Positions 1 through 64,000 of a DNA stretch of 64,000 nucleotides are shown in pieces (the stretch's first letter is position 1; every line of letters begins with the position of its first letter). The DNA comes from a virus, in IMG/VR virus record IMGVR_UViG_3300043395_001986, positions 1 to 64,000 of that record. One strand, written 5' to 3'. A model generated the notes under the pieces. It was given only the letters and a program-made list of their open reading frames with translations, ran no database searches and was not told the DNA's origin. A program made the position numbers and the translations under genes.

Positions 1-2
1 AT

Positions 3-755
3 ATGATGTATCATAAGAGGTATAGAATGGGTATTCACTTTGGAAAGGTACATACAATGGAAAGACCTGATATAATGAAAAGATTTCTTAACCACAATTA
101 CGAAAAGTTATGGATAACAGCATTACAGCATCAAGATTCAAATGTATTTACAAAAGAAGAAAGGGATATAATAGAAAATAAATTTCATAACAATGATTGG
201 ATATATGAACCATTTAGAGATGTAGATAATATATTTAATAATCGTTGTTATCTATCTAATATAGAAATGTGTCTTCAATCACAAATAGAAGCAGTATATG
301 AGACATCAATGGATGGACCTCAAAGAGATGTATCAACCGGTCCACAATATCGTAAATTGAATGAGAAATCTTTAAAGCATGCTCTCCTAATGAAACCATT
401 TATACATACATCACCACATTCACATAAGATATGGAAAGATTATGGTTTCATTCCCTATAAACCTTTATATCGTAGTGACATATGGGATGTATGGGAAGGT
501 GATTCGGTTGGTTTGGGTAATTCGGGTCATTGGCAATCTGCTCAATTGATTAGTGATAATATCGAATGGTTAATGAGTATGAGTGATGAAAAGTTTAATT
601 CGATACTAATGGAGTGTGAAGATATCCTTTTAATGAATAGAAAGATAGTGGAAACGGAAGCGGAAAAGGATATAGTGAGTGATTTGGTTTCTTTGTTCAA
701 AGGGATTGATGATGATAAGATTATTCGTAAAATGGTTAAAAGAGAGCTTATTTAA
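3..755 (+). CDS. Glycosyltransferase-like protein (5' end uncertain)
   Basis: The frame is open to the window edge, so the ATG at 3 may not be the true start. Residues 121-150 contain EKSLKHALLMKPFIH followed by a WKDYGF segment. This resembles the EKT-x-KPI...PFI...GF block of the proteins at 2277, 3547 and 4775. That block looks like the donor-binding half of GT-B-fold enzymes (exostosin or GT10 type); the fold is inferred and no catalytic residue is proven. The protein ends in KRELI, a hydrophobic tail like those of the enzymes at 8.5-17 kb. It could equally be a non-catalytic relative. Confidence 0.5.
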   Translation: MMYHKRYRMGIHFGKVHTMERPDIMKRFLNHNYEKLWITALQHQDSNVFTKEERDIIENKFHNNDWIYEPFRDVDNIFNNRCYLSNIEMCLQSQIEAVYETSMDGPQRDVSTGPQYRKLNEKSLKHALLMKPFIHTSPHSHKIWKDYGFIPYKPLYRSDIWDVWEGDSVGLGNSGHWQSAQLISDNIEWLMSMSDEKFNSILMECEDILLMNRKIVETEAEKDIVSDLVSLFKGIDDDKIIRKMVKRELI

Positions 756-763
756 TACTTATA
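756..763 (+). promoter_or_regulatory. TACTTATA box, candidate late promoter
   Basis: The box TACTTATA ends 4 nt before the ATG at 768. It is a one-base variant of the TATTTATA box found before many genes here. The assignment to the phage late sigma factor is inference. Confidence 0.4.
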
Positions 764-767
764 GTAT

Positions 768-1202
768 ATGAAAAGAGAAGATGTAAATGTAAGCGACAAC
801 GATAAGAGTGAAATGTTATCGGGTATCGCTCAAATCCTACGCGGAGTAGAAGATATGGGTAATAGAAAAGAATTAGCTAAACAACAAATCATTCAATTAA
901 AGGATGAAGGTATTGAGTTCGATATTAAAGAGTTCTTACTAATGTGTGGGTTTGGTGGTGATATGGCGGGTATTGAAACCACATCCATTACTTCAGAAAT
1001 GAGTAATAACGATATACACTTCAAACAATTATTAAAGATATATAGTAGAGGAGGGATGCTTAAAAAGGCAATATCTAATTACCTATTCCCTACTAAAAAT
1101 GGTGTTTCTATCTCTGATATAGCCAAAGAACTTCGTCATATGGATTATGATGATGTTACTGAATTAGAGAAGAAGCTTCGTATTGATATACATAAGTACT
1201 AA
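768..1202 (+). CDS. Hypothetical protein, 144 aa
   Basis: I do not recognise this family. It is a soluble, charged, probably helical protein of 144 residues with no signal peptide or membrane segment. A central glycine-containing patch (CGFGGDMAG) and a C-terminal KNGVSISDIAKEL segment, which could be helix-turn-helix-like, are the only notable features. The ATG at 768 follows a TACTTATA box by 4 nt, which supports this start. Confidence 0.6.
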   Translation: MKREDVNVSDNDKSEMLSGIAQILRGVEDMGNRKELAKQQIIQLKDEGIEFDIKEFLLMCGFGGDMAGIETTSITSEMSNNDIHFKQLLKIYSRGGMLKKAISNYLFPTKNGVSISDIAKELRHMDYDDVTELEKKLRIDIHKY

Positions 1203-1206
1203 TCCT

Positions 1207-1467
1207 ATGATGCTCCAACTTAATCCTATGATACCCATAGTGAGAGTTTCCGATAAGATGGAAGGGTATGCGTTCATTTGCATTGATTACTCCCAAGAAC
1301 ACAATCTACTCTTTGTATGTGCTATGGATGATGGGGAGATATGGACGTTGAACAATAAGGAAATCCGCTTTTGTAAAAACATTTCAATGGAACGAACAAA
1401 GATTAACTATGAAGAAACTAAACTACACACCGAAGAAATTGATAAACGATTTGGTCCTGGTCTTTAA
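1207..1467 (+). CDS. Small conserved-type phage protein
   Basis: The frame opens at a TTG at 1183, inside the previous gene, but the ATG at 1207 (MMLQLNPMIP) is the better start, 4 nt after the upstream stop. The pattern LNPMIPIVR...GYAFICIDYSQEHNLLFVC...DDGEIWTLNN...IR...KNIS matches my memory of a short hypothetical protein common in phages of many hosts. Its function is unknown. The 3' end overlaps the next gene by 59 nt in another frame. Confidence 0.6.
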   Translation: MMLQLNPMIPIVRVSDKMEGYAFICIDYSQEHNLLFVCAMDDGEIWTLNNKEIRFCKNISMERTKINYEETKLHTEEIDKRFGPGL

Positions 1468-1612
1468 TTTAATTGCCGGCTTCTTTGCTATCCTTATGGC
1501 GACACCATTACTTATCATATTTTTTATTTATGTCCTAATTACCCGTCCTATTAAAGAGTGGTGGCGAGGTGTTAAAAAAAGAAAGCGTTATGATAGTACA
1601 TCTATACAATAA
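1409..1612 (+). CDS. Small membrane protein, 67 aa
   Basis: Residues 13-45 form a long hydrophobic stretch (VLVFNLIAGFFAILMATPLL and beyond), enough for one long or two short membrane helices. A strongly basic tail follows (RPIKEWWRGVKKRKR), which predicts a cytoplasmic C-terminus. It overlaps both neighbours. Nothing links it to a known family. Confidence 0.5.
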   Translation: MKKLNYTPKKLINDLVLVFNLIAGFFAILMATPLLIIFFIYVLITRPIKEWWRGVKKRKRYDSTSIQ

Positions 1613-2204
1613 TGGTGAACTTTGTATTCCGTTAAAACACGGATCGAGATTTTTTAAATCATATTATTACGATTTGTATCCGGATTTTAAAGAGAGTTCA
1701 TTTCGAAATATAGATGAATGGATATATGATGTAAAATGGATTATTGTTAGAGACCCGATAGAGCATTTAAAATCCGCGCTCAATACCGAGATAATGACCG
1801 ATGATATGTTAGATGATACGGAAGGAGTAATTGAGTATTTAAAAAGACATTATTATAAACCTCATTTTGGAAATCATTATGATTGTGAAATGCACAAATC
1901 ATTATACGAATCCGGATGTGATTTTAAAGTCATTGAATTAAAAAAGTTTAGTAATTTTTTAGCTTCCGAAACTGGATTATATAAACCATCTAAAAAAATT
2001 AAAGATTGGATTCCTATTGGTAAAAAAAATAAACCAATTTATATTAGTAGAGAAGAATTTTGGTATGAATTTTGTAAAAGATACCCAAAACAATCATTGG
2101 AATTAGTAGAACTTGCTTTAAAAGATAAAGAATATTATGATAAATTGTTATCCGAAAAGGAATATAAAATAGATATTAATAAAAGTTTAATAAAATTAAT
2201 ATAA
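1590..2204 (+). CDS. Sulfotransferase-like protein
   Basis: The frame opens at a GTG at 1569, but the ATG at 1590 (MIVHLYNNG) is preferred; it overlaps the preceding gene by 23 nt. PLKHGSRFF near the N-terminus resembles the 5'-phosphosulfate loop of PAPS sulfotransferases, and WIIVRDPIEHLKSAL resembles the 3'-phosphate loop (RDPxxxxxS). At 204 residues it is short for the family. It would transfer sulfate from PAPS to an unknown acceptor. The end, NKSLIKLI, carries the KSLI-type tail seen in the enzymes at 9-17 kb. Confidence 0.55.
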   Translation: MIVHLYNNGELCIPLKHGSRFFKSYYYDLYPDFKESSFRNIDEWIYDVKWIIVRDPIEHLKSALNTEIMTDDMLDDTEGVIEYLKRHYYKPHFGNHYDCEMHKSLYESGCDFKVIELKKFSNFLASETGLYKPSKKIKDWIPIGKKNKPIYISREEFWYEFCKRYPKQSLELVELALKDKEYYDKLLSEKEYKIDINKSLIKLI

Positions 2205-2252
2205 ACTATCAATAGGTGAAACATAAAAATAAAAAAAGAAAAATCGACTAAT

Positions 2253-2270
2253 TCCCCCCAACCCCCCGCC
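2253..2270 (+). other. C-rich tract (two C6 runs)
   Basis: Two runs of six cytosines separated by AA, then GCC, lie in the 72-nt gap before the ATG at 2277. The surrounding sequence is about 70% AT, so the tract stands out. Its function is unknown; a slippage site or regulatory element is possible. Confidence 0.6.
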
Positions 2271-2276
2271 GAATAA

Positions 2277-3218
2277 ATGGTAACAAACATTAATAATGAA
2301 TTCATTTTTAGAGCAAATGAGCCTCATATGGCGGAATCCGCGGAAGTGGATTATATGGGAAAACATAATATGCATTTCTTTATAACAGGTAATTTATTAG
2401 CAAAAAATAAAGAAGATGACGAATTTAGGTATGTAACTTGGAACTATTTTTTAGACCATCCACCTTTTATTGAAAAAAATAAACTTGATTTAAATTTTGT
2501 AAATACTTTTGATTTTAAATACAAAGTATTATGTTATAATAGAAGGGCACACGCTCATAGAAAGATATTAGTTTATAATATATTAAAAGATGAATTATTG
2601 AAAAATAATACATTATTTAGTTTGGGATATGAACAGGAATATAATGATAAAATAACCACAGAAATAATTGCGGGTTGTACTGAAAATTTGGTCGAAGCAA
2701 ACAATATATTTGATTATTTTACAAATTTAAAAAAAGATATATCCTTTGATAAAAATATAAATTTAAATAAACCAGATCCTGGACGTAGTTTTGTAATGAA
2801 AGATTATAAAAAAACGTTTGTATCGTTGGTAACTGAAACATTAGCTACAAATGATAAATTATTTTTTTCAGAAAAAACATATAAACCAATAGTTGCTCAA
2901 CAACCATTTATTATTATGGGAAATCCAAACTCATTAAAATACTTAAAAAGTATCGGATTTAAAACATTTGATAGGTGGTGGGATGAAAGTTATGATGAAG
3001 AAACAAATTTTAAGATACGATTTGAAAAAATATTAAATATAGTAAGAAAAATATGTAGTATGTCGTATAATGAATTATATACAATAAGAAAAGAAATTGA
3101 CTCGGTGTGTATACACAACTACAAACATTATTTAAAAAGTTCAGGTGTAACAGAAGAATTAAAAAAATTAGGGTTTATCCCACAAATATATCAAAATATT
3201 AATAGGAAATTAATTTAA
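2277..3218 (+). CDS. Putative GT-B-type glycosyltransferase
   Basis: This is the clearest member of a four-protein family in this region. Residues 199-230 contain SEKTYKPIVAQQPFII, then a G-N-P-x-S-L segment and SIGFKTF. This resembles the TEK...PI/V...G block of the donor-binding domain of GT10 fucosyltransferases and exostosins. YNRRAHAHR (88-95) is another motif that I recall from phage proteins of this type. Donor and acceptor are unknown. The protein ends in NRKLI. It sits between a sulfotransferase-like gene and further paralogues, consistent with glycan work. Confidence 0.55.
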   Translation: MVTNINNEFIFRANEPHMAESAEVDYMGKHNMHFFITGNLLAKNKEDDEFRYVTWNYFLDHPPFIEKNKLDLNFVNTFDFKYKVLCYNRRAHAHRKILVYNILKDELLKNNTLFSLGYEQEYNDKITTEIIAGCTENLVEANNIFDYFTNLKKDISFDKNINLNKPDPGRSFVMKDYKKTFVSLVTETLATNDKLFFSEKTYKPIVAQQPFIIMGNPNSLKYLKSIGFKTFDRWWDESYDEETNFKIRFEKILNIVRKICSMSYNELYTIRKEIDSVCIHNYKHYLKSSGVTEELKKLGFIPQIYQNINRKLI

Positions 3219-3223
3219 CTATA

Positions 3224-3231
3224 TATTTATT
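3224..3231 (+). promoter_or_regulatory. TATTTATT box, candidate late promoter
   Basis: A TATTTATT box lies 22 nt before the ATG at 3254. It is a one-base variant of the TATTTATA box. It may promote the small gene that ends at the terminator near 3512. Confidence 0.35.
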
Positions 3232-3253
3232 ATTGAATTAAAAACATATAACT

Positions 3254-3460
3254 ATGGCACAATTTAATGTTAAAGCTTCGGCTTACGGAAAAGAAGTTAT
3301 TATTGCAGTAGAAGCTGAAACTTCAGTAGAAGCAGTTGAAAAAGTAAGAAATGGTGAATATTGGGAACAAACATCATCTTTGACTGAAGGTCACGAAGTT
3401 GATTTAGGTACAGAAGAAGAGCCTAAAGGACACGAATTAGTAGTATCTATTGTAGAATAA
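3254..3460 (+). CDS. Small acidic protein, 68 aa
   Basis: The family is not recognised. It is a compact, acidic protein, predicted alpha/beta (MAQFNVKASAYGKEVIIAVE, then an acidic loop and a VVSIVE strand). It has its own upstream TATTTATT box and is followed within 25 nt by a rho-independent terminator, so it is probably a separate transcript. Such isolation of a tiny gene suggests strong or separately timed expression. Confidence 0.6.
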   Translation: MAQFNVKASAYGKEVIIAVEAETSVEAVEKVRNGEYWEQTSSLTEGHEVDLGTEEEPKGHELVVSIVE

Positions 3461-3483
3461 TAAATCTAATTAAAAATAAATTT

Positions 3484-3512
3484 AGGGGATATGAATTAAT
3501 ATCCCCTTTTTT
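3484..3512 (+). terminator. Rho-independent terminator
   Basis: The stem AGGGGATAT (3484-3492) pairs with ATATCCCCT (3499-3507) around a 6-nt loop, and a run of T follows to 3512. It ends the 3254 gene transcript. Confidence 0.9.
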
Positions 3513-3522
3513 AGTTTGTTTC

Positions 3523-3530
3523 TATTTATA
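3523..3530 (+). promoter_or_regulatory. TATTTATA box, candidate late promoter
   Basis: An exact TATTTATA lies 16 nt before the ATG at 3547 and directly after the terminator. The arrangement terminator-box-gene supports a real promoter here. Confidence 0.5.
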
Positions 3531-3546
3531 AGAGATAAAATTTGTT

Positions 3547-4803
3547 ATGAATTTAGATAGTATAAAAAAGGTTTTTGTTTTACCACACTTCTCACATATT
3601 GGTTCGTTTAATGCATGGACATGTATACCAATTTTATTTGGTCATACAACCTTTGATAAAGATAAAATGTTTGATTATTATTTTAATAAACAAATACTGC
3701 ATTTAAATAATGGATTAGAAATAGAAGTATTAAACCCAAATGTAAAAGAAAATTTAAATGAAATACCAAACGAAGATGGTATCGTAAGTATATTTTATTG
3801 GAATAATTATACCGATGACAATTGGAACAGATTATTAAAATTTATAGATGGACATGATAAAAACGAAATATTAGTTTTTAGTTATGTATCCGACCCAACT
3901 CTTACTGGTAATCCACATCACCACGTTAATAGTGAAACATTAGACCAATTTTTAGGTAAAAAAGTTCGCTTCATTTCTGCATTTCCACATTCTAAACATC
4001 CAAATTACATTTATTCATTAGAAGCTGCGTATCTATGGTGGGCACATCCTGATATCAGATTTACAGAAATGTGTATGTTGGCATCAAATATTTGTCAGTA
4101 CTTACATGTACCAAAAAGAATAAGTGGATATTTCGGTAAACCTAGATGGGATAGATTGGAATTTTATAGAGAGTGTAAAGATAGTTTAAACGAAAATTTT
4201 TCATTGTATTGTGCGTTTCCAGGTGAAACGAGATTGGAAGGTAGAGATATGGGTGATACTTCTGATGTATATGATATACCAAAACCTCCTGATTTTTTTG
4301 AATACATTTCTGAAAAAAATCATTATTCAAATTTATTTTATATGAAGTCCGATGTACTATATACACATATATTATTAGGAGCAAACATATCTATTTTATT
4401 TGAATCTAATAATTGCGAAAATGAACCTGAATTATTAAAAAGATGGTGTTGGAGCGAAAAGGGATTAGGACATCTATTATTGGGTAAACCATTTTTACCA
4501 ATAGAAGCATCATCATATCTTGCTCAAAAACAAATGGGAATATTACATCCAAAGGTTATTGATTATTACGAAAATGTTGCAAATATATTAGATTTTAGTA
4601 CAAAGGATTATTCAAAAACATTATATAAACACATACATAATTTTATAAAACAAATTTTAGAAATGCCCGAAATAGAGTATAATCGGTTTTATAAAGAATG
4701 GATAATGATTTGTCAGCCGGCAAAAGAAAAAATAAAACAAAATTTTAAAGACGGTATCTTAAAAAGCGTTATTGATGAAGAAAATAGTTTATATAACTCA
4801 TAG
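3547..4803 (+). CDS. Putative glycosyltransferase-family protein
   Basis: This 418-residue soluble protein is related to the next gene. Its C-terminal third has W-C-W-S-E-K-G-LGHLLLGKPFLPIEASSYLAQKQMGI, which lines up with FTEKTFQMLMLGKPIIPLDK in the next protein. The end matches too: an F-Y/I-W-KEW/EEQ segment, then KDGILK or KDGLLK. The N-terminal half is unassigned. A GT-B-like sugar transferase role is inferred from the EK...GKP...P block; donor and acceptor are unknown. It lacks the LI tail. Confidence 0.5.
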   Translation: MNLDSIKKVFVLPHFSHIGSFNAWTCIPILFGHTTFDKDKMFDYYFNKQILHLNNGLEIEVLNPNVKENLNEIPNEDGIVSIFYWNNYTDDNWNRLLKFIDGHDKNEILVFSYVSDPTLTGNPHHHVNSETLDQFLGKKVRFISAFPHSKHPNYIYSLEAAYLWWAHPDIRFTEMCMLASNICQYLHVPKRISGYFGKPRWDRLEFYRECKDSLNENFSLYCAFPGETRLEGRDMGDTSDVYDIPKPPDFFEYISEKNHYSNLFYMKSDVLYTHILLGANISILFESNNCENEPELLKRWCWSEKGLGHLLLGKPFLPIEASSYLAQKQMGILHPKVIDYYENVANILDFSTKDYSKTLYKHIHNFIKQILEMPEIEYNRFYKEWIMICQPAKEKIKQNFKDGILKSVIDEENSLYNS

Positions 4804-5965
4804 AGGAGTAGTTTCTGAATTAGATTTAGTTCCATTGATTGGTGAAAATAATTGCCCATCCGTTAGAGAGTTTCTAAACGATGCGAATAGAGAAGATACA
4901 CATTCTTATTTTAGAACGGAAGAAGGATTTGAAATAAAAATTATTAATAGTTGGGATATTTTTAACAATGATTCATTTTTGAAAATGGATGTTGATGGTT
5001 ATGATGTTGTATTTGTTGATATATCTAATGACCCACCTCAACAATTACCATTTGATATAAGAAAATTTTTAAATAGTTTAACAAAAATACAAAATATTCC
5101 AGTATATCTATTAGCATGGAATACTGAATACAATTATAATATGAATGATGAGGTATTAAATCCCGAAATTATTTCTATTGTAAGTAACAATACTAATATA
5201 AAAATAGTAGATGGTTTATATTTTCAAGAAGATACAATCAATTCTTTGTTACTTCCACTAATGTATATGTGTAGACATACATCTGATTATGCATTAACAT
5301 ATATGGGAGCAAAAGAATATTTTCAAATCGTAAATAAACCATATAGATTCGGATTTAATCCAGGTAGATTAACTAATATCCGTAAAAAATTTTTACATAA
5401 ATTAATAGATAGTGATATTATAAACCATTATAAATTTCATTTTAGCCATAATTCATATTCTAATATTGATGTATCGGATATACCGGATAATATAATAAAA
5501 AATAATGTTACTCGTTCGTTCTTACCTATAAAAAATAAAAGGGTTAGTCATTTATATATGCAAAATGAGTCAATATTTAATGCACATCTACTTTCTGATG
5601 TTATAATATATAATGATTCATACGCATCAAGACCACTAAATGAAATATTATTTACCGAAAAAACATTTCAAATGTTAATGTTAGGTAAACCAATAATTCC
5701 ATTGGATAAAAACATTTATTTGGCAATTAAAAAAATGGGATTTAATATTGTTTCGGATATAGATGAGAGAATATATGATGAATTTGAATACGAAAACAGG
5801 TTTAATTATCTCATTTCATTTATAAAAGAAAAATTAAATATGTCAGAAACAGAATATTTAATTTGGAAAGAGGAGCAATATAAAATAGCAAAAGCAAATT
5901 CAGATAGATTGGAAACAATTTATAAAGATGGATTATTAAAAGAATTAAATATTTATAAACAATAA
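4775..5965 (+). CDS. Putative glycosyltransferase-family protein, paralogue of the 3547 gene
   Basis: The frame opens with TTG at 4772, but the ATG at 4775 is the likely start; the gene overlaps its neighbour by 29 nt, as expected of a coupled pair. The 396-residue protein has the family block FTEKTFQMLMLGKPIIPLDK followed by a KKMGF segment in its last third. It ends with a KDGLLKELN segment close to that of the upstream protein, so the pair looks like a tandem duplication. The catalytic status is unknown. Confidence 0.5.
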   Translation: MKKIVYITHRGVVSELDLVPLIGENNCPSVREFLNDANREDTHSYFRTEEGFEIKIINSWDIFNNDSFLKMDVDGYDVVFVDISNDPPQQLPFDIRKFLNSLTKIQNIPVYLLAWNTEYNYNMNDEVLNPEIISIVSNNTNIKIVDGLYFQEDTINSLLLPLMYMCRHTSDYALTYMGAKEYFQIVNKPYRFGFNPGRLTNIRKKFLHKLIDSDIINHYKFHFSHNSYSNIDVSDIPDNIIKNNVTRSFLPIKNKRVSHLYMQNESIFNAHLLSDVIIYNDSYASRPLNEILFTEKTFQMLMLGKPIIPLDKNIYLAIKKMGFNIVSDIDERIYDEFEYENRFNYLISFIKEKLNMSETEYLIWKEEQYKIAKANSDRLETIYKDGLLKELNIYKQ

Positions 5966-6007
5966 AGGTTACTTATTATTCACGAAACCAAAACTTAATG
6001 GACGAGG

Positions 6008-6244
6008 GTGATAAACAGAATAAAGAAACTCAAAGAGAGAGAACACCGATTGACGGTATACAAAGATACTTCGCTAATGTTAGCGATGTTCTTTCTTCCG
6101 TTTGGCTACGATGCCCTATTCAAAATGATTATGGATATTACAGATTCATATTGGATAGCAGACGTAGTTTTTTATTCTATTTCAGGATGTTTTTGGTTAT
6201 CGTATATCTTTCTTTCGAATTATATAAACAAACTAAATAAGTAA
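6008..6244 (+). CDS. Two-helix membrane protein, 78 aa
   Basis: Two overlapping frames exist here. I prefer this one because it encodes two clear hydrophobic helices (around LMLAMFFLPFGYDALFKMI and IADVVFYSISGCFWLSYIFL) after a basic N-terminus. The start would be the GTG at 6008, preceded by GAGG, a rare purine-rich leader in this genome. The function is unknown; small membrane proteins of this kind in phages include lysis and superinfection-exclusion factors, but nothing here decides. Confidence 0.5.
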   Translation: MINRIKKLKEREHRLTVYKDTSLMLAMFFLPFGYDALFKMIMDITDSYWIADVVFYSISGCFWLSYIFLSNYINKLNK

Positions 6245-6248
6245 CACT

Positions 6249-6374
6249 ATGGCAAAAGCAAAATCAGCTAGTTCTAACAAAGTATCCTTTGGAAAAAGAA
6301 AAACAGGAAAAGCAGTAAAAAGTTATAACAAACATGATAGAAAAGAAAAAAATTACAGAGGACAAGGTAGATAA
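6249..6374 (+). CDS. Very small basic protein, 41 aa
   Basis: I translated this by hand: MAKAKSASSNKVSFGK continues through GKRKTGKAVKSYNKHDRK to a GRGQGR-like end (NYRGQGR). About a third of its residues are lysine or arginine. It starts 4 nt after the preceding stop, and its last 41 nt overlap the next gene in a different frame. A nucleic-acid-binding or virion-associated role is plausible from the charge alone. Confidence 0.55.
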   Translation: MAKAKSASSNKVSFGKRKTGKAVKSYNKHDRKEKNYRGQGR

Positions 6375-7440
6375 TATTGTATTAGCAGGATGCTCCTTTT
6401 CTGATACTGGAATTAGGTTTCCTAACGAACCTGTTTTAGTAAAACAAATTAATTACGATAATGAATTAATAGATGTGGGTGGATTACCTGGAGAAGCTAA
6501 AAATCAACATTTTATTGAAATTGAACTTAATAACCAAAACAAACAACATAATGTAACATTGTATAATGTTGCAAGAGGTTCGTTTGGTAATCATGTTATA
6601 ACACATAGATTTAAAGAAAAGGTAAACGATATATTAGAACAAAATCCAAACGCTAAAATAGTTGGTATCGTTCAATTAAGTGCATTATTAAGAGCAGATT
6701 CTGTTCAGGTAGAAATCAACACAAAAGATTTTCCATTTGATTATGAAAATCCTTTTTTAAAACAAAAAATATATTCATTAGAAACTTTTTACGAAAAGCA
6801 TTTAGATAATATTATTGATTTAAAACAATTTTGCGATTCAAAAAATATTGAGGTGTTAGTTTACTTTGGTTGGGCAAATCTATATAGTAATTATTTTTCT
6901 CAATATCCTAATTTAATTCCAAAATTAAATAAAGTTAAAGAAATTGTTACATTTATAGAATATGATGTACATGAAGACGAATGTGCAAATTATTGTGCTG
7001 GACCTAAAAACGTAACTTCTAAATATTTTAAAACTATTGATGAAAAAGAAATAGAAATATATAAATTAGGTGCAGATAATTTTGGCGGAATTGCAGAATA
7101 CGCTAGAGAAAAATTGGAAATAGGATATCGTTATATTTCTTGGTTTGATGCACATCCATCAACTGCTTCTCATTTTCTTTGGTACAAAGATATAGTAAGA
7201 CCATTTTTATTAAAAACGGGTGTATTAAATCCAGAATCAGAATTTCCTAAAAATGTAGAAAATAATTTAAAAGTTATATGCGATGTTCAAAAAAAAAGAT
7301 TTATTAAATGGTTTGGATTAGAATATGTGCATGAAGATGCACACGCTACATTTAAACGATATAAAGATACCTGGTATAAATCAATGTCTTACGAAATTGA
7401 ATATGTATTAGAAGAAAAAGTAAAACAATTTAGTAAGTGA
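6334..7440 (+). CDS. SGNH/GDSL-hydrolase-like protein
   Basis: The N-terminus after a short lead is NIVLAGCSFSDTG, fitting block I of SGNH hydrolases with a candidate nucleophile at Ser21. ARGSFGNH resembles the glycine block. WFDAHPSTASHF, with Asp272 and His274, fits the catalytic Asp/His block near the C-terminus. In phages, SGNH proteins often act as glycan O-acetyl esterases or acyltransferases. The substrate here is not visible. Only 3 nt separate the overlapping stop and the next GTG start. Confidence 0.5.
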   Translation: MIEKKKITEDKVDNIVLAGCSFSDTGIRFPNEPVLVKQINYDNELIDVGGLPGEAKNQHFIEIELNNQNKQHNVTLYNVARGSFGNHVITHRFKEKVNDILEQNPNAKIVGIVQLSALLRADSVQVEINTKDFPFDYENPFLKQKIYSLETFYEKHLDNIIDLKQFCDSKNIEVLVYFGWANLYSNYFSQYPNLIPKLNKVKEIVTFIEYDVHEDECANYCAGPKNVTSKYFKTIDEKEIEIYKLGADNFGGIAEYAREKLEIGYRYISWFDAHPSTASHFLWYKDIVRPFLLKTGVLNPESEFPKNVENNLKVICDVQKKRFIKWFGLEYVHEDAHATFKRYKDTWYKSMSYEIEYVLEEKVKQFSK

Positions 7441-8147
7441 AAACATTAGCAGAAATACAAAACGATTATGGTTTTTATGAAAAAGAAACCGATACACGTT
7501 TTACTCTAAATGGTATTTATCCAGAACATCAAATAGTAAAGGATTACCCATCTTTGGATTCAAAAGAGTGGAAGTTAATACCAAATAATGAAGATGTTTA
7601 TATTCCATTCTTTATTAAGATAGGAGATACCAAATATATTTGTGAAATGTTATATAAAGAATTATATCAAAGTTATTCCGAAGGTAATATGTATTTTACA
7701 TTAGATGATATATTGGGAATAGATATAGATACAACAAAAACTTACAATTATATAGTAGAAAAATATAAAGATAAATTAAAAGATGCTGGCATAGAGGAAT
7801 TTAAATTACATTCTAACGATGGAAATAGACCAACGGATATTGATATATTAAATCAATTTTTATATCTATTCGGTAAGAATGCAGATAGAGTTCATGCAAA
7901 GTATAAACTAAAAAGATTATTTGATGCAAACGATAATCCAACTGCAGATTTTCCTGCTAATGTAGCGGCATCTAAAGCAGCAAGAGATAAAATAAGAAGT
8001 GTAGACCAATATTTAGTAGATACTACTTCTACAAGCTCTACCCAAACATCGCAAACATACAATGTATCGACTCCACAAAAACCAGCACAATCACAAACAA
8101 CCTTACAGCAACTTTGGGGAGGATTTAAATCAATATTTGGTGGTTAA
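7437..8147 (+). CDS. Hypothetical protein with T/S/Q-rich tail
   Basis: The GTG at 7437 overlaps the upstream stop codon (GTGA), so translation is probably coupled. The 236-residue protein is not recognised. Residues 1-190 look globular. The last 45 are rich in Thr, Ser and Gln and low in hydrophobics, ending LQQLWGGFKSIFGG, which could be an amphipathic anchor. A virion or scaffold role is possible but unsupported. Confidence 0.55.
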   Translation: MKTLAEIQNDYGFYEKETDTRFTLNGIYPEHQIVKDYPSLDSKEWKLIPNNEDVYIPFFIKIGDTKYICEMLYKELYQSYSEGNMYFTLDDILGIDIDTTKTYNYIVEKYKDKLKDAGIEEFKLHSNDGNRPTDIDILNQFLYLFGKNADRVHAKYKLKRLFDANDNPTADFPANVAASKAARDKIRSVDQYLVDTTSTSSTQTSQTYNVSTPQKPAQSQTTLQQLWGGFKSIFGG

Positions 8148-8151
8148 TTAA

Positions 8152-8159
8152 TATTTATA
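8152..8159 (+). promoter_or_regulatory. TATTTATA box, candidate late promoter
   Basis: An exact TATTTATA ends 4 nt before the ATG at 8164. The same spacing occurs at 768, 20380, 41851 and 48632. Confidence 0.5.
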
Positions 8160-8163
8160 GTAT

Positions 8164-8541
8164 ATGGATATTCGTAAACTAGATAAAATGGTTGATATGT
8201 ATGTAAAGGTAGATTGGAGAAATTACTTTGATGAGGCAGCATCTCCTGCTGTACACAACTACATTAATAATAATGCAGATACAATTTATCCTTGGTTGTT
8301 TGATGTAATAAAGCATGCAATAGAAAAAAAATTAGAAGAAGTAGCAATTGTAAAATTCATTGACTCTAAAATGTATGCTACTATAAAAAAAGAAGATTAC
8401 CCTGATTTATTAGAAAAAATAATGAATCATCATATTATAAAAGAAGAATATGAAAAATGTGCAAGCATACGAGATATGATTGCAGATTTAAAAAATCCAA
8501 AAAAATTAAAAAGAAAATATACTAAAAAAACTCCAAAATAA
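8164..8541 (+). CDS. Small protein with UVR-like motif
   Basis: The segment KEEYEKCASIRDMIADLKN (about residues 97-115) matches the UVR motif pattern (E-x-F/Y-E-x-A-A/S-x-x-R-D-x-I-x-x-L) of UvrB, UvrC and ClpC/McsA proteins, where it is an interaction helix pair. The rest is unassigned and the C-terminus is very basic (KKLKRKYTKKTPK). It may bind a host repair or protease factor. The start is set by the upstream TATTTATA box at 4 nt. Confidence 0.55.
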   Translation: MDIRKLDKMVDMYVKVDWRNYFDEAASPAVHNYINNNADTIYPWLFDVIKHAIEKKLEEVAIVKFIDSKMYATIKKEDYPDLLEKIMNHHIIKEEYEKCASIRDMIADLKNPKKLKRKYTKKTPK

Positions 8542-8551
8542 ATTAAATAAT

Positions 8552-9112
8552 ATGGAAAGGTTACATACATTTAAAAATTTTCTTTCAAAAGAAGAATGTT
8601 ATTCTATTTTAGAAAAATATAAAGTAGAATTAAATTTAAAACCAGCCGAGATTCAATTCAATGGCCAAAAAGTTGTTAACGATAAAAGAAAATCATCCAT
8701 AGCCTTTATAGATAATATAAATGAAATAGATGAACGATTAAAAGATACTTTAAAAAATCTCATACAATTAAAAGGATATGAACTTACTGGATTAGGTCCG
8801 TATCAATTTACTGAATATAAAACTGGAGAATACTATGCTTGGCATACGGATTCTTCAAATGAGCCGGAATATAAAGATAGATTCTGTTCTATTGTCATTC
8901 AACTAAATGATGAATATAGTGGTGGATATTTACAATTAATAGATGAAAGTGAGGATAATATATATCAATGCGATCATGGAGTCGGTACAATGTATATATT
9001 TTATTCAAACATAAAACATAGAGTTATACCAGTAACAGAAGGAGTTAGATATTCCCTAGTTAATTGGGTTTCATTGAAAAAATTAAATGATTTCAAAAAA
9101 ACATTAATATAA
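8552..9112 (+). CDS. 2OG-Fe(II) dioxygenase
   Basis: The double-stranded beta-helix signature is complete: His98-x-Asp100 (AWHTD) and His156 (IKHRV) for iron, and Arg166 (GVRYSL) for 2-oxoglutarate. SGGYLQL fits the usual strand between them. The enzyme would hydroxylate an unknown substrate using O2 and 2-oxoglutarate. It opens a run of genes joined by TAATG/ATGA overlaps: oxygenase, sulfotransferase, halogenase, oxygenase, sulfotransferase. The protein ends in KKTLI, shared with its neighbours. Confidence 0.85.
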   Translation: MERLHTFKNFLSKEECYSILEKYKVELNLKPAEIQFNGQKVVNDKRKSSIAFIDNINEIDERLKDTLKNLIQLKGYELTGLGPYQFTEYKTGEYYAWHTDSSNEPEYKDRFCSIVIQLNDEYSGGYLQLIDESEDNIYQCDHGVGTMYIFYSNIKHRVIPVTEGVRYSLVNWVSLKKLNDFKKTLI

Positions 9113-9879
9113 TGCTTATTGATGATAAATTTATATTTGTTTCATTGCCAAGAAGAGCATCAACTTCATTTCATTATTCGTGTTTACTAAATGGATTGAA
9201 TGTAAAAAATATAGGCCCAGTTGATTGGAGTATAGCAAATTCTAAAATTGATTTTAAAAATATAAATGAATCAAATATAATGGATTATATAGCTCATGGA
9301 CATGAGAGAATTGTTGAAGAAAAAATGATATACGGAAACATATATCCAATCATTGCAATATATAGAAATAGACATGAATCATTTTATTCTTATTTTAAAC
9401 ATTTAATTTACGATTTAAACAGAGCAGGATTCACAAAAATAGCTAAACATCTTTCAGAATTACAAACAAAAGATTTATTTTTTTTTAAAACAAATGATTT
9501 AAAATCATCAACATCACGTAGTGAAGTAATAATAAATTATTTATATGATAATAAATTAATTGAAAAAAAAAGTTATAAAAAATCAAAAAATCAAATTTTA
9601 AATACGGACGAATATGTCATAAATGTGATAGATATACTACTGGCTCCTACATCTCATTGGCATAATAACGATACTGATATAATTTGGTTTGATATAAATA
9701 ATTTATCAAAATTAGAAGAATGGGTATCAAACATTACAAATAAGCCATTTAAATTAAAAAAATTAAATTCAAATAATAAAATTAAATGTAATTTAGAATT
9801 AAACGAAGAATTTATTTATTATTATAATAATGTTTATGATTACTATGATTTACCTAAAAATAAAAAAACATTAATATAA
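9112..9879 (+). CDS. PAPS sulfotransferase-like protein
   Basis: DKFIFVSLPRRASTSFHYSC near the N-terminus is a 5'-phosphosulfate-binding loop, and IIAIYRNRHESFYS is the 3'-phosphate loop. It is a clear paralogue of the 11725 protein: both have SPTSHWHN or APTSHWHN, IIWFDI and a closing D-x-PKN-x-K. It would move sulfate from PAPS to a hydroxyl on an unknown acceptor. The ATG overlaps the preceding stop (TAATG). It ends in NKKTLI. Confidence 0.75.
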   Translation: MLIDDKFIFVSLPRRASTSFHYSCLLNGLNVKNIGPVDWSIANSKIDFKNINESNIMDYIAHGHERIVEEKMIYGNIYPIIAIYRNRHESFYSYFKHLIYDLNRAGFTKIAKHLSELQTKDLFFFKTNDLKSSTSRSEVIINYLYDNKLIEKKSYKKSKNQILNTDEYVINVIDILLAPTSHWHNNDTDIIWFDINNLSKLEEWVSNITNKPFKLKKLNSNNKIKCNLELNEEFIYYYNNVYDYYDLPKNKKTLI

Positions 9880-11087
9880 TGAAAAATATTGTTATAGTAG
9901 GTGGTGGAACAGCTGGTTGGCTATCTGCATTTTTTTTAAAAAAAAATTATAAAGATTGTAATATATGTTTAATAGAAAGTTCTAAAATTGGAATATTAGG
10001 AGCAGGCGAAGGTGCAACACCAAATCTCCAATCAATGCTTATTCAAGGATTTGGGTTTAATGAGGAAGATTTTTTAAAGAAAATAAATGGAACAAAAAAA
10101 TATGGAATTAATTTTACTAATTGGAGTAGGGATTTAAATAAAAATTTTGTTCATGGGTTTGAAGAAGATGGGACTGAAAACGAAATATATTCTTATCATT
10201 TTAATGCAAGATTGTTTTCAGAATATTTAAAAAATAAAAATATAGAAAAAGGTGTTCGGCACATAGATGCAGAAATTGATAAATTTGTAAAAAAAAATAA
10301 TAAAATAAAAAAAATTATTTTAAAAAATGGAGAAGAAGTAAAAACAGATTTTGTAATAGATTGTTCCGGATTTGCAAGATTAATTATAGGAAATGAATAT
10401 AATACAAAATGGAATTCATATGAAGATGAATTATTAGTTAATTCCGCTATACCATTTTTTATAAAAGAAGAAAATAATAATATAAATCAAAAAACAACAG
10501 CAGAAGCAATAGATTGGGGCTGGATGTGGAAAATCCCACTCAAAGATAGATGGGGATGTGGCTATCTGTATAATGATAACATGATAGATGATGATTTTAT
10601 TCAAAAGGAAATTTATAGATTATATGGTGATAAAAATATACAAATCAATAAAAAAATAAAATTCAAACCGGGTTCATATGAAGATGTATGGGTAGAAAAT
10701 TGTGTAGCAATTGGATTATCTAGTGGGTTTTTAGAACCATTAGAAGCAACTTCTATAATGACAATTGTATTTCAATTAAGACAATTATCTAATAATATTT
10801 TCGATGATTCAAAAAGAAATGAATACAATTATAATGTAAAGCAATTTAATTTTCAAAATATGATGTTTATACGACATCATTATAATTGTGATAGATGTGA
10901 TACTGAATTTTGGCGAACATATAAGTCCAAAAAAATACCAAATATTTTACAAGAAATTTATGATTCATTTTATACTAAAAAAACATTATCTGATATTTTT
11001 AAAACAGAGTATTTAGCTTTTACAAAAAAACAATATATACATATATATAATAATAATTTTAGTAAAAATAAAAAAACACTAATATGA
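9879..11087 (+). CDS. Flavin-dependent (tryptophan-type) halogenase
   Basis: The FAD-binding GGGTAGW (8-14) and the family motif WxWxIP (residues 215-220, WMWKIP) are present. Candidate catalytic lysines are in NGTKKYG (Lys73/74), where PrnA has Lys79. SSGFLEPLEATSI matches the FAD/chloride region. At 402 residues it is shorter than bacterial tryptophan halogenases (about 500-540), so part of the substrate-binding domain is reduced; the substrate may be a peptide or other aromatic. Halogenase activity needs reduced FAD from a reductase not seen here. TAATG coupling on both sides. It ends in NKKTLI. Confidence 0.85.
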   Translation: MKNIVIVGGGTAGWLSAFFLKKNYKDCNICLIESSKIGILGAGEGATPNLQSMLIQGFGFNEEDFLKKINGTKKYGINFTNWSRDLNKNFVHGFEEDGTENEIYSYHFNARLFSEYLKNKNIEKGVRHIDAEIDKFVKKNNKIKKIILKNGEEVKTDFVIDCSGFARLIIGNEYNTKWNSYEDELLVNSAIPFFIKEENNNINQKTTAEAIDWGWMWKIPLKDRWGCGYLYNDNMIDDDFIQKEIYRLYGDKNIQINKKIKFKPGSYEDVWVENCVAIGLSSGFLEPLEATSIMTIVFQLRQLSNNIFDDSKRNEYNYNVKQFNFQNMMFIRHHYNCDRCDTEFWRTYKSKKIPNILQEIYDSFYTKKTLSDIFKTEYLAFTKKQYIHIYNNNFSKNKKTLI

Positions 11088-11725
11088 CTTTTCTAGAAGA
11101 AATAAAATTTAGTCCTACTTTATCAATATGGAAATCGAAATTTGATTTAACAAATAGAAATAAATTAATACAAGAATGCGAAGAACATATAAAAAACTTA
11201 CCGGACGTTTGGAATGATGGATATGGTTACTATATGAATGATAGTTTAAAATATAAAGGATATGTTGATATACCAATAGAAAAAGAACTAGATTCAATTA
11301 TGTTGACAGCAATTAATGAATGTATTGAGATATACTCTGAAAAATTTAATGAAATTAAAGCAGATATATGGATAAATGTTGTTAGAGCAAAAAATCCAAT
11401 ACAAAAAAACTATAAATCAAATGGAGGTTTAATTTTTCATAATCATGTTGATTTAAATATTAAAAATAAATTAACACCACCATTATATACTTTTGTTTGT
11501 TATATACAAATGCCAGATAATCTAACCAATGATGATGGTGTATTATTTATGGAAGATGTTGATAAATCAGTTTTTTCAATATTACCAAAAGATGGTGATA
11601 TATTGATTATGAAAGGTGATTTACCGCATGTTCCAAACTATGCACCAAATTCTACAAAAGATAGAATTGTATTAGCAGGTAGTGTTAGAATGGATTTTTC
11701 TAAATTAAATAAAAGTTTAATATAA
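11084..11725 (+). CDS. 2OG-Fe(II) dioxygenase
   Basis: The iron ligands are His121-x-Asp123 (NHVDL) and His182 (LPHVPN), and Arg194 (KDRIVL) would bind 2-oxoglutarate. The layout, with a long N-terminal lead and G-D-I-L-I-M-x-G-D-L-P-H, matches the putative 2OG-Fe(II) oxygenase group often found in marine phages. The ATGA overlap with the halogenase suggests a common substrate or assembly. It ends in LNKSLI. Confidence 0.8.
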   Translation: MTFLEEIKFSPTLSIWKSKFDLTNRNKLIQECEEHIKNLPDVWNDGYGYYMNDSLKYKGYVDIPIEKELDSIMLTAINECIEIYSEKFNEIKADIWINVVRAKNPIQKNYKSNGGLIFHNHVDLNIKNKLTPPLYTFVCYIQMPDNLTNDDGVLFMEDVDKSVFSILPKDGDILIMKGDLPHVPNYAPNSTKDRIVLAGSVRMDFSKLNKSLI

Positions 11726-12450
11726 TGTTAGTAGAAAATAAATTTATATACCTTAATTTACCAAGATGCGCATCTACATCATTTCATATAGCATGCCTTA
11801 AATACGAATTGGATATTAAATATTATGATGATATTATTCATACATTAAATCCACCAAAATTAAATAAAAATGATAACAATGAAATAATAGCTGATAATTT
11901 ATCACATACACATGAAAAGTTAATTAATTTGCAAAAAAAATTTGGTTATGATTTACCTGTTATTGCTGTAAAAAGGAATTCATATGAAAGGTATATATCA
12001 TTATGGAAACATATAATAGATGAACTTTATAGAATAGGTGAATTTGAAACTTTTAATATATTTAAGTCTTTAAATGTTGATGAATTATTATCATATACAG
12101 AAATTGATATATCATCAAATGAGAAAAAATATGAGTTTATAAAAAAATTCTTTAAAAGATACAACATTCCCAGAACCGATGCATATGTAACCGCAATGAT
12201 ATATATGATTATGAGTCCAACTTCACATTGGCATAATCATAATAAATCAATTATATGGTTTGATATACAAAATATAAAAGAATTAGAAAATTGGGTATCT
12301 GAAAAATTAAGTTTTGATTTTAAATTGGAAAAAACAAATTCAAGTCAACACTTTGAATGTAATATAATAAATGATGAATATTTTAAAAAAAAGTATGATT
12401 CTATATATAAAAATTATGATAACCCAAAAAATATTAAATCGTTAATATAA
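11725..12450 (+). CDS. PAPS sulfotransferase-like protein, paralogue of the 9112 gene
   Basis: NKFIYLNLPRCASTSFHIAC is the phosphosulfate loop and VIAVKRNSYERYISLW the 3'-phosphate loop. Similarity to the 9112 protein runs end to end, so oxygenase-plus-sulfotransferase appears duplicated on the two sides of the halogenase. The acceptor is unknown. It ends in NIKSLI. Confidence 0.75.
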   Translation: MLVENKFIYLNLPRCASTSFHIACLKYELDIKYYDDIIHTLNPPKLNKNDNNEIIADNLSHTHEKLINLQKKFGYDLPVIAVKRNSYERYISLWKHIIDELYRIGEFETFNIFKSLNVDELLSYTEIDISSNEKKYEFIKKFFKRYNIPRTDAYVTAMIYMIMSPTSHWHNHNKSIIWFDIQNIKELENWVSEKLSFDFKLEKTNSSQHFECNIINDEYFKKKYDSIYKNYDNPKNIKSLI

Positions 12451-12451
12451 T

Positions 12452-12739
12452 ATGATAAATTTTAAAGAAATATTTATTGCTTGGAAAACATCATTTAATC
12501 CAAGCGAATCGGAATCAAAAATTGCAAAAGATAGATTAGAAATTTGTATAAGTTGTGAATATAAAAAAGAAGTTTTTGAAAAAAAAGAATGGTCGGCAAT
12601 ATGTGGTAAATGTGGATGTCCATTAATGAAAAAAGTATTTTCAAAAGAAATTAACCCATGTCCAATGGGATATTGGATGGAATCGGATAATAAAAATGGA
12701 TTAACTATTCAAACAAAAAATAAAAAATCGTTTTTATAA
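12452..12739 (+). CDS. Small six-cysteine protein (zinc-ribbon or rubredoxin-like)
   Basis: Cysteines at 32, 35, 51, 54, 56 and 70 form CxxC...CxxCxC...CP, a metal-binding layout. The pattern of C-G-K-C-G-C-P-L followed by N-P-C-P-x-G-x-W recalls a short protein family widespread in T4-like phages of aquatic bacteria. It starts 2 nt after the sulfotransferase stop and ends in NKKSFL, a variant of the neighbours' tail. It may be an electron carrier for the halogenase or radical-SAM enzyme, but this is only suggested by position. Confidence 0.65.
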   Translation: MINFKEIFIAWKTSFNPSESESKIAKDRLEICISCEYKKEVFEKKEWSAICGKCGCPLMKKVFSKEINPCPMGYWMESDNKNGLTIQTKNKKSFL

Positions 12740-12747
12740 ACTTAACA

Positions 12748-12755
12748 TATTTATA
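12748..12755 (+). promoter_or_regulatory. TATTTATA box, candidate late promoter
   Basis: An exact TATTTATA lies 18 nt before the ATG at 12774. It would give the Hint-like gene a transcript separate from the upstream enzyme run. Confidence 0.45.
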
Positions 12756-12773
12756 AATGTAAATAAAAAAATT

Positions 12774-14267
12774 ATGAAAGGTACAATAATAGGAAGTGAT
12801 TTATTACAAAAAGAAGATTCGGTAAAAGTCATTGAAATAAATACAAATACAACCATTTACAATGATGGTGCTGAATTTTTAGACTATACGGCACTATTTT
12901 CGGTTTTGGTAGCAAATAATATAAATGAATTACATTTTATATACACAGCTGGAAATAGTTATCTACCAACCAATGCAGCATCATTTGTATTTGAAGATAA
13001 ATTAAAAGAAAAATGTTTAGAACACAATATAGAATATTATCCTTATATAGTTCCTGCTAATTCAATTACAATACCATATGTTGAAGATGCATCAAATAAA
13101 TTTATTTTAAGACAAGCATTTGATACTACCGCATTAGTTGATGAAACATATTGTGCAGATAAATTTGAATTTTTAAATTTAATGAGTGGTTCAAATTATA
13201 TACCAAATACATTTTTTAATGATTCCGATTTAGGATTTGATACAATAAATTCTATAAATTTAGAAAATCCAAATGAACCAAATTATATTATAAAATCTAA
13301 AAGTCCAAGATACGATTCAAAAAACTATCCTGCAATATACGGAATAGAAACAGAAAATGAACTAATTGATTTAAAAAATTCTCTTCCTTCTGACCATTTA
13401 ATTCAAGAATTTATTTATGATGATTTAAATATTATAGATGGTAAATGGGCTGTTATAAGAAGTATTGATATTATATATGGAAACGAATTAGATGTTATTA
13501 ATATGGGAGGATATACCCATTCTACCAGAATACCTTTAAGTTTTGCATCAAATGAATTTGTAGAAGGTACTAAAAAATATAATCAAAAGACAAGATACAA
13601 ATATATTAATAAACAATTAGGAAATTTTGCAACAATAGATTATCACGTAGATAGTGATACAATGATATTAGATTATACAGGTTCGTTAGTAGATGTTGAT
13701 ACTATTCAATTGGGAACATTTGTAAAATCAGTAGATTTCACAGATTTAAGTGGTAGTTCAATACAACATAACATATCTGATATTACAACGTTTGGCTGGG
13801 ATGGTACTTTAGAAAAAACAATTGAAACATTAACGGATATAACATCATCATTGGTTGGATTATCTTCTGCTTCTGTTGATACTATTTTTGTAAAAATAAC
13901 ATTAGAAAATGGATTAAATTGGGATGATTCACCATCTGCAACTTACTATATTGAAGAGTCTGGCTCATTATCAACAAGATGGGAAAAGATTAATAATATG
14001 TATATTGGTGATAAATTGATTGTAAAAAACAATACCACAAATCAATTAGAAACGATAGAAATAACTAATTTAGAAATGGTATATGCACAGAAAACAATAT
14101 ATGATTTAGACTTTGAAGATTCTGATTTGTTTTTAGTTGATATTGGAGATGGATTATTTGGTATAATGCACAACAGCTGTTGGTGTTGTGGTAACCCATG
14201 CGGACACTGGTGTTGTTCACAATATTGCCCAATCTGCTACCAAAACTTACCTCCCGGATGTAAATAA
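12774..14267 (+). CDS. ATP-grasp-like/Hint-like fusion with Cys-rich C-terminal tail
   Basis: The N-terminal half (about 1-290) resembles an ATP-grasp protein: an alpha/beta lead, then NYIIKSKSPRYDSKNYPAIY as a possible ATP-binding lysine strand, and HLIQEFIYDD. About residues 330-467 resemble the C-terminal part of a Hint/intein domain: RWEKINNMYIGDKLIV, then IYDLDFEDSDLFLV and GIMHNSC. His466-Asn467-Ser468 is the classic intein C-terminal junction. The last 30 residues (468-497) hold nine cysteines. No block-A Cys or TxxH block is visible, so full splicing is unlikely; Asn cyclisation could release the tail. Neighbours are radical-SAM and oxygenase genes. Confidence 0.6.
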   Translation: MKGTIIGSDLLQKEDSVKVIEINTNTTIYNDGAEFLDYTALFSVLVANNINELHFIYTAGNSYLPTNAASFVFEDKLKEKCLEHNIEYYPYIVPANSITIPYVEDASNKFILRQAFDTTALVDETYCADKFEFLNLMSGSNYIPNTFFNDSDLGFDTINSINLENPNEPNYIIKSKSPRYDSKNYPAIYGIETENELIDLKNSLPSDHLIQEFIYDDLNIIDGKWAVIRSIDIIYGNELDVINMGGYTHSTRIPLSFASNEFVEGTKKYNQKTRYKYINKQLGNFATIDYHVDSDTMILDYTGSLVDVDTIQLGTFVKSVDFTDLSGSSIQHNISDITTFGWDGTLEKTIETLTDITSSLVGLSSASVDTIFVKITLENGLNWDDSPSATYYIEESGSLSTRWEKINNMYIGDKLIVKNNTTNQLETIEITNLEMVYAQKTIYDLDFEDSDLFLVDIGDGLFGIMHNSCWCCGNPCGHWCCSQYCPICYQNLPPGCK

Positions 14268-14284
14268 TTAAATTAAAAAATATT

Positions 14285-14422
14285 ATGGCAAATAAAAGAA
14301 TAGAGAGACCATCTCAAATAATCAAAGTAGATATAAAACCTATATCAAACGAATTAAAGACAAAAATAGCAACGGCATTTCAAACAATTGTATCAAAAAT
14401 TAAAGAAAAACATTTATCTTAA
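14285..14422 (+). CDS. Very small protein, 45 aa
   Basis: I read this by eye: MANKRIERPSQIIKVDIKPI, then a helical, lysine-rich end (KTKIATAFQTIVSKIKEKHLS). The start lies 17 nt after the preceding stop and the gene is followed by a possible weak promoter (TATTTTTG at 14437-14444). The function is unknown. Confidence 0.45.
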   Translation: MANKRIERPSQIIKVDIKPISNELKTKIATAFQTIVSKIKEKHLS

Positions 14423-14454
14423 TTTTGATAATATTGTATTTTTGATAAATTGTT

Positions 14455-15003
14455 ATGTTAACCAACTTTTCACACACTGCTCTTTTTACTTCCGATGAAA
14501 TAAACAAAATATTAAATCATATGGGAGAAACATCGGATACACTATATCCGGTTTATATGGATGGGAATTGGAATGATATTGGTTGTAAAATGCAAAGTAG
14601 CGATTTGGAATGGAATGATGAGATTAATTGGTTTTTTATAAAATTATCAAAATGGATTGATAGTTTACAATTAGGTATAAAATTAGTAAATCCCCCACAT
14701 GCTGTATTTAGAAAGTATGTAGTTGGGGATTTTTTTATTAAACATATAGACCAACCTCCCAACCCAAAACCAATAAGATATATGTCGGTTTGTATTCAAC
14801 TTTCAAACGAATCGGAATATGAAGGTGGAAATGTATATGTTTATGCAAAAAATAATAAACAATTAATACCAAAAACAATAGGATATACTTACGCATTTGG
14901 AATAAAAGTTCCACATGAAGTAACACCGATTACAAACGGAATACGAAAATCGCTGACTATATTTGTAAGTGAAAATCATATTAAAAGAACTAATTTATTA
15001 TAG
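14455..15003 (+). CDS. 2OG-Fe(II) dioxygenase
   Basis: His97-x-Asp99 (IKHIDQ), His154 (VPHEV) and Arg164 (GIRKSL) form the complete iron/2-oxoglutarate site, with YEGGNVYVY between. It directly abuts the radical-SAM gene (stop TAG, then ATG) and ends in KRTNLL, a looser form of the shared tail. The substrate is unknown; position suggests it acts in the same pathway as the radical-SAM protein. Confidence 0.8.
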   Translation: MLTNFSHTALFTSDEINKILNHMGETSDTLYPVYMDGNWNDIGCKMQSSDLEWNDEINWFFIKLSKWIDSLQLGIKLVNPPHAVFRKYVVGDFFIKHIDQPPNPKPIRYMSVCIQLSNESEYEGGNVYVYAKNNKQLIPKTIGYTYAFGIKVPHEVTPITNGIRKSLTIFVSENHIKRTNLL

Positions 15004-16077
15004 ATGTCATTTGATTTAAAAGATTATATTTGCACAATTCCTTTTAAAAGATTAGAAATACACCCAGAAGCGTATGCATTATGTTGTCCTGAATGGTTAA
15101 AAAAACGTTTACCAAAAGGAATTGATAAACTGCCGGATGTATGGAATTCCGAGGAATCTACTGAAATAAGGAAATCAATAGTAGATGGTAGTTATAAATA
15201 CTGCAGTCACATTACGTGTCCACATTTAAGCGAATTAAAAAATTTAAAAAATAAAAATGTATCACCTATAAAACATAGAAAGGAATTAGATGATGATTTT
15301 TGGGATGTATATGATGAAGTAACTGGTAGAATGAAAATAGGCCCAAGAACTATTCACATGAGTTTTGACCTAACATGTAATTATAAATGTCCATCTTGTA
15401 GGGTTGAAATGTTTGTAGAAAATTCAGAAGGTATAAAAAGAATCAATACTACAATTGAGGAAATGGAAAAATTATTTGCAAAAGATTTAGAATTAATATA
15501 CACCATAGGTAGTGGTGACCCATTTGCATCGGTTGCATTTAGAAACTATTTAAGAAATTTTGACCCTAAAAAATATCCAAAATTAAAAACTATAATGTTG
15601 CACACAAATGCTTCTCTTTGGAATAAAAAAATGTGGGATAGTATGCCAAACATACACAAATATGTAACAACTTGTGAAATATCAATTGATGCGGGTACAA
15701 AACATACATACGAAAATGTAACAAGATTAGGTGGTAATTGGGAAAATCTAATGGATAATTTAAATTTTATATCAACAATACCTAATTTAAAAGTTATTAG
15801 AACATCCTTTGTTGTACAACAGGCAAATTATACAGAAATGGAAATATTTTTACAAAAAATGAGAAATATTTTTACAAAAAATGGAAAAGTATATTTTGGT
15901 AGAGTAACAAAATGGGGACACATTTCTGAATCTACTTTTAAATTTTTAGATGTTGCGAATCCTGAGCATCCTGAACATCAGCTATTTTTAAATGAATTAA
16001 AAAAGGTCTCACACAATCCATATGTATTACATAATATGTACGAATTATCTCAATCAAAAAATTTAAATTTGATATAA
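15004..16077 (+). CDS. Radical SAM protein
   Basis: Cys125-x3-Cys129-x2-Cys132 (CNYKCPSC) would bind the [4Fe-4S] cluster and SAM. GSGDPFAS follows where the SAM-binding GGEP motif normally lies. The N-terminal 60 residues hold further cysteines (CTIPF, ALCCPEW, YKYCSHITCPH), placing a SPASM-like accessory region before rather than after the core. Such proteins modify peptides or small molecules by radical chemistry. It lies between two oxygenases and near the Cys-rich Hint-like protein. It ends in SKNLNLI. Confidence 0.8.
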   Translation: MSFDLKDYICTIPFKRLEIHPEAYALCCPEWLKKRLPKGIDKLPDVWNSEESTEIRKSIVDGSYKYCSHITCPHLSELKNLKNKNVSPIKHRKELDDDFWDVYDEVTGRMKIGPRTIHMSFDLTCNYKCPSCRVEMFVENSEGIKRINTTIEEMEKLFAKDLELIYTIGSGDPFASVAFRNYLRNFDPKKYPKLKTIMLHTNASLWNKKMWDSMPNIHKYVTTCEISIDAGTKHTYENVTRLGGNWENLMDNLNFISTIPNLKVIRTSFVVQQANYTEMEIFLQKMRNIFTKNGKVYFGRVTKWGHISESTFKFLDVANPEHPEHQLFLNELKKVSHNPYVLHNMYELSQSKNLNLI

Positions 16078-16078
16078 G

Positions 16079-16603
16079 ATGATATGGATAAGTGAAAATT
16101 TTAATAGACTATCGAATAGTGAATTAGAATTTCTAAAAAATAAGTGCAAGAATTTTATTTTAACAGAATCTCCAATATTATATAATAATGGTTTAACTAA
16201 AAATTATTATCATAGATATAAATTTAATGTTGATGATTTAGAATTTAAAGAAATAATTAATAAAATAACGGAACATATAAAAAAAGAAACAAATCACAAT
16301 GAGATTGAATTATGGACTATCCAAATAAATAAAATATTCGAAGGGTCTAATGAGGAAGATGAATTGCATGTAGATAGTTGTGATTTAACTTTTATATTGT
16401 ATCTAAATAATGAGTTTGAAGGTGGTGAGTTTGAATATATAAATCAAGATAAAAAAATTATAAAAATAAAACCAAAAGAAAATTTTTCTATAATATCAAA
16501 CGATAAATTAATACACAGAGTATTACCAGTAAGTAGTGGAGAAAGATTTAGTTTGGTTATGTTTTTTAATATAGGTAAAAAAAATAAATTAACTTTAATT
16601 TAG
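16079..16603 (+). CDS. 2OG-Fe(II) dioxygenase
   Basis: His97-x-Asp99 (LHVDS), His146 (LIHRVLP) and Arg156 (GERFSL) complete the active site, with FEGGEFEY between. It starts 1 nt after the radical-SAM stop. It ends in KNKLTLI, the shared tail. The substrate is unknown. Confidence 0.8.
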   Translation: MIWISENFNRLSNSELEFLKNKCKNFILTESPILYNNGLTKNYYHRYKFNVDDLEFKEIINKITEHIKKETNHNEIELWTIQINKIFEGSNEEDELHVDSCDLTFILYLNNEFEGGEFEYINQDKKIIKIKPKENFSIISNDKLIHRVLPVSSGERFSLVMFFNIGKKNKLTLI

Positions 16604-16612
16604 TTGTTTATT

Positions 16613-17131
16613 ATGAAAATTTTAATAATTTCATTACCTAGAACTGGTTCAACATCGTTAATGAAACTAACAGCAAAAAAACATAATTTAAATTATATAC
16701 ACGAGCCGTTTAATAAAATATTTTACGAAAAATATAAAAATTATGATTGGATATCTAATGATAATTATGTTATAAAATCTATTATAGACCAATTACCAGA
16801 AGGTGAGACGGACATAATATCTTACTGGGAAAAGTTTCATAAAAATTTTGATAAAATCATATTACTTTCAAGAAAAGATTTGGTTGATTGTTCCAAAAGT
16901 TTAGCATATGCAGCATACCACACCGAAAAAGCATATTGGTCAAACAAATACATATGGGAATTAACACCAAATTTAGAAGAAACTTATAGATATATTATAT
17001 TTTTGAATAAATTAATGTTTGATATAAAAAATAGATTAAATTTAGATATAATATATTATGAAGATATTTTTGATATAAATTCAGATGAAAGATTAAGAAT
17101 TAATAAAAATATAAAAAAAAAGTTATTATAA
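16613..17131 (+). CDS. Sulfotransferase-like protein
   Basis: The frame opens at a TTG at 16604, but the ATG at 16613 gives MKILIISLPRTGSTSL, a typical phosphosulfate loop at the very N-terminus. IILLSRKDLVDCSKSL fits the 3'-phosphate loop. Unlike the 9112 and 11725 proteins it lacks the SHWHN segment, so it belongs to another branch. It ends in NIKKKLL. It closes the enzyme island before a 134-nt gap. Confidence 0.7.
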   Translation: MKILIISLPRTGSTSLMKLTAKKHNLNYIHEPFNKIFYEKYKNYDWISNDNYVIKSIIDQLPEGETDIISYWEKFHKNFDKIILLSRKDLVDCSKSLAYAAYHTEKAYWSNKYIWELTPNLEETYRYIIFLNKLMFDIKNRLNLDIIYYEDIFDINSDERLRINKNIKKKLL

Positions 17132-17168
17132 TTTTAAATAATTTCAATCTACACTATAAGTCTCTGAA

Positions 17169-17180
17169 AATCAATTGATT
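17169..17180. repeat. 12-bp perfect palindrome
   Basis: AATCAATTGATT lies upstream of the promoter at 17206-17237, in the gap between the enzyme island and the lipoprotein gene. A dimeric regulator could bind it, but AT-rich palindromes also arise by chance. Confidence 0.3.
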
Positions 17181-17205
17181 AAATAAAAAAAAGTTAATAA
17201 AAATA

Positions 17206-17237
17206 TTAGGAAATATGGATTTTTTTTCGTAACTTTG
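17206..17237 (+). promoter_or_regulatory. Host-like (Bacteroidota) promoter, weak -33
   Basis: TAACTTTG (17230-17237) fits the -7 consensus TAnnTTTG. A near-match TTAG sits 20 nt upstream at the -33 position. It precedes the lipoprotein gene at 17265 and, by ATGA coupling, APS kinase. Confidence 0.5.
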
Positions 17238-17264
17238 AGTATAATAAAATCTAAAACCTAAAAT

Positions 17265-17792
17265 ATGCTAAAACAAATTGTTACAATTTTAATTCTTTTT
17301 TCATTCCTTTCTTGTAAAAAAGAAGAACCAATAATAGTAAAAAAAGAAAATGTCTATAAAATAGAAATAGACGGGAGATTACCATTTGATGTAAATGGGT
17401 ATTATCATCTTAAATTGGATTCTACAAAAAACCAAACAATTCATAGAATTTCTGGATCATTAAGATTAAATGGAGAAATACCATTTCCTTCTGAAAAAAT
17501 CGAATGGAATAGTAATTTGTATTGGTATATAGTTCAAGGAGATACAATTGCTAGGATAACAAAAACATATATAAATTATTTCACAGGTAATGTTACTGTC
17601 GTATCTTTACCACCATTAGTTTCAAATAAAACCGAATTAGTACCAACAATAAATTCAGCTAGTTATAGTGGATATGGTGTTGGTGATATCAATACCGTCA
17701 TTGCACCCATATATAAAATGAAAGGTGATACAATGATAATTAAAGCATCAATCGAAAAAGAATTTAAAATAACAAAAATAGTATTAGAATGA
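17265..17792 (+). CDS. Putative lipoprotein
   Basis: A short N-terminal hydrophobic signal (MLKQIVTILILFSFLSC) ends in a lipobox with Cys17, followed by KKEEP. This fits signal peptidase II processing and membrane anchoring. The 159-residue mature part looks beta-rich and is not recognised. A host-like promoter precedes it, and its stop overlaps the APS kinase start (ATGA), so the two are probably co-expressed. Phage lipoproteins often block superinfection, but no motif proves that here. Confidence 0.65.
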   Translation: MLKQIVTILILFSFLSCKKEEPIIVKKENVYKIEIDGRLPFDVNGYYHLKLDSTKNQTIHRISGSLRLNGEIPFPSEKIEWNSNLYWYIVQGDTIARITKTYINYFTGNVTVVSLPPLVSNKTELVPTINSASYSGYGVGDINTVIAPIYKMKGDTMIIKASIEKEFKITKIVLE

Positions 17793-18229
17793 TATATTGG
17801 TTTACAGGTCAGCCGGCGGCGGGAAAAACAACATTAGCGAACTGGTTAGCAGCATCGTTTCCTACACAAAAAGTAAAAATTGTAGATGGAGATGATATTA
17901 GAGAAATTTTTGATAACAAAGATTATTCAGAAGCCGGAAGAAGAAAGAACATAGATTTAGCACAAAAGATTGCACAATTCTTACACAAAAAAGGTGAGAT
18001 AGCAATAGTGTCATTAGTTTCTCCATACAGAGACCAAAGAGAAGAATTTAAACAAAAAATGGGAAATGATTTGGTAGAAATATATGTACATTGTTTTACG
18101 GATAGAGGTAGGACACATTTTCACGTTCCTAATTACGAACCGCCATTGGAAAATTTTATTGATGTAGATACTACCAATGATAAAGAATTTCAATCTATAC
18201 AAAAAATAAGAGAAAAATTAGGTTTATAA
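17789..18229 (+). CDS. cysC: Adenylylsulfate (APS) kinase
   Basis: The P-loop GQPAAGKT (7-14) and the family motif DGDDIR (33-38) are present, followed by a segment containing SLVSPYRDQREEF and FTDRG. The enzyme converts APS and ATP to PAPS, the donor for sulfotransferases, in the cytoplasm. At 146 residues it is shorter than the usual 180-200, with the C-terminal part reduced. The phage carries at least four sulfotransferase-like genes, so the most economical role is PAPS supply. The next genes include DUF2061, often linked with sulfate assimilation in Bacteroidota. Confidence 0.85.
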   Translation: MIYWFTGQPAAGKTTLANWLAASFPTQKVKIVDGDDIREIFDNKDYSEAGRRKNIDLAQKIAQFLHKKGEIAIVSLVSPYRDQREEFKQKMGNDLVEIYVHCFTDRGRTHFHVPNYEPPLENFIDVDTTNDKEFQSIQKIREKLGL

Positions 18230-18253
18230 TAAAAAATTTAGTAAATTAGACTT

Positions 18254-18664
18254 ATGAAAAAATACGCATTATTCATCGGAAGATGGCAAACATGGCACAA
18301 AGGACATGAGTGGTTAATCAATCAACAATTAGAAAAAGGAAAGAATTGTTGGGTAGCAATTAGAGATGTGCAAGTGGATGAAAACAATCCAAAATCGGCA
18401 CAACAAGTTTTAAAAGAATTATCAAACGAACCATTCTTTACAAACAATTTTGATAAAATTTTATTATCAATAATACCAGATATTGAAAGTGTAAACTATG
18501 GTAGAGCGGTTGGATATGAGGTGATATATCACGAACCACCAAAAGAAATCGAACAAATTAGTGGAACTGCAATTAGAAAGAAATACATCGACTCTAATGG
18601 AGATGTGATTGTTTACAATATAGATACCGAAGATGATAGTAGAAAGAAAGAGACACATAGCTAA
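18254..18664 (+). CDS. Nucleotidyltransferase (cytidylyltransferase-like fold)
   Basis: The FIGRWQTWHKGHEWL segment carries the HxGH motif, and ISGTAIRKK carries the ISxTxxR-type motif of the NMN/phosphopantetheine adenylyltransferase superfamily. It transfers a nucleotide from ATP or CTP to a small phosphorylated substrate. NMN adenylyltransferase is one option. A role linked to sulfate activation is suggested only by its place between APS kinase and DUF2061. The substrate cannot be read from the sequence. Confidence 0.7.
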   Translation: MKKYALFIGRWQTWHKGHEWLINQQLEKGKNCWVAIRDVQVDENNPKSAQQVLKELSNEPFFTNNFDKILLSIIPDIESVNYGRAVGYEVIYHEPPKEIEQISGTAIRKKYIDSNGDVIVYNIDTEDDSRKKETHS

Positions 18665-18917
18665 AACCATCTCATATCGTATTTTAAGTACCATAATTGG
18701 TTTCTTATTAATGTGGTTGATAAGTGGTTCAATTAAAATAGGCGCCGCATTTGGGGTAGCAGAATTGATTTATAAACCTATTCAATACTATATTCACGAA
18801 AGAATATGGTATCGTTGGATTAAATACGGATTAAAAAATGATAACAATACCACAAACACCAATAACAGACGCATCATTCAAAAAGTGGGGAATAAAAAAA
18901 GTAAAAGAATTGGATGA
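18633..18917 (+). CDS. DUF2061-type membrane protein
   Basis: The opening KRHIAKTISYRILSTIIGFLLM and the later FGVAELIYKPIQYYIHERIW fit the DUF2061 family of small two-helix membrane proteins. In Bacteroidota this family often sits in cysC/cysD/cysN sulfate-assimilation operons, so its presence 0.4 kb after APS kinase looks like a retained module. It overlaps the previous gene by 32 nt and the next by 80 nt. The Asn/Lys-rich end within the second overlap is probably dispensable. Confidence 0.7.
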   Translation: MIVERKRHIAKTISYRILSTIIGFLLMWLISGSIKIGAAFGVAELIYKPIQYYIHERIWYRWIKYGLKNDNNTTNTNNRRIIQKVGNKKSKRIG

Positions 18918-19155
18918 TATAACGGAATATTATTATTACATAATTCCGTTACCAAAAAATAATTATCCAAATAATGATATGAAACCATTTCTAATAACAT
19001 CTGCAAATGATGAAGCAAAAGAATTCGGAATACAATCAGGACAATTCATTGTAAGGTTATTTGAAGTGGGTGAGTTGCCACCACTAAAAACGGAAGAAGA
19101 AGTAGAATTATTATATTATTTATTAACAAAAGAAAACTTAAACTCTAAATTATGA
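18838..19155 (+). CDS. Hypothetical protein, 105 aa
   Basis: The family is not recognised. It is a soluble protein with an N-terminal ITDASFKKWGIKK segment. It overlaps the DUF2061 gene by 80 nt; a shorter product is possible, but no other in-frame ATG lies before residue 47. Its stop overlaps the next start (ATGA), which supports expression together with the HD hydrolase. Confidence 0.5.
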   Translation: MITIPQTPITDASFKKWGIKKVKELDDITEYYYYIIPLPKNNYPNNDMKPFLITSANDEAKEFGIQSGQFIVRLFEVGELPPLKTEEEVELLYYLLTKENLNSKL

Positions 19156-19832
19156 AAAAAACAGAACAAGAATTAAAACAAAATTACGATAAGTTCATCG
19201 CAATTATAAAAAAGTATTTCACAGGCGAAAGATTGGAAAAACTTTTATTTATGTATTCCGAAGATGAATTGGGTGGAAACTTAATAGTATCACCGGCAAG
19301 TGGTAACAAAAATTATCACAATGCATATGAAGGTGGTTATATTGACCACATTTTTAATGTATGTAAAAACGCTTTAAAAATGAAAAAAACATTTGAGGAA
19401 GCGGGTGGTGTGTGTGATTTTACAGAAGAAGAGTTAATCTTTGTTGCCCTACATCATGATTTGGGTAAATTGGGTACAAAGGAAGAATTACATTATATAC
19501 CAAACGATAGTAAATGGCATGTTGAAAATAGAGGTGAACTATATAAAAGAAACGAAAAAAATTCTTTTATGGCAATAACCGATAGAACATTATTTACACT
19601 ATCTCAATATGGTATCGTTATAAATGAAAATGAATATTTCGGCATAAAACTTACCGATGGTTTATATGATGAAGATAATGAAAAGTATTTCAAAGTATTT
19701 GATACTTCTAAATATCTTAAATCCAACATCCAATATATTATGCATTGGGCAGACCATATGAGTACAATCATAGAAAGACAGTCGGCAATCAATGAAACTG
19801 ACAAATTTTCACTTTCTTTTGGAAAATTCTAA
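19152..19832 (+). CDS. HD-domain phosphohydrolase
   Basis: The metal-binding set is visible: His66 (GGYIDHIFN), His102-Asp103 (ALHHDLGKLG) and a later Asp in HWADHMST. HD proteins remove phosphates from nucleotides or cut cyclic signals. Phage versions of this size are common and often of unknown substrate. An anti-signalling role (for example against nucleotide second messengers) is possible but not shown. Confidence 0.75.
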   Translation: MKKTEQELKQNYDKFIAIIKKYFTGERLEKLLFMYSEDELGGNLIVSPASGNKNYHNAYEGGYIDHIFNVCKNALKMKKTFEEAGGVCDFTEEELIFVALHHDLGKLGTKEELHYIPNDSKWHVENRGELYKRNEKNSFMAITDRTLFTLSQYGIVINENEYFGIKLTDGLYDEDNEKYFKVFDTSKYLKSNIQYIMHWADHMSTIIERQSAINETDKFSLSFGKF

Positions 19833-19844
19833 CATTTTGTCATA

Positions 19845-19884
19845 AATAATCTATTGGTATATGATTTGTATTATATAGATTATT
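19845..19884 (+). repeat. 10-bp inverted repeat upstream of hsp20
   Basis: AATAATCTAT (19845-19854) and ATAGATTATT (19875-19884) are perfect inverted repeats around a 20-nt spacer. A weak host-like promoter (TTTG at 19836-19839, ATGATTTG at 19861-19868) overlaps it. It may be an operator or a leader hairpin for the heat-shock gene at 19906. Confidence 0.4.
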
Positions 19885-19905
19885 ATTAACTAAAAAATTA
19901 AAATT

Positions 19906-20307
19906 ATGTTTTTAACAACAAAGAAAAATTGGGAAACATTTGACAATGTATTTGATTCAATCTTTAATGATGAATTTTTTAAAAATCGTAATTACCAATA
20001 CACTAACTCTAAACTTGCCATTGAGATTTTAGATGATAAAGCGGTAATTGCACTATCTGTTTTAGGACATGATAAAGAGGATATTTCAATAGAATTGCAC
20101 GAGGATGTAATTTATGTAAAATCCGCTCAAAAAGAATTAACAAATGTTCAGAAACAACTTATTTCTAAAATTGAAGAAAGAATCAATGTAGGTGATAAAT
20201 TTGATGGAGAAAAAGCAGAAGCAAAAATCATAAATGGTATTCTTTATTTAAACATTCCTAAAAAAGAAGAAGCTAAACCAAAAAAATTAGCTATTAAAGT
20301 TGGTTAA
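19906..20307 (+). CDS. Small heat-shock protein (Hsp20/alpha-crystallin)
   Basis: The start MFLTTKKNWETFDNVFDSIF is typical of IbpA-like proteins. The core from about residue 33 follows the alpha-crystallin pattern (LAIEILDDKAVIALSVLGHDKEDISIEL, shortened to its parts) with a GILYLNIPKKEEAKPK end near the C-terminus. It would bind unfolding proteins. Hsp20 genes are common in T4-like phages of aquatic bacteria. A terminator follows at 20331. Confidence 0.85.
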   Translation: MFLTTKKNWETFDNVFDSIFNDEFFKNRNYQYTNSKLAIEILDDKAVIALSVLGHDKEDISIELHEDVIYVKSAQKELTNVQKQLISKIEERINVGDKFDGEKAEAKIINGILYLNIPKKEEAKPKKLAIKVG

Positions 20308-20330
20308 TTCAGTTATTTTTCTTAACTTTG
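20300..20330 (+). promoter_or_regulatory. Possible host-like promoter before a hairpin
   Basis: TAACTTTG (20323-20330) matches the -7 consensus, with a near-match TTGG 19 nt upstream. The predicted start would fall in the hairpin at 20331-20358, so either the message starts in that hairpin or the match is chance. Confidence 0.3.
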
Positions 20331-20358
20331 AGGGTGGTCATAAAGACTACCCTTTTTT
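20331..20358 (+). terminator. Rho-independent terminator
   Basis: AGGGTGGTC (20331-20339) pairs with GACTACCCT (20345-20353), with one G-U pair, and a T run follows to 20358. It ends the hsp20 transcript. Confidence 0.85.
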
Positions 20359-20367
20359 ATTTTTAAA

Positions 20368-20375
20368 TATTTATA
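20368..20375 (+). promoter_or_regulatory. TATTTATA box, candidate late promoter
   Basis: An exact TATTTATA ends 4 nt before the ATG at 20380 and follows a terminator. Confidence 0.5.
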
Positions 20376-20379
20376 GATT

Positions 20380-20565
20380 ATGAGATACAAAGAACAAATT
20401 ACACAAAAGCTCGAAGGAGCAAAAACAAGACAAGATTACGCTAGAAGAATTATAGAGGGTGTACAACCTGGTTCTAAAGAAGATGTTATTAAATATCTAA
20501 AAGAGGCTACAACTTTGGTTGAGAGAGCTCAAGAATTAATTGAACTAGAAAGAACAACTAATTAA
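20380..20565 (+). CDS. Small helical protein, 61 aa
   Basis: The protein is charged and predicted helical throughout (KEQITQKLEGAKTRQDYARR and ATTLVERAQELIELE). The family is not recognised. It is preceded by a TATTTATA box at 4 nt and followed after 4 nt by the membrane coiled-coil protein, with which it may be co-expressed. Confidence 0.6.
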   Translation: MRYKEQITQKLEGAKTRQDYARRIIEGVQPGSKEDVIKYLKEATTLVERAQELIELERTTN

Positions 20566-20569
20566 AACT

Positions 20570-21661
20570 ATGAATTGGCTTAAATGGCTTGTTGGATTTT
20601 CCGCATTAATCATTGCAGGTTGTGCGGCATTTTTTTCAGTAACCGGATTGGGCGTACTATTTAGTGGTGCTGCCGTATCGGTTATGATAATGGCAGGTTC
20701 ATTAGAACTTGCAAAATTGGTTGCAGCAACTTATTTAAAACAAAAATGGGATGAAATCAAAGGTTTTAATAAATGGTATCTAACATCTGCAGTAATTTTA
20801 CTAATGTTAATTACTTCCGCAGGTATATTTGGTTATCTTTCTAACGCGTTTCAAGCACAATCCCTTAAATTACAAGTAGTAGATAGGGAAATCGCGGTGT
20901 GGCAAACAAAAATAGACCAAAATACTGCTCAAATTACTCAATTAAATCAACAATTAAGTGGGCTATCACAGACTCAGTCAACAATTTTAGAAAAAGGTAA
21001 AGTAAATTCTCGTTTATTGCGTAGTATTGATAATAAAGACCGTCAAACTACTCAAATTAACAAAAAAATTGATGTTTTACAAACTGAAAATGCTCAAAAT
21101 ACGGAAAAAATTAACGAAATTAAATTAAAAAATTTAGATTTAGAAAAAGAAGTAGGTGGGTTCCGATTTGTTGCAGATGCATTTGGTATGGAATTGAAAA
21201 ATGTAGTAAAATTCTTCATATTTTTAATTGTAATAGTGTTTGACCCTTTGGCGGTAGCACTTATTATCGCATTTAATGGTTTAATTGAAACAAAAAAAGA
21301 AAAACAAAGAAGAATTATTGGTGAAATGATTGAAAATAACCAAAAATTGGGATTCTATGATGATTTAGTAGAAAAAAATTACGAAATTTACGGAGATAAT
21401 GGAAAAAATTATTCAATTGAAGAAAAAAATGAAGCTATACTAGAAAATAATACACAAATTGATACAGCATATGATGATATAGTAGATAAGGATATTCCAT
21501 ACTACCTACAATCTGATTTTGATTGGAAAAATACAAGTAGATGGATAAATGATGTAAATGCAGTGAATTATTGGATGCGAAATAAAGGTGGAAACACAAA
21601 AGAACTCACTAGATTGAAAGATGAATTACCAAATAAAGATTTAACTAAACAATACATATGA
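20570..21661 (+). CDS. Membrane protein with long coiled coil
   Basis: Hydrophobic helices lie at about residues 5-30, 31-56 and 69-93, then a coiled coil at about 95-200 (heptad-like, rich in Gln/Asn), then a fourth helix at about 212-240 and a cytoplasmic tail. I recall similar proteins in T4-like cyanophages, without known function. It may act at the inner membrane in lysis timing, exclusion or assembly. The ATGA overlap couples it to the UvdE-like gene. Confidence 0.65.
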   Translation: MNWLKWLVGFSALIIAGCAAFFSVTGLGVLFSGAAVSVMIMAGSLELAKLVAATYLKQKWDEIKGFNKWYLTSAVILLMLITSAGIFGYLSNAFQAQSLKLQVVDREIAVWQTKIDQNTAQITQLNQQLSGLSQTQSTILEKGKVNSRLLRSIDNKDRQTTQINKKIDVLQTENAQNTEKINEIKLKNLDLEKEVGGFRFVADAFGMELKNVVKFFIFLIVIVFDPLAVALIIAFNGLIETKKEKQRRIIGEMIENNQKLGFYDDLVEKNYEIYGDNGKNYSIEEKNEAILENNTQIDTAYDDIVDKDIPYYLQSDFDWKNTSRWINDVNAVNYWMRNKGGNTKELTRLKDELPNKDLTKQYI

Positions 21662-22554
21662 GAAATTTAGGTTATGCGTGTATCAATATTAGTATGGGTA
21701 AAAAGGTCGGTACTAATAGAACAATGGTTAAGAGAACATATCAGGCGAAAGGTTTAGATTATGTTTCCGAACTTGCATTAAAAAACGCAAGTGACATAAT
21801 TAAGATATTAGAATGGAATAGATTGAATGGTATCAATTTCTTCCGTTTATCATCTGCCATTATCCCATGGGGTGATGATTTTAATGATTTTACTCTGTTA
21901 AAAGATTACAAAGAAATCAAAAGAGAATTAAAGAAAGCAGGTGATTATGCTAAGTTTTGGAATATGAGAATCACTTGTCATCCTGGTCCTTATGTAGTAT
22001 TAACATCGCCAACTGAAAGTGTAGTAGCAAACGCTATTAATAATTTAGAAATGCATGGTAAGATATTTGACCTAATGGGTTTATCACAAACCCCATACAA
22101 TAAGATTAATATTCATTGTAATGGTGTTTACGGAGATAAAAAATCTGCTATGGATAGATTTATCAAAAACTACAAACGTCTCTCTAAATCGGTGCAAAAT
22201 AGGCTGACAGTTGAGAACGATGATAAGGCATCAATGTATTCAGTAAGAGACCTAATGTATATTCATGAAAAGATTGGTATTCCAATTGTATTTGATTATC
22301 ATCATCATCAATTTTGTACAGGAGACCTTACAGAAGAACAAGCGATTAAATTAGCAGCAACAACTTGGCCCGAAGGAATTGCACCCGTTGTACATTATTC
22401 TGAATCAAAAGCATTGCATGAAAATAACTCAAAAGAAAAACCACAAGCACATTCCGATTATATTAATTCCCTTCCAAATACATATAATTTAGATGTAGAT
22501 ATTATGATTGAGGCAAAAGCAAAAGAATTAGCAATATTACCTTACTTAAAATAA
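21658..22554 (+). CDS. uvsE: UV-damage endonuclease (UvdE/UvsE family)
   Basis: The opening RNLGYACINISMG, the FFRLSSAIIPW segment, the metal-site strands ITCHPGPYVVLTSP, NIHCNGVYGDK, TVENDDKASM and IVFDYHHHQF, and a late PVVHYSES all match the TIM-barrel UvdE family. Its length (298 aa) equals bacterial UvdE. The enzyme nicks DNA 5' of UV photoproducts and some other lesions, giving the phage an alternative to excision repair. It starts by ATGA overlap with the membrane protein gene. Confidence 0.9.
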   Translation: MRNLGYACINISMGKKVGTNRTMVKRTYQAKGLDYVSELALKNASDIIKILEWNRLNGINFFRLSSAIIPWGDDFNDFTLLKDYKEIKRELKKAGDYAKFWNMRITCHPGPYVVLTSPTESVVANAINNLEMHGKIFDLMGLSQTPYNKINIHCNGVYGDKKSAMDRFIKNYKRLSKSVQNRLTVENDDKASMYSVRDLMYIHEKIGIPIVFDYHHHQFCTGDLTEEQAIKLAATTWPEGIAPVVHYSESKALHENNSKEKPQAHSDYINSLPNTYNLDVDIMIEAKAKELAILPYLK

Positions 22555-22560
22555 AAAATT

Positions 22561-22971
22561 ATGGCATATAGTGAAAAAGTTTTAGACCATTATAGTAACC
22601 CAAAAAATGTAGGTACTCTGGATAAGAGTAAATCCAATGTGGGTACTGGTTTGGTTGGTGCACCTGAATGTGGTGACGTAATGAGACTTCAAATTGAAGT
22701 AAACGATGGGTTAATAACCGATGCTAAATTCAAAACATTTGGTTGCGGAAGTGCTATTGCGGCATCTTCATTAGCAACGGAATGGTTGAAAGGAAAGAGT
22801 TTGGATGAAGCCGTTACAATTGATAATATGGATTTAGTGGAAGAACTAAACTTACCACCTGTTAAAATACATTGTTCAGTATTGGCAGAAGACGCAATCA
22901 AATCGGCAATTAACGATTATAGAAAAAAACAAGGATTAGAAGAATTAGTATTTGAAGAAAAATTACATTAA
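22561..22971 (+). CDS. iscU: IscU-like Fe-S scaffold protein
   Basis: All scaffold ligands are present: Cys37 (GAPECGD, with Asp39), Cys62 (FGCGSA), and His104-Cys105 (KIHCSVLAEDA). IscU builds [2Fe-2S] or [4Fe-4S] clusters using sulfur from IscS and donates them to targets. The host IscS and chaperones would be needed, and the usual LPPVK chaperone-binding motif is visible (residues 98-102). With the IscA homologue at 27103 the phage carries two Fe-S assembly factors; the radical-SAM protein at 15004 is one possible client. Confidence 0.9.
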   Translation: MAYSEKVLDHYSNPKNVGTLDKSKSNVGTGLVGAPECGDVMRLQIEVNDGLITDAKFKTFGCGSAIAASSLATEWLKGKSLDEAVTIDNMDLVEELNLPPVKIHCSVLAEDAIKSAINDYRKKQGLEELVFEEKLH

Positions 22972-22972
22972 A

Positions 22973-23512
22973 ATGCAGTTACAACAAATTTACGAAGAAA
23001 AATGTTTAATACCATCGGATATTAATGAACATTTACCTACATTAAAAAAATATGCAGAAGAATGTGAACACATTACCGAAATGGGAGTTAGGTGGATAGT
23101 ATCAACTTATGCATTTTTAATGGGTAAACCAAAAAGAATGATTTCCTATGATATTAATCCTGTAAATTGGGAGTGGATAAAGGATTTAGTAAAAGAAGAT
23201 ACAGATTTCCAATTTATTGTTGGAGATACAACAAAAATAGAAATAGAAGAAACTGATTTACTTTTTATAGATACGTGGCATGTTTATGAACAATTAAAAG
23301 TAGAATTAAAGTTACATGCAAATAAGGCTAGTAAATATATCATACTGCATGATACTACAACATTTGAATTTATAGGTGAAACTATAACAAGTGATGTAGT
23401 TTATGACGGATTGTGGCCGGCAATTGAAGAATTTTTAGAAGAAAATCCACATTGGGAACTATTGGAGAGATATTATAACAATAATGGTTTAACAATCTTA
23501 AAAAGAAAATAA
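22973..23512 (+). CDS. Class I methyltransferase-like protein
   Basis: The first ATG after the IscU stop is at 22973 (MQLQQIYEEK); the frame opens earlier only at a TTG. ITEMGVRWIVSTYAFL resembles the first SAM-binding strand, and MISYDINP and DLLFIDTWH continue the Rossmann pattern. This layout is common in sugar or small-molecule O-methyltransferases of the MTase_24/cephalosporin-hydroxylase type. Its neighbours are an epimerase and glycosyltransferases, which suggests a sugar target. Confidence 0.6.
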   Translation: MQLQQIYEEKCLIPSDINEHLPTLKKYAEECEHITEMGVRWIVSTYAFLMGKPKRMISYDINPVNWEWIKDLVKEDTDFQFIVGDTTKIEIEETDLLFIDTWHVYEQLKVELKLHANKASKYIILHDTTTFEFIGETITSDVVYDGLWPAIEEFLEENPHWELLERYYNNNGLTILKRK

Positions 23513-24504
23513 TGAAAGTTTTAATTACAGGTGTAGCTGGTTTATTAGGTAGTAGATTGGCAGAATACATCGTAAACAATGTACCAAACGCAGAAATTAT
23601 TGGTATAGATGATTTAAGTGGTGGTTATAAAGAAAATGTACCAAATGGAGTGACATTATGGCAAATGGATTTGGTAAAACACCCAATTGAGAATTGTTTT
23701 GAAACTCATAAGTTTGATTATGTGTTTCATTTAGCTGCATATGCAGCAGAAGGGTTATCACCATTTATCCGTCAGTACAATTACGAAAACAATTTAGTTG
23801 CAACGGCAAGAGTAGTAAATCAATGCATTAAACATAATGTTAAACGATTAATATTCACATCTACATTAGCAGTATACGGACATGGTGAAGGTGGCGTCTT
23901 TGATGAGAAGCAACAACCTGCTCCGATTGACCCTTATGGTGTTGCAAAGTATGGTTGTGAAATGGATATCCAAATTGCAGGTGACCAACATGATTTAGAT
24001 TGGTGTATTATTCGTCCTCACAATGTTTATGGTAGAAATCAAAACATTTGGGATAAATATCGTAATGTATTAGGTATTTGGATGTACCAACATTTAAATA
24101 ATCAACCAATGACTATATTTGGTGATGGTGAACAAACTAGAGCATTTAGTTGTATTGATGATATTGTTGAACCCTTATGGAAATCAGCAATCTTACCGGA
24201 AGCGTCTAAACAAATTATCAATTTAGGTGGTGTAGAAGAGTGGACAGTTAATAAAGCAAGTGAAGTATTGAGAAAAGTAATTGGTAGTGGTGAAGTAGTT
24301 TATAAAGAAGGTAGACACGAAGTTAAACATGCTATTCCAACTTGGCAGAAATCTATTGATATATTAGGATTTGAACATAAAACTGATTTTGAACATGGAT
24401 TGAGTGATATGTGGGAATGGGTACAAAAACAACCTAAAAGAGAACAATTTGTTTGGGACTCGTATGAATTAGATAATGGAATTTATTCATTTTGGAAAAA
24501 ATAG
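23512..24504 (+). CDS. NAD-dependent sugar-nucleotide epimerase/dehydratase (SDR)
   Basis: GVAGLLG (7-13) is the Rossmann glycine motif, Ser117 (FTSTLAVYG) and Tyr142-x3-Lys146 (PYGVAKY) are the catalytic residues, and IRPHNVYG is typical of UDP-hexose 4-epimerases. At 330 residues it is full length. It would interconvert or modify nucleotide sugars for the nearby glycosyltransferases. It is coupled to the methyltransferase gene by TAATG. Confidence 0.85.
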   Translation: MKVLITGVAGLLGSRLAEYIVNNVPNAEIIGIDDLSGGYKENVPNGVTLWQMDLVKHPIENCFETHKFDYVFHLAAYAAEGLSPFIRQYNYENNLVATARVVNQCIKHNVKRLIFTSTLAVYGHGEGGVFDEKQQPAPIDPYGVAKYGCEMDIQIAGDQHDLDWCIIRPHNVYGRNQNIWDKYRNVLGIWMYQHLNNQPMTIFGDGEQTRAFSCIDDIVEPLWKSAILPEASKQIINLGGVEEWTVNKASEVLRKVIGSGEVVYKEGRHEVKHAIPTWQKSIDILGFEHKTDFEHGLSDMWEWVQKQPKREQFVWDSYELDNGIYSFWKK

Positions 24505-24506
24505 TT

Positions 24507-25244
24507 ATGATTAAAAATCTAGTATATTATTGTTATTTTGAAAATTCAGAAATAAACGAATATGCAAAATATAATTTAAAATTATTATTAGGTTATTTAC
24601 ATATTTTTGATGGACAAAGAATTATTAAAATTGCAGTAGATGATTTATCAAAAAACAATAGTCATTTAGAATCATTATTTCCAAACTGCGAAATAGAAAT
24701 AGTGCAAAATAATAAAGAAACAAGAGAATCTGAATATTTTATAGAATCACTTAAACAAATTAAAGATAAAAACTCACTTACTTTTTTTGCACATAATAAA
24801 GGTAGTAAAAGTGGAGGTGATGGTAATAATGTAGTAAAAGTTTGGTTACTATCAATGTATTTTTTTAATTTAGAAAATATTTTTTTCAAAAATATTGAGA
24901 AGAATCTAATAGATGATAAAACATTTAGTGGTATTATGCAAATAACCACACCATGTCCACCTTGGGTAGAAAGTGATTGGCATTATAGTGGAACATTTTT
25001 TTGGTTTAATACACAAAAATTATTTAGTATAAATGGATGGGATAAGTTTGAAAAAGGAAGATTTTCAGTAGAAGGGTATCCTGGTAAAATGGTAAATGTT
25101 TCACAATCACATGTCACATTATGTACTAGAAATTATAATTTTAATTCTTATATGAGTACAATATGGAATCAAATTATAAACGAAAAAAGTCTGGGGTCAC
25201 ACATATATTCATTATATTTACAACTATATAAACAAATATTTTAA
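24507..25244 (+). CDS. Putative glycosyltransferase-associated protein
   Basis: The frame opens at a TTG at 24492, but the ATG at 24507 is 3 nt after the epimerase stop and is preferred. LTFFAHNKGSKSGGDG and WHYSGTFFWFN resemble a family of bacterial proteins found in glycan-synthesis loci that I cannot name precisely. No clear DXD motif is seen. Context (epimerase before, GT2-like gene after) supports glycan assembly. Confidence 0.5.
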   Translation: MIKNLVYYCYFENSEINEYAKYNLKLLLGYLHIFDGQRIIKIAVDDLSKNNSHLESLFPNCEIEIVQNNKETRESEYFIESLKQIKDKNSLTFFAHNKGSKSGGDGNNVVKVWLLSMYFFNLENIFFKNIEKNLIDDKTFSGIMQITTPCPPWVESDWHYSGTFFWFNTQKLFSINGWDKFEKGRFSVEGYPGKMVNVSQSHVTLCTRNYNFNSYMSTIWNQIINEKSLGSHIYSLYLQLYKQIF

Positions 25245-25248
25245 AAAA

Positions 25249-25881
25249 ATGTATTCAGTTATTATACCTACGATGTGGAAATGTGATAGATTTCAACAAA
25301 CATTAAGAGAATTAAGTGCACATGAATTAGTTGGAGAAATTATTTTAATAGATAATACAACAAATGATTTAAAAATAGAATTACCTAAATTAATTCATAT
25401 TTTAGAAGGAAAAAACACATATGTTACTGCACCTTGGAATAAAGGAGCTAAAATGGCACAATATGATAAACTTTTAATCCTAAATGATGATATATGGATG
25501 GATTGGAACATTCTTAATATATTAGAGCCACATATAACAGAACAAATTGGATTAATAGGATTAGATGAAATAGAATACAATGTAAAACCAATTAAATCAT
25601 TTGGGCTAGAGCCAATTGAAAGAAGAAATGGTGGATGGGGATGTGCAATATTTGTACATAAAGAAAATTACACCCTAATACCAGAAGAAATGAAATTATG
25701 GGGACAAGATGATTGGTTATTTGTTAAAGCACGAAATAGAAGAAAACAAAACTATAAATTAGTAGGATATACTATTAACGGAGAACTATCAGTAACTAAT
25801 AATATTTTAGATGCGGATCCTGATATTCACTCGATAAGAGAAAACGATTTAAGATTAAAACAACAATATAATTTATTTTAA
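25249..25881 (+). CDS. GT2-like (GT-A) glycosyltransferase
   Basis: The start SVIIPTMWKCDRFQQTL and LLILNDDIWMDW (Asp80-Asp81) follow the GT-A nucleotide-sugar pattern, and WGQDDWLF fits the catalytic ED/DD region. It is short (210 aa) but complete for a minimal domain. Donor and acceptor are unknown. It lies in the sugar-modification stretch 23-27 kb. Confidence 0.7.
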   Translation: MYSVIIPTMWKCDRFQQTLRELSAHELVGEIILIDNTTNDLKIELPKLIHILEGKNTYVTAPWNKGAKMAQYDKLLILNDDIWMDWNILNILEPHITEQIGLIGLDEIEYNVKPIKSFGLEPIERRNGGWGCAIFVHKENYTLIPEEMKLWGQDDWLFVKARNRRKQNYKLVGYTINGELSVTNNILDADPDIHSIRENDLRLKQQYNLF

Positions 25882-25882
25882 T

Positions 25883-26539
25883 ATGTACTTACAAACACCT
25901 TATAAAATTAGTTACGATACACAAAAATATCCATTTAGAGAAATTGTTTCAAAAATGTTGGAAGTATGGGAAGGAGACACTATTCCATTGGAAGAATTGC
26001 ATAAATTGCAACATTATGATTTATTAGTAAGAGAAAAAGACCAATCTACAATTTGGCATAAAAGATATTACGAAAAATATAAAACGGATTTCTTACCTAC
26101 CTATTTAGAATTTGTAAAAGAACTTAAAGAAAGGTTTGGATATGATGAAGTTATTTATCAGGCTATCCCTACATTTAGAGTTCAATTAGCAGAAGGTAAT
26201 TTGGGTGTAGGTGAGTGGCATAAGGATAGAACTTACAACCATGGAACTACCGAAGTGAATTTTTGGATGCCATTCGTAAATACTAACGAACAAAACACAA
26301 TATGGATGGAGAGTGTAGAGGATAAAGGTGATTATAAACCTTATACTGTCAATTATGGTGAAATATTGGTATTTAGTGGTGCTAATTTATATCATGGTAA
26401 TAAAAACAATGATAGTAACCAAACCAGAGTATCGGTTGATTTTCGTTTAGTAGACCCGGCTAAATTTATACCAAACGAAGCAGGTTCAATTAATATGAAA
26501 GCAAAATTTAATGTAGGCGGTTATTTTGAAAAATTATAA
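25883..26539 (+). CDS. 2OG-Fe(II) dioxygenase, StrG/phytanoyl-CoA type
   Basis: His113-x-Asp115 (EWHKDR), His171 (LYHGN) and Arg182 (TRVSVDF) form the active site. EVNFWMPFVN and WMESVEDKGD match the pattern I recall for StrG-like proteins of aminoglycoside clusters. It probably hydroxylates a sugar-linked or small substrate, in contrast to the prolyl-hydroxylase-like oxygenases at 8-16 kb. It lacks the LI tail. Confidence 0.75.
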   Translation: MYLQTPYKISYDTQKYPFREIVSKMLEVWEGDTIPLEELHKLQHYDLLVREKDQSTIWHKRYYEKYKTDFLPTYLEFVKELKERFGYDEVIYQAIPTFRVQLAEGNLGVGEWHKDRTYNHGTTEVNFWMPFVNTNEQNTIWMESVEDKGDYKPYTVNYGEILVFSGANLYHGNKNNDSNQTRVSVDFRLVDPAKFIPNEAGSINMKAKFNVGGYFEKL

Positions 26540-26548
26540 ATAAAAAAT

Positions 26549-27106
26549 ATGAAAACATTAACAGAAATAATAGATTTTCATGGAAGTGATAAAAATTTAA
26601 GTGGATATACTAAAAAATATGAAGAACTTTTTGAAAGTATTAGAAATGAAAAATTTTCTATGTTAGAAATTGGAATAGGTACAATAAAACCTGGTGTAAA
26701 TAGTTCAATGGAAGCAACTAAAATCAAAAATTATAAGCCAGGTGCAAGCTTGAGAAGCTGGAAAGAATATTTTTCAAATGCCATGATTTATGGAGGGGAT
26801 GTACAAGATGATACTCAATTTGAAGAAGAAAGAATAAAAACTTTTTTATTTGATTCAACAAATAAAGAAGAATGTGATAATACATTGGGAAATATGACTT
26901 TCAAAATCATAATTGATGATGGATTACATACAGCAGATGCGCAGATTGCAACATATAACAATTTATATAAAAGAGTAGAGAATGGTGGTATTTATGTTAT
27001 AGAAGATATAAATCAAGGTAAAATAAGAGAATATATTTATAATATATTTGGAAGTGATAATGTTTATACATCTCAACCTGGAAATTTAATTATTATAAAA
27101 AAATGA
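26549..27106 (+). CDS. Class I methyltransferase-like protein
   Basis: FSMLEIGIGT is the SAM-binding strand, IIIDDGLHTADAQ the acidic metal/substrate region, and GGIYVIEDIN the later strand. This resembles macrolide-sugar O-methyltransferases (MycE/TylF type). It ends in an ATGA overlap with the IscA gene. A sugar target is suggested by the neighbouring genes. Confidence 0.65.
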   Translation: MKTLTEIIDFHGSDKNLSGYTKKYEELFESIRNEKFSMLEIGIGTIKPGVNSSMEATKIKNYKPGASLRSWKEYFSNAMIYGGDVQDDTQFEEERIKTFLFDSTNKEECDNTLGNMTFKIIIDDGLHTADAQIATYNNLYKRVENGGIYVIEDINQGKIREYIYNIFGSDNVYTSQPGNLIIIKK

Positions 27107-27435
27107 TAACACTTAGCCCAAAAGCATTAGATAAAGTATTAAACCTAATGATAGAAGGTGGAATAAGTCCAGATACACATCATTTAAGAGTTGGTGTAAA
27201 AGGAGGAGGCTGCTCCGGTCTATCATATATGATGGATTTTGATGATAAGATTGAAGATACCGATGAAGTAGTAGAAGTTGAAGCGGGATTAAAAGTAGTT
27301 ATAGACCGAAAATCGGTATTATATTTATTTGGTACACAATTAACATATTCGGATGGATTAAATGGCAAGGGTTTTGCATGGGAGAACCCAAACGCCAGTA
27401 GAACATGCGGATGTGGAGAAAGTTTTGCATTATGA
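27103..27435 (+). CDS. iscA: IscA/HesB-type Fe-S carrier
   Basis: The three conserved cysteines are present: Cys37 (GGGCSGLSY) and Cys102/Cys104 (TCGCGESF). The length of 110 residues fits A-type carriers (107-125). A-type proteins pass Fe-S clusters from IscU to target enzymes. It is one of two Fe-S assembly genes here. Both ends are coupled by ATGA overlaps. Confidence 0.9.
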   Translation: MITLSPKALDKVLNLMIEGGISPDTHHLRVGVKGGGCSGLSYMMDFDDKIEDTDEVVEVEAGLKVVIDRKSVLYLFGTQLTYSDGLNGKGFAWENPNASRTCGCGESFAL

Positions 27436-27845
27436 TATTAAAACCACAAAAAGTAGAAAAATTATGGGGATATGAATTATGGATTCATAATGACCCACAA
27501 TATTGCGGAAAGTTATTAGTGTTCCCATTAAAAGGAAATCATTTTTCTATGCATTACCATATGATTAAAAATGAAACATGGTATGTACAGGATGGTAAAT
27601 TTCAATTTGATTGGATTGATACTGAAAATGCTAAACTAATGAGAACAATAATAAACAAAGGAGATGTTGTTTATATAGAAAAAGGAAAACCACACCAATT
27701 AACAGCATTGGAAGATGATTCGGTAATATTTGAAGTATCTACTGAACATTTTGATTATGATTCATACAGAGTTTACAGAGGTACTCCTTCTGAATTAGAA
27801 GAAAATATAAAATATGTTGAAAATATTTTGAATAAAACAAAATAA
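27432..27845 (+). CDS. Cupin (mannose-6-phosphate isomerase type II-like)
   Basis: The frame opens at 27405, inside the IscA gene, but the ATG at 27432 overlapping the IscA stop is the better start (MILKPQKVEKLWGYELW). Metal ligands His41, His43, Glu48 and His88 fit a cupin. The opening K-x-W-G-x-E and later EKGKPHQL resemble the C-terminal domain of type II phosphomannose isomerase/GDP-mannose pyrophosphorylase. It may isomerise or bind a sugar phosphate. Confidence 0.7.
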   Translation: MILKPQKVEKLWGYELWIHNDPQYCGKLLVFPLKGNHFSMHYHMIKNETWYVQDGKFQFDWIDTENAKLMRTIINKGDVVYIEKGKPHQLTALEDDSVIFEVSTEHFDYDSYRVYRGTPSELEENIKYVENILNKTK

Positions 27846-27857
27846 ATTGTATATTTG
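27827..27857 (+). promoter_or_regulatory. Host-like (Bacteroidota) promoter
   Basis: TTTG (27827-27830), a 19-nt spacer and TATATTTG (27850-27857) match the TTTG/TAnnTTTG consensus. It lies 17 nt before the peptide deformylase ATG. Confidence 0.75.
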
Positions 27858-27874
27858 TAATAGAAATTTAAAAT

Positions 27875-28483
27875 ATGAAAATAGTTACTGATTTAACACT
27901 CTTAAAGAAAAGAGTAGAAAAGACAACATTCACAACGGAAGAACAAAATTTATGTGCAGCAGCATTATTAACTGCGGTCGCAAAACACAAAGGATTGGGA
28001 TTGGGTGCAAATCAAATAGGTCTAACCAAAAGAATGTGTGTTGTTAATGTTAAAGATAATCCATTGATATTAGTAAATCCAGAAATCAAAATGATTGTTG
28101 GTGAACCGATAATTTATATCGAAGGGTGTTTATCAATACCAAAAACTTTAAAAAAACCAATAAAGACAGTTAGAACTTCTAAACTCATTGTTTCAACAGA
28201 TAATTTAGGAGAATTGACATTTGGTATAGATAATGTTACTGATTTAAAGGGAGATGATTATTGGAATAATTTAGATTTATTAGAAGCAGTTTGTGTTCAA
28301 CATGAAATTGACCATTTAGATGGATTTACTATTAAAGATAGACAATATAATCCACAAGTAATAAAACAAAATGATTTTGGAAGAAATGAAAAAGTTATGG
28401 TAAAAAATCCTAATGGAGAAATTGAAACAATTAAATTTAAACATTTTCCTAAATATGCAGATTTAGGATATGAACTCGTATAA
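27875..28483 (+). CDS. def: Peptide deformylase
   Basis: All three PDF motifs are intact: GLGANQIG (42-49), EGCLS (83-87) and HEIDH (143-147), giving the Cys-His-His metal site and the catalytic Glu. It removes formyl groups from new proteins. The length of 202 aa is slightly above the usual 150-190. Its own host-like promoter suggests early expression. Marine phages often carry PDF, possibly to favour selected host or phage proteins. Confidence 0.93.
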   Translation: MKIVTDLTLLKKRVEKTTFTTEEQNLCAAALLTAVAKHKGLGLGANQIGLTKRMCVVNVKDNPLILVNPEIKMIVGEPIIYIEGCLSIPKTLKKPIKTVRTSKLIVSTDNLGELTFGIDNVTDLKGDDYWNNLDLLEAVCVQHEIDHLDGFTIKDRQYNPQVIKQNDFGRNEKVMVKNPNGEIETIKFKHFPKYADLGYELV

Positions 28484-28484
28484 G

Positions 28485-28742
28485 ATGAACGAAGCAGAAT
28501 TAGTAGAACATCTTAATACAATTAGTAAAAATATTTTGAAATTAGAAATACTTTTATTAACTTTAACAGATGAATTAGAAAAACAAGGATTTGTAGTAAC
28601 AAAAGAGATTTTAGAAAAAGCAGATGAAGAATATGAGGATGCAATCTTTAAAGTTAAAGCTCAAGTTGAAACTAAAATAGAAGAAATAAAAAAAGATTTA
28701 CTTATGTCTAACATATTTTATGGGGCAAAAGGAGAAGCATAA
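28485..28742 (+). CDS. Small helical protein
   Basis: The family is not recognised. The ATG at 28485 follows the PDF stop by 1 nt; the other in-frame ATG (28470) overlaps the PDF gene. The product is almost wholly helical and charged (coiled-coil-like), ending in SNIFYGAKGEA. Confidence 0.55.
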   Translation: MNEAELVEHLNTISKNILKLEILLLTLTDELEKQGFVVTKEILEKADEEYEDAIFKVKAQVETKIEEIKKDLLMSNIFYGAKGEA

Positions 28743-28760
28743 AACTTAAAACTTAAAACT

Positions 28761-29051
28761 ATGACAACAATATTACTAACATTATCAATTATTATCAATA
28801 TCGGACTAGCATACGCAGTTTACAACTTACTAAAAAAATATGAATTATTAGAAGATGAAGTAGATACATCTATCAATAATATTGAATATTTAGAAAGTTT
28901 GTTTACAACTTCATATGAAAAAATGAAAGAAATTGATGAAAGAGGTGCGTTTGCAACCGATGATGAAGTTGGTAGTGTTTTTGATGATTTAAAAAGTATA
29001 ATCTATCAAACACAAAACATCTTAAATAATGGGAAGAAAAAAGAAGGATAA
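28761..29051 (+). CDS. Small membrane-anchored coiled-coil protein
   Basis: Residues 2-22 form a membrane helix (TTILLTLSIIINIGLAYAVY), followed by a charged helical domain. I recall similar short proteins next to late-sigma genes in T4-like phages of aquatic bacteria, without known function. The 3' end overlaps the sigma-factor start by 23 nt. Confidence 0.6.
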   Translation: MTTILLTLSIIINIGLAYAVYNLLKKYELLEDEVDTSINNIEYLESLFTTSYEKMKEIDERGAFATDDEVGSVFDDLKSIIYQTQNILNNGKKKEG

Positions 29052-29754
29052 AAACTACTTTACACTAGACACGGAAGCTGCAATTATTGAATATAATAAG
29101 TGTGCAAATTCAATAGAAAGAGAAAAAATTTATAGAGATAGAATACAATATTCATTTCATAAACTTGCTGAAAATGTATTAAATACTTTTAAATTTTCAT
29201 ATTTTGATGATGATAAGCAAGATATAATGCATGAAGTTGTTACCTTTTTAATTGAAAAAATGCATATGTTTAAAGAAGGTAAAGGCAAAGCCTTTTCGTA
29301 TTTTACAATTATAGCAAAGAACTATCTTATATTAAATAATAATGCAAATTACAAAAGATTTAAAGCAACATCACAACTATCGGAACTACCAGAATCATTT
29401 GATTTAGAAAATGATTTTAAACAAACAACCCATAATGAAGAATTTAAAACATTTAATGATAGAATGTTAGAATATTGGGATGTAAATCTTTCTAGAATTT
29501 TTACAAAGAAACGAGATATACAAATTGCAGATTCTGTTTTAGAATTATTTAGAAGAGCGGAATACATAGAAAATTTTAATAAAAAGAATTTATACCTACT
29601 TATTAGAGAAATGACGGGTCATAAAACACACTATATAACAAAAGTGGTTTCTCAAATGAAAGAAACTCAAATGAAGTTATATTATAAATTTTTAGATGAA
29701 GGCGATATAAGAGAAAAAGATGACCCATTTTGGGAAAAATCAATAAACATTTAG
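29029..29754 (+). CDS. Late-transcription sigma factor, T4 gp55-like
   Basis: Residues about 55-115 resemble sigma region 2: a DDDKQDIMHEVVTFLIEK segment followed by EGKGKAFSYFTIIAKNYLI. This is the pattern of gp55-family sigma factors of T4-like phages. No clear region 4 is seen, as in T4 gp55, which needs a sliding clamp and co-activator. At 241 residues it is longer than T4 gp55 (185). It is the obvious partner for the TATTTATA boxes in this window. Confidence 0.75.
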   Translation: MGRKKKDKNYFTLDTEAAIIEYNKCANSIEREKIYRDRIQYSFHKLAENVLNTFKFSYFDDDKQDIMHEVVTFLIEKMHMFKEGKGKAFSYFTIIAKNYLILNNNANYKRFKATSQLSELPESFDLENDFKQTTHNEEFKTFNDRMLEYWDVNLSRIFTKKRDIQIADSVLELFRRAEYIENFNKKNLYLLIREMTGHKTHYITKVVSQMKETQMKLYYKFLDEGDIREKDDPFWEKSINI

Positions 29755-29758
29755 TTAT

Positions 29759-31483
29759 ATGAAAATTTTAGGGATTTCTGCTTTTTATCACGATTCTGCA
29801 GCTGCTTTAATTGTAGACGGTAAAATAGTAGCAGCAGTAGAAGAAGAACGATTTAGTGGTAAAAAACACGATCCTTCATTCCCATATAAATCCATAGATT
29901 GGATTTTAAAATCAAATAATTTAAAAATATCAGATATTGATAAAATAGCCTGGTACGAATGCCCAACTCTTAAAAAAGATAGAATACGAAAAACTTTTTG
30001 GAAAAGATTTCCAAAATCTTTAGGTATTATTTTTGATTTTTTAACTTGGAAAAAACGAACAGACCCAATCCCTCATTTAAAAAAAATAGGATGGGATAAA
30101 AATGTACATTTTGTAGAGCATCATATTTCACATTTGGCATATTCTTTTTTAACATCTAATTTTGAAAAAGCAGTTTTAATATCAGTTGATGGTGTTGGTG
30201 AATGGGATACTGCTGTATATGGAGTTGGTGTAAATAATACATATGTTCAACCATTAGAAAGGGTATCATATCCAAATTCATTGGGCATGTTTTACGCAAC
30301 ACTTACTTCTTTTTTGGGTTTTAAACCAAATAGTGGTGAGTATAAAGTAATGGGGTTAGCGGCATTTGGTAGTACAAAGGATAAATTTAAAAAAGAAATG
30401 GAAAAATTGATATGGTGGAATAATAAAACCAATCAATTCGAAATGAATATGAAATATTTTTCATATGAGTACTCAAATAAAAAAATGTATACATTTGAAT
30501 TAGCAAAATTATTTAATATATCACCAAGAGTGCCTGAAAGTGAGTTAGAACAAATACATAAAGATATTGCATTTTCTCTTCAATCTCACTATGAAAGAAT
30601 ATTTTTTAAATTTTTGAATTATGCATATTCAAAAACACCATATGATAATTTATGTTTAAGTGGTGGTTGTGCATACAACGGAACTGCTAATGGAAAAATT
30701 TTAGAAAAAACAAAATTTAAAAATGTTTATATCCCACCAGCACCATCTGATTCTGGAAGTGCAATTGGTGCGGCATTGAGTATCTATTACAAATATAAAA
30801 ATGTAAAAATTAGAGATTACAATAATGTAAGTGCATATTTAGGACCAAAATACACAGATGCAGATTACGAACTTTCTATTTTCTACCATCATCATAATAA
30901 TGTACAAAAAATAGATAGAAAAAAAGTAAAAAAATATTTAAAAGAATCTGACTTAATAGAAGATGTATCAACTTATTTAAAAGAAGGAAAGATTATAGGC
31001 TGGTTTCAGGGTAGAACTGAATTTGGTGCGAGAGCATTGGGTAATCGTTCTATATTGGCAAATCCTTGTATTCCTGATATAAAACCAAAAGTTAATAAAG
31101 TAATTAAAAAGAGAGAAGGATTTAGACCATTTGCACCGATGGTTACATCGCAAGATGCGGATAAATATTTCCAAATGAATGGACAAAAAGTTCCATATAT
31201 GAATCAGGTTGTTAAAGTAAAAGATTCTTTCATAGCTAATTTACCTTCAATTACTCACGTAGATGGAACAGCAAGAGTACAAACATTAGAAGAAAAAATA
31301 AATCCATTAATGCATTCTTTATTGAAAAAATTTGAATACAAAAGTGGATATCCAATATTATTAAATACCTCATTTAATCTCCGAGGTCAAACAATGGTAA
31401 ACACACCAAATGAAGCAATTTGGACATTCCAGAATTGCGAAATGGATTATTTAGTTATTGGTAACTATATCATATCTAAATAA
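29759..31483 (+). CDS. Carbamoyltransferase (NodU/CmcH family)
   Basis: The full two-domain family is present: N-terminal FYHDSAAALIVDG, EERFSGKKHD, HHISHLAYSF and SVDGVGEWDTA, and C-terminal GRTEFGARALGNRSILANP and FRPFAPMV. At 574 residues it is normal length. It uses carbamoyl phosphate and ATP to carbamoylate a hydroxyl, often on a sugar. It lies between the sigma factor and the structural block. Confidence 0.92.
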   Translation: MKILGISAFYHDSAAALIVDGKIVAAVEEERFSGKKHDPSFPYKSIDWILKSNNLKISDIDKIAWYECPTLKKDRIRKTFWKRFPKSLGIIFDFLTWKKRTDPIPHLKKIGWDKNVHFVEHHISHLAYSFLTSNFEKAVLISVDGVGEWDTAVYGVGVNNTYVQPLERVSYPNSLGMFYATLTSFLGFKPNSGEYKVMGLAAFGSTKDKFKKEMEKLIWWNNKTNQFEMNMKYFSYEYSNKKMYTFELAKLFNISPRVPESELEQIHKDIAFSLQSHYERIFFKFLNYAYSKTPYDNLCLSGGCAYNGTANGKILEKTKFKNVYIPPAPSDSGSAIGAALSIYYKYKNVKIRDYNNVSAYLGPKYTDADYELSIFYHHHNNVQKIDRKKVKKYLKESDLIEDVSTYLKEGKIIGWFQGRTEFGARALGNRSILANPCIPDIKPKVNKVIKKREGFRPFAPMVTSQDADKYFQMNGQKVPYMNQVVKVKDSFIANLPSITHVDGTARVQTLEEKINPLMHSLLKKFEYKSGYPILLNTSFNLRGQTMVNTPNEAIWTFQNCEMDYLVIGNYIISK

Positions 31484-31500
31484 CATTTTTTTGTTAGGAA

Positions 31501-31508
31501 TATTTATA
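31501..31508 (+). promoter_or_regulatory. TATTTATA box, candidate late promoter
   Basis: An exact TATTTATA lies 11 nt before the ATG at 31520, the first gene of the baseplate/tail block. Confidence 0.55.
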
Positions 31509-31519
31509 AAAAACTTATT

Positions 31520-31942
31520 ATGCCAATAGACTTGGAATTTCAATTGTTTAAAGGAAAGACATTTTCCGGATTGATGCAAGATATATACGAAAATCAACAA
31601 AATAAAAAGAAAAATATATCTGCTATGATTGAGGATATGCGTAAATTAATTACGAATCAGCAATCTGCAGTTGTTATAGGTCCTATAATTAAAGACCTTA
31701 TAGATGTTTCTGTTTTTAATGATGAACATTTAGTAAAGTTAGCAACAATAGCACAAAGAATAATGTTGGCACAGGGTAAATCAAAATCCGATGATGGCTT
31801 TTTATCAGAAGAAGAAAAAAGACAATTATTAGGAGAGATAGATAGAGTTGCTGAACAAATAGAGGATTCGCATACAAAACAGGTATCTAAATTAGAAGAT
31901 ATTGAATTTGAATTAGAAGATTTAAAAAAGGGAATTAAGTAA
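31520..31942 (+). CDS. Hypothetical structural-block protein
   Basis: The 140-residue protein is helical and charged. The family is not recognised. It is the first gene after the carbamoyltransferase, behind a TATTTATA box, and is TAATG-coupled to the next structural gene, so a baseplate or tail role is inferred from position. Confidence 0.6.
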   Translation: MPIDLEFQLFKGKTFSGLMQDIYENQQNKKKNISAMIEDMRKLITNQQSAVVIGPIIKDLIDVSVFNDEHLVKLATIAQRIMLAQGKSKSDDGFLSEEEKRQLLGEIDRVAEQIEDSHTKQVSKLEDIEFELEDLKKGIK

Positions 31943-33330
31943 TGGCAGATTTTCCAACAGAAAAAACGGGTGGTAGTGCCGGCAAAGGCACAGAACTTGT
32001 ATTGGCTATTGTTGAAGAAGTAATATTAGATACATCTGCAATAACTTTTGATGCCGAAACAAATGATTATTTGTATTCGGAATTTAATAATATAATACCA
32101 TCGGGAGATATAAGAGACCTACAAGAAAGAGCAGTAGACCAAAAAGCAGTAGATGCTCAAAATTATATAAAAGAAAACAAACTTAAAAATCAAAGATACA
32201 TAGGGGCAATTAGATATCGTTTATCAACTCAAGCTGGACAAGATACAACTCAATTACCAATTGCCTTTCCATTAAATCCAAATTTTTTTACTATACCTTT
32301 ATTAAAAGAAATAGTAGAAATTACAAAAACTGAAAGTGGACATTATTATGAAAGAGTAAAATCAAATAATTCTCCAAACTATTCAACAAATGTGGGTATT
32401 TTATTATCATCAGAAACACAGAATGGTAATAATAGTTTTTTACAACAAAAAGGATTGGATTCAATTAAGAGTGCAGAAGCCGGGATACCACAATCTTCTA
32501 TAAAAAAAAGGCCAAATAATATACCATCTTCCGAAGTTGGACAATATTTTAAAAGAGATTTGAGATATCATTCATTAACCCCGTATGAGGGTGATACTAT
32601 TTTACAAGGAAGATTTGGACAATCAATAAGATTTAGTGGATTTATAAATGAAAATAGAAAAAATGCAAAAAAAGCAAGTCCATCAATAATAATAAGAAAT
32701 GGTGAAAATGCAGAATCTCTTAATAATATAAAAATATATGAGACAGTAAAGGAAGATGTTAATAAAGATGGAACATCAATTCATATAACAAGTGGTGATT
32801 ATTTAACACCATATACACCAACAACTTCTGTAAAAAAAGAAGCAAATGATGTGTTTCCACCACAAAATAAACTTATAGGTGACCAGGTAGTAGTTAATAC
32901 TGGACGATTAATTTTATCTACAAAAGCAAATGAAATATATATATTTTCTAAACTATCTACATCATTTTATTCGGATGATTTCTTTACAATAGATACTGCA
33001 AATGGATATAGAGCCGTAGTTCAAGATGGTGATTATTTTACAAAAATTAATGGACAATCAAACAACTATGTTGTAGAAATAAATGATACGGGCAAAATAT
33101 GTTTAGGAGCAGAACCATCAGAAGTTTCTGCTACATCTAAAGTACAACAAGCTGTAAAAGGAAATGCATTAGCTGAAATTTTAGATAGGTTGGTTATGAT
33201 TTTAACGGATACATATCAAATGAAAACACCATCTGGTATTACTGATTTTGGTCCCGTTGATAAGAGTGAATTAAACGCAATCAAATCGGACCTAAAAAAG
33301 ATTTTATCTAATAATAATTTCCTTATATAA
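31942..33330 (+). CDS. Baseplate/tail structural protein
   Basis: Residues near the middle read YEGDTILQGRFGQSIRFSG, with IIIRNG soon after. I recall this pair of segments from structural proteins of T4-like phages of marine bacteria, often beside the baseplate wedge genes. The exact T4 counterpart is unclear. The end, NNNFLI, resembles the shared tail of the accessory enzymes but probably by chance. TAATG joins it to both neighbours. Confidence 0.65.
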   Translation: MADFPTEKTGGSAGKGTELVLAIVEEVILDTSAITFDAETNDYLYSEFNNIIPSGDIRDLQERAVDQKAVDAQNYIKENKLKNQRYIGAIRYRLSTQAGQDTTQLPIAFPLNPNFFTIPLLKEIVEITKTESGHYYERVKSNNSPNYSTNVGILLSSETQNGNNSFLQQKGLDSIKSAEAGIPQSSIKKRPNNIPSSEVGQYFKRDLRYHSLTPYEGDTILQGRFGQSIRFSGFINENRKNAKKASPSIIIRNGENAESLNNIKIYETVKEDVNKDGTSIHITSGDYLTPYTPTTSVKKEANDVFPPQNKLIGDQVVVNTGRLILSTKANEIYIFSKLSTSFYSDDFFTIDTANGYRAVVQDGDYFTKINGQSNNYVVEINDTGKICLGAEPSEVSATSKVQQAVKGNALAEILDRLVMILTDTYQMKTPSGITDFGPVDKSELNAIKSDLKKILSNNNFLI

Positions 33331-34631
33331 TGAGCTGGTCTAGATTCCGAAATAATATGATTGAGAAAATGAACAATTATCCGTATGAGGATAATAATGG
33401 ATTTGCTCAAGCACTTGCGGACGAATACGATAAATGTATGAAAAGTGGGTCTGATATTGTAAATAAAAACAGACTAAAAGTAGGAAATAAATCCGCATTT
33501 CAAGCAATAATAGAAGCACAGCAAGCAGAAGGAGTTGCATCAACAACCGAAGCATTTTATAGTTTACTTTTTCTTAAAATGGGAAATGCAGCTAAAGCAT
33601 ATTGGGCAGGTGCCAAATTAATGGAAACAAACCCACCAATATTAGTAACACCACCTGCTATAAAAAATTTATATATAATACCGGAAGGAAATGTTGTAAC
33701 AAACCCAGGTCAGTTTGCTACGGCACCTGTTGCACCAATTGATAATGCATTAACATTTCTAAATTCATTTATTTCTTTAGCAAAAGCACATTTGGTTACA
33801 ATTAGTGGTATATGCAATACAATGGCACAATATCCACCACCGGCGCCGCCGGCACCTTCGATAGTACAATGGACAGGATTTAGTGTACCTGACCAGGATG
33901 ATGGAGATAATGATGAACTCACAATGACAGAAAACGAACTATCAGGTGCAAAAGAGGATTTAAAATCAGCACAAGTAGCAGCTAAACAGGCTAAAACAGA
34001 CCCTGCTAAACAGGCAGCATTGGATGCGATAAAATTTTTTAGAAACAAAATAGCGGCAAAGAAAAATAATGCATTAACTGCGGATTCTCAAATAGAAGAA
34101 AATCCACCACCACCTCCACCACCATCTGATGCTGCTATTGGAAATAAAATAGTATATTATGCTAAATTGGATATTGGTAAAACCGAAGACCCATTGCCAC
34201 CTGGTAAACCTGAAAACTGGGGTCCCTTTGTGCAATCGTGTTTAAAATCAACAGGTATAAATGAACCTGCGTTTTGGTGTGCCGCATTTGTAACGAAGAT
34301 TTATAAATCAGCAGGTGCAGCAAATCCAAGTTCAGCAGGTTGTGATGAGTGGAGAGCATGGGCAAAGAAAAAAGGATTATGGAGTAGAACACCAACAATC
34401 GGTGCAGCGATACTATATGGCTCAGAAGCAGATGCACACCATATTGGTATAGTTGAACAAGTAAGTGGTACAAAATTAGTATCTACAATTGAAGGAAACA
34501 CAACCGGTGGAAGGGGATTTAATAGAAATGGATGTGGGTGTTTTAGAAAAACTGGTCCTTTTAGAAATGTATTAGGATATGTATCACCTGTTGATGCAAA
34601 GAGTTTAAAAACAACAAAAAAGAAAAGTTAA
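33330..34631 (+). CDS. Tail-associated peptidoglycan hydrolase (CHAP/NlpC-P60-like)
   Basis: The C-terminal domain has Cys317 (FWCAAFV) and His370/371 (DAHHIGIV), the Cys/His pair of papain-like cell-wall amidases/endopeptidases, with IGKTEDPLPPG before it. The N-terminal 170 residues look structural. Proline-rich linkers (PPPAPPAPS and PPPPPPPS) separate the parts. Within the baseplate block it most likely opens the cell wall at injection. Confidence 0.75.
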   Translation: MSWSRFRNNMIEKMNNYPYEDNNGFAQALADEYDKCMKSGSDIVNKNRLKVGNKSAFQAIIEAQQAEGVASTTEAFYSLLFLKMGNAAKAYWAGAKLMETNPPILVTPPAIKNLYIIPEGNVVTNPGQFATAPVAPIDNALTFLNSFISLAKAHLVTISGICNTMAQYPPPAPPAPSIVQWTGFSVPDQDDGDNDELTMTENELSGAKEDLKSAQVAAKQAKTDPAKQAALDAIKFFRNKIAAKKNNALTADSQIEENPPPPPPPSDAAIGNKIVYYAKLDIGKTEDPLPPGKPENWGPFVQSCLKSTGINEPAFWCAAFVTKIYKSAGAANPSSAGCDEWRAWAKKKGLWSRTPTIGAAILYGSEADAHHIGIVEQVSGTKLVSTIEGNTTGGRGFNRNGCGCFRKTGPFRNVLGYVSPVDAKSLKTTKKKS

Positions 34632-34658
34632 ATAATTATATATAACAAATAAATTAGT

Positions 34659-35129
34659 ATGGACAATAAAAAATTTATTCAATTAATTAGAGCAGTTATT
34701 CGTGAAGAAGTGAAAACTGCTGTTAAAGAGGTTTTATTAGAACAAAAACAAACACAAACTAAACAAATATCTAAACCATCTTTAAAAGAAATGGTTGAAG
34801 ACCCATTTGAAAAAGCAAATAGAATTTTACAACAAAGTAGAAAAGATGAGCCTGTTCAAAATAAAAGATTAAGTAAAAATCCAATTTTGAATGAAGTTTT
34901 AAATCAAACAATGCCGTTCCAACCGGGTATGAGTAGAGATGATGGTGGATATGGAACAATGAATTTTACGGCAGATATGATTGGGTATGGTGGAATGAAT
35001 ACAGGATTACCAACTACAAATCCAGATGGTCAACCATTGGCTGCAAATCCAGCTAATAAAGAAGTTGCAGCTGTTGCGAAAGCAATGACAAGAGATTATA
35101 GTGAATTAGTGAAAAGATTTAAAAAATAA
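34659..35129 (+). CDS. Hypothetical structural-block protein
   Basis: The N-terminus is helical (KKFIQLIRAVIREEVKTAVK). A middle region contains DDGGYGTMNFTADMIGYGG, and the last 20 residues are helical again. I do not recognise a named family. It sits directly before gp25 (TAATG overlap), so a baseplate-associated role is likely. Confidence 0.6.
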   Translation: MDNKKFIQLIRAVIREEVKTAVKEVLLEQKQTQTKQISKPSLKEMVEDPFEKANRILQQSRKDEPVQNKRLSKNPILNEVLNQTMPFQPGMSRDDGGYGTMNFTADMIGYGGMNTGLPTTNPDGQPLAANPANKEVAAVAKAMTRDYSELVKRFKK

Positions 35130-35545
35130 TGGCAATTGTAATAAATAATAAATTTAAAGCAGAAATTGCTCAAAAAGCAATTGGATTATCTTTACCAATT
35201 AGAAAAGGTAATGGTGGTTATTTTGAATCTAATTATGAAACAAGAAAACAAATCCAATCTAATTTAAGAAATTTATTACTAACACAAAAAGGAGAAAGAA
35301 TAGGAAATACTGACTTTGGTTGCAATTTAAAAAAGGTTTTGTTTGAACCACTAATACAAGAAGATTTGGAATCGTTTATTCAATCCGATATTGAGTTAGC
35401 AGTTGCAACATATCTTCCTTATGTTACAATAGAATCAATTGATTATTCTCAAAATGAGGATGAACATAGAATAGAATTAAACATAAATTATTCTTTAAAT
35501 TTTGATACAATTAAAGATATAGAAACAATAAATTTGGTAATATAA
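35129..35545 (+). CDS. Baseplate wedge protein, gp25-like
   Basis: The central motif R-K/Q-x-I...NLRNLLLTQKGERIGNTDFG...LFEP is typical of the gp25/lysozyme-like baseplate family. The length, 138 residues, is close to T4 gp25 (132). It forms part of the inner wedge together with gp6, which follows 1 nt downstream. Confidence 0.88.
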   Translation: MAIVINNKFKAEIAQKAIGLSLPIRKGNGGYFESNYETRKQIQSNLRNLLLTQKGERIGNTDFGCNLKKVLFEPLIQEDLESFIQSDIELAVATYLPYVTIESIDYSQNEDEHRIELNINYSLNFDTIKDIETINLVI

Positions 35546-35546
35546 A

Positions 35547-37571
35547 ATGGCACTGAAACCAATAGATAAAACATTTACAGGAAATAAAAAAGATGTAAGA
35601 TATCTTAATAGAGATTTTTCATCATTTAAGCAGGCATTAACAGATTTTGCCAAAACATATTTTCCAAATACAGCAAACGATTTTAGTGATGCTTCACCTG
35701 GTACTATGTTTATAGAACTTGCATCATATGTTGGGGATGTATTATCTTTTTATACTGATGCTCAATTAAAAGAATCATTTATTAATTTAGCATCGAATAA
35801 AACAAATCTAATAACCCACGCACAAAATTTAGGATATAAACCAAAAATTTCAACACCATCAATTGTTAATTTATCATTATACCAAATATTACCTGCAATA
35901 AAAACCGATGGAGTAGTAGGAACACCTGATTTTAGATATGCATTGAGAATAGAAGCAGGTATGGAAGCGGAAACTGCTGATGGTATTGTATTTAGAACAA
36001 TGGATGTTTGTGATTTCAACGATGAAACGGATAGAGATATAACTCTTTATAATAAAGATAATGGAGAATTTTTAGTTAAAAAAAGAGTTAAGGCTATGAG
36101 TGCGGATGAATTGGAAATGGAAATCAATTGGAGCAATAAAGAATTTGAAGAAAACCCATCGTTTACAATAACAGATAATGAATTTTTAGGAATCACATCA
36201 ATATATGATGATGAAAACAATAGATACTATGAAGTAGATTTCTTAGCTCAAGACTTTGTATATATTCAGGAACCAAATATAAGCATAAACGGAAATAAAT
36301 CATCCGAAGCAACTACAACTCCATATCTACTAAAACAATTAAAAACAAATAGAAGATTTGTTACTAGAGTAATAAATGAAAATACAATTGAAGTTAGATT
36401 TGGAAGTGGAAATGAAGATTTACCTGATGAAATATTAATACCAAATACTAAAAATGTAGGATTAGGATTGAATAATTCAATCGAAAGATTGAATCATGGA
36501 TATGACCCTTCTAATTTTTTATTTACAAATGCATATGGAATTGCACCTCAAAAAACAAAATTAAAAGTTAAATATTTAAGTGGTGGTGGATTAAAATCAA
36601 ACATATCGTCAGATTCTATTACAAAAATTAGAAGCATAACTTTTAATGAAGATGCGAATACATTTAGTAGTACTGAACAAAATACCTATGCATATTATAG
36701 ACAACAATTACAGGTAACAAATGATGAACCTGCTGTTGGTGGTTCTGGTTTTGAATCTTTGGAATTAATAAGAGAAAATTCTATTGCAAATTTTGCATCT
36801 CAAAACAGAGCAGTTACTAAACAGGATTATGAGGTAAGAGTTTTATCATTACCACCAAAATTCGGCAATATAGCAAAAGTATATGTTGAAGCAGATGGTA
36901 ATATTGATGATTTTGGAGCAAGAGCAATATTAAAAGATGCAAATCTTCAAAAAGAATTTTTATCATTTATTAAAAGTTCAAAATCTTTAAACGATAAAGA
37001 AATTGAAGTTGAGCTTAAAAAGTTTTTAAAAAATAAAAAAGATACACCAAATCCGGAAATAAACAATCCATTTGCAATTAATATGTATCTTTTGGCATAT
37101 GATATTAATAAAAATTTAATTCCAATAAATGAGAGTTTAAAACAAAATTTAAAAATATATTTAAATGAACATAGAATGTTGACAGACGCTGTTAATATTT
37201 TAAAAGCATTTATTATTAATATTGGAGTTAACTTTGAAGTTACTGTCTTTAACAATTATAACAAAAGAGAAGTTGTTTTAAATTGTATACAAACGATAAC
37301 TAATTTCTTTGATATAGATAAATGGAAAATAAACCAACCAATTAATTTAAGTGAATTAGAATTAGAAATCGCAAATGTAGATGGTGTATCATCTGTCCCA
37401 TTAGTTGAAATATATAACATATGTAAAAGTTCATCAAATGGAGGAGACTATGCAACTAATTCATATAATATTAAAGAAGCAACTAAAAATAAAATAATTT
37501 ACCCATCATTAGACCCATCTATTTTTGAACTTAAATTTCCAAACGTAGATATAAAAGGAAGAGCTTTATAA
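35547..37571 (+). CDS. Baseplate wedge protein, gp6/J-like
   Basis: The 674-residue length matches T4 gp6 (660). The start KDVRYLNRDFSSFKQALTDF followed by DFSDASPGTMFIELASYVGD, and the later ENSIANFASQNRAVTKQDYE with VRVLSLP, are the usual gp6/baseplate J segments. It would form the ring that surrounds the hub and transmits the contraction signal. It lies directly after gp25, the usual order. Confidence 0.88.
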   Translation: MALKPIDKTFTGNKKDVRYLNRDFSSFKQALTDFAKTYFPNTANDFSDASPGTMFIELASYVGDVLSFYTDAQLKESFINLASNKTNLITHAQNLGYKPKISTPSIVNLSLYQILPAIKTDGVVGTPDFRYALRIEAGMEAETADGIVFRTMDVCDFNDETDRDITLYNKDNGEFLVKKRVKAMSADELEMEINWSNKEFEENPSFTITDNEFLGITSIYDDENNRYYEVDFLAQDFVYIQEPNISINGNKSSEATTTPYLLKQLKTNRRFVTRVINENTIEVRFGSGNEDLPDEILIPNTKNVGLGLNNSIERLNHGYDPSNFLFTNAYGIAPQKTKLKVKYLSGGGLKSNISSDSITKIRSITFNEDANTFSSTEQNTYAYYRQQLQVTNDEPAVGGSGFESLELIRENSIANFASQNRAVTKQDYEVRVLSLPPKFGNIAKVYVEADGNIDDFGARAILKDANLQKEFLSFIKSSKSLNDKEIEVELKKFLKNKKDTPNPEINNPFAINMYLLAYDINKNLIPINESLKQNLKIYLNEHRMLTDAVNILKAFIINIGVNFEVTVFNNYNKREVVLNCIQTITNFFDIDKWKINQPINLSELELEIANVDGVSSVPLVEIYNICKSSSNGGDYATNSYNIKEATKNKIIYPSLDPSIFELKFPNVDIKGRAL

Positions 37572-37572
37572 T

Positions 37573-38661
37573 ATGTACACATTCATTACAGCATCTAAAG
37601 ATGCAGCTATATATAACGAAGAATCATACCAAAATACAGGATATGATGAAATATTAGAAGTTGGTGCATACATTGTAGATGTTACTAAATATAAAACTCG
37701 TTCTTTAATTAAGTTTGAAACATCACATATATCACAATCATTAGCAATATATAATGCACAATCTGCATCATCATTATTTACCGCATCTTTATTATTAAGA
37801 GCAATTGAATTTAATGAAATACCTGCTACATCTACAATATACGCATATCCCGTTTCTCAAAGTTGGGAAGAAGGTGTTGGTACATTGGTAGATAAGATTT
37901 CCACAAAAGGTGTATCTTGGTGGTATAGAAATGGTGAATCGCAAACACTTTGGCACACGGATGCAGATGATAATATCGGACAAGAATTAACAGGTTCTAT
38001 TGGAACAAGTTTAGATACAGATGGAAGAGGTGGTACCTGGTATACATCATCTTTATCAAAAACATATAGCTATAAAGTAGAAGATTTAGAAATAGATATA
38101 ACTTCATTTGTAAAAAATTGGTTAAGTGGTAGTGTTGCAAACGAAGGAATTGTACTAAAACTATTATCTGATTTAGAATCAGATGATAACGATTATGGTA
38201 AATTTAAATTCTTTTCAAAACAAACAAACACAATATATCAACCTAAATTAATATTAAAATGGGATGAAACTTTCAATGAAGGAACTGGTAGCGTTTTAGG
38301 ACAAAATTATAGAACTTTTACTTCTAATTTAAATTCAGAATACAAATTAGGACAGAGAGTAAAAATAGAAGTAAAAACAAGAGAAAAATACCCAACTACA
38401 ACATATTCTACATTTGGATATGATACATATTATAATTTACCATCTTCAAGTTACTACGAAATTATAGATAGTAAAACCGGAGATGTTATTATTCCATTTT
38501 CATCACAGTCAAAATTAAATAGAGATTCATCTTCTGCTAAAAATTATTTTTACTTAAATTTAAGTAATTTTGAAAAAGGTAGAAATTATACTATAAATGT
38601 AAAAATTGAAGAAGATTTTTCGCAACAAATATTTAATATAGGAAACTTTGATATTGTATAA
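37573..38661 (+). CDS. Tail protein with DNRLRE-like beta-sandwich
   Basis: The first half has SLIKFETSHI, YPVSQSWEEGVGT, GVSWWYRNGESQTLW and LEIDITSFVKNWLSG, the usual order of the DNRLRE (CBM96-like) beta-sandwich fold. This suggests a surface or glycan-contacting module. The second half is unassigned. It follows gp6 by 1 nt. Confidence 0.65.
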   Translation: MYTFITASKDAAIYNEESYQNTGYDEILEVGAYIVDVTKYKTRSLIKFETSHISQSLAIYNAQSASSLFTASLLLRAIEFNEIPATSTIYAYPVSQSWEEGVGTLVDKISTKGVSWWYRNGESQTLWHTDADDNIGQELTGSIGTSLDTDGRGGTWYTSSLSKTYSYKVEDLEIDITSFVKNWLSGSVANEGIVLKLLSDLESDDNDYGKFKFFSKQTNTIYQPKLILKWDETFNEGTGSVLGQNYRTFTSNLNSEYKLGQRVKIEVKTREKYPTTTYSTFGYDTYYNLPSSSYYEIIDSKTGDVIIPFSSQSKLNRDSSSAKNYFYLNLSNFEKGRNYTINVKIEEDFSQQIFNIGNFDIV

Positions 38662-38663
38662 AA

Positions 38664-39731
38664 TTGGAAGAGATTAAAAAAATAAACATTACAGATTCTA
38701 GTTCATCTACACTAGATGCTAAACTTATCGTTGATACATATAATGTAAACGAATTGGTTAAATCCGTTGATGTAGGTGTAAGGGAGTTAATAAAACCTTT
38801 ACCTACACCAAATTTAGAATTAATACCAAAGCCATTATATGATGAGGCATTATTAGAGATACAGGACCTAACACAAATTATAGCAACACAACAAATAGAA
38901 ATTGACAACTTAAATTCAGAAATTACAATTTTAGAAGATAAGGTTAGAACATTAGAATTTGATATAGATGATAATAAATTACAAAAAGCATTTATTGAAA
39001 ATCAGTTTCAACAAAGTGGTCTTACAATAATAGAAGTAAGACAACAAATTCAAGAATCTTTTTCCAAAGCTATAAATGAAAATATTGAAAGAGGTGCGTT
39101 GGAGGCAGAAAATGAAGGATTAATTGCACAAAAAAATGCATTAATCAAACAAATAGATACTCTAAATAATTTATTAAATCAACAAAATAGTCAAATACAA
39201 AGATTAGAAGGTCAACTATCCGCAAAAGAACAAGCGATATCAGCGGGAGGTGTTGCAACAGGACAATTATCTACATTAGTATTTGATGGAGGAGACCCTA
39301 CAAAAACTACAAATGAAGGTTTTAATATTTGCCAAGATTATGGAGATGGGTATGGTTCTACGGCTAAATATAAGAGTTTTGCACCATCAAATCCACCATG
39401 GAAAGGTTTATATAAATCGTGGGTAGATATTGTAGCTGGTCCAAAGGATATACAAGTTGATTTTGCATTTAAAGACGGTTTAAAAAATTCTCCTTGGGAT
39501 TTTGGAGTACAATTACCCGCAACAATAAAAGCAAATGAAACTTTAAGATTTAAAATGGATGCACCTTCTGGTTATTTAGGAACAATAACAGGTCAACATG
39601 GGGGTGGGTTGTTTTCACATTCACGTGCGACTGTATATGATTATGTAATGACAATTATTGCAAAAGATATTGACCAAAATGGAAAAACAGAAACAAAAGA
39701 TTTTAGGGGAAGATTATATCATCATGGATAA
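38664..39731 (+). CDS. Coiled-coil structural protein, TTG start
   Basis: There is no in-frame ATG near the beginning; the likely start is the TTG at 38664, 2 nt after the upstream stop. Residues about 60-200 form a long coiled coil with Gln-rich heptads. The C-terminal 150 residues look globular beta (SPWDFGVQLPATIKANETLR and LYHHG end). A fibre- or tail-associated role is inferred from context. Confidence 0.6.
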   Translation: MEEIKKINITDSSSSTLDAKLIVDTYNVNELVKSVDVGVRELIKPLPTPNLELIPKPLYDEALLEIQDLTQIIATQQIEIDNLNSEITILEDKVRTLEFDIDDNKLQKAFIENQFQQSGLTIIEVRQQIQESFSKAINENIERGALEAENEGLIAQKNALIKQIDTLNNLLNQQNSQIQRLEGQLSAKEQAISAGGVATGQLSTLVFDGGDPTKTTNEGFNICQDYGDGYGSTAKYKSFAPSNPPWKGLYKSWVDIVAGPKDIQVDFAFKDGLKNSPWDFGVQLPATIKANETLRFKMDAPSGYLGTITGQHGGGLFSHSRATVYDYVMTIIAKDIDQNGKTETKDFRGRLYHHG

Positions 39732-39743
39732 TTATATTAAGTA

Positions 39744-41255
39744 ATGGCAATAACAGATTTAAAAAATATAGAAAATATAAATCTACGAACTGAAACAAAA
39801 GGTCAGTTAATAGAATCAAAAGATTTGAATATCTTTAAGAGTTCCGCTGCTGTTATTAGTCAATTTGGGCAAAGTAAAAACGATGTTATTGAATTTAGAT
39901 TATACGATAAAGCAAATAACTTACTTACTCAAAAAGATAATAAAAAAGTAAAATATATAAAATATATTGAATTTAATAACTATTTAAAAACAGGAATAGA
40001 TTCAAATGGTGAAAAAGTATATTCTGTTGATATAGAAAAATTAATATTAGATTCTGGAAATGGAAATGGAGAATATAGAGTATCTCTTAATTTTGTTAAA
40101 AACAAATTAGGAACAGATAATGAAACTGAAAAAGTATGGATTGAAGAAATATCTCCATCTAGAAAAGAAATAAGAGTTTTACCTTTATTAAAAGATGGTT
40201 CTAATTATAATTCTATAATAGAAAAAAGATACAAAAGTTTTGGAAATAATACAGCAGAGTTAAGAAGTAGTGTATCAAAGGTAACACAAAAAATTGATTC
40301 AATACAATTACAGATTACTAAAATAATAGATGATTATTTTACTTCTAAATATGGATTGAATTATGTTGACACAATTAAAAAAGATTTTGGAATAAATAAT
40401 AATTGGGATTTTGTAAAAACAAAAATACTAACAGACTTTAAAGAATCTTTATTAAATCAAATAAATGGAAAAGAATACAAATTAGGCGCACCCTCATTTG
40501 GTTCACCAATTAATCAAAAACTTGATTTTGATGAATATGAAGAATTTACTCCATATATCCAACAAAGATTAACAGAAGCAATTGATTATAATTTAAAATA
40601 TTTTGTAGAAACCAAATTCCCACCTTCTGTTCAAGAAGAAATTAATAATAGTGATGAGGTTAAGTTATTGGAAAGCTTAATTGAAAAACCATTGGTATCA
40701 AAATCTATTATAGAAGGAAAACCTGCGGTAAGAAAATTACCACCTGATACATTAATGGAATTACTAAAAGGAGTAAAAAAAGTTGATGGAGGGTTAACAA
40801 TAGATGTTACTGACCCTGCAACAGGAAAACAAATAACAATTAAAGCAACTACACCGGAAGAATTAGCATCAAAAATATCGGATATTAAACCATATAAAGC
40901 AAGTCCAAATGACCCTGCTTTACCAACAACAAATCCTGCAAGAAAAAGCATTCAGGATACAATATCTGCTGTTAATAATAAAATAGATGAAACCAAACAA
41001 CAAATCAATGATGCTATTAATAAGGCAAATGAATTAAAAGAGAAAGGTACAAAGGCAATTGCAGATGCACAAGCAGCAGCAAATAAAATAGCAGGATTAA
41101 AAGATGAAGCTTTAGGTAAGATTGGTGATTTAAAAGGAAAAGCAGATGAATTAAAAGGAAAAGCAACCGAAGGATTAAATAAAGTGAAGGGATTGTTAAA
41201 AAAACCAAAGAAAAAAATTGGTCAATCTAAATTTAAAATTCCTAAAATATTTTAA
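39744..41255 (+). CDS. Baseplate/tail structural protein with helical C-terminus
   Basis: KVWIEEISPSRKEIRVLPL (about residues 131-150) is a segment I recall in baseplate-linked proteins of T4-like phages of aquatic bacteria. The final 130 residues are a long Ala/Lys-rich helix ending in a basic GLLKKPKKKIGQSKFKIPK. The precise role is unknown. Confidence 0.6.
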   Translation: MAITDLKNIENINLRTETKGQLIESKDLNIFKSSAAVISQFGQSKNDVIEFRLYDKANNLLTQKDNKKVKYIKYIEFNNYLKTGIDSNGEKVYSVDIEKLILDSGNGNGEYRVSLNFVKNKLGTDNETEKVWIEEISPSRKEIRVLPLLKDGSNYNSIIEKRYKSFGNNTAELRSSVSKVTQKIDSIQLQITKIIDDYFTSKYGLNYVDTIKKDFGINNNWDFVKTKILTDFKESLLNQINGKEYKLGAPSFGSPINQKLDFDEYEEFTPYIQQRLTEAIDYNLKYFVETKFPPSVQEEINNSDEVKLLESLIEKPLVSKSIIEGKPAVRKLPPDTLMELLKGVKKVDGGLTIDVTDPATGKQITIKATTPEELASKISDIKPYKASPNDPALPTTNPARKSIQDTISAVNNKIDETKQQINDAINKANELKEKGTKAIADAQAAANKIAGLKDEALGKIGDLKGKADELKGKATEGLNKVKGLLKKPKKKIGQSKFKIPKIF

Positions 41256-41257
41256 AG

Positions 41258-41836
41258 ATGAGAACAACTGATGCATTAGACCAATTATATAATCCAACCG
41301 CTGATTTTTTAATCAGTCAATATCCATGGGTTTCTAGTTTAGAAATGGGAGCACCTTCTGCGGGTGGCTCTACTTTTGGTGGTGGAGGTGGTGGAGGTAA
41401 TATATCAATTGTACCTTCCGTGGAGCCACCATTTTACACAACACCAATAATCACACCAGAATTACCAATAACACAACTTCCAAAAATTAATCTAAAACTA
41501 ACTGGATTAAAAAATGGATTCATAAAGTATGATAATAAAGTATATTATGATGATAATACAATAGAGTTTAATGTTTTATCATCATTAGATTCTGTTACAT
41601 TAAAAGGAGAGGGAGCTAAATATGGAGAGTATTATGTTATTTCATTTGAAAACGTTTCAATAGAAGCACCTGTTAAGGATGCAATCGTATCACCACCAAC
41701 AATGGGCGGGGTAAGTAGTGGTGGAGGAGGAAGAACCGGCGGATATGTATATACTGGAGGACAGTATAATCCTGGATCACCTGGATTTAATTCAAATTTA
41801 GCAGAAAGACCTATTGACCAAAATGCACAAAAATAA
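41258..41836 (+). CDS. Glycine-rich structural protein
   Basis: Two glycine-rich stretches (GGGGGGG near residue 45 and SSGGGGRTGG near 155) flank a beta-domain (LKNGFIKYDNKVYYDD onward). The family is not recognised. Position between large tail proteins suggests a minor tail or fibre-joint protein. Confidence 0.55.
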   Translation: MRTTDALDQLYNPTADFLISQYPWVSSLEMGAPSAGGSTFGGGGGGGNISIVPSVEPPFYTTPIITPELPITQLPKINLKLTGLKNGFIKYDNKVYYDDNTIEFNVLSSLDSVTLKGEGAKYGEYYVISFENVSIEAPVKDAIVSPPTMGGVSSGGGGRTGGYVYTGGQYNPGSPGFNSNLAERPIDQNAQK

Positions 41837-41838
41837 AG

Positions 41839-41846
41839 TATTTATA
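41839..41846 (+). promoter_or_regulatory. TATTTATA box, candidate late promoter
   Basis: An exact TATTTATA ends 4 nt before the ATG at 41851; TATAAATA, the T4 late box, overlaps it at 41843-41850. Confidence 0.55.
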
Positions 41847-41850
41847 AATA

Positions 41851-44800
41851 ATGCCAACATATCAAGACATATTAAATTCAATAAAATTAACCAACAACCC
41901 ACAGGGTTCATTGGATGCTTTTAATAAACAATTTGGAACTAATTTGTCTCTAACAGATTTTAATAATCCAACATTAATTAATACATATTTTTCTAGTTCA
42001 GATACATTGGCAAATCCTGACTTATTAAAAACAATACAAACAACAAATACCCAAGTTGAAAAAAAGATAGTAATTAGAAGATTTTCTAAAGATGATACTT
42101 TATTAGAATCAACTACCCATAATATTGGTGATACTATAACTTTATCTTTTAATAAATTAGCAGACCCCCCTCCTATACCTGTAAGAAAGGATATAACAAT
42201 AACATTTAATTCTACATTAGATTATAAAAAAATACCAAACTCTATTGTAAAATTAAATTCAAAAAATATAGATGGAGATTATCAACAAGTAAAATTAGAA
42301 AAAGAAAAAACTGTCAAATTAAGCACATTTGCTAATTCTTTTGAAAATATAAAAATAGAAGTTGATGGTCTTGGCGATTATATTGTAAATTCTATAAAGT
42401 ATCAAAAGGTCGATAGATATGATTTAAACAATTATACAGAATCCGAATTTAATATTATAAAATCAAATTCTTTAGAACTAACCCCCAACAGTCTTTCAGA
42501 AGATTATATAGTAACATTTGATATAATTTATAATCCAGAATTATTACCTAAAATAGTATTAGATTCTCCAACAATTTCAGTTGATGTTGACGAAACATAT
42601 TTGAATAGTGGAGTTGGTGAAGATTTTTTAGCTATATTTTCTACAAAATACGCAGAAAGTTTTAAAGTAGAAACTCCAAATGGAACAAATGAATACTTGG
42701 TTAATGAAGTAACAACTACATTAAAACAACAAATTTTACAATTAAACTCACTATCCGATTTTCAAAACAAATTCGGTACAGCAAATATAATATTAACTCC
42801 ATATTCGGAAAAAGCAGGTTATGGTGCACCGGTAACATTATTAGTTACTATTGGTAAAGAATACGAATACCCTAGATTAAAACAAATTGAGTATGAAGAT
42901 TATATTTACATACCTTCTTATTCCAATAGAGATGTAAATACAACAATAACATATGAATATGTTTTAACTGATTATGTTTATGTTTATGTTTCAAACGAAG
43001 ATGATAATGGATTGGTCTATAAAGGTGGTTCAAAAGGGTCTGTAACACTTAATTATAAAGAGTTATATCAAAATGGTAAATTAAAATTCAATTCTCCAGG
43101 TAAAGCAGAAATTATAATCGTACCATACAACGTAAGAGATAGTAGAGTTATAAAAGGAGATAGAGAAAAATTTACAATAACATTTGATGAAGCAGAATAT
43201 ACAATATCAAAAGAATCATTAAAAAATGATTTATTTGCTGCCATTGCAAAAGAATTAACATTAGATTATTCAGATGACCCTAGATATTTAAATCATATTG
43301 TAGAAATAGGTGATGATAAACAATTATTAATTGCCAATTGGGATGTAGACCCTTCAAAATTCACAAATTTTAAAATAGATGAATTAGGAAATACAATACC
43401 TGATGGTGAAATTAATAATTCAATTGTAATAAGATTATATGAAGAATTGGATGGACAAATAGAAGTTCACACACCTGTATGGATTTCTAAATTAATGTCT
43501 TTGCCAATCATAACAGATGTTGTGGTTACTGGATACCAATCAATGCAGTGCCCTCCTTTACGAGCACCAAATTTTACAGCAGATGTTGATTTTGTAAAAT
43601 CAAATAGTTTAGGGTATGAGTCGTATGATGAAATAATTTTAAGTGGGTCTCAAACATCTGAACAAATAGTTCAAAAATATTTATCAAATAACAATGTAGA
43701 TGCTTCTAAAATAAATGTAGATTATAAGAGTGGTTCATTATATCTTTGGGATAATTTTGTAAAATATAGTTCGGCAAAAGAAAGAATAATTAATTTTAGA
43801 TATAAACAGGAACTAACCGAATACTACTCACATAGTGTATTTGTTTTAGATAATCATCCGAGTTCATCTCTTTTAGAATATAAATTAGAAAGAGAAACAA
43901 ATCAAAAAAAGAAAGATAATTTAGTTTCTGGATATGATGGATTTGAAAGATTTTTGACAACAGAATTATCATCTAGTGTTAGTGGTGGTAAATTTGTATC
44001 AAATTGGAGTAGTAGTGGGAGTATTTTATCATACAACCCAACCGCAACAAATTGGTATGATTTATTAGTTAATGATGCATATTTGTTTGATAAAGAAAAT
44101 AGAAACTCATTAAAAAATAATTTACCACAATATATTCAAGAAGATTCTAATTACGAAGAATTCTTATTATTCTGTGATATGATAGGTCAACATTTTGATA
44201 CAATTCATTTGTATATCAAAAATATGACACAAATAAGAAACATAAGTGAAAGATATGGTGATGGTGTACATGATGATTATTTATATGTTTACTTAAAACA
44301 ATTCGGATGGGATACTAAAAATTTAGGAAACACAAATGAATTGTGGAAATATTTCTTTGGTATAGATAAAGATGGTAATAATCCAGGAAGAACACTCGAA
44401 AATGGAGAATCATTATCGGATGGAAACGGATTTTTAAGTGGAGAAAAAGCTACTAAAAGAGTCTGGAGAAGAATTGCAAATAATATACCTTATCTATTAA
44501 AACACAAAGGTTCTAGTAGAGGTATTAAAGCATTATTAAGTTGTTATGGTGTTCCTGAATCACAATTATCTATTGTAGAATTCGGTGGACCAAATGACAT
44601 ATCAACAGAAACAACAAAATTTACATATGAAAATGTAACAGCTGCTTTGAAATTTGATACAAATACACATTTTTCAATGAGTTGGAATGGTGATGTAAAA
44701 GCAATTGAAACAAGATTTAGATTAAATGAGTTTGATGAATATGATATAATAAATGGTAATACATTTACAATAAGTTTATTAAATAGTAGTTCATTCTCAA

Positions 44801-46656
44801 CATCATCTGCTCAATATGAAAAATGGGGATGTTTGGTATTTAGTGGAAGCGGTGTTTCAGTAACATCATCACAATATCCTATATATGATGGGAAATGGCA
44901 TACATTATTAGTTCAAAACAATAATAATACAACAGAACTATATTTAGAGCATTCGGATAATGAATTTATAACACAAACCGCATCACTTAATTTTACATAT
45001 CCAACTTCGGATTGGAATAGTGGAACTTCAATTGAATTAGGATATTTTAATGGTGAATTGGATGAGGTTAAAATATGGGATGAACCATTATCTCATTCTG
45101 TATTTGAATCACATGTAATCGGACCAGAAATGATAAATGGTAACAATTACAATTCATCTACTGAAAATTTATTATTAAGACTTGATTTTGAAAGACCTCA
45201 AAATTTTAATAATGATATAACAATCAATAACATTGCACCAATAGATGTATTTCAAGATTATGTAACAATATTTGGAGCAACGCCGGTTTCATCATATCCA
45301 TATAATTTTAGTGTATATGATAGGAAACTTGTTATAGAAATACCAAATTCTGGAGCAAGTAGATTTGTAAATAATAAAGTTAGATTTGAAGAACAAACAT
45401 TAATAAATGACCTTTCTCCTTTAAAAAGAGCAACTGCTAAACAATACGACCAAGCAGCAGCCGATTCAAATAAATTAGGAATATTCTTTTCACCAAATAA
45501 AGATTTGGATTTAAGTATAGCACAATCGTTTGGTGGGATTCAATTTGATGATTATATAGGAGACCCATCAGATGATAATGAGTATGAATATAAAACATTA
45601 AAATCAATAAGAAACTATTGGTTCAAACGTATTGATTTAAATAAACGCAACATATACGATTACATAAGATTAATACGTTCATATGATAAATCATTATTTG
45701 AAAATATAAAACAAATGTTACCAGCGAGAGTAGCAACCAATATAGGATTGTTGATTGCTCCGCATATGCTAGAACGTTCAAAAGTTGATATAAATACAAA
45801 ACCACAAATAGAAAATTTATATTATAGTGGTACATATGAATACCATAATGATTATAATGTAACAATGGATGCTGATTTGTATAAGGAAGCATTGATTGGT
45901 GCTAAACAATTATTACCAACCTTCAACGCATCAGATGAAACAATAAGTGGTACTATTAATTTAGAAATAAATAAAAGTTTAGAAACTTATATTTCAAGCC
46001 TAGAAGGGACGATAACGGAAACCCAAAAAATAGATACATTTTATGCATCAAATGAATATTACACAGCAAGTATAGATGCCGGATTAAGGCAACCAACATT
46101 GTTGGGTTCTATTGGTTATCAAGATGCACAAAAAATAGTTGGAGTTGGAAGTAATTTTATAGATTATGGATTTGGAAACTATTTTACAAATGGATATTTT
46201 GATTACAAATATTATGAAAATGGAAAACTTAATCATAAAAGATATAAAGGTTCGTTAGTAACAACAACATCAAAAACATTTACAGGATTATACACCGGTT
46301 CGGAAGGTAAAACAACATTTAAGTATGGTGGTGCAAAACCTATATTTATATCTGGTTCGGTTACTGAATTGATATTACAAGAAAGTGGCTCTAATTCATT
46401 AAATGTTGGTGATGAATTTAACAAACAGATAATATCTAATGTTAAAACAATCAATGGATATTTACCAACGCATTATAAAAATGTTGGTGACTTAACAACC
46501 GGTTTAAAAAATAGTTATTATAAAGGTTCAAAACAAACAAGTAATACAACTATTGATGGAAAATCACCGGTTGAAATATTCATATCTAATCCGACTGTAT
46601 TAAGAGTTAATAAGCAAGGTAGAGTTAGTGGTGAACCAATTTTAGAAGTTGATTAA
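41851..46656 (+). CDS. Giant tail/baseplate protein (tail P2-I-like plus LamG)
   Basis: This 1601-residue protein is the largest in the window. Residues about 763-915 include FLLFCDMIGQHFDTIHLYI, then RRIANNIPYLLKHKGSSRG, with SCYGVPESQL following, the pattern of P2 gpI-like tail proteins. Residues about 925-1090 form a LamG/concanavalin-like domain (ALKFDTNTHFSMSW, DGKWHTLLVQNNN, IELGYFNGELDEVKIWD). The N-terminal 600 residues look like repeated beta domains. It may link the baseplate to a receptor-binding or glycan-binding module. Confidence 0.75.
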   Translation: MPTYQDILNSIKLTNNPQGSLDAFNKQFGTNLSLTDFNNPTLINTYFSSSDTLANPDLLKTIQTTNTQVEKKIVIRRFSKDDTLLESTTHNIGDTITLSFNKLADPPPIPVRKDITITFNSTLDYKKIPNSIVKLNSKNIDGDYQQVKLEKEKTVKLSTFANSFENIKIEVDGLGDYIVNSIKYQKVDRYDLNNYTESEFNIIKSNSLELTPNSLSEDYIVTFDIIYNPELLPKIVLDSPTISVDVDETYLNSGVGEDFLAIFSTKYAESFKVETPNGTNEYLVNEVTTTLKQQILQLNSLSDFQNKFGTANIILTPYSEKAGYGAPVTLLVTIGKEYEYPRLKQIEYEDYIYIPSYSNRDVNTTITYEYVLTDYVYVYVSNEDDNGLVYKGGSKGSVTLNYKELYQNGKLKFNSPGKAEIIIVPYNVRDSRVIKGDREKFTITFDEAEYTISKESLKNDLFAAIAKELTLDYSDDPRYLNHIVEIGDDKQLLIANWDVDPSKFTNFKIDELGNTIPDGEINNSIVIRLYEELDGQIEVHTPVWISKLMSLPIITDVVVTGYQSMQCPPLRAPNFTADVDFVKSNSLGYESYDEIILSGSQTSEQIVQKYLSNNNVDASKINVDYKSGSLYLWDNFVKYSSAKERIINFRYKQELTEYYSHSVFVLDNHPSSSLLEYKLERETNQKKKDNLVSGYDGFERFLTTELSSSVSGGKFVSNWSSSGSILSYNPTATNWYDLLVNDAYLFDKENRNSLKNNLPQYIQEDSNYEEFLLFCDMIGQHFDTIHLYIKNMTQIRNISERYGDGVHDDYLYVYLKQFGWDTKNLGNTNELWKYFFGIDKDGNNPGRTLENGESLSDGNGFLSGEKATKRVWRRIANNIPYLLKHKGSSRGIKALLSCYGVPESQLSIVEFGGPNDISTETTKFTYENVTAALKFDTNTHFSMSWNGDVKAIETRFRLNEFDEYDIINGNTFTISLLNSSSFSTSSAQYEKWGCLVFSGSGVSVTSSQYPIYDGKWHTLLVQNNNNTTELYLEHSDNEFITQTASLNFTYPTSDWNSGTSIELGYFNGELDEVKIWDEPLSHSVFESHVIGPEMINGNNYNSSTENLLLRLDFERPQNFNNDITINNIAPIDVFQDYVTIFGATPVSSYPYNFSVYDRKLVIEIPNSGASRFVNNKVRFEEQTLINDLSPLKRATAKQYDQAAADSNKLGIFFSPNKDLDLSIAQSFGGIQFDDYIGDPSDDNEYEYKTLKSIRNYWFKRIDLNKRNIYDYIRLIRSYDKSLFENIKQMLPARVATNIGLLIAPHMLERSKVDINTKPQIENLYYSGTYEYHNDYNVTMDADLYKEALIGAKQLLPTFNASDETISGTINLEINKSLETYISSLEGTITETQKIDTFYASNEYYTASIDAGLRQPTLLGSIGYQDAQKIVGVGSNFIDYGFGNYFTNGYFDYKYYENGKLNHKRYKGSLVTTTSKTFTGLYTGSEGKTTFKYGGAKPIFISGSVTELILQESGSNSLNVGDEFNKQIISNVKTINGYLPTHYKNVGDLTTGLKNSYYKGSKQTSNTTIDGKSPVEIFISNPTVLRVNKQGRVSGEPILEVD

Positions 46657-46684
46657 TAAAATAAAAATATTTTTTGAATACTTA

Positions 46685-46692
46685 TATTTATA
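46685..46692 (+). promoter_or_regulatory. TATTTATA box, candidate late promoter
   Basis: An exact TATTTATA lies 21 nt before the ATG at 46714. Confidence 0.5.
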
Positions 46693-46713
46693 ATTTAGAA
46701 ATATATACACAAT

Positions 46714-47334
46714 ATGGCATATTTAGATAACACATCATTGACAGTAGATGCAATTCTTACTAAAAAAGGTAGAGAAAAATTAGCAGCAGGACAACCATTA
46801 GGTATTACTCAATTCGCATTGGGTGATGATGAAATTGATTATTCATTATACGAACCAGCACACCCATTGGGGTCTGCGTATTATGATTCTGCAATATTAG
46901 CAACTCCAGTATTAGAAGCATCTCCAGATGAAACACAAGTTTTAAAATACAAATTAGTTACATTACCAAAAGGTAGTACAAAGATACCTGTGGTATCATT
47001 AAATGTAACAGCAATTACAGGAAATACAAATTCTGGTAATTTCCCAATAAACCCATCAACATCTCCAGCCGGAAATAGAACAGCTGGTTACACTGCTATT
47101 TTATCAAATAAAAATGCAGGTTCGTTAATAGGTGAGGGTATTACTGGTAATGTAGGAACTATTTCAACATTCTTGGGTGATAGTACAACTGCAACTGCGG
47201 AAGTAGCGAAAGGATTAACATTTACATTCATACCTAACCTATCATTAACATCAACTATTAGAACTACAATTACAATATATGGTAATGAAACAGGAGGTTC
47301 GGTAACTATTCCAGTAACAATATCAAAAGTTTAA
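46714..47334 (+). CDS. Virion structural protein
   Basis: The start AYLDNTSLTVDAILTKKGREKLA followed by FALGDDEIDY is a pattern I recall in structural proteins of T4-like phages of marine hosts. The C-terminal half is Thr/Gly/Ser-rich and beta-like, possibly an Ig-type module. Its function in the particle is unknown. It has its own TATTTATA box. Confidence 0.65.
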   Translation: MAYLDNTSLTVDAILTKKGREKLAAGQPLGITQFALGDDEIDYSLYEPAHPLGSAYYDSAILATPVLEASPDETQVLKYKLVTLPKGSTKIPVVSLNVTAITGNTNSGNFPINPSTSPAGNRTAGYTAILSNKNAGSLIGEGITGNVGTISTFLGDSTTATAEVAKGLTFTFIPNLSLTSTIRTTITIYGNETGGSVTIPVTISKV

Positions 47335-47343
47335 TAAAAATAT

Positions 47344-48561
47344 ATGGCACAATTAGGACAAAATACGGGTACCCAACTTACAACTGATTTATCAGCGTAC
47401 CTTTTGCAACAAAAAACAAATGCAAACGGAGCAGTAGATACAACAGAGTTGGCAAGTATTATCAATAGATACTTAACAACAGGTGAACAATTAATAAGTG
47501 AGACAGTTGCCTTAACAAATCAAATTTATAAAAGATTTAATACATCTGATATTGTAACTGCAAAAACTGAAATAGTAACAACTGGATTATGGAGTAATGG
47601 AAGTGGTAGTTTAGTATCATTTTATACAGGCTCGGATTCAGATATTGCAGGACATAGTGGCTCAGCAGCATCTAAATTTTATTTTAATGTATATGGAAGT
47701 ACAAATACCGGTTCAGCAGATGTAGAATTTGCTATTGCATATGGACATTTTAATGGTAGTGGTTCTCCTGATTTAGCAGATGATGACCAATCTAAACAAG
47801 AATCAAAAGTAACATATTCTCAATATAGATTAGCACTATTAGGAACTGCAGATGCCAAATTCAGCGTTTACAGCGGTTCTACTGCAGGTGGATGGGATAC
47901 TAATGATATCTATGTAATAAACATTGCTCGTTCAAATTATAGAGAAAAATTGGATGCTGGTAATTTACAATTAACATTATCTGGTTCTAATGGAATTTAT
48001 AAATTTATTGATGATAGCGGAATGGCAGATGCAGATACAGCAAATGGCCAAAGAGTATTCAATATTATTAGTGGTTCTATAAATTTAGGAAGTGGAGTTG
48101 GCTCAACAGAATTAACACCAACTGCATCTAATCAACAAGGATTTGGATTATTCTATCCAGATGCAGGTATTATAGTATTAAACCCAGCAGCGTTATCTTC
48201 AATGGTAGGTAGTGAATTATCACCATCAGATAGTGGTGTTTCTGAATATAATCACAAAAAATTATTAAAAGCTATTCAAGGCGGAGGTGATTTCCAGGCA
48301 AGAAGAACTGAAAATGTTTCTACATCTCATTATTTTGTAAGAGTTCAAAATAGAGAATTTAATTTCTCAAATAACCCTACATTTGCAGATTCAACTGGTT
48401 CTTTCTCTCAAGATACATTCAAAACAGACCCTAAAGTTTATATTACAACAATAGGATTATATAACGATTCAAACGAACTTTTAGCAGTAGCTAAAACATC
48501 ACAACCAATCAGAAAAACTTTTGATTCAGAAGCTCTGATTAAAGTTAAATTAGATTTCTAA
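47344..48561 (+). CDS. Virion structural protein with shared C-terminal domain
   Basis: The 405-residue protein is Ser/Gly/Thr-rich. Residues about 339-405 (REFNFSNNPTF, then KVYITTIGLYNDSNELLAVAK and QPIRK) match the end of the 48632 protein. A terminator follows at 48582. A tail or neck role is likely. Confidence 0.65.
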   Translation: MAQLGQNTGTQLTTDLSAYLLQQKTNANGAVDTTELASIINRYLTTGEQLISETVALTNQIYKRFNTSDIVTAKTEIVTTGLWSNGSGSLVSFYTGSDSDIAGHSGSAASKFYFNVYGSTNTGSADVEFAIAYGHFNGSGSPDLADDDQSKQESKVTYSQYRLALLGTADAKFSVYSGSTAGGWDTNDIYVINIARSNYREKLDAGNLQLTLSGSNGIYKFIDDSGMADADTANGQRVFNIISGSINLGSGVGSTELTPTASNQQGFGLFYPDAGIIVLNPAALSSMVGSELSPSDSGVSEYNHKKLLKAIQGGGDFQARRTENVSTSHYFVRVQNREFNFSNNPTFADSTGSFSQDTFKTDPKVYITTIGLYNDSNELLAVAKTSQPIRKTFDSEALIKVKLDF

Positions 48562-48581
48562 AAATCGTATTGGTATGTGAT

Positions 48582-48610
48582 AAACCCAACCCCGTAAGGT
48601 TGGGTTTTTT
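48582..48610 (+). terminator. Rho-independent terminator
   Basis: AAACCCAACC (48582-48591) pairs with GGTTGGGTTT (48598-48607) around a 6-nt loop, with T run to 48610. It is the strongest terminator in the window and separates the two related virion genes. Confidence 0.95.
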
Positions 48611-48619
48611 ATTTCAATA

Positions 48620-48627
48620 TATTTATT
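48620..48627 (+). promoter_or_regulatory. TATTTATT box, candidate late promoter
   Basis: TATTTATT ends 4 nt before the ATG at 48632, right after a strong terminator. Confidence 0.5.
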
Positions 48628-48631
48628 TTAT

Positions 48632-50086
48632 ATGATAAAAACTATTCCACAAAGCGATATTAGAATTAGGCCGTTTAAAGTATATAAACGATTTCAACTA
48701 ACACAAGATAATTTAAGCACCGGTTCTTTATCTGGACATCAAAAATTAATTGCAAAGAAAAATGAAGTTGTTGGGGATTTACTAACACCTTCTGCTTCGT
48801 TATGGGCATCAATACATAGAATGTATTACGATGATATTTACAATCCAATAACAACTTTTGGTACTATATCAAAAAATGTAAATAATTCACCATTATTACA
48901 ATTTAGAAAATTAGAAGATAATGCAATTGTATTTACAATACCTCAAGTAAAATTTGGAGAAAAAATAAAACCAGGTTCTTTTACAATTTATGATTCGGAT
49001 AGAAATAATACATTTACGGATAGTTACAACGCCGATGGTGTTTTGTATAGTGATATAGTAGATACAACATGGTCATTATTTAATGCAGAAACTAATAAAT
49101 TCATATTTGTAGATGCTGCATTGGTTGAATATGAATTAGAATTAATTAGTTTTAATGCAGATACCGGCCTTTTAGATTTAAAATATAATGGTAATCCAGG
49201 TACATTGAAAATAAAATATTTAAATACAAACACAGGTGGTATTGTTATATTTGATGTTACACAATATACATTTGATTTTATTACAGGATTTCAAATTGCA
49301 CCAGCAGGTAATATTTTTTATGAGCATGGTATAGCAGTAGTTACTCAATTAGAAGATGTTAATACGGATTTCTTAAATTATCAAATTGATTATAAATCAA
49401 CAAAAACAATTTATGAAAATGAATATTTTATAAGCGTTGATTCGGATGAATTTAATTATTCCACAAATCCAACAGCTTATTATGAGGTAGGTGCTATAAC
49501 TGATTCATTTATTACTGGAGATAAAATAAAATATAGAATTAATGCAGGCTCTACTGCCGGTGGTTTTGTTAACTATTTGGATGATAAAGGAAGTGAACAG
49601 ACTATTTTTATTGAACCAAATAATGTATATACAATTAGAGTATCCAAATTTTATGATTATGAACCAATAAATTGGTCATTCGAAGAAATACCAGATGGTG
49701 GTTCAAATGTATTATATAAAATTCCTGGCGAACAGCGCATGATTCAAAAAGGAACATTACCGGATGGAACGGAATACGATTACAGAAGACCTTTTTCTAG
49801 AACATTTAATTCAGGTTCCAAATACATGGGTATTAATTTAACTGGCTCATTAGAAGTTAGTGGTAAATATGGATATGGTCAATGTGAAATAACAAAATCA
49901 TTTGATGGTGGTAATAGATTTGAATATACATCATCTATTGAAATTGAAAACTCTTTAACACCTTATGTAACAACAATTGGTTTATATGATGAAAACTATG
50001 ATATGATTGCTGTTGCTAAATTACCAACACCAATAAAAGTATATCCAGATTATCCTGTAAACTTTTTAGTAAGAATTGACACTTAA
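48632..50086 (+). CDS. Virion structural protein with shared C-terminal domain
   Basis: The 484-residue protein begins with KTIPQSDIRIRPFKVYK. Its end (TPYVTTIGLYDENYDMIAVAK, then PTPIK) is homologous to that of the 47344 protein. DEFNYSTNPT also matches REFNFSNNPT. The two proteins probably share a docking or trimerisation domain. The remainder is beta-rich and unassigned. Confidence 0.65.
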   Translation: MIKTIPQSDIRIRPFKVYKRFQLTQDNLSTGSLSGHQKLIAKKNEVVGDLLTPSASLWASIHRMYYDDIYNPITTFGTISKNVNNSPLLQFRKLEDNAIVFTIPQVKFGEKIKPGSFTIYDSDRNNTFTDSYNADGVLYSDIVDTTWSLFNAETNKFIFVDAALVEYELELISFNADTGLLDLKYNGNPGTLKIKYLNTNTGGIVIFDVTQYTFDFITGFQIAPAGNIFYEHGIAVVTQLEDVNTDFLNYQIDYKSTKTIYENEYFISVDSDEFNYSTNPTAYYEVGAITDSFITGDKIKYRINAGSTAGGFVNYLDDKGSEQTIFIEPNNVYTIRVSKFYDYEPINWSFEEIPDGGSNVLYKIPGEQRMIQKGTLPDGTEYDYRRPFSRTFNSGSKYMGINLTGSLEVSGKYGYGQCEITKSFDGGNRFEYTSSIEIENSLTPYVTTIGLYDENYDMIAVAKLPTPIKVYPDYPVNFLVRIDT

Positions 50087-50090
50087 CATA

Positions 50091-50098
50091 TATTTATA
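50091..50098 (+). promoter_or_regulatory. TATTTATA box, candidate late promoter
   Basis: An exact TATTTATA lies 15 nt before the ATG at 50114. Confidence 0.5.
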
Positions 50099-50113
50099 TA
50101 AAATAAACGAATT

Positions 50114-50365
50114 ATGGCAATTAGTTGGAAAGGAAATATAGCAGATACATACGAAAGTAATAAATTCAACGAAAAAGATGCAAACAAACAAACATCAGAT
50201 GTAATTAAACCAAAAATTGATGGTAAAATTGCAGTTGAAGGATTTACTCAATTTCAAACAAAAGATAAATCTGGATTTAATTTAGATGATAAAATTTTAG
50301 ATTTAGTTAAAGGCCCAGGCCAAAACAAATACTCTGCTAATAAGAGATACGAAGGCGGTAAATAA
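50114..50365 (+). CDS. Small hypothetical protein, 83 aa
   Basis: The family is not recognised. It is a hydrophilic, likely flexible protein (AISWKGNIADTYESNKFNEK) ending in a basic NKYSANKRYEGGK. It is transcribed behind a TATTTATA box and placed 5 nt before endonuclease I. Confidence 0.55.
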   Translation: MAISWKGNIADTYESNKFNEKDANKQTSDVIKPKIDGKIAVEGFTQFQTKDKSGFNLDDKILDLVKGPGQNKYSANKRYEGGK

Positions 50366-50370
50366 TTTTA

Positions 50371-50784
50371 ATGGCTAAAAAAGTTACAAAAAAGAACAAC
50401 TCTAAATGGGTTGCAAAAAAGCATGGATTTAAGTCAGGTCTTGAAGAATGTATATCTCAACAAATCGAAGGTAGAGGAATTAAGGTTGAATATGAGACCG
50501 AAGAGGTATCTTATATTATACCTGCTTCTGAACATAATTACCATCCTGATTTTAAGTTACCAAATGGTATTAGGGTAGAAACAAAAGGTAGATTTGTTTT
50601 AGCAGATAGAAAGAAACATCTTTTAGTGAAACAACAACATCCCGAATTGGATATTAGATTTGTTTTCACAAATTCCAAAAATAAAATAAATAAAAAATCC
50701 AAAACTACTTACGCAGATTGGTGTGATAAGAACGGATTTAAGTATGCTGATAAGGTAATACCAGATGAATGGTTTGGTGAATAA
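50371..50784 (+). CDS. T7-type endonuclease I (Holliday-junction resolvase)
   Basis: Glu25 (SGLEE), Asp60 (YHPDF), Glu70 and Lys72 (VETKG) reproduce the T7 endonuclease I active site (E20, D55, E65, K67) with identical spacing. The length of 137 residues is close to T7 endonuclease I (149). It cuts branched DNA during recombination and packaging. It lies before the primase and SbcDC genes, in the DNA-metabolism block. Confidence 0.88.
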   Translation: MAKKVTKKNNSKWVAKKHGFKSGLEECISQQIEGRGIKVEYETEEVSYIIPASEHNYHPDFKLPNGIRVETKGRFVLADRKKHLLVKQQHPELDIRFVFTNSKNKINKKSKTTYADWCDKNGFKYADKVIPDEWFGE

Positions 50785-50786
50785 TT

Positions 50787-50818
50787 TTTGGTAATTTCAC
50801 GATTTTGTTGTATATTTG
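50787..50818 (+). promoter_or_regulatory. Host-like (Bacteroidota) promoter
   Basis: TTTG (50787-50790), a 20-nt spacer and TATATTTG (50811-50818) match the consensus exactly. The primase ATG at 50825 is 6 nt downstream, so the message would be nearly leaderless. Confidence 0.8.
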
Positions 50819-50824
50819 TTATCT

Positions 50825-51844
50825 ATGACTAAATCTATAAATTTAGAACTCGCAAAAGGTATTATTACAAACTATTTAGGTAGTTCACACACATTAAAAG
50901 GAGGTGAAGAAGCATATCATTGCCCATTTTGTAATCATCACAAACCAAAATTACAGGTAAATTTTAGTTCTCAAAAATGGCATTGTTGGGTATGTAATAG
51001 TGGTGGTAGAAGTATTTTATCACTTGCTAAAAAATTAGATATATCCAAAAAAGAATTAGAAGAAATTGGTGGAATATATTTTGAAGAAGCTAAAAAGAAA
51101 TTTAGAAAAAACGGAGTAATAACAGAAGAAACATTTGGAGATACATTAAAAGCATTGTGGGAAGGATTAGAGGAAGAATTGGATAAAGAAACTCAAATTA
51201 ATTTTAGACTACCAGAAGGATTTAAATCTGCGTTAGAACTAACACATAGTCAAGAAAACCCAATAGAAGGGCATGCAATACAATATCTGAAAGAAAGGGG
51301 TATTGACAAAAAAACAATAATAAAATATAATATAGGATTTTGTGCAGATGGACCATATCAAGGAAGAATAATAATTCCATCATATGATACAAATGGTATG
51401 CTTAATTATTTTGTAGGAAGGTCAATATTTGCAGATTCTACAATGAAATATAAAAATCCACCAATATCAAAAGATGTTTTGGCATTAGATTCAACAATAG
51501 ACTGGAGTGAACCAATCATACTCTGTGAAGGTATGTTTGATGCAATTGCTATAAAGAGACAGGCGATACCACTTTTGGGCAAGTTCATACCCACCAAATT
51601 ATTCAATAAAATACTGGACAATTCATCAGAAATATACATAGCATTAGATAATGATGCAAAAGAAGATGCTATAAAATTAGTAGAAAAATTAGAAAAATAC
51701 GATAAGTCAGTGAAAATCATTGAGTTAGATGATAAAGACCCATCGGAAATAGGGTATCAAAATTTTTGGAAATATCAGAAAAATTCCGTAACTTTGAGTT
51801 GGGATAAAAAGCTTAAAGAGAAGTTAAATTCTCTTTTTAATTAA
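50825..51844 (+). CDS. DNA primase (zinc ribbon plus TOPRIM)
   Basis: The frame opens at a TTG inside the promoter, so the ATG at 50825 is the start. Cys33, Cys36, Cys54 and Cys57 (HCPFC...HCWVC) form the zinc ribbon. Glu235 (CEGMFD) and Asp275/Asp277 (ALDNDA) are the TOPRIM metal residues. No helicase domain follows, so it is a gp61/DnaG-type primase that works with a separate helicase not seen in this window. Confidence 0.88.
   Translation: MTKSINLELAKGIITNYLGSSHTLKGGEEAYHCPFCNHHKPKLQVNFSSQKWHCWVCNSGGRSILSLAKKLDISKKELEEIGGIYFEEAKKKFRKNGVITEETFGDTLKALWEGLEEELDKETQINFRLPEGFKSALELTHSQENPIEGHAIQYLKERGIDKKTIIKYNIGFCADGPYQGRIIIPSYDTNGMLNYFVGRSIFADSTMKYKNPPISKDVLALDSTIDWSEPIILCEGMFDAIAIKRQAIPLLGKFIPTKLFNKILDNSSEIYIALDNDAKEDAIKLVEKLEKYDKSVKIIELDDKDPSEIGYQNFWKYQKNSVTLSWDKKLKEKLNSLFN
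51765..51796 (+). promoter_or_regulatory. Host-like (Bacteroidota) promoter inside the primase gene
   Basis: TTTG (51765-51768), a 20-nt spacer and TAACTTTG (51789-51796) match the consensus exactly. It would drive the SbcD-SbcC gene from within the end of the primase gene, passing the hairpin at 51815. Confidence 0.6.
51815..51838 (+). terminator. Possible terminator overlapping the primase stop region
   Basis: AAAGAGAA (51815-51822) pairs with TTCTCTTT (51829-51836) around GTTAAA, followed by more T. The stem is AT-rich, so termination may be partial. Confidence 0.45.
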
Positions 51845-51853
51845 AATGTATAT

Positions 51854-54800
51854 ATGGTAGTAAAAAAGATTTTACACATAGCTGACGTACATATTCGTAA
51901 TATTAAAAGACACGAAGAGTATCGTCAGGTATTTAACAAATTGTATAAATCATTAAAAGAACAAACTGATGATAATACAATTATTTATTTGGGTGGAGAT
52001 ATTGCGCATGCAAAATTAGAAATGTCTCCTGAATTAGTTAAGGAAATTGCAGATTTTTTAACTAATTGTGCAAATATTGCTCCAACATATTTAATTACAG
52101 GTAATCACGATTGTAATATGAATAATGTTGGTAGATTAGATGCATTAACACCAATTGTTAATTCATTAAAATTACCAAATTTAGTTTACCTAAAGGATAC
52201 CGAAATAGCGGAATTTGAGAATGCTAGATTAGTATGTTTTAGCATATTTGACCAAAAAGAAAACTGGCCAAAAGCAGAAACATTAGGAAATGATAAATTA
52301 AATATTGCATTATTTCATGGTGCAGTAGATAAATCACAAACTGACATAGGATATAAAGTTTCTTCAAAGAATTTTCCTATTGAAATTTTTGATGGATATG
52401 ATTATGCTTTGTTAGGTGATATTCATAAAAGACAAATTATGCAAGAGAAAGCAGATGGTAAACCATTTGTTGCATATTGTGGCTCATTAATTCAACAAAA
52501 CCATGGAGAAACTTTAGATAAACATGGATATATGGTATGGGATTTGGAAAACCATACTTATACTTCAATAGATATTCCAAATGATTATGGTTACTATACT
52601 TTACATATCGACAACGGAATCGTACCAGATGTGGATGATATACCTAAAATTCCTCGTCTTCGTGTTTTTGTGTCTAATACTGATAGTTCTCAAATTAAAA
52701 GAGTTACTACCGAAATTAAAAAGAAATATAAGGTTGATGATTTTACAATTACAAGAACAGATACTTTATCTAAACTCAAAAGTGGTAATAGGGATGGGCA
52801 ATTGGATATCGGGAATATTACGGATGTTGAATTCCAAAATGGGTTAATAATAGATTATCTTAAACGAAATTATCCAATAGATGATGAAATGCTGGATAAA
52901 GTTGCATCTTTAAATAGAGAAACAAATAAGAAACTTAAAGATGAAGATTTGGCTAGAAATATACACTGGAAGCCAATCCGTTTTGAGTTTTCTAATATGT
53001 TTAGTTATGGTGAAGATAATATAGTTGATTTTGATAAAATGAAAGGTATTATGGGATTGTTTGCAGCTAACGCTCAAGGTAAATCTTCATTATTTGATGC
53101 CCTTTCATTTTGTATATTTGATAAATGTAGTAGAGCATTTAAAGCATCTGCTATCCTAAATAATAGAAAATCAGCATTTCGTTGTAAATTACATTTTCAG
53201 ATAAACGGAGAAAATTTCTTTATAGAAAGAATAGCAAAGACAGTTAAGAAAGGAGAAGCAGTAAAGGTTGATGTACAATTTTGGAAAGAAGATAGCGGTG
53301 AAGTTGTTGTCCTAAACGGAACAGAACGCAGAGATACTGATACTATTATTTCGCAATATCTGGGAACATACGAAGATTTCGTTTTAACTGCATTATCTTT
53401 ACAGGGTAATAACTCATTGTTTATTGATAAATCACAATCGGAGAGAAAAGATTTATTGGCTCAGTTTATGGGCATTAATATATTTGATAAATTATATAAT
53501 ATAGCAATTGAAGATACAAAAGAAGTTTCTACTTTATTAAGAAGATTTAAAAGTGAAGATTTCACATCTGAACTTGCTCAAAATGAAAAGGATTTAGAAA
53601 AATTAGAAGATGATTTTGAAGAATTGGAAATTGAGAAAGAAGGATATGAAGACAGGCAAGAAGAATTAAATGAAGAAATAGCAGAACTTGCCGCTCAATT
53701 AACACCAATTGATGGAAATCTCAATCTTAATTCTTTAACAAAATCTAAAAGTAAATTAGAAGATGAAATAGAAAATATAATTTCATTGATTTCTACAAAA
53801 GAAAATAATATTTCTATATTAGAAGGAAAGGTTCAAGAAATTTCACAATCAATAGATGATAAGAAATCATTTGGTGGAACTATTGAGATAGAAACAGCAT
53901 ATTCAAATTATCAGAAAAAACAAAAAGAATTAATCGAAGCAACAAAAGTTTATGATAATGCAAAATTACATTTAAGTTCTGCAGAAGAAAAGATTAAACA
54001 TTTGGATAATCATAAATACGACCCAAATTGTAAATTTTGTTGTGATAATGAATTTGTTAAAGATGCAATGAGAGCAAAAGAAGCATTGCCTCAATTAGAA
54101 GGAATTGTTAAGCAAGCAATGATTGATTGTGTTGGTATTCAACAAAACATAGATACAATGGAAGGTGTTGAAGAACAATATAATGAATGGAATGAACTTA
54201 AATTAAAATTTTTAAAAGGAAATTCATTAATAGATACTGCAAAAATTGAATTAGGTAGTCAAAGAACATCTTTACAACTTAAACAAAATCAATTATCTAC
54301 AATAGAAAGTGATATTGAAAGATATCATACTAATGAAGTAAGTATTCAAACCAATGAAAGATTAAATTATGAAATAGAAGTTAAAAGGGGTGAACTTGCA
54401 AATATAACAAAAGATGTAAGAGAAGTAAGTAGTAAATTAATGGAAGCAAATGGAACAATTGGCTCATTAAAATCAAAAATACAATCCATATATACAAGAA
54501 TGGAAGAGGTATCCACTTTGGAAGATAAGTTCAAAACATATGAATATTATATCGACTCGATTAAGAGAGATGGTGTTTCATATGAACTTATCTCCAAAGC
54601 TCTTCCTGTAATTGAAGGTGAGGTAAATAATATTCTACAACAAATTGTAGATTTTGGTGTTACACTTCAAATGGATGGTAAAAGTATAAATGGAAAAATT
54701 GTCTACGAAGACCAAGAGTGGCCATTGGAAATGTGTAGTGGCATGGAAAAGTTTATTAGTGGATTGGCAATTAGGGTTGCACTCATTAATGTTTGTCACC

Positions 54801-55009
54801 TTCCTCGTCCAAACTTTTTAGTAATTGATGAGGGATTTGGTACATTAGATAGTGAGAATTTAACATCTATGTTTATGTTATTTGATTATCTTAAAACTCA
54901 ATTTGATTATATAATTGTTATTTCACATTTAGACCAAATGAGAGATATTGTTGATAATTTAATTGAAATTAAGAAAACAGATGGCTTCTCCTCTATAATT
55001 TATAAGTAA
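51854..55009 (+). CDS. SbcD-SbcC (Mre11-Rad50) single-chain fusion
   Basis: Residues 1-350 carry the phosphodiesterase motifs of Mre11/SbcD: ADVHIR, GGDIAH, TGNHD, FHGAVD and GDIHKR. From about 390 the Rad50/SbcC part begins: Walker A ANAQGKSS (about 403-410), long coiled coils around a zinc hook CKFC (726-729), the signature CSGMEKFISGLA (about 961) and Walker B LVIDEG (about 988-993). In T4 these are separate genes (47 and 46). The fused nuclease-ATPase would process DNA ends for recombination-dependent replication and degradation of host DNA. Confidence 0.93.
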   Translation: MVVKKILHIADVHIRNIKRHEEYRQVFNKLYKSLKEQTDDNTIIYLGGDIAHAKLEMSPELVKEIADFLTNCANIAPTYLITGNHDCNMNNVGRLDALTPIVNSLKLPNLVYLKDTEIAEFENARLVCFSIFDQKENWPKAETLGNDKLNIALFHGAVDKSQTDIGYKVSSKNFPIEIFDGYDYALLGDIHKRQIMQEKADGKPFVAYCGSLIQQNHGETLDKHGYMVWDLENHTYTSIDIPNDYGYYTLHIDNGIVPDVDDIPKIPRLRVFVSNTDSSQIKRVTTEIKKKYKVDDFTITRTDTLSKLKSGNRDGQLDIGNITDVEFQNGLIIDYLKRNYPIDDEMLDKVASLNRETNKKLKDEDLARNIHWKPIRFEFSNMFSYGEDNIVDFDKMKGIMGLFAANAQGKSSLFDALSFCIFDKCSRAFKASAILNNRKSAFRCKLHFQINGENFFIERIAKTVKKGEAVKVDVQFWKEDSGEVVVLNGTERRDTDTIISQYLGTYEDFVLTALSLQGNNSLFIDKSQSERKDLLAQFMGINIFDKLYNIAIEDTKEVSTLLRRFKSEDFTSELAQNEKDLEKLEDDFEELEIEKEGYEDRQEELNEEIAELAAQLTPIDGNLNLNSLTKSKSKLEDEIENIISLISTKENNISILEGKVQEISQSIDDKKSFGGTIEIETAYSNYQKKQKELIEATKVYDNAKLHLSSAEEKIKHLDNHKYDPNCKFCCDNEFVKDAMRAKEALPQLEGIVKQAMIDCVGIQQNIDTMEGVEEQYNEWNELKLKFLKGNSLIDTAKIELGSQRTSLQLKQNQLSTIESDIERYHTNEVSIQTNERLNYEIEVKRGELANITKDVREVSSKLMEANGTIGSLKSKIQSIYTRMEEVSTLEDKFKTYEYYIDSIKRDGVSYELISKALPVIEGEVNNILQQIVDFGVTLQMDGKSINGKIVYEDQEWPLEMCSGMEKFISGLAIRVALINVCHLPRPNFLVIDEGFGTLDSENLTSMFMLFDYLKTQFDYIIVISHLDQMRDIVDNLIEIKKTDGFSSIIYK

Positions 55010-55011
55010 AA

Positions 55012-55019
55012 TACTTATA
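55012..55019 (+). promoter_or_regulatory. TACTTATA box, candidate late promoter
   Basis: TACTTATA lies 19 nt before the ATG of the tail fibre gene, the same variant as at 756-763. Confidence 0.4.
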
Positions 55020-55038
55020 TTAAAGTATTTACCAAAAT

Positions 55039-58000
55039 ATGGCAGTAGAGAAAAAACAGGTTTTTAAACAGAATTTAAAAAGCTATAGCACATTCATCCA
55101 AGATACGGCTGCAAATTCTACCTATTTTAAAGTAACAGAATTACCAGATACATTAACAGGTGGTAAAAATGCATTCTTAATAGAAGGTTCTGATTTACTA
55201 CAATTGGGTAGTGAAATTAAAATTGAAATTTTAGATTCAACGGGTGTACCTGTTTATATAGAAGCAGCAGACGGTTATGCTACATCATCATTTGATTCAA
55301 ATGGTAATCCAATAATTACCGAATATTACGAAGGTACTTCTAAAATAGTATCAATGTATGTTTATACCGATACATCATACGGTCCTGCTCAAATTACAAT
55401 ATTAGGTGAAGCAAAATATTATTTAGACCAAAATAATATTAAACAAGAAATACCTGCAGATTGGAAAGGTGTTTATAATGTTAAATGGCAACGAAATTTA
55501 ACAATAAATCCGTCATTAGCTAATACAACAAAGGTAAGATTTTATAAAAGGCCAACTGCTAATATTACTGAAATACTTTCACCAATTTATAGAATTGAAA
55601 GTGGTTCAAAAGTAGCATCAAACGTTACGGCTTCTTTTGCAAATATTATTTTATCTCAATTAGATACCTTTGCAGGAGATGTAAAAAGAGTAAAAGTATT
55701 TAGAACATCAGCGGGCGATATATCCGATTACGATTTGATACAAGATATATATGTCGAATCAAAGGAATTATTAACTACACTTAATATAAGTGGAAGTGTT
55801 AAAGGAGAAGCGGGTTTATTGACGGCCGATACATTAAAAAATACATGGAATACTGGCTCATTAAACACATATTTAACGAGTAGTAGAATTGATAATGGAT
55901 GTAGACTTACAGGTAGTGGATATTTTACATTTACAGGTTCATTGAACATCAGTTCTACAAATGTTTATGAATTAACATTAGATGCATTTTATTCATCATC
56001 AACCGCTAGTAATTTGGGAATTTATATTAGTGGTTCTAATAATGGTGAAATTTTATTAGCATCACTAAATGGAATAACTCCTGTTAAGAATTTAGAAAAT
56101 CAATTGATATCATTTACACTATCAAATGATGAACCAAGTGCTAGTCTATATTTATCTCAATCACAAGGTGAATGGCATATAGGTAATTTAAGTTTAAAAC
56201 TAACAGAAGATACTGCATTTTCTCCAACTGAAATAAGTTTTGTTACATCAATGCCAACTGTCATTGGTAATGAGACGTATAATTTCAAATTTGAGTTTTA
56301 TGATGTAAATAATAACTATGTTCCAATATCAGTTACACAATCGGCAACATTTACTGGTGGTAATAATAATATTGGTGGCACAATTACATTAATTAGTGGT
56401 TCAACGAGTGCATTATCACAATCAGTATCTTATGATTTATGGTTCAATCCAACTGGTAGTTTAACAGCATCGGTTTCACATTCATATTCATCATCATTAG
56501 GATATACCGCAGCAGCCAGTGCGTCATTACAAAGTTCATCTTTATATATAAGTTCATCTGTTAGTGGGACAATTTCAAATGTAAGTTCATCATTAAGTAG
56601 TAGTATATCAACATCACTTTCACAATCATACGCATACACGGACGAAATTTCAGCATCTAATTTTTTAGAATTTACAGATGTTAATAGTAGAATATTCACC
56701 GATTCAACTGGATTGGTAAGTAGAACACCTTCAACCGGTGTTTCTGGTTTATATTTAGGTCAGAGTTATTTAGGTTATCACAACGGAAATGGGCTAGTTA
56801 CCGGTTGGAAAACATATATGTCTAATACTGGTAATTTCTTTTTAACATCATCACAAACAAATGGAGGATATTTAGTTTGGGATAGTGCAGCAGCAACCTT
56901 ACAAATAAAAGGTGCAATTGATATAACAGGTGGTTCAGCAAGAACTGATATAGATAACGCAGCCCTATCTGCTTCAAATGCATTTGATTCTGCAAGTTCG
57001 TATAGTGCATCAATATCCGCATCAACATTCTTTACAACAAATTTATTAGATGGTAGAATATTCACAGATTCAACGGGTAAAATAGTAAAACCACCAGTAA
57101 ATACTGCATCTAATTATGGATTATATTTAGGTTCTTCATATATGGGGTTTTATAGTGGAAGTGGTTGGAGAACCTATATGGATAATTTAGGAAAATTCTA
57201 TTTAACAGGCTCTCTAACAGATGGATATTCAAATTATTTAACGTGGGATGGTGCAGGAACATTGACTGTAGCGGGTGCAATTAATATAACAGGTGGAACG
57301 GCAAATGATAGAATTAATGGAGTAGCAGATTCCGCATCAGCAGCAAGTGCAAGTGCTTTTAATGCAAGTGGAAGTGCATTTGCAGCAGATTCAAAAATAT
57401 TCACAGATGCAAATGGTAGAATAGTAAAAGCACCTTCAACTGGTGTAGCCGGCTTATTTTTAGGAAGTTCTTATTTAGGTTATCACAACGGAGATGGTAC
57501 AGCATTAGGTTGGAAAACCTATATGGCTAATAATGGTAATTTCTTTTTAACAGGTTCAACGGGTGGTTGGTTAAAATGGGATTCAAGCGCAGGAACATTG
57601 GATATAAAAGGTTCTATTAATATCACAGGTGGAAACGCAGCAACTCAAGATTATGTAAATACTGCAACATCTTCATTATCGGGTTCAGTAGCAACATCTG
57701 TAAACGCTGCACAAACAACTGCAAATTCAGCAAATTCAGCAGCAGCTTATGCATTACAGAATGCAAACACATCTTCAATTAATTCATTAGATGATAGAAT
57801 TTTTAATGATGCTGTTGGTAAAATAAATAAAACGGCAACTCCTGGAACCGGTACTGGATTATTTTTAGACCAAAAAAAGTTAGGGTTTTATGATGGTGCA
57901 GATTGGAAAACATTTATGAGTTCTTCTGGTTTGTTTTATTTAACAGGAAGTGCAGGTGGAAACGCTTTACTATGGGATGGTGCAAACTTAATAATAAGAG

Positions 58001-59355
58001 GACAAATCAAAGTATCAGATGGAAGTGAAGTTACATCAACAACTATATCAAACGCAGCAAGTGCATTACAAAATGGTCAAACAAATAAATCTTTAGGATT
58101 AAGTGGTGGTAGTATAGGTGGGGTAACAATCGCACCATCTAGTATATATATTGGAAACGGAAATTGGGCGAATTCTGATACTGGTTTTTTCGTTAATAGT
58201 GGTGGATATTTTTCTTTAAAAGATAAACTAACATGGGATACAAATAACCTTAAAGTACAAGGTGAAATAACCGCAGATAGTGGTATAATTGGGGGATGGA
58301 CAATTGGTGGAAATAAATTATATAGAACAAATAAATTAGAATTAGATGCAGGTGCAACATACCCAGCAATTAATGTATATGGTTCAGATAACATACCAAG
58401 AGTAATTATAAATAACAGCCCAACTCTTTCATCATTAACTGGTGGTGGAGCTGGAAGTGCAAACGTAGCTCAATATTCAATTGGAAATAGTACATCTGGA
58501 GTACAAAGATATGCTCCACCAATAAGTATACCGACAGTAGCAGGAGCAGTATATAATCTTACAATTACATTTATAGAACCAGATGGTAATGAGATTTGTA
58601 ATTTTAGTCTTGATACTTCAACCGGTAATATTATTACACGAATGGATATATGGGATACTGCATTATCTACTCAATTGCAAAATATTTGGTACGATACATC
58701 AGATACCATATATAACGATTCGTCCTGGACATGGACAGATGCGGGTGGAATTTATAATAGGACAATAACAACATCTGTGGTAGGAGATGGTACTATCTTA
58801 AAATTAAGACCAGGAATAATGTATAATGGTAGTAGACAGACAGCAAGAAGCCTTGTATTCCCTGCATATTCATATAGTTACCAACAGACGGTTTCTAAAA
58901 CGGAAATTATTCCAGGCGGGATGCAAATTGTAAATAGTACAGCAGCATATTTAAAAGCAGATAGAACTGTCACCGATAGTGCAGCAACACCTTGGATGAC
59001 ATCAGCGGGAAACTGGTCACATAATGGAACATTAATAACAACATCTGATAGAAATATTAAAAATAATATAATACCAATTGATTTTGATTTGACAAAATTA
59101 AATGAAATAGATGGATATTCATATAATAAGGCAATTGATTATGATGAAGATGGTAATCCTGATACAATTATTTCTACATATGGTGTGATAGCACAAGAAA
59201 TAGAAACTATATTACCAAATGCAGTATCAACAAATACTAATACTGGAATTAAAGGAGTTGATTACAACGCGGTAACCGGTATGTTAGTATCCGCAATAAA
59301 AAAGCTATACTTAAAAGTAAATCAATTAGAAGCACAAATTAGTGGCTCAAAATAA
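55039..59355 (+). CDS. Tail fibre protein with S74 intramolecular chaperone
   Basis: The C-terminus holds a peptidase-S74 domain: TSDRNIKNNI at about residue 1335 provides the self-cleavage Ser1336 and Lys1341 region, followed by YGVIAQEIE and GVDYNAVTGMLV. After trimer assembly this domain would cut itself off. Four related modules start near residues 551, 673, 786 and 920 (R/K-IFTDS/A...GLYLG...WKTYM...FYLTGS...ITGG). N-terminal parts are Ser/Thr-rich beta. It probably binds the host surface, and a glycan module follows downstream. Confidence 0.9.
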   Translation: MAVEKKQVFKQNLKSYSTFIQDTAANSTYFKVTELPDTLTGGKNAFLIEGSDLLQLGSEIKIEILDSTGVPVYIEAADGYATSSFDSNGNPIITEYYEGTSKIVSMYVYTDTSYGPAQITILGEAKYYLDQNNIKQEIPADWKGVYNVKWQRNLTINPSLANTTKVRFYKRPTANITEILSPIYRIESGSKVASNVTASFANIILSQLDTFAGDVKRVKVFRTSAGDISDYDLIQDIYVESKELLTTLNISGSVKGEAGLLTADTLKNTWNTGSLNTYLTSSRIDNGCRLTGSGYFTFTGSLNISSTNVYELTLDAFYSSSTASNLGIYISGSNNGEILLASLNGITPVKNLENQLISFTLSNDEPSASLYLSQSQGEWHIGNLSLKLTEDTAFSPTEISFVTSMPTVIGNETYNFKFEFYDVNNNYVPISVTQSATFTGGNNNIGGTITLISGSTSALSQSVSYDLWFNPTGSLTASVSHSYSSSLGYTAAASASLQSSSLYISSSVSGTISNVSSSLSSSISTSLSQSYAYTDEISASNFLEFTDVNSRIFTDSTGLVSRTPSTGVSGLYLGQSYLGYHNGNGLVTGWKTYMSNTGNFFLTSSQTNGGYLVWDSAAATLQIKGAIDITGGSARTDIDNAALSASNAFDSASSYSASISASTFFTTNLLDGRIFTDSTGKIVKPPVNTASNYGLYLGSSYMGFYSGSGWRTYMDNLGKFYLTGSLTDGYSNYLTWDGAGTLTVAGAINITGGTANDRINGVADSASAASASAFNASGSAFAADSKIFTDANGRIVKAPSTGVAGLFLGSSYLGYHNGDGTALGWKTYMANNGNFFLTGSTGGWLKWDSSAGTLDIKGSINITGGNAATQDYVNTATSSLSGSVATSVNAAQTTANSANSAAAYALQNANTSSINSLDDRIFNDAVGKINKTATPGTGTGLFLDQKKLGFYDGADWKTFMSSSGLFYLTGSAGGNALLWDGANLIIRGQIKVSDGSEVTSTTISNAASALQNGQTNKSLGLSGGSIGGVTIAPSSIYIGNGNWANSDTGFFVNSGGYFSLKDKLTWDTNNLKVQGEITADSGIIGGWTIGGNKLYRTNKLELDAGATYPAINVYGSDNIPRVIINNSPTLSSLTGGGAGSANVAQYSIGNSTSGVQRYAPPISIPTVAGAVYNLTITFIEPDGNEICNFSLDTSTGNIITRMDIWDTALSTQLQNIWYDTSDTIYNDSSWTWTDAGGIYNRTITTSVVGDGTILKLRPGIMYNGSRQTARSLVFPAYSYSYQQTVSKTEIIPGGMQIVNSTAAYLKADRTVTDSAATPWMTSAGNWSHNGTLITTSDRNIKNNIIPIDFDLTKLNEIDGYSYNKAIDYDEDGNPDTIISTYGVIAQEIETILPNAVSTNTNTGIKGVDYNAVTGMLVSAIKKLYLKVNQLEAQISGSK

Positions 59356-59361
59356 TCAGTT

Positions 59362-60375
59362 ATGCTAGATGTTTTAGTTACAACAGGTGCCGGAAATGTA
59401 CCAATCGGTGGAAGTGATATATGGGTTAATATGTTCTTAAACGAAGTGTTACCATATTTACAAAGTAATGTTGTATTGTATATAGATAACAAACTACCAG
59501 TAGGATTTGATATTAAAAGTTTACCTGTACGCTATGTTGTAACAAATGAAGATGAAAGAATAGTTGATTTAGTTTTAAACAAAGCAGATAGAATACATTT
59601 TCTTCATAACAATTATTTTGAAAGACCTAAATTGTGGAAATATAAACAAAAATTTCACACATATTTTTGTCACGCATATATTCAAGAAATTATAAACACA
59701 AATATAGAATTAGGGCTTGATAAAATTTATTTACCAACAAAAATGGATTTAAATTGGGAACAAAATGTAATTAAAGAATGTAAGAAAGTTGTATGGATTG
59801 GGTGTAATGATGGATTGGTTGAAAAACAACACAAAGATAAATGTATTAGAATACCAAACTACTACCAATTCACAGAAAATAAACCATTTGAATATAAGAA
59901 CGATAAAATAGGATATGCAGCAAGAATTGAAACAAGAAAAGCACCACATTATTTAAGTGGCAAACAGGCTTTAATTTGTTCAAATGCAATGGATTGGGAA
60001 AATTACAAAGAGTATTTTAAAATAAATGATAGGAAAATAAAATTTTACCATTATAATTTGGAAAATCACAAAAATTTCTTTAATTTAGACTTCTCTGTAT
60101 TCCACGCTTGCTACTTAAATGAGCCGTTTGGATATTCTATATTTAACGCAGTAGATTATGGAAAATTACCAATATTACATTCCGATTGGTGTCCAGAATT
60201 AGAGTACAAATATAGAGCAAGTACGAAAGAAGAATTTGATAATGTTTATGAAATTATTAAATTAGATTCGTTTGAAGAAAAAGAAAAAGAGTTTTATAAT
60301 TTAAAATTCTTTTTACAAAGATTCACCAGCAGAGAAAAATGGATTGGAAAAATAGTAAGTGTTTTAAATAAATGA
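59362..60375 (+). CDS. GT-B-type glycosyltransferase-like protein
   Basis: The 337-residue protein has an N-terminal GAGNVPIGGSDIW segment and a C-terminal YAARIETRKAPHYL, then NEPFGYSIFNAVDYGKLPIL, the E/NPFG-type pattern of GT-B donor-binding domains (GT4-like). Donor and acceptor are unknown. It starts 6 nt after the tail fibre stop and couples to the next gene by ATGA. Confidence 0.65.
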   Translation: MLDVLVTTGAGNVPIGGSDIWVNMFLNEVLPYLQSNVVLYIDNKLPVGFDIKSLPVRYVVTNEDERIVDLVLNKADRIHFLHNNYFERPKLWKYKQKFHTYFCHAYIQEIINTNIELGLDKIYLPTKMDLNWEQNVIKECKKVVWIGCNDGLVEKQHKDKCIRIPNYYQFTENKPFEYKNDKIGYAARIETRKAPHYLSGKQALICSNAMDWENYKEYFKINDRKIKFYHYNLENHKNFFNLDFSVFHACYLNEPFGYSIFNAVDYGKLPILHSDWCPELEYKYRASTKEEFDNVYEIIKLDSFEEKEKEFYNLKFFLQRFTSREKWIGKIVSVLNK

Positions 60376-61127
60376 TAACAAATAAAGATTACATTAAAAA
60401 TTATATCACCAATAATTTAGAATTTAATGAGGTTGGTGAAGAAGTGTTAAAAGATGTCCCATATCGTTGGTCACATGGTGCAACAGATGAACATTTAGGC
60501 GATGGACTAATTATATACTCTATTATTCAGTATATGAGAGCAAAAGTATGTGTATGTTTAGGCAGTGGTGGCGGATTTATACCTAGAATTATGACACAGG
60601 CTAGAATTGATTTACATTCTCAAAATATATTAGAAGGTAATAGAGATTATAATTGGGGTGATATTGGAACAACATATGTAGTAGATGCAATGAATGGAAT
60701 TGGTGGTAATGTAAATTGGTTTAAAGAAGAATCTTTCTTTAGAAGAACATTTTATCCAAGAATTATTAATGATACAACTGCAAATGCATTTCATAATTTT
60801 TTTGTATTAAATGATATTAAGATTGATTATTTGCATATTGATGCAGGTCATTCATACGAAAACGTAAAAGAAGATTTTGAATTATATTCTCAATTAATGA
60901 GTGAGAATGGTATTATATCAATTCACGATACAGACCCGAATTACGCGGATAAATACATAGTTACAAATGAAGTAAAAGATAGAGGAGACCACGATGATTG
61001 GAGTGGACCAATTAAATTAGCAAAAGAAATAGATACTGAAAAATGGCAAGTTTTTGACCTATTTAATTTTGGCATTATAAAAAACAAACCAGCTTCAACC
61101 GGATTAACTTTAGTAAGAAAAAAATAA
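60372..61127 (+). CDS. Class I methyltransferase (MTase_24/CmcI-like)
   Basis: VCVCLGSGGGFIPRI is the SAM-binding strand and IDYLHIDAGHSYENVKEDF the acidic metal-site region typical of TylF/CmcI-like O-methyltransferases; IISIHDTDP continues the pattern. Context suggests methylation of a glycan. TAATG couples it to the next gene. Confidence 0.7.
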   Translation: MITNKDYIKNYITNNLEFNEVGEEVLKDVPYRWSHGATDEHLGDGLIIYSIIQYMRAKVCVCLGSGGGFIPRIMTQARIDLHSQNILEGNRDYNWGDIGTTYVVDAMNGIGGNVNWFKEESFFRRTFYPRIINDTTANAFHNFFVLNDIKIDYLHIDAGHSYENVKEDFELYSQLMSENGIISIHDTDPNYADKYIVTNEVKDRGDHDDWSGPIKLAKEIDTEKWQVFDLFNFGIIKNKPASTGLTLVRKK

Positions 61128-61981
61128 TGAAACCAAAATTAGTTACTGTCACAGGGCATAGAACAAATACATTATGGCATCAACTAAACCATTATAAAGA
61201 TATGGTTAGTGATATTTTTGTTATTACATATGAAAACGAAGATTCTCCAAAAAATATAAAAGGAGAAGTTGAATATATTTGCAAACAATTTGGAATTACA
61301 CCACATACTGTCAGAACACATAGACCTTTTGATTGGGAATATGTAACACAATTATATAATGAAACAAAAATGTTACACCCAAATGATTGGTGGATTGTAT
61401 CAGATGATGACGAGTTTCAAATATATAATGATTTAGTTGAAAACATAATTGATGAGTGTGAAGAATTTGGATATAAATTTGTAACGGGTGGATTTATAGA
61501 TAGAATTGGGTTTAATGGTGATTTTCCAAAAATAAAAGAGAAAGAAGACATTTGGAAGCAATTTCCAATGGCTGGATTTTTTCGATATCCAATGAGTGGA
61601 GCGTGTCCAAATAAAGTTACCTTAATGAAAGGATGGATAGAACTTACACCTGGACAGCATTATGCAAAAATAGATGGTCAAACAACTTGGAGATGGCAAG
61701 GTTGGAACCACCCACTTCGATATCCAGTAGATAGAAACTTTACGCAAGTGCATCATTTTAAATGGGATTCAACCGTCGTAGATAGATTGCAAGATGTTGC
61801 AAATATTGGTAAAGTTTATGCATTTTCAAAAGAATATAAAGAAATGTATGAAGCATTAAAAGAAAATAATTTTATGCTTGATATTTATGATAAGAAATAT
61901 ATGTTTGAAGAAGTAAATAAAATTGGATATCACTACTATAAAAGTTGGGGTAAACTTTCTAAAATAATTCAATCAATATAA
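61127..61981 (+). CDS. GT-A-type glycosyltransferase-like protein
   Basis: WWIVSDDDEFQIY (Asp93-95) fits the metal-binding DXD motif of GT-A enzymes. The start LVTVTGHRTNTLWHQL and the late QVHHFKWDSTVVDRL with a histidine pair resemble bacterial proteins related to GT2/GT92. The acceptor is unknown. It ends 36 nt before the next gene, which has its own promoter. Confidence 0.6.
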   Translation: MKPKLVTVTGHRTNTLWHQLNHYKDMVSDIFVITYENEDSPKNIKGEVEYICKQFGITPHTVRTHRPFDWEYVTQLYNETKMLHPNDWWIVSDDDEFQIYNDLVENIIDECEEFGYKFVTGGFIDRIGFNGDFPKIKEKEDIWKQFPMAGFFRYPMSGACPNKVTLMKGWIELTPGQHYAKIDGQTTWRWQGWNHPLRYPVDRNFTQVHHFKWDSTVVDRLQDVANIGKVYAFSKEYKEMYEALKENNFMLDIYDKKYMFEEVNKIGYHYYKSWGKLSKIIQSI

Positions 61982-62013
61982 TTTGTTTATTTGAAATAAA
62001 TTCGTTACATTTG
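61982..62013 (+). promoter_or_regulatory. Host-like (Bacteroidota) promoter
   Basis: TTTG (61982-61985), a 20-nt spacer and TACATTTG (62006-62013) match the consensus exactly. The ATG at 62018 is only 4 nt downstream, so the message would be nearly leaderless. Confidence 0.75.
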
Positions 62014-62017
62014 TAAA

Positions 62018-63508
62018 ATGGAAAATAAAAGATTAGGTCTAATAGTTCCGTGGAGAGGAGATTACCAAGACCTTCATAAGTTTTTAGGTCATATAGAATA
62101 TTTCTTAAATAATAAAGAGATAAATTATAAATTCTATATAATTGAACAGGTTGATAAAAAACCTTTCAATTATGGTGCGTTGTGCAATACTGGCTATGAA
62201 TTGGCAAAAGATGAATGTGATTATTTTATTTTCCACAGCCCTTATTTTATTCCAGTTGATGATACATGTGATTATTCTTATTCCACAAAAGTTCAACATC
62301 TATCATCGGTAGTAGATGCATTTGGATATAAAAAACCATATGCAGAATGGATAGGTGGTGCAATAAAATTTACACACGAAACATTTGAAGAAGTAAACGG
62401 ATATTCTGATGAATATTGGGGAATAGGTATGGAAGATGTTGATATGTTGTATAGATTAAATCGTAAAAAATTAGTAAGAAATAAAAAATATTTTAATATT
62501 GATATGCTTAAAGAGCATGATTTATTTGATATAAATGAAATTTCAAATCTAAAAAAAGTAAGTTTAACATATTTTGATTTTGATAAAAAATATAAATCAT
62601 GTATGATTAAATCAACAAAAAATACAAAATATGTTTTTCAAGATAGTTTTACTATTGATATGTTTTTGTATGTAGATAGAAATAAAAACTACGATAGTTT
62701 TATTTTTGGAAAACAAGGTTATAACGCCGGCATCTTTTTTAAAGATAACAAAGCATTGAATTTACAATTATGGAATAGTGATGGTAAGGTATGTGAAGTT
62801 TGGTATGAGAATTTTAATTTATTAGAAAGGTGGATGAAAATAACTATGAAATTTGATTTTGATGCACAACATCTTTGGTTATATGTCGATGGTCTACCAG
62901 TAGCAAGTAATTCATTTAATGGTGAAGTATTTGATTATACAGATAAAGATATTTGGATTGGTAGTTTAGCATTCAATCATCAATTTTCTGGTAAAGTTTC
63001 AAACATATTGGTATTTGACTACGCATTATCGGATTCGGAAATATTAAACTTATATAAACAAAATTATATAAACGAAACCGGTAATATTGTAACGAGAGAA
63101 AAGGCAATTATTGATATTCCATTTTCTAAAAAATATAAAGATTTTTATATTGATATGGGATTATATGAATCGCATGTAAGAGATTTATCCGCAACAAAAG
63201 AAGATAATACAAAAACAGAATTAATATCATTAAATTATGATTATAATTTTCCAGAAGAAACACCTGGAAAATACAAATGTTTAGATGTAGATAGAATGAA
63301 TGACTTCAAAAATATTTGGAGATGGTCTGGTAATGTGGATTTAGAAGAAAACAAACATATATTTTTTAATGATGTACTACCATCAAAAACTTATTTTAAA
63401 AAAGTTGGATTATCATCATTGGAATTTAAAAAAGAAAACGAATTTTATCCAAAAGGAGAAGATGGGATGGATAGAAAAAATGTAGAAATATATCAAATTA
63501 AACTATAA
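62018..63508 (+). CDS. GT7-like glycosyltransferase fused to LamG domain
   Basis: Residues 1-160 match the beta-1,4-galactosyltransferase (GT7) pattern: LGLIVPWRGDYQDLHKFL, IIEQVDKKPFNYGALCNTGY, and YWGIGMEDVDMLYR as the WGxEDxD block. The usual DxD is replaced by the HSPYFIPVDD region. Residues about 205-350 form a LamG-like domain (FTIDMFLYVD, NLLERWMKITMKFD, HLWLYVDGLPV, DIWIGSLAFN). The last 130 residues are unassigned. The lectin-like part may hold the acceptor glycan. Confidence 0.75.
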   Translation: MENKRLGLIVPWRGDYQDLHKFLGHIEYFLNNKEINYKFYIIEQVDKKPFNYGALCNTGYELAKDECDYFIFHSPYFIPVDDTCDYSYSTKVQHLSSVVDAFGYKKPYAEWIGGAIKFTHETFEEVNGYSDEYWGIGMEDVDMLYRLNRKKLVRNKKYFNIDMLKEHDLFDINEISNLKKVSLTYFDFDKKYKSCMIKSTKNTKYVFQDSFTIDMFLYVDRNKNYDSFIFGKQGYNAGIFFKDNKALNLQLWNSDGKVCEVWYENFNLLERWMKITMKFDFDAQHLWLYVDGLPVASNSFNGEVFDYTDKDIWIGSLAFNHQFSGKVSNILVFDYALSDSEILNLYKQNYINETGNIVTREKAIIDIPFSKKYKDFYIDMGLYESHVRDLSATKEDNTKTELISLNYDYNFPEETPGKYKCLDVDRMNDFKNIWRWSGNVDLEENKHIFFNDVLPSKTYFKKVGLSSLEFKKENEFYPKGEDGMDRKNVEIYQIKL

Positions 63509-63512
63509 AATT

Positions 63513-63806
63513 ATGGCAACATCAAAAAAAGAAACTGAAAAAAATGTAGAATCTACATCAGTAGCATTATTAGAAGAAAGAAAAGTTAAAGCATTGGAAA
63601 AAATAGCCAAATCACTGGATGCATTAACATCTTGGGTTGAAGATATAGATAAGGCAGAATGGAGCGAAAGAATCCAGTATTATTTATATGAGTTCTTAAA
63701 TAAAGACCAATCCAAATCGTATAGACAAGATAAGAATACTAAAACACAAGAAGAAGATACAGAAGAAGCAGAATTTGTAAGACCAACTCGTAGAATAGTT
63801 GAATAA
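63513..63806 (+). CDS. Small hypothetical protein, 97 aa
   Basis: The family is not recognised. It is a charged, helical protein (KVKALEKIAKSLDALTSWVE) with an acidic C-terminal region and a basic end (FVRPTRRIVE). It sits between two GT7-like genes and overlaps the next ATG by 1 nt. Confidence 0.55.
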   Translation: MATSKKETEKNVESTSVALLEERKVKALEKIAKSLDALTSWVEDIDKAEWSERIQYYLYEFLNKDQSKSYRQDKNTKTQEEDTEEAEFVRPTRRIVE

Positions 63807-64000
63807 TGAAATTAGGAGTAATCGTACCATATAGAGATAGAGAAGAACATCTTAATATTTTTAAGAAAGAGTTTTGTGCTTTTTTAGAGCAAAAATCTAT
63901 TCCGTTTGAACTTATCATTGTAGAACAATATGATGATAAACCATTTAATAGAGGAAAGCTTTTAAATATAGGTGCTATGAAGGCATCTGAAATCGGATGT
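63806..64000 (+). CDS. GT7-like glycosyltransferase, truncated by window end
   Basis: The visible 65 residues read LGVIVPYRDREEHLNIF and IIVEQYDDKPFNRGKLLNIG, a standard GT7 N-terminal domain (VPYRxRxxHL...EQ...FNRGxLLN). It is closer to the canonical family than the 62018 protein. The gene continues past the window, so its length and active site are unknown. Confidence 0.8.
   Translation, partial: MKLGVIVPYRDREEHLNIFKKEFCAFLEQKSIPFELIIVEQYDDKPFNRGKLLNIGAMKASEIGC

Follow-up and report, generated by a model that had tools for sequence, protein, structure and literature searches.

A conserved viral gene cassette encodes an ATP-grasp-like protein with a degenerate Hint domain and a predicted releasable cysteine-rich peptide

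Borosins are RiPP precursors fused to an enzyme. Like borosins and the quinohemoprotein maturation system (QhpC/QhpD/QhpG), the viral locus described here places a short C-terminal peptide beside flavin, radical SAM and oxygenase-type genes, and a weak NCBIfam match to QhpG was found; however, its predicted precursor protein is unrelated to theirs in sequence, and release of the peptide would be carried out by a Hint domain and not by a separate protease. ATP-grasp ligases, among them the GshA-like 3k1t, RimK and the permuted eukaryotic glutathione synthetase, resemble residues 1-286 of the precursor in the fold tentatively predicted for them, and candidate equivalents of their D-E-N metal triad, Lys, QEF and Arg are conserved in the precursor family. 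Unlike in these ligases, the order of the elements is apparently permuted, there is no significant sequence match, and a Hint domain and a peptide are fused to the ATP-grasp-like part. A review (PMC7765530) describes A-type BIL domains as making an Asn-dependent cut behind a conserved His-Asn, with no ligation step. They resemble the precursor in the Hint fold, the C-terminal His-Asn and the lack of a required +1 nucleophile, whereas in the precursor cleavage is a prediction, an invariant His stands in place of Cys1, the block-B His is missing, the block-F His is an Asp, and the Hint domain goes undetected by Hint Pfam models. In the Tetrahymena BUBL loci, BILs flank released modules (PDB 6y75, 6tmm); similarly, two Hint domains enclose the peptide in six relatives of the precursor, and by sequence the downstream one comes nearest to BUBL BIL2. 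The differences are that the predicted module is a Cys-rich peptide of 24-32 aa and not ubiquitin-like, that the upstream Hint is degenerate, that the carrier is a phage and not a ciliate, and that the copy analysed here has the upstream Hint only. Finally, cyanophages and pelagiphages (HTVC008M; halogenase VirX1, PDB 6qgm) also have 2OG oxygenase and halogenase families among virion genes, but those checked contain neither an ATP-grasp-Hint protein nor a shared C-terminal tag. In Pelagibacter phage HTVC008M (L154), a halogenase, a phytanoyl-CoA dioxygenase and several 2OG oxygenase genes are interspersed among the terminase and neck genes. The locus looks like an undescribed system for a modified peptide or virion part, with both the cutting and its product predicted.

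The window, the stretch of 64,000 nucleotides that was analysed, is part of a 237,307-base virus record (IMGVR_UViG_3300043395_001986). An initial annotation of its sequence had described an ATP-grasp-like protein with an intein-type C-terminal layout and a nine-Cys tail. The reading frame was checked in the window, and it contains both RWEKINNMYIGDKLIV, IYDLDFEDSDLFLV and His466-Asn467-Ser468 in the layout described and the 30-residue, nine-Cys tail after Ser468. The parts of the protein are:

12774-14267, + strand: precursor ORF, 497 aa, containing RWEKINNMYIGDKLIV, IYDLDFEDSDLFLV and His466-Asn467-Ser468, then 30 residues with nine Cys
12774-13631, + strand: N-terminal ATP-grasp-like domain, residues 1-286, apparently circularly permuted (AlphaFold2, Foldseek, weak RimK matches)
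13638-14174, + strand: degenerate Hint/intein-fold domain, residues 289-467 (AlphaFold2 model, Foldseek, hhalign)
13644-13646, + strand: His291 codon, at the catalytic Cys1 position (His in 81/81)
14169-14174, + strand: His466-Asn467, block-G equivalent, with predicted cleavage after Asn467 (81/81 sequences)
14175-14264, + strand: Cys-rich peptide SCWCCGNPCGHWCCSQYCPICYQNLPPGCK, residues 468-497, predicted released product (Cys conservation)

A single-sequence scan of IMG/VR, with MHNSCWCC among its seeds, yielded 87 relatives, 80 of which were kept; a second scan with an N-domain profile, seeded only from that domain (TYCADKF and [KR]FILRQ[SA][YF]), yielded 132 confirmed stretches. Judged from these comparisons, with relatives in both scans and conserved residues, the precursor protein is genuine and under selection. 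Its family occurs widely in uncultured viruses (well over 80 contigs), yet the searched isolate phage records and the Pfam and PHROG models lack it. For the precursor, no family of Pfam, PHROG or NCBIfam scored above threshold, no match occurred among 50,697 phage records, and tblastn against isolate phages found no match for the precursor, its 95-aa neighbour, the 2OG-like protein or the sulfotransferase-like protein. In bacterial and archaeal species genomes no relative, proviral ones included, was confirmed with the patterns used. In the literature we found nothing equivalent to a phage halogenase/sulfotransferase/2OG cassette, to a phage-encoded RiPP with an ATP-grasp, or to a Hint domain in tail fibres.

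Modelled alone, the N-terminal domain reached an AlphaFold2 pLDDT of 86.7, and Foldseek matched it to PDB 3k1t, a GshA-type ATP-grasp ligase (E 4.3e-4, probability 1.00, but TMq 0.44); a search of BFVD returned no significant match. Weak matches to the RimK C-terminal profile were present at residues 1-27 in 8/44 members, and the extreme N-terminal segment GSDLL…EINTN carries the candidate metal triad D9/E21/N23. These three residues, together with K174, E212 and R229, are invariant in 44 sequences, and Q211-E212-F213 corresponds to QEF; the metal triad, the nucleotide-binding Lys and the phosphate-binding Arg were assigned by motif and by the weak RimK matches. The ATP-grasp-like N-terminus of the initial annotation gains support from the 3k1t match, with the putative metal motif at the N-terminus and an apparently permuted order. 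At the level of motifs, a circularly permuted ATP-grasp with a retained active site would explain this most simply. Matches of the N-terminus to Imm26, NusB and L9 were at chance level, below cut-offs, and were rejected.

For residues ~290-467, AlphaFold2 with 29 relatives predicted a confident all-beta domain. Foldseek searches with this model retrieved inteins, BILs and hedgehog (probability 1.00, best E 4.5e-8), and the TM scores of 0.73-0.81 (target-normalised) to many inteins and BILs correspond to the Hint superfamily fold, so that the structure prediction without a Hint fold named beforehand as refuting the original proposal did not materialise. Moreover, hhalign against a canonical Hint protein of the same genome gave 92.6% (E 4.7e-7), with IDYHVDSDTMIL of the precursor aligned with NDVYCVSTDTQIQL of the canonical Hint and His291 opposite its catalytic Cys1. 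We hold with high confidence that this region has a Hint fold with a preserved C-terminal motif.

The N-terminal catalytic blocks are another matter. Position 1 of block A, a Cys, Ser or Thr nucleophile in inteins, is His291 here and His in 81/81 sequences, and the equivalent of block B TxxH is SPSA, the His position being C, A, S or T in all 81. The absence of Cys1 and of a TxxH block, already remarked upon for the window protein, is accordingly a property of the whole family, and the block A Cys and intein-like block B of A-type BILs are likewise missing. The block-F His is replaced by an invariant Asp (D451), with small insertions in the F-block. No Pfam Hint model detects the domain, and its direct profile match to an alignment of the second Hint domains found in some relatives is weak (38%). 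By its sequence, the domain is not assigned as a member of either inteins or BILs, as the defining residues were looked for and are absent; a splicing intein was rejected for want of Cys1, TxxH and a fixed +1 residue. With His in the place of Cys1 and no block-B His, the domain could have retained no more of the chemistry than the half that cleaves at the C-terminus, and our claim is that the degenerate Hint would work like the C-terminal half of an intein or BIL. The canonical Hint of the same genome (G000:C1 117851-119512; L082 757-2418) is complete, with Cys1, TETHP and HN-K. An N-terminal region precedes it and a LamG-like lectin domain follows, so that a fibre-like protein is probably split by this Hint.

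In the degenerate domain, the C-terminal His-Asn is invariant. His466, Asn467 and Cys469 are identical in 81/81 aligned sequences, and when identity to the window is allowed to fall to 36%, His466-Asn467 is still part of the mere 17 columns, out of 184, that do not vary; the conserved C-terminal His-Asn of A-type BILs is thus present. As MHNSCWCC was a seed of the first scan, this conservation might have been a search artefact, which is ruled out by the N-domain-only scan: every complete member that it added keeps the His-Asn and the Cys tail. Conservation of His-Asn-Ser in homologues, on which the original proposal depended, holds for the invariant His-Asn and fails for Ser468, which varies. 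In 85 distinct tails the +1 residue is S (39), G (13), P (10), T (8), A (7), V (3), N (2), Q (2) or F (1), so the Cys/Ser/Thr of inteins, present as Ser in the window, is in many relatives replaced by G, P, A, V, N, Q or F. Such a free +1 residue is what Asn cyclisation without splicing would allow, and the invariant His-Asn, the lost Cys1 and block B and the free +1 together form the pattern expected if only Asn cyclisation were still selected. Cleavage at Asn467 is the best model that we can infer, and we consider C-terminal cleavage with release of the peptide somewhat more probable than not. Counting against it, the block-F His, which assists Asn cyclisation in inteins, is the invariant Asp.

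In the peptide, Cys469, Cys476, Cys485 and Cys488 are present in 81/81 sequences and Cys471 in 79/81. There are 78 distinct C-terminal tails, 77 of them complete with 25-33 residues and one ending at a contig end, and their Cys number is nearly always even (six in 70/78, eight in six), the nine of the window being the maximum. The extra pair C472+C481 occurs in seven tails, never singly, and these fall into three lineages on a maximum-likelihood tree; the program counted four changes, one of which was caused by the truncated row L135, which has no tail. The even Cys numbers and the joint gain of C472+C481 favour disulfide pairing. This pattern in the sequences suggests that the Cys in the peptide are paired, and the ~30-residue peptide is probably disulfide-bonded. 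In the AlphaFold2 model the tail has a pLDDT of about 33.

What bounds the peptide provides the main argument for its release. The degenerate Hint precedes it, and what follows it is either a stop codon, another Hint domain or an S74-like one. In six relatives (L075, L080, L164, L202, L207, L236) a complete Hint follows directly, with Cys1, TxxH and a terminal HN plus an end of 2-6 residues, leaving a peptide of 24-32 aa between the two Hint domains. This second Hint matches the PT-HINT and Intein_splicing models, has Tetrahymena BUBL BIL2 and a C. thermocellum BIL as its nearest neighbours by sequence, and is BIL-like. In L073 6001-7692 (contig also seen as L254; also L157), a Peptidase_S74-like domain, resembling a type of self-cleaving chaperone, comes after the peptide, the match being weak and below cut-off. 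The ends of the peptide are therefore repeatedly marked by self-cleaving modules, which points to release.

The precursor gene lies among genes of tailoring type, as the initial annotation had pointed out:

8552-9112, + strand: 2OG-Fe(II) oxygenase, tag KKTLI (2OG-FeII_Oxy_3 4.7e-16)
9112-9879, + strand: sulfotransferase-like protein, tag KKTLI (same family as 11725-12450)
9879-11087, + strand: flavin-dependent Trp halogenase family, tag KKTLI (Trp_halogenase 5e-94)
11084-11725, + strand: putative 2OG-Fe(II) oxygenase-like protein, tag KSLI (weak 2OG-FeII_Oxy_3, FlmC-like; 62 loci)
11725-12450, + strand: sulfotransferase-like protein, tag KSLI (family in 69/82 loci; Sulfotransfer_2 matches in relatives)
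12452-12739, + strand: 95-aa Cys-rich (CxxC...CGKCGC...C) protein, tag KKSFL, directly upstream of the precursor (67/82 loci; phrog_13558, unknown function)
14455-15003, + strand: 2OG-Fe(II) oxygenase, tag TNLL (2OG-FeII_Oxy_3 7.9e-7)
15004-16077, + strand: radical SAM protein, tag LNLI (Radical_SAM; N_Twi_rSAM 6.8e-18, below cut-off)
16079-16603, + strand: 2OG-Fe(II) oxygenase, tag LTLI (2OG-FeII_Oxy_3 1.9e-9)
16604-17131, + strand: sulfotransferase family protein, ending KKLL (Sulfotransfer_1/3 matches in relatives; 71 loci)
17789-18229, + strand: APS kinase, untagged, adjoining the cassette (APS_kinase 2.6e-20; PDB 7yq0 5.9e-14; family in 24 loci)

This neighbourhood is conserved across about 80 loci. 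Clustering of 80 relative loci and two views of the window genome (82 loci) found 2OG oxygenases in 80, the halogenase in 44, the 2OG-like protein in 62, SGNH/GDSL proteins in 62, the two sulfotransferase families in 69 and 71, the 95-aa Cys protein in 67, and radical SAM in 25 or GT-like genes; a long fibre-like repeat protein often comes next (cluster 13, 22 loci). The halogenase alignment contains the equivalents of PrnA Lys79 and Glu346, and the sulfotransferases are identified by Sulfotransfer_1/2/3 matches in relatives. From its sequence, the APS kinase would supply PAPS. At 17789-18661 the APS kinase is followed by a small HxGH nucleotidyltransferase-like protein, and these are kept beside the cassette in 24-30 loci. 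The linkage of a ribosomal precursor peptide with modifying enzymes that characterises RiPPs is found in about 80 loci. That the peptide is the substrate of the cassette enzymes seems to us quite possible, falling a little short of probable.

The cassette genes also share a C-terminal tag, ~K-x-[TS]-L-[IL] or close to it, in 10/11 genes (8552-17131) compared with 1/285 other predicted genes. The Fisher p = 1e-16 is descriptive, as the motif was noticed in the same data and then formalised, and the recurrence of the tag in other loci is therefore the stronger argument: it is present in about 80 of them, on non-homologous cassette enzymes, and persists in the deeply diverged L202, L207 and L236. 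Across all loci it is encoded by 172 different 12-mers, the choice among synonymous codons matches that of the gene bodies except that ATA is over-represented, and its frequency is independent of the distance to the next gene. The free synonymous codons and the lack of a distance effect indicate selection at the level of the protein. An explanation by the DNA itself, through a promoter or a ribosome site in the TAATG overlaps, was rejected; in the window a promoter-like pattern is no commoner than expected by chance. SGNH relatives elsewhere in the genome mostly lack the tag, and it is absent from the cyanophage and pelagiphage oxygenase and halogenase genes checked. The precursor is the sole untagged cassette member, its relatives mostly ending in K-[LIV]. 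The tag is possibly a docking or sorting signal.

A self-processing precursor with tailoring by the cassette is the best explanation overall, and we regard it as evenly balanced between right and wrong. Under this model, the Hint fold of the precursor would have lost the N-terminal half of intein chemistry and kept the C-terminal half, with His466 assisting cyclisation of Asn467 so that the chain would be cut with no need for a +1 nucleophile. The predicted cut would free the C-terminal Cys- and aromatic-rich peptide of ~30 residues, whose fold may be held by disulfides or by a metal. Modification of the peptide, the putative substrate, or of the precursor would fall to the 2OG oxygenases, flavin halogenase, sulfotransferases and radical SAM enzyme, PAPS from the adjacent APS kinase would feed the sulfotransferases, the common tag, as a presumed docking signal, would keep the modifying enzymes together, and the ATP-grasp-like domain, if active, would activate a carboxylate in the same pathway. 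A wider version is put forward only tentatively: the phages would have a complete tailoring pathway for ribosomal peptides, new in kind, whose precursor would join a permuted ATP-grasp to a C-cleaving degenerate Hint and a Cys-rich core, and whose non-homologous enzymes (halogenase, 2OG oxygenases, sulfotransferases, radical SAM, SGNH, GT), all bearing one docking tag, would be gathered on a common partner.

Invariant His291 and Asp293 at the old Cys1 site go against the self-processing model, as they suggest a new active or metal site and not mere decay. Also unfavourable to it are the Asp in place of the block-F His with the nearby small insertions, the low pLDDT of the tail, which leaves it in effect unmodelled, the failure of Pfam Hint models to detect the domain, its weak profile match to the second Hint domains, and the absence of the tag from the precursor itself. 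His291, Asp293, Asp451 and His466 are all invariant, and they could form a metal or catalytic site in a repurposed, non-cleaving Hint fold, the tail then being an attached Zn/Fe-S domain of an ATP-grasp-type enzyme. The CxC, CGxxC and CxxC spacing in the tail is typical of metal sites, and a second small protein of Cys4 type is encoded upstream in 67/82 loci. On the other hand, a metal ligand role gives no reason for the invariance of Asn467, a cleavage-competent Hint or an S74-like fusion after the tail would be unexpected for an integral domain, and a fourth Cys pair whose two members were gained together is easier to reconcile with disulfides than with a metal site of fixed composition. We consider this alternative unlikely.

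The precursor might instead be a virion (fibre-associated) part, with the cassette decorating virion proteins or host-facing glycans and the Hint and S74 domains serving assembly-linked processing. Baseplate genes, including one for a baseplate wedge protein, do lie downstream in the window, and the fibre-like repeat protein after many cassettes, the S74-like domain of one relative, the LamG-like lectin domain of the second Hint protein of the genome and the GT-like genes of some loci agree with such a role. The invariant ATP-grasp metal triad suggests an enzyme, and no PHROG structural family matches the precursor; we judge a virion part improbable. Least of all do we expect a non-functional relic, kept as a fold with HN persisting by descent: two of three catalytic blocks are gone, but the place of HN among so few invariant columns at such low identities makes this very improbable.

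If the self-processing reading were true, the precursor would represent a Hint architecture reduced to C-terminal cleavage, releasing a short peptide, and the cassette a pathway for peptide modification encoded by a virus. Shared by about ten unrelated enzymes, the tag strongly and testably points to a hitherto unknown phage signal for targeting or scaffolding and, if it recruits enzymes, would offer a portable tool for assembling pathways. Two further genes of the genome were observed. A Nol-like carbamoyltransferase gene is located at 29759-31483 of the window (PHROG 4.5e-126), and G000:C1 93161-94009 encodes a protein whose C-terminus is rich in Cys and His (…NNCGCNKNHDCGCGGVHKH) and bears no relation to the Cys-rich peptide of the precursor.
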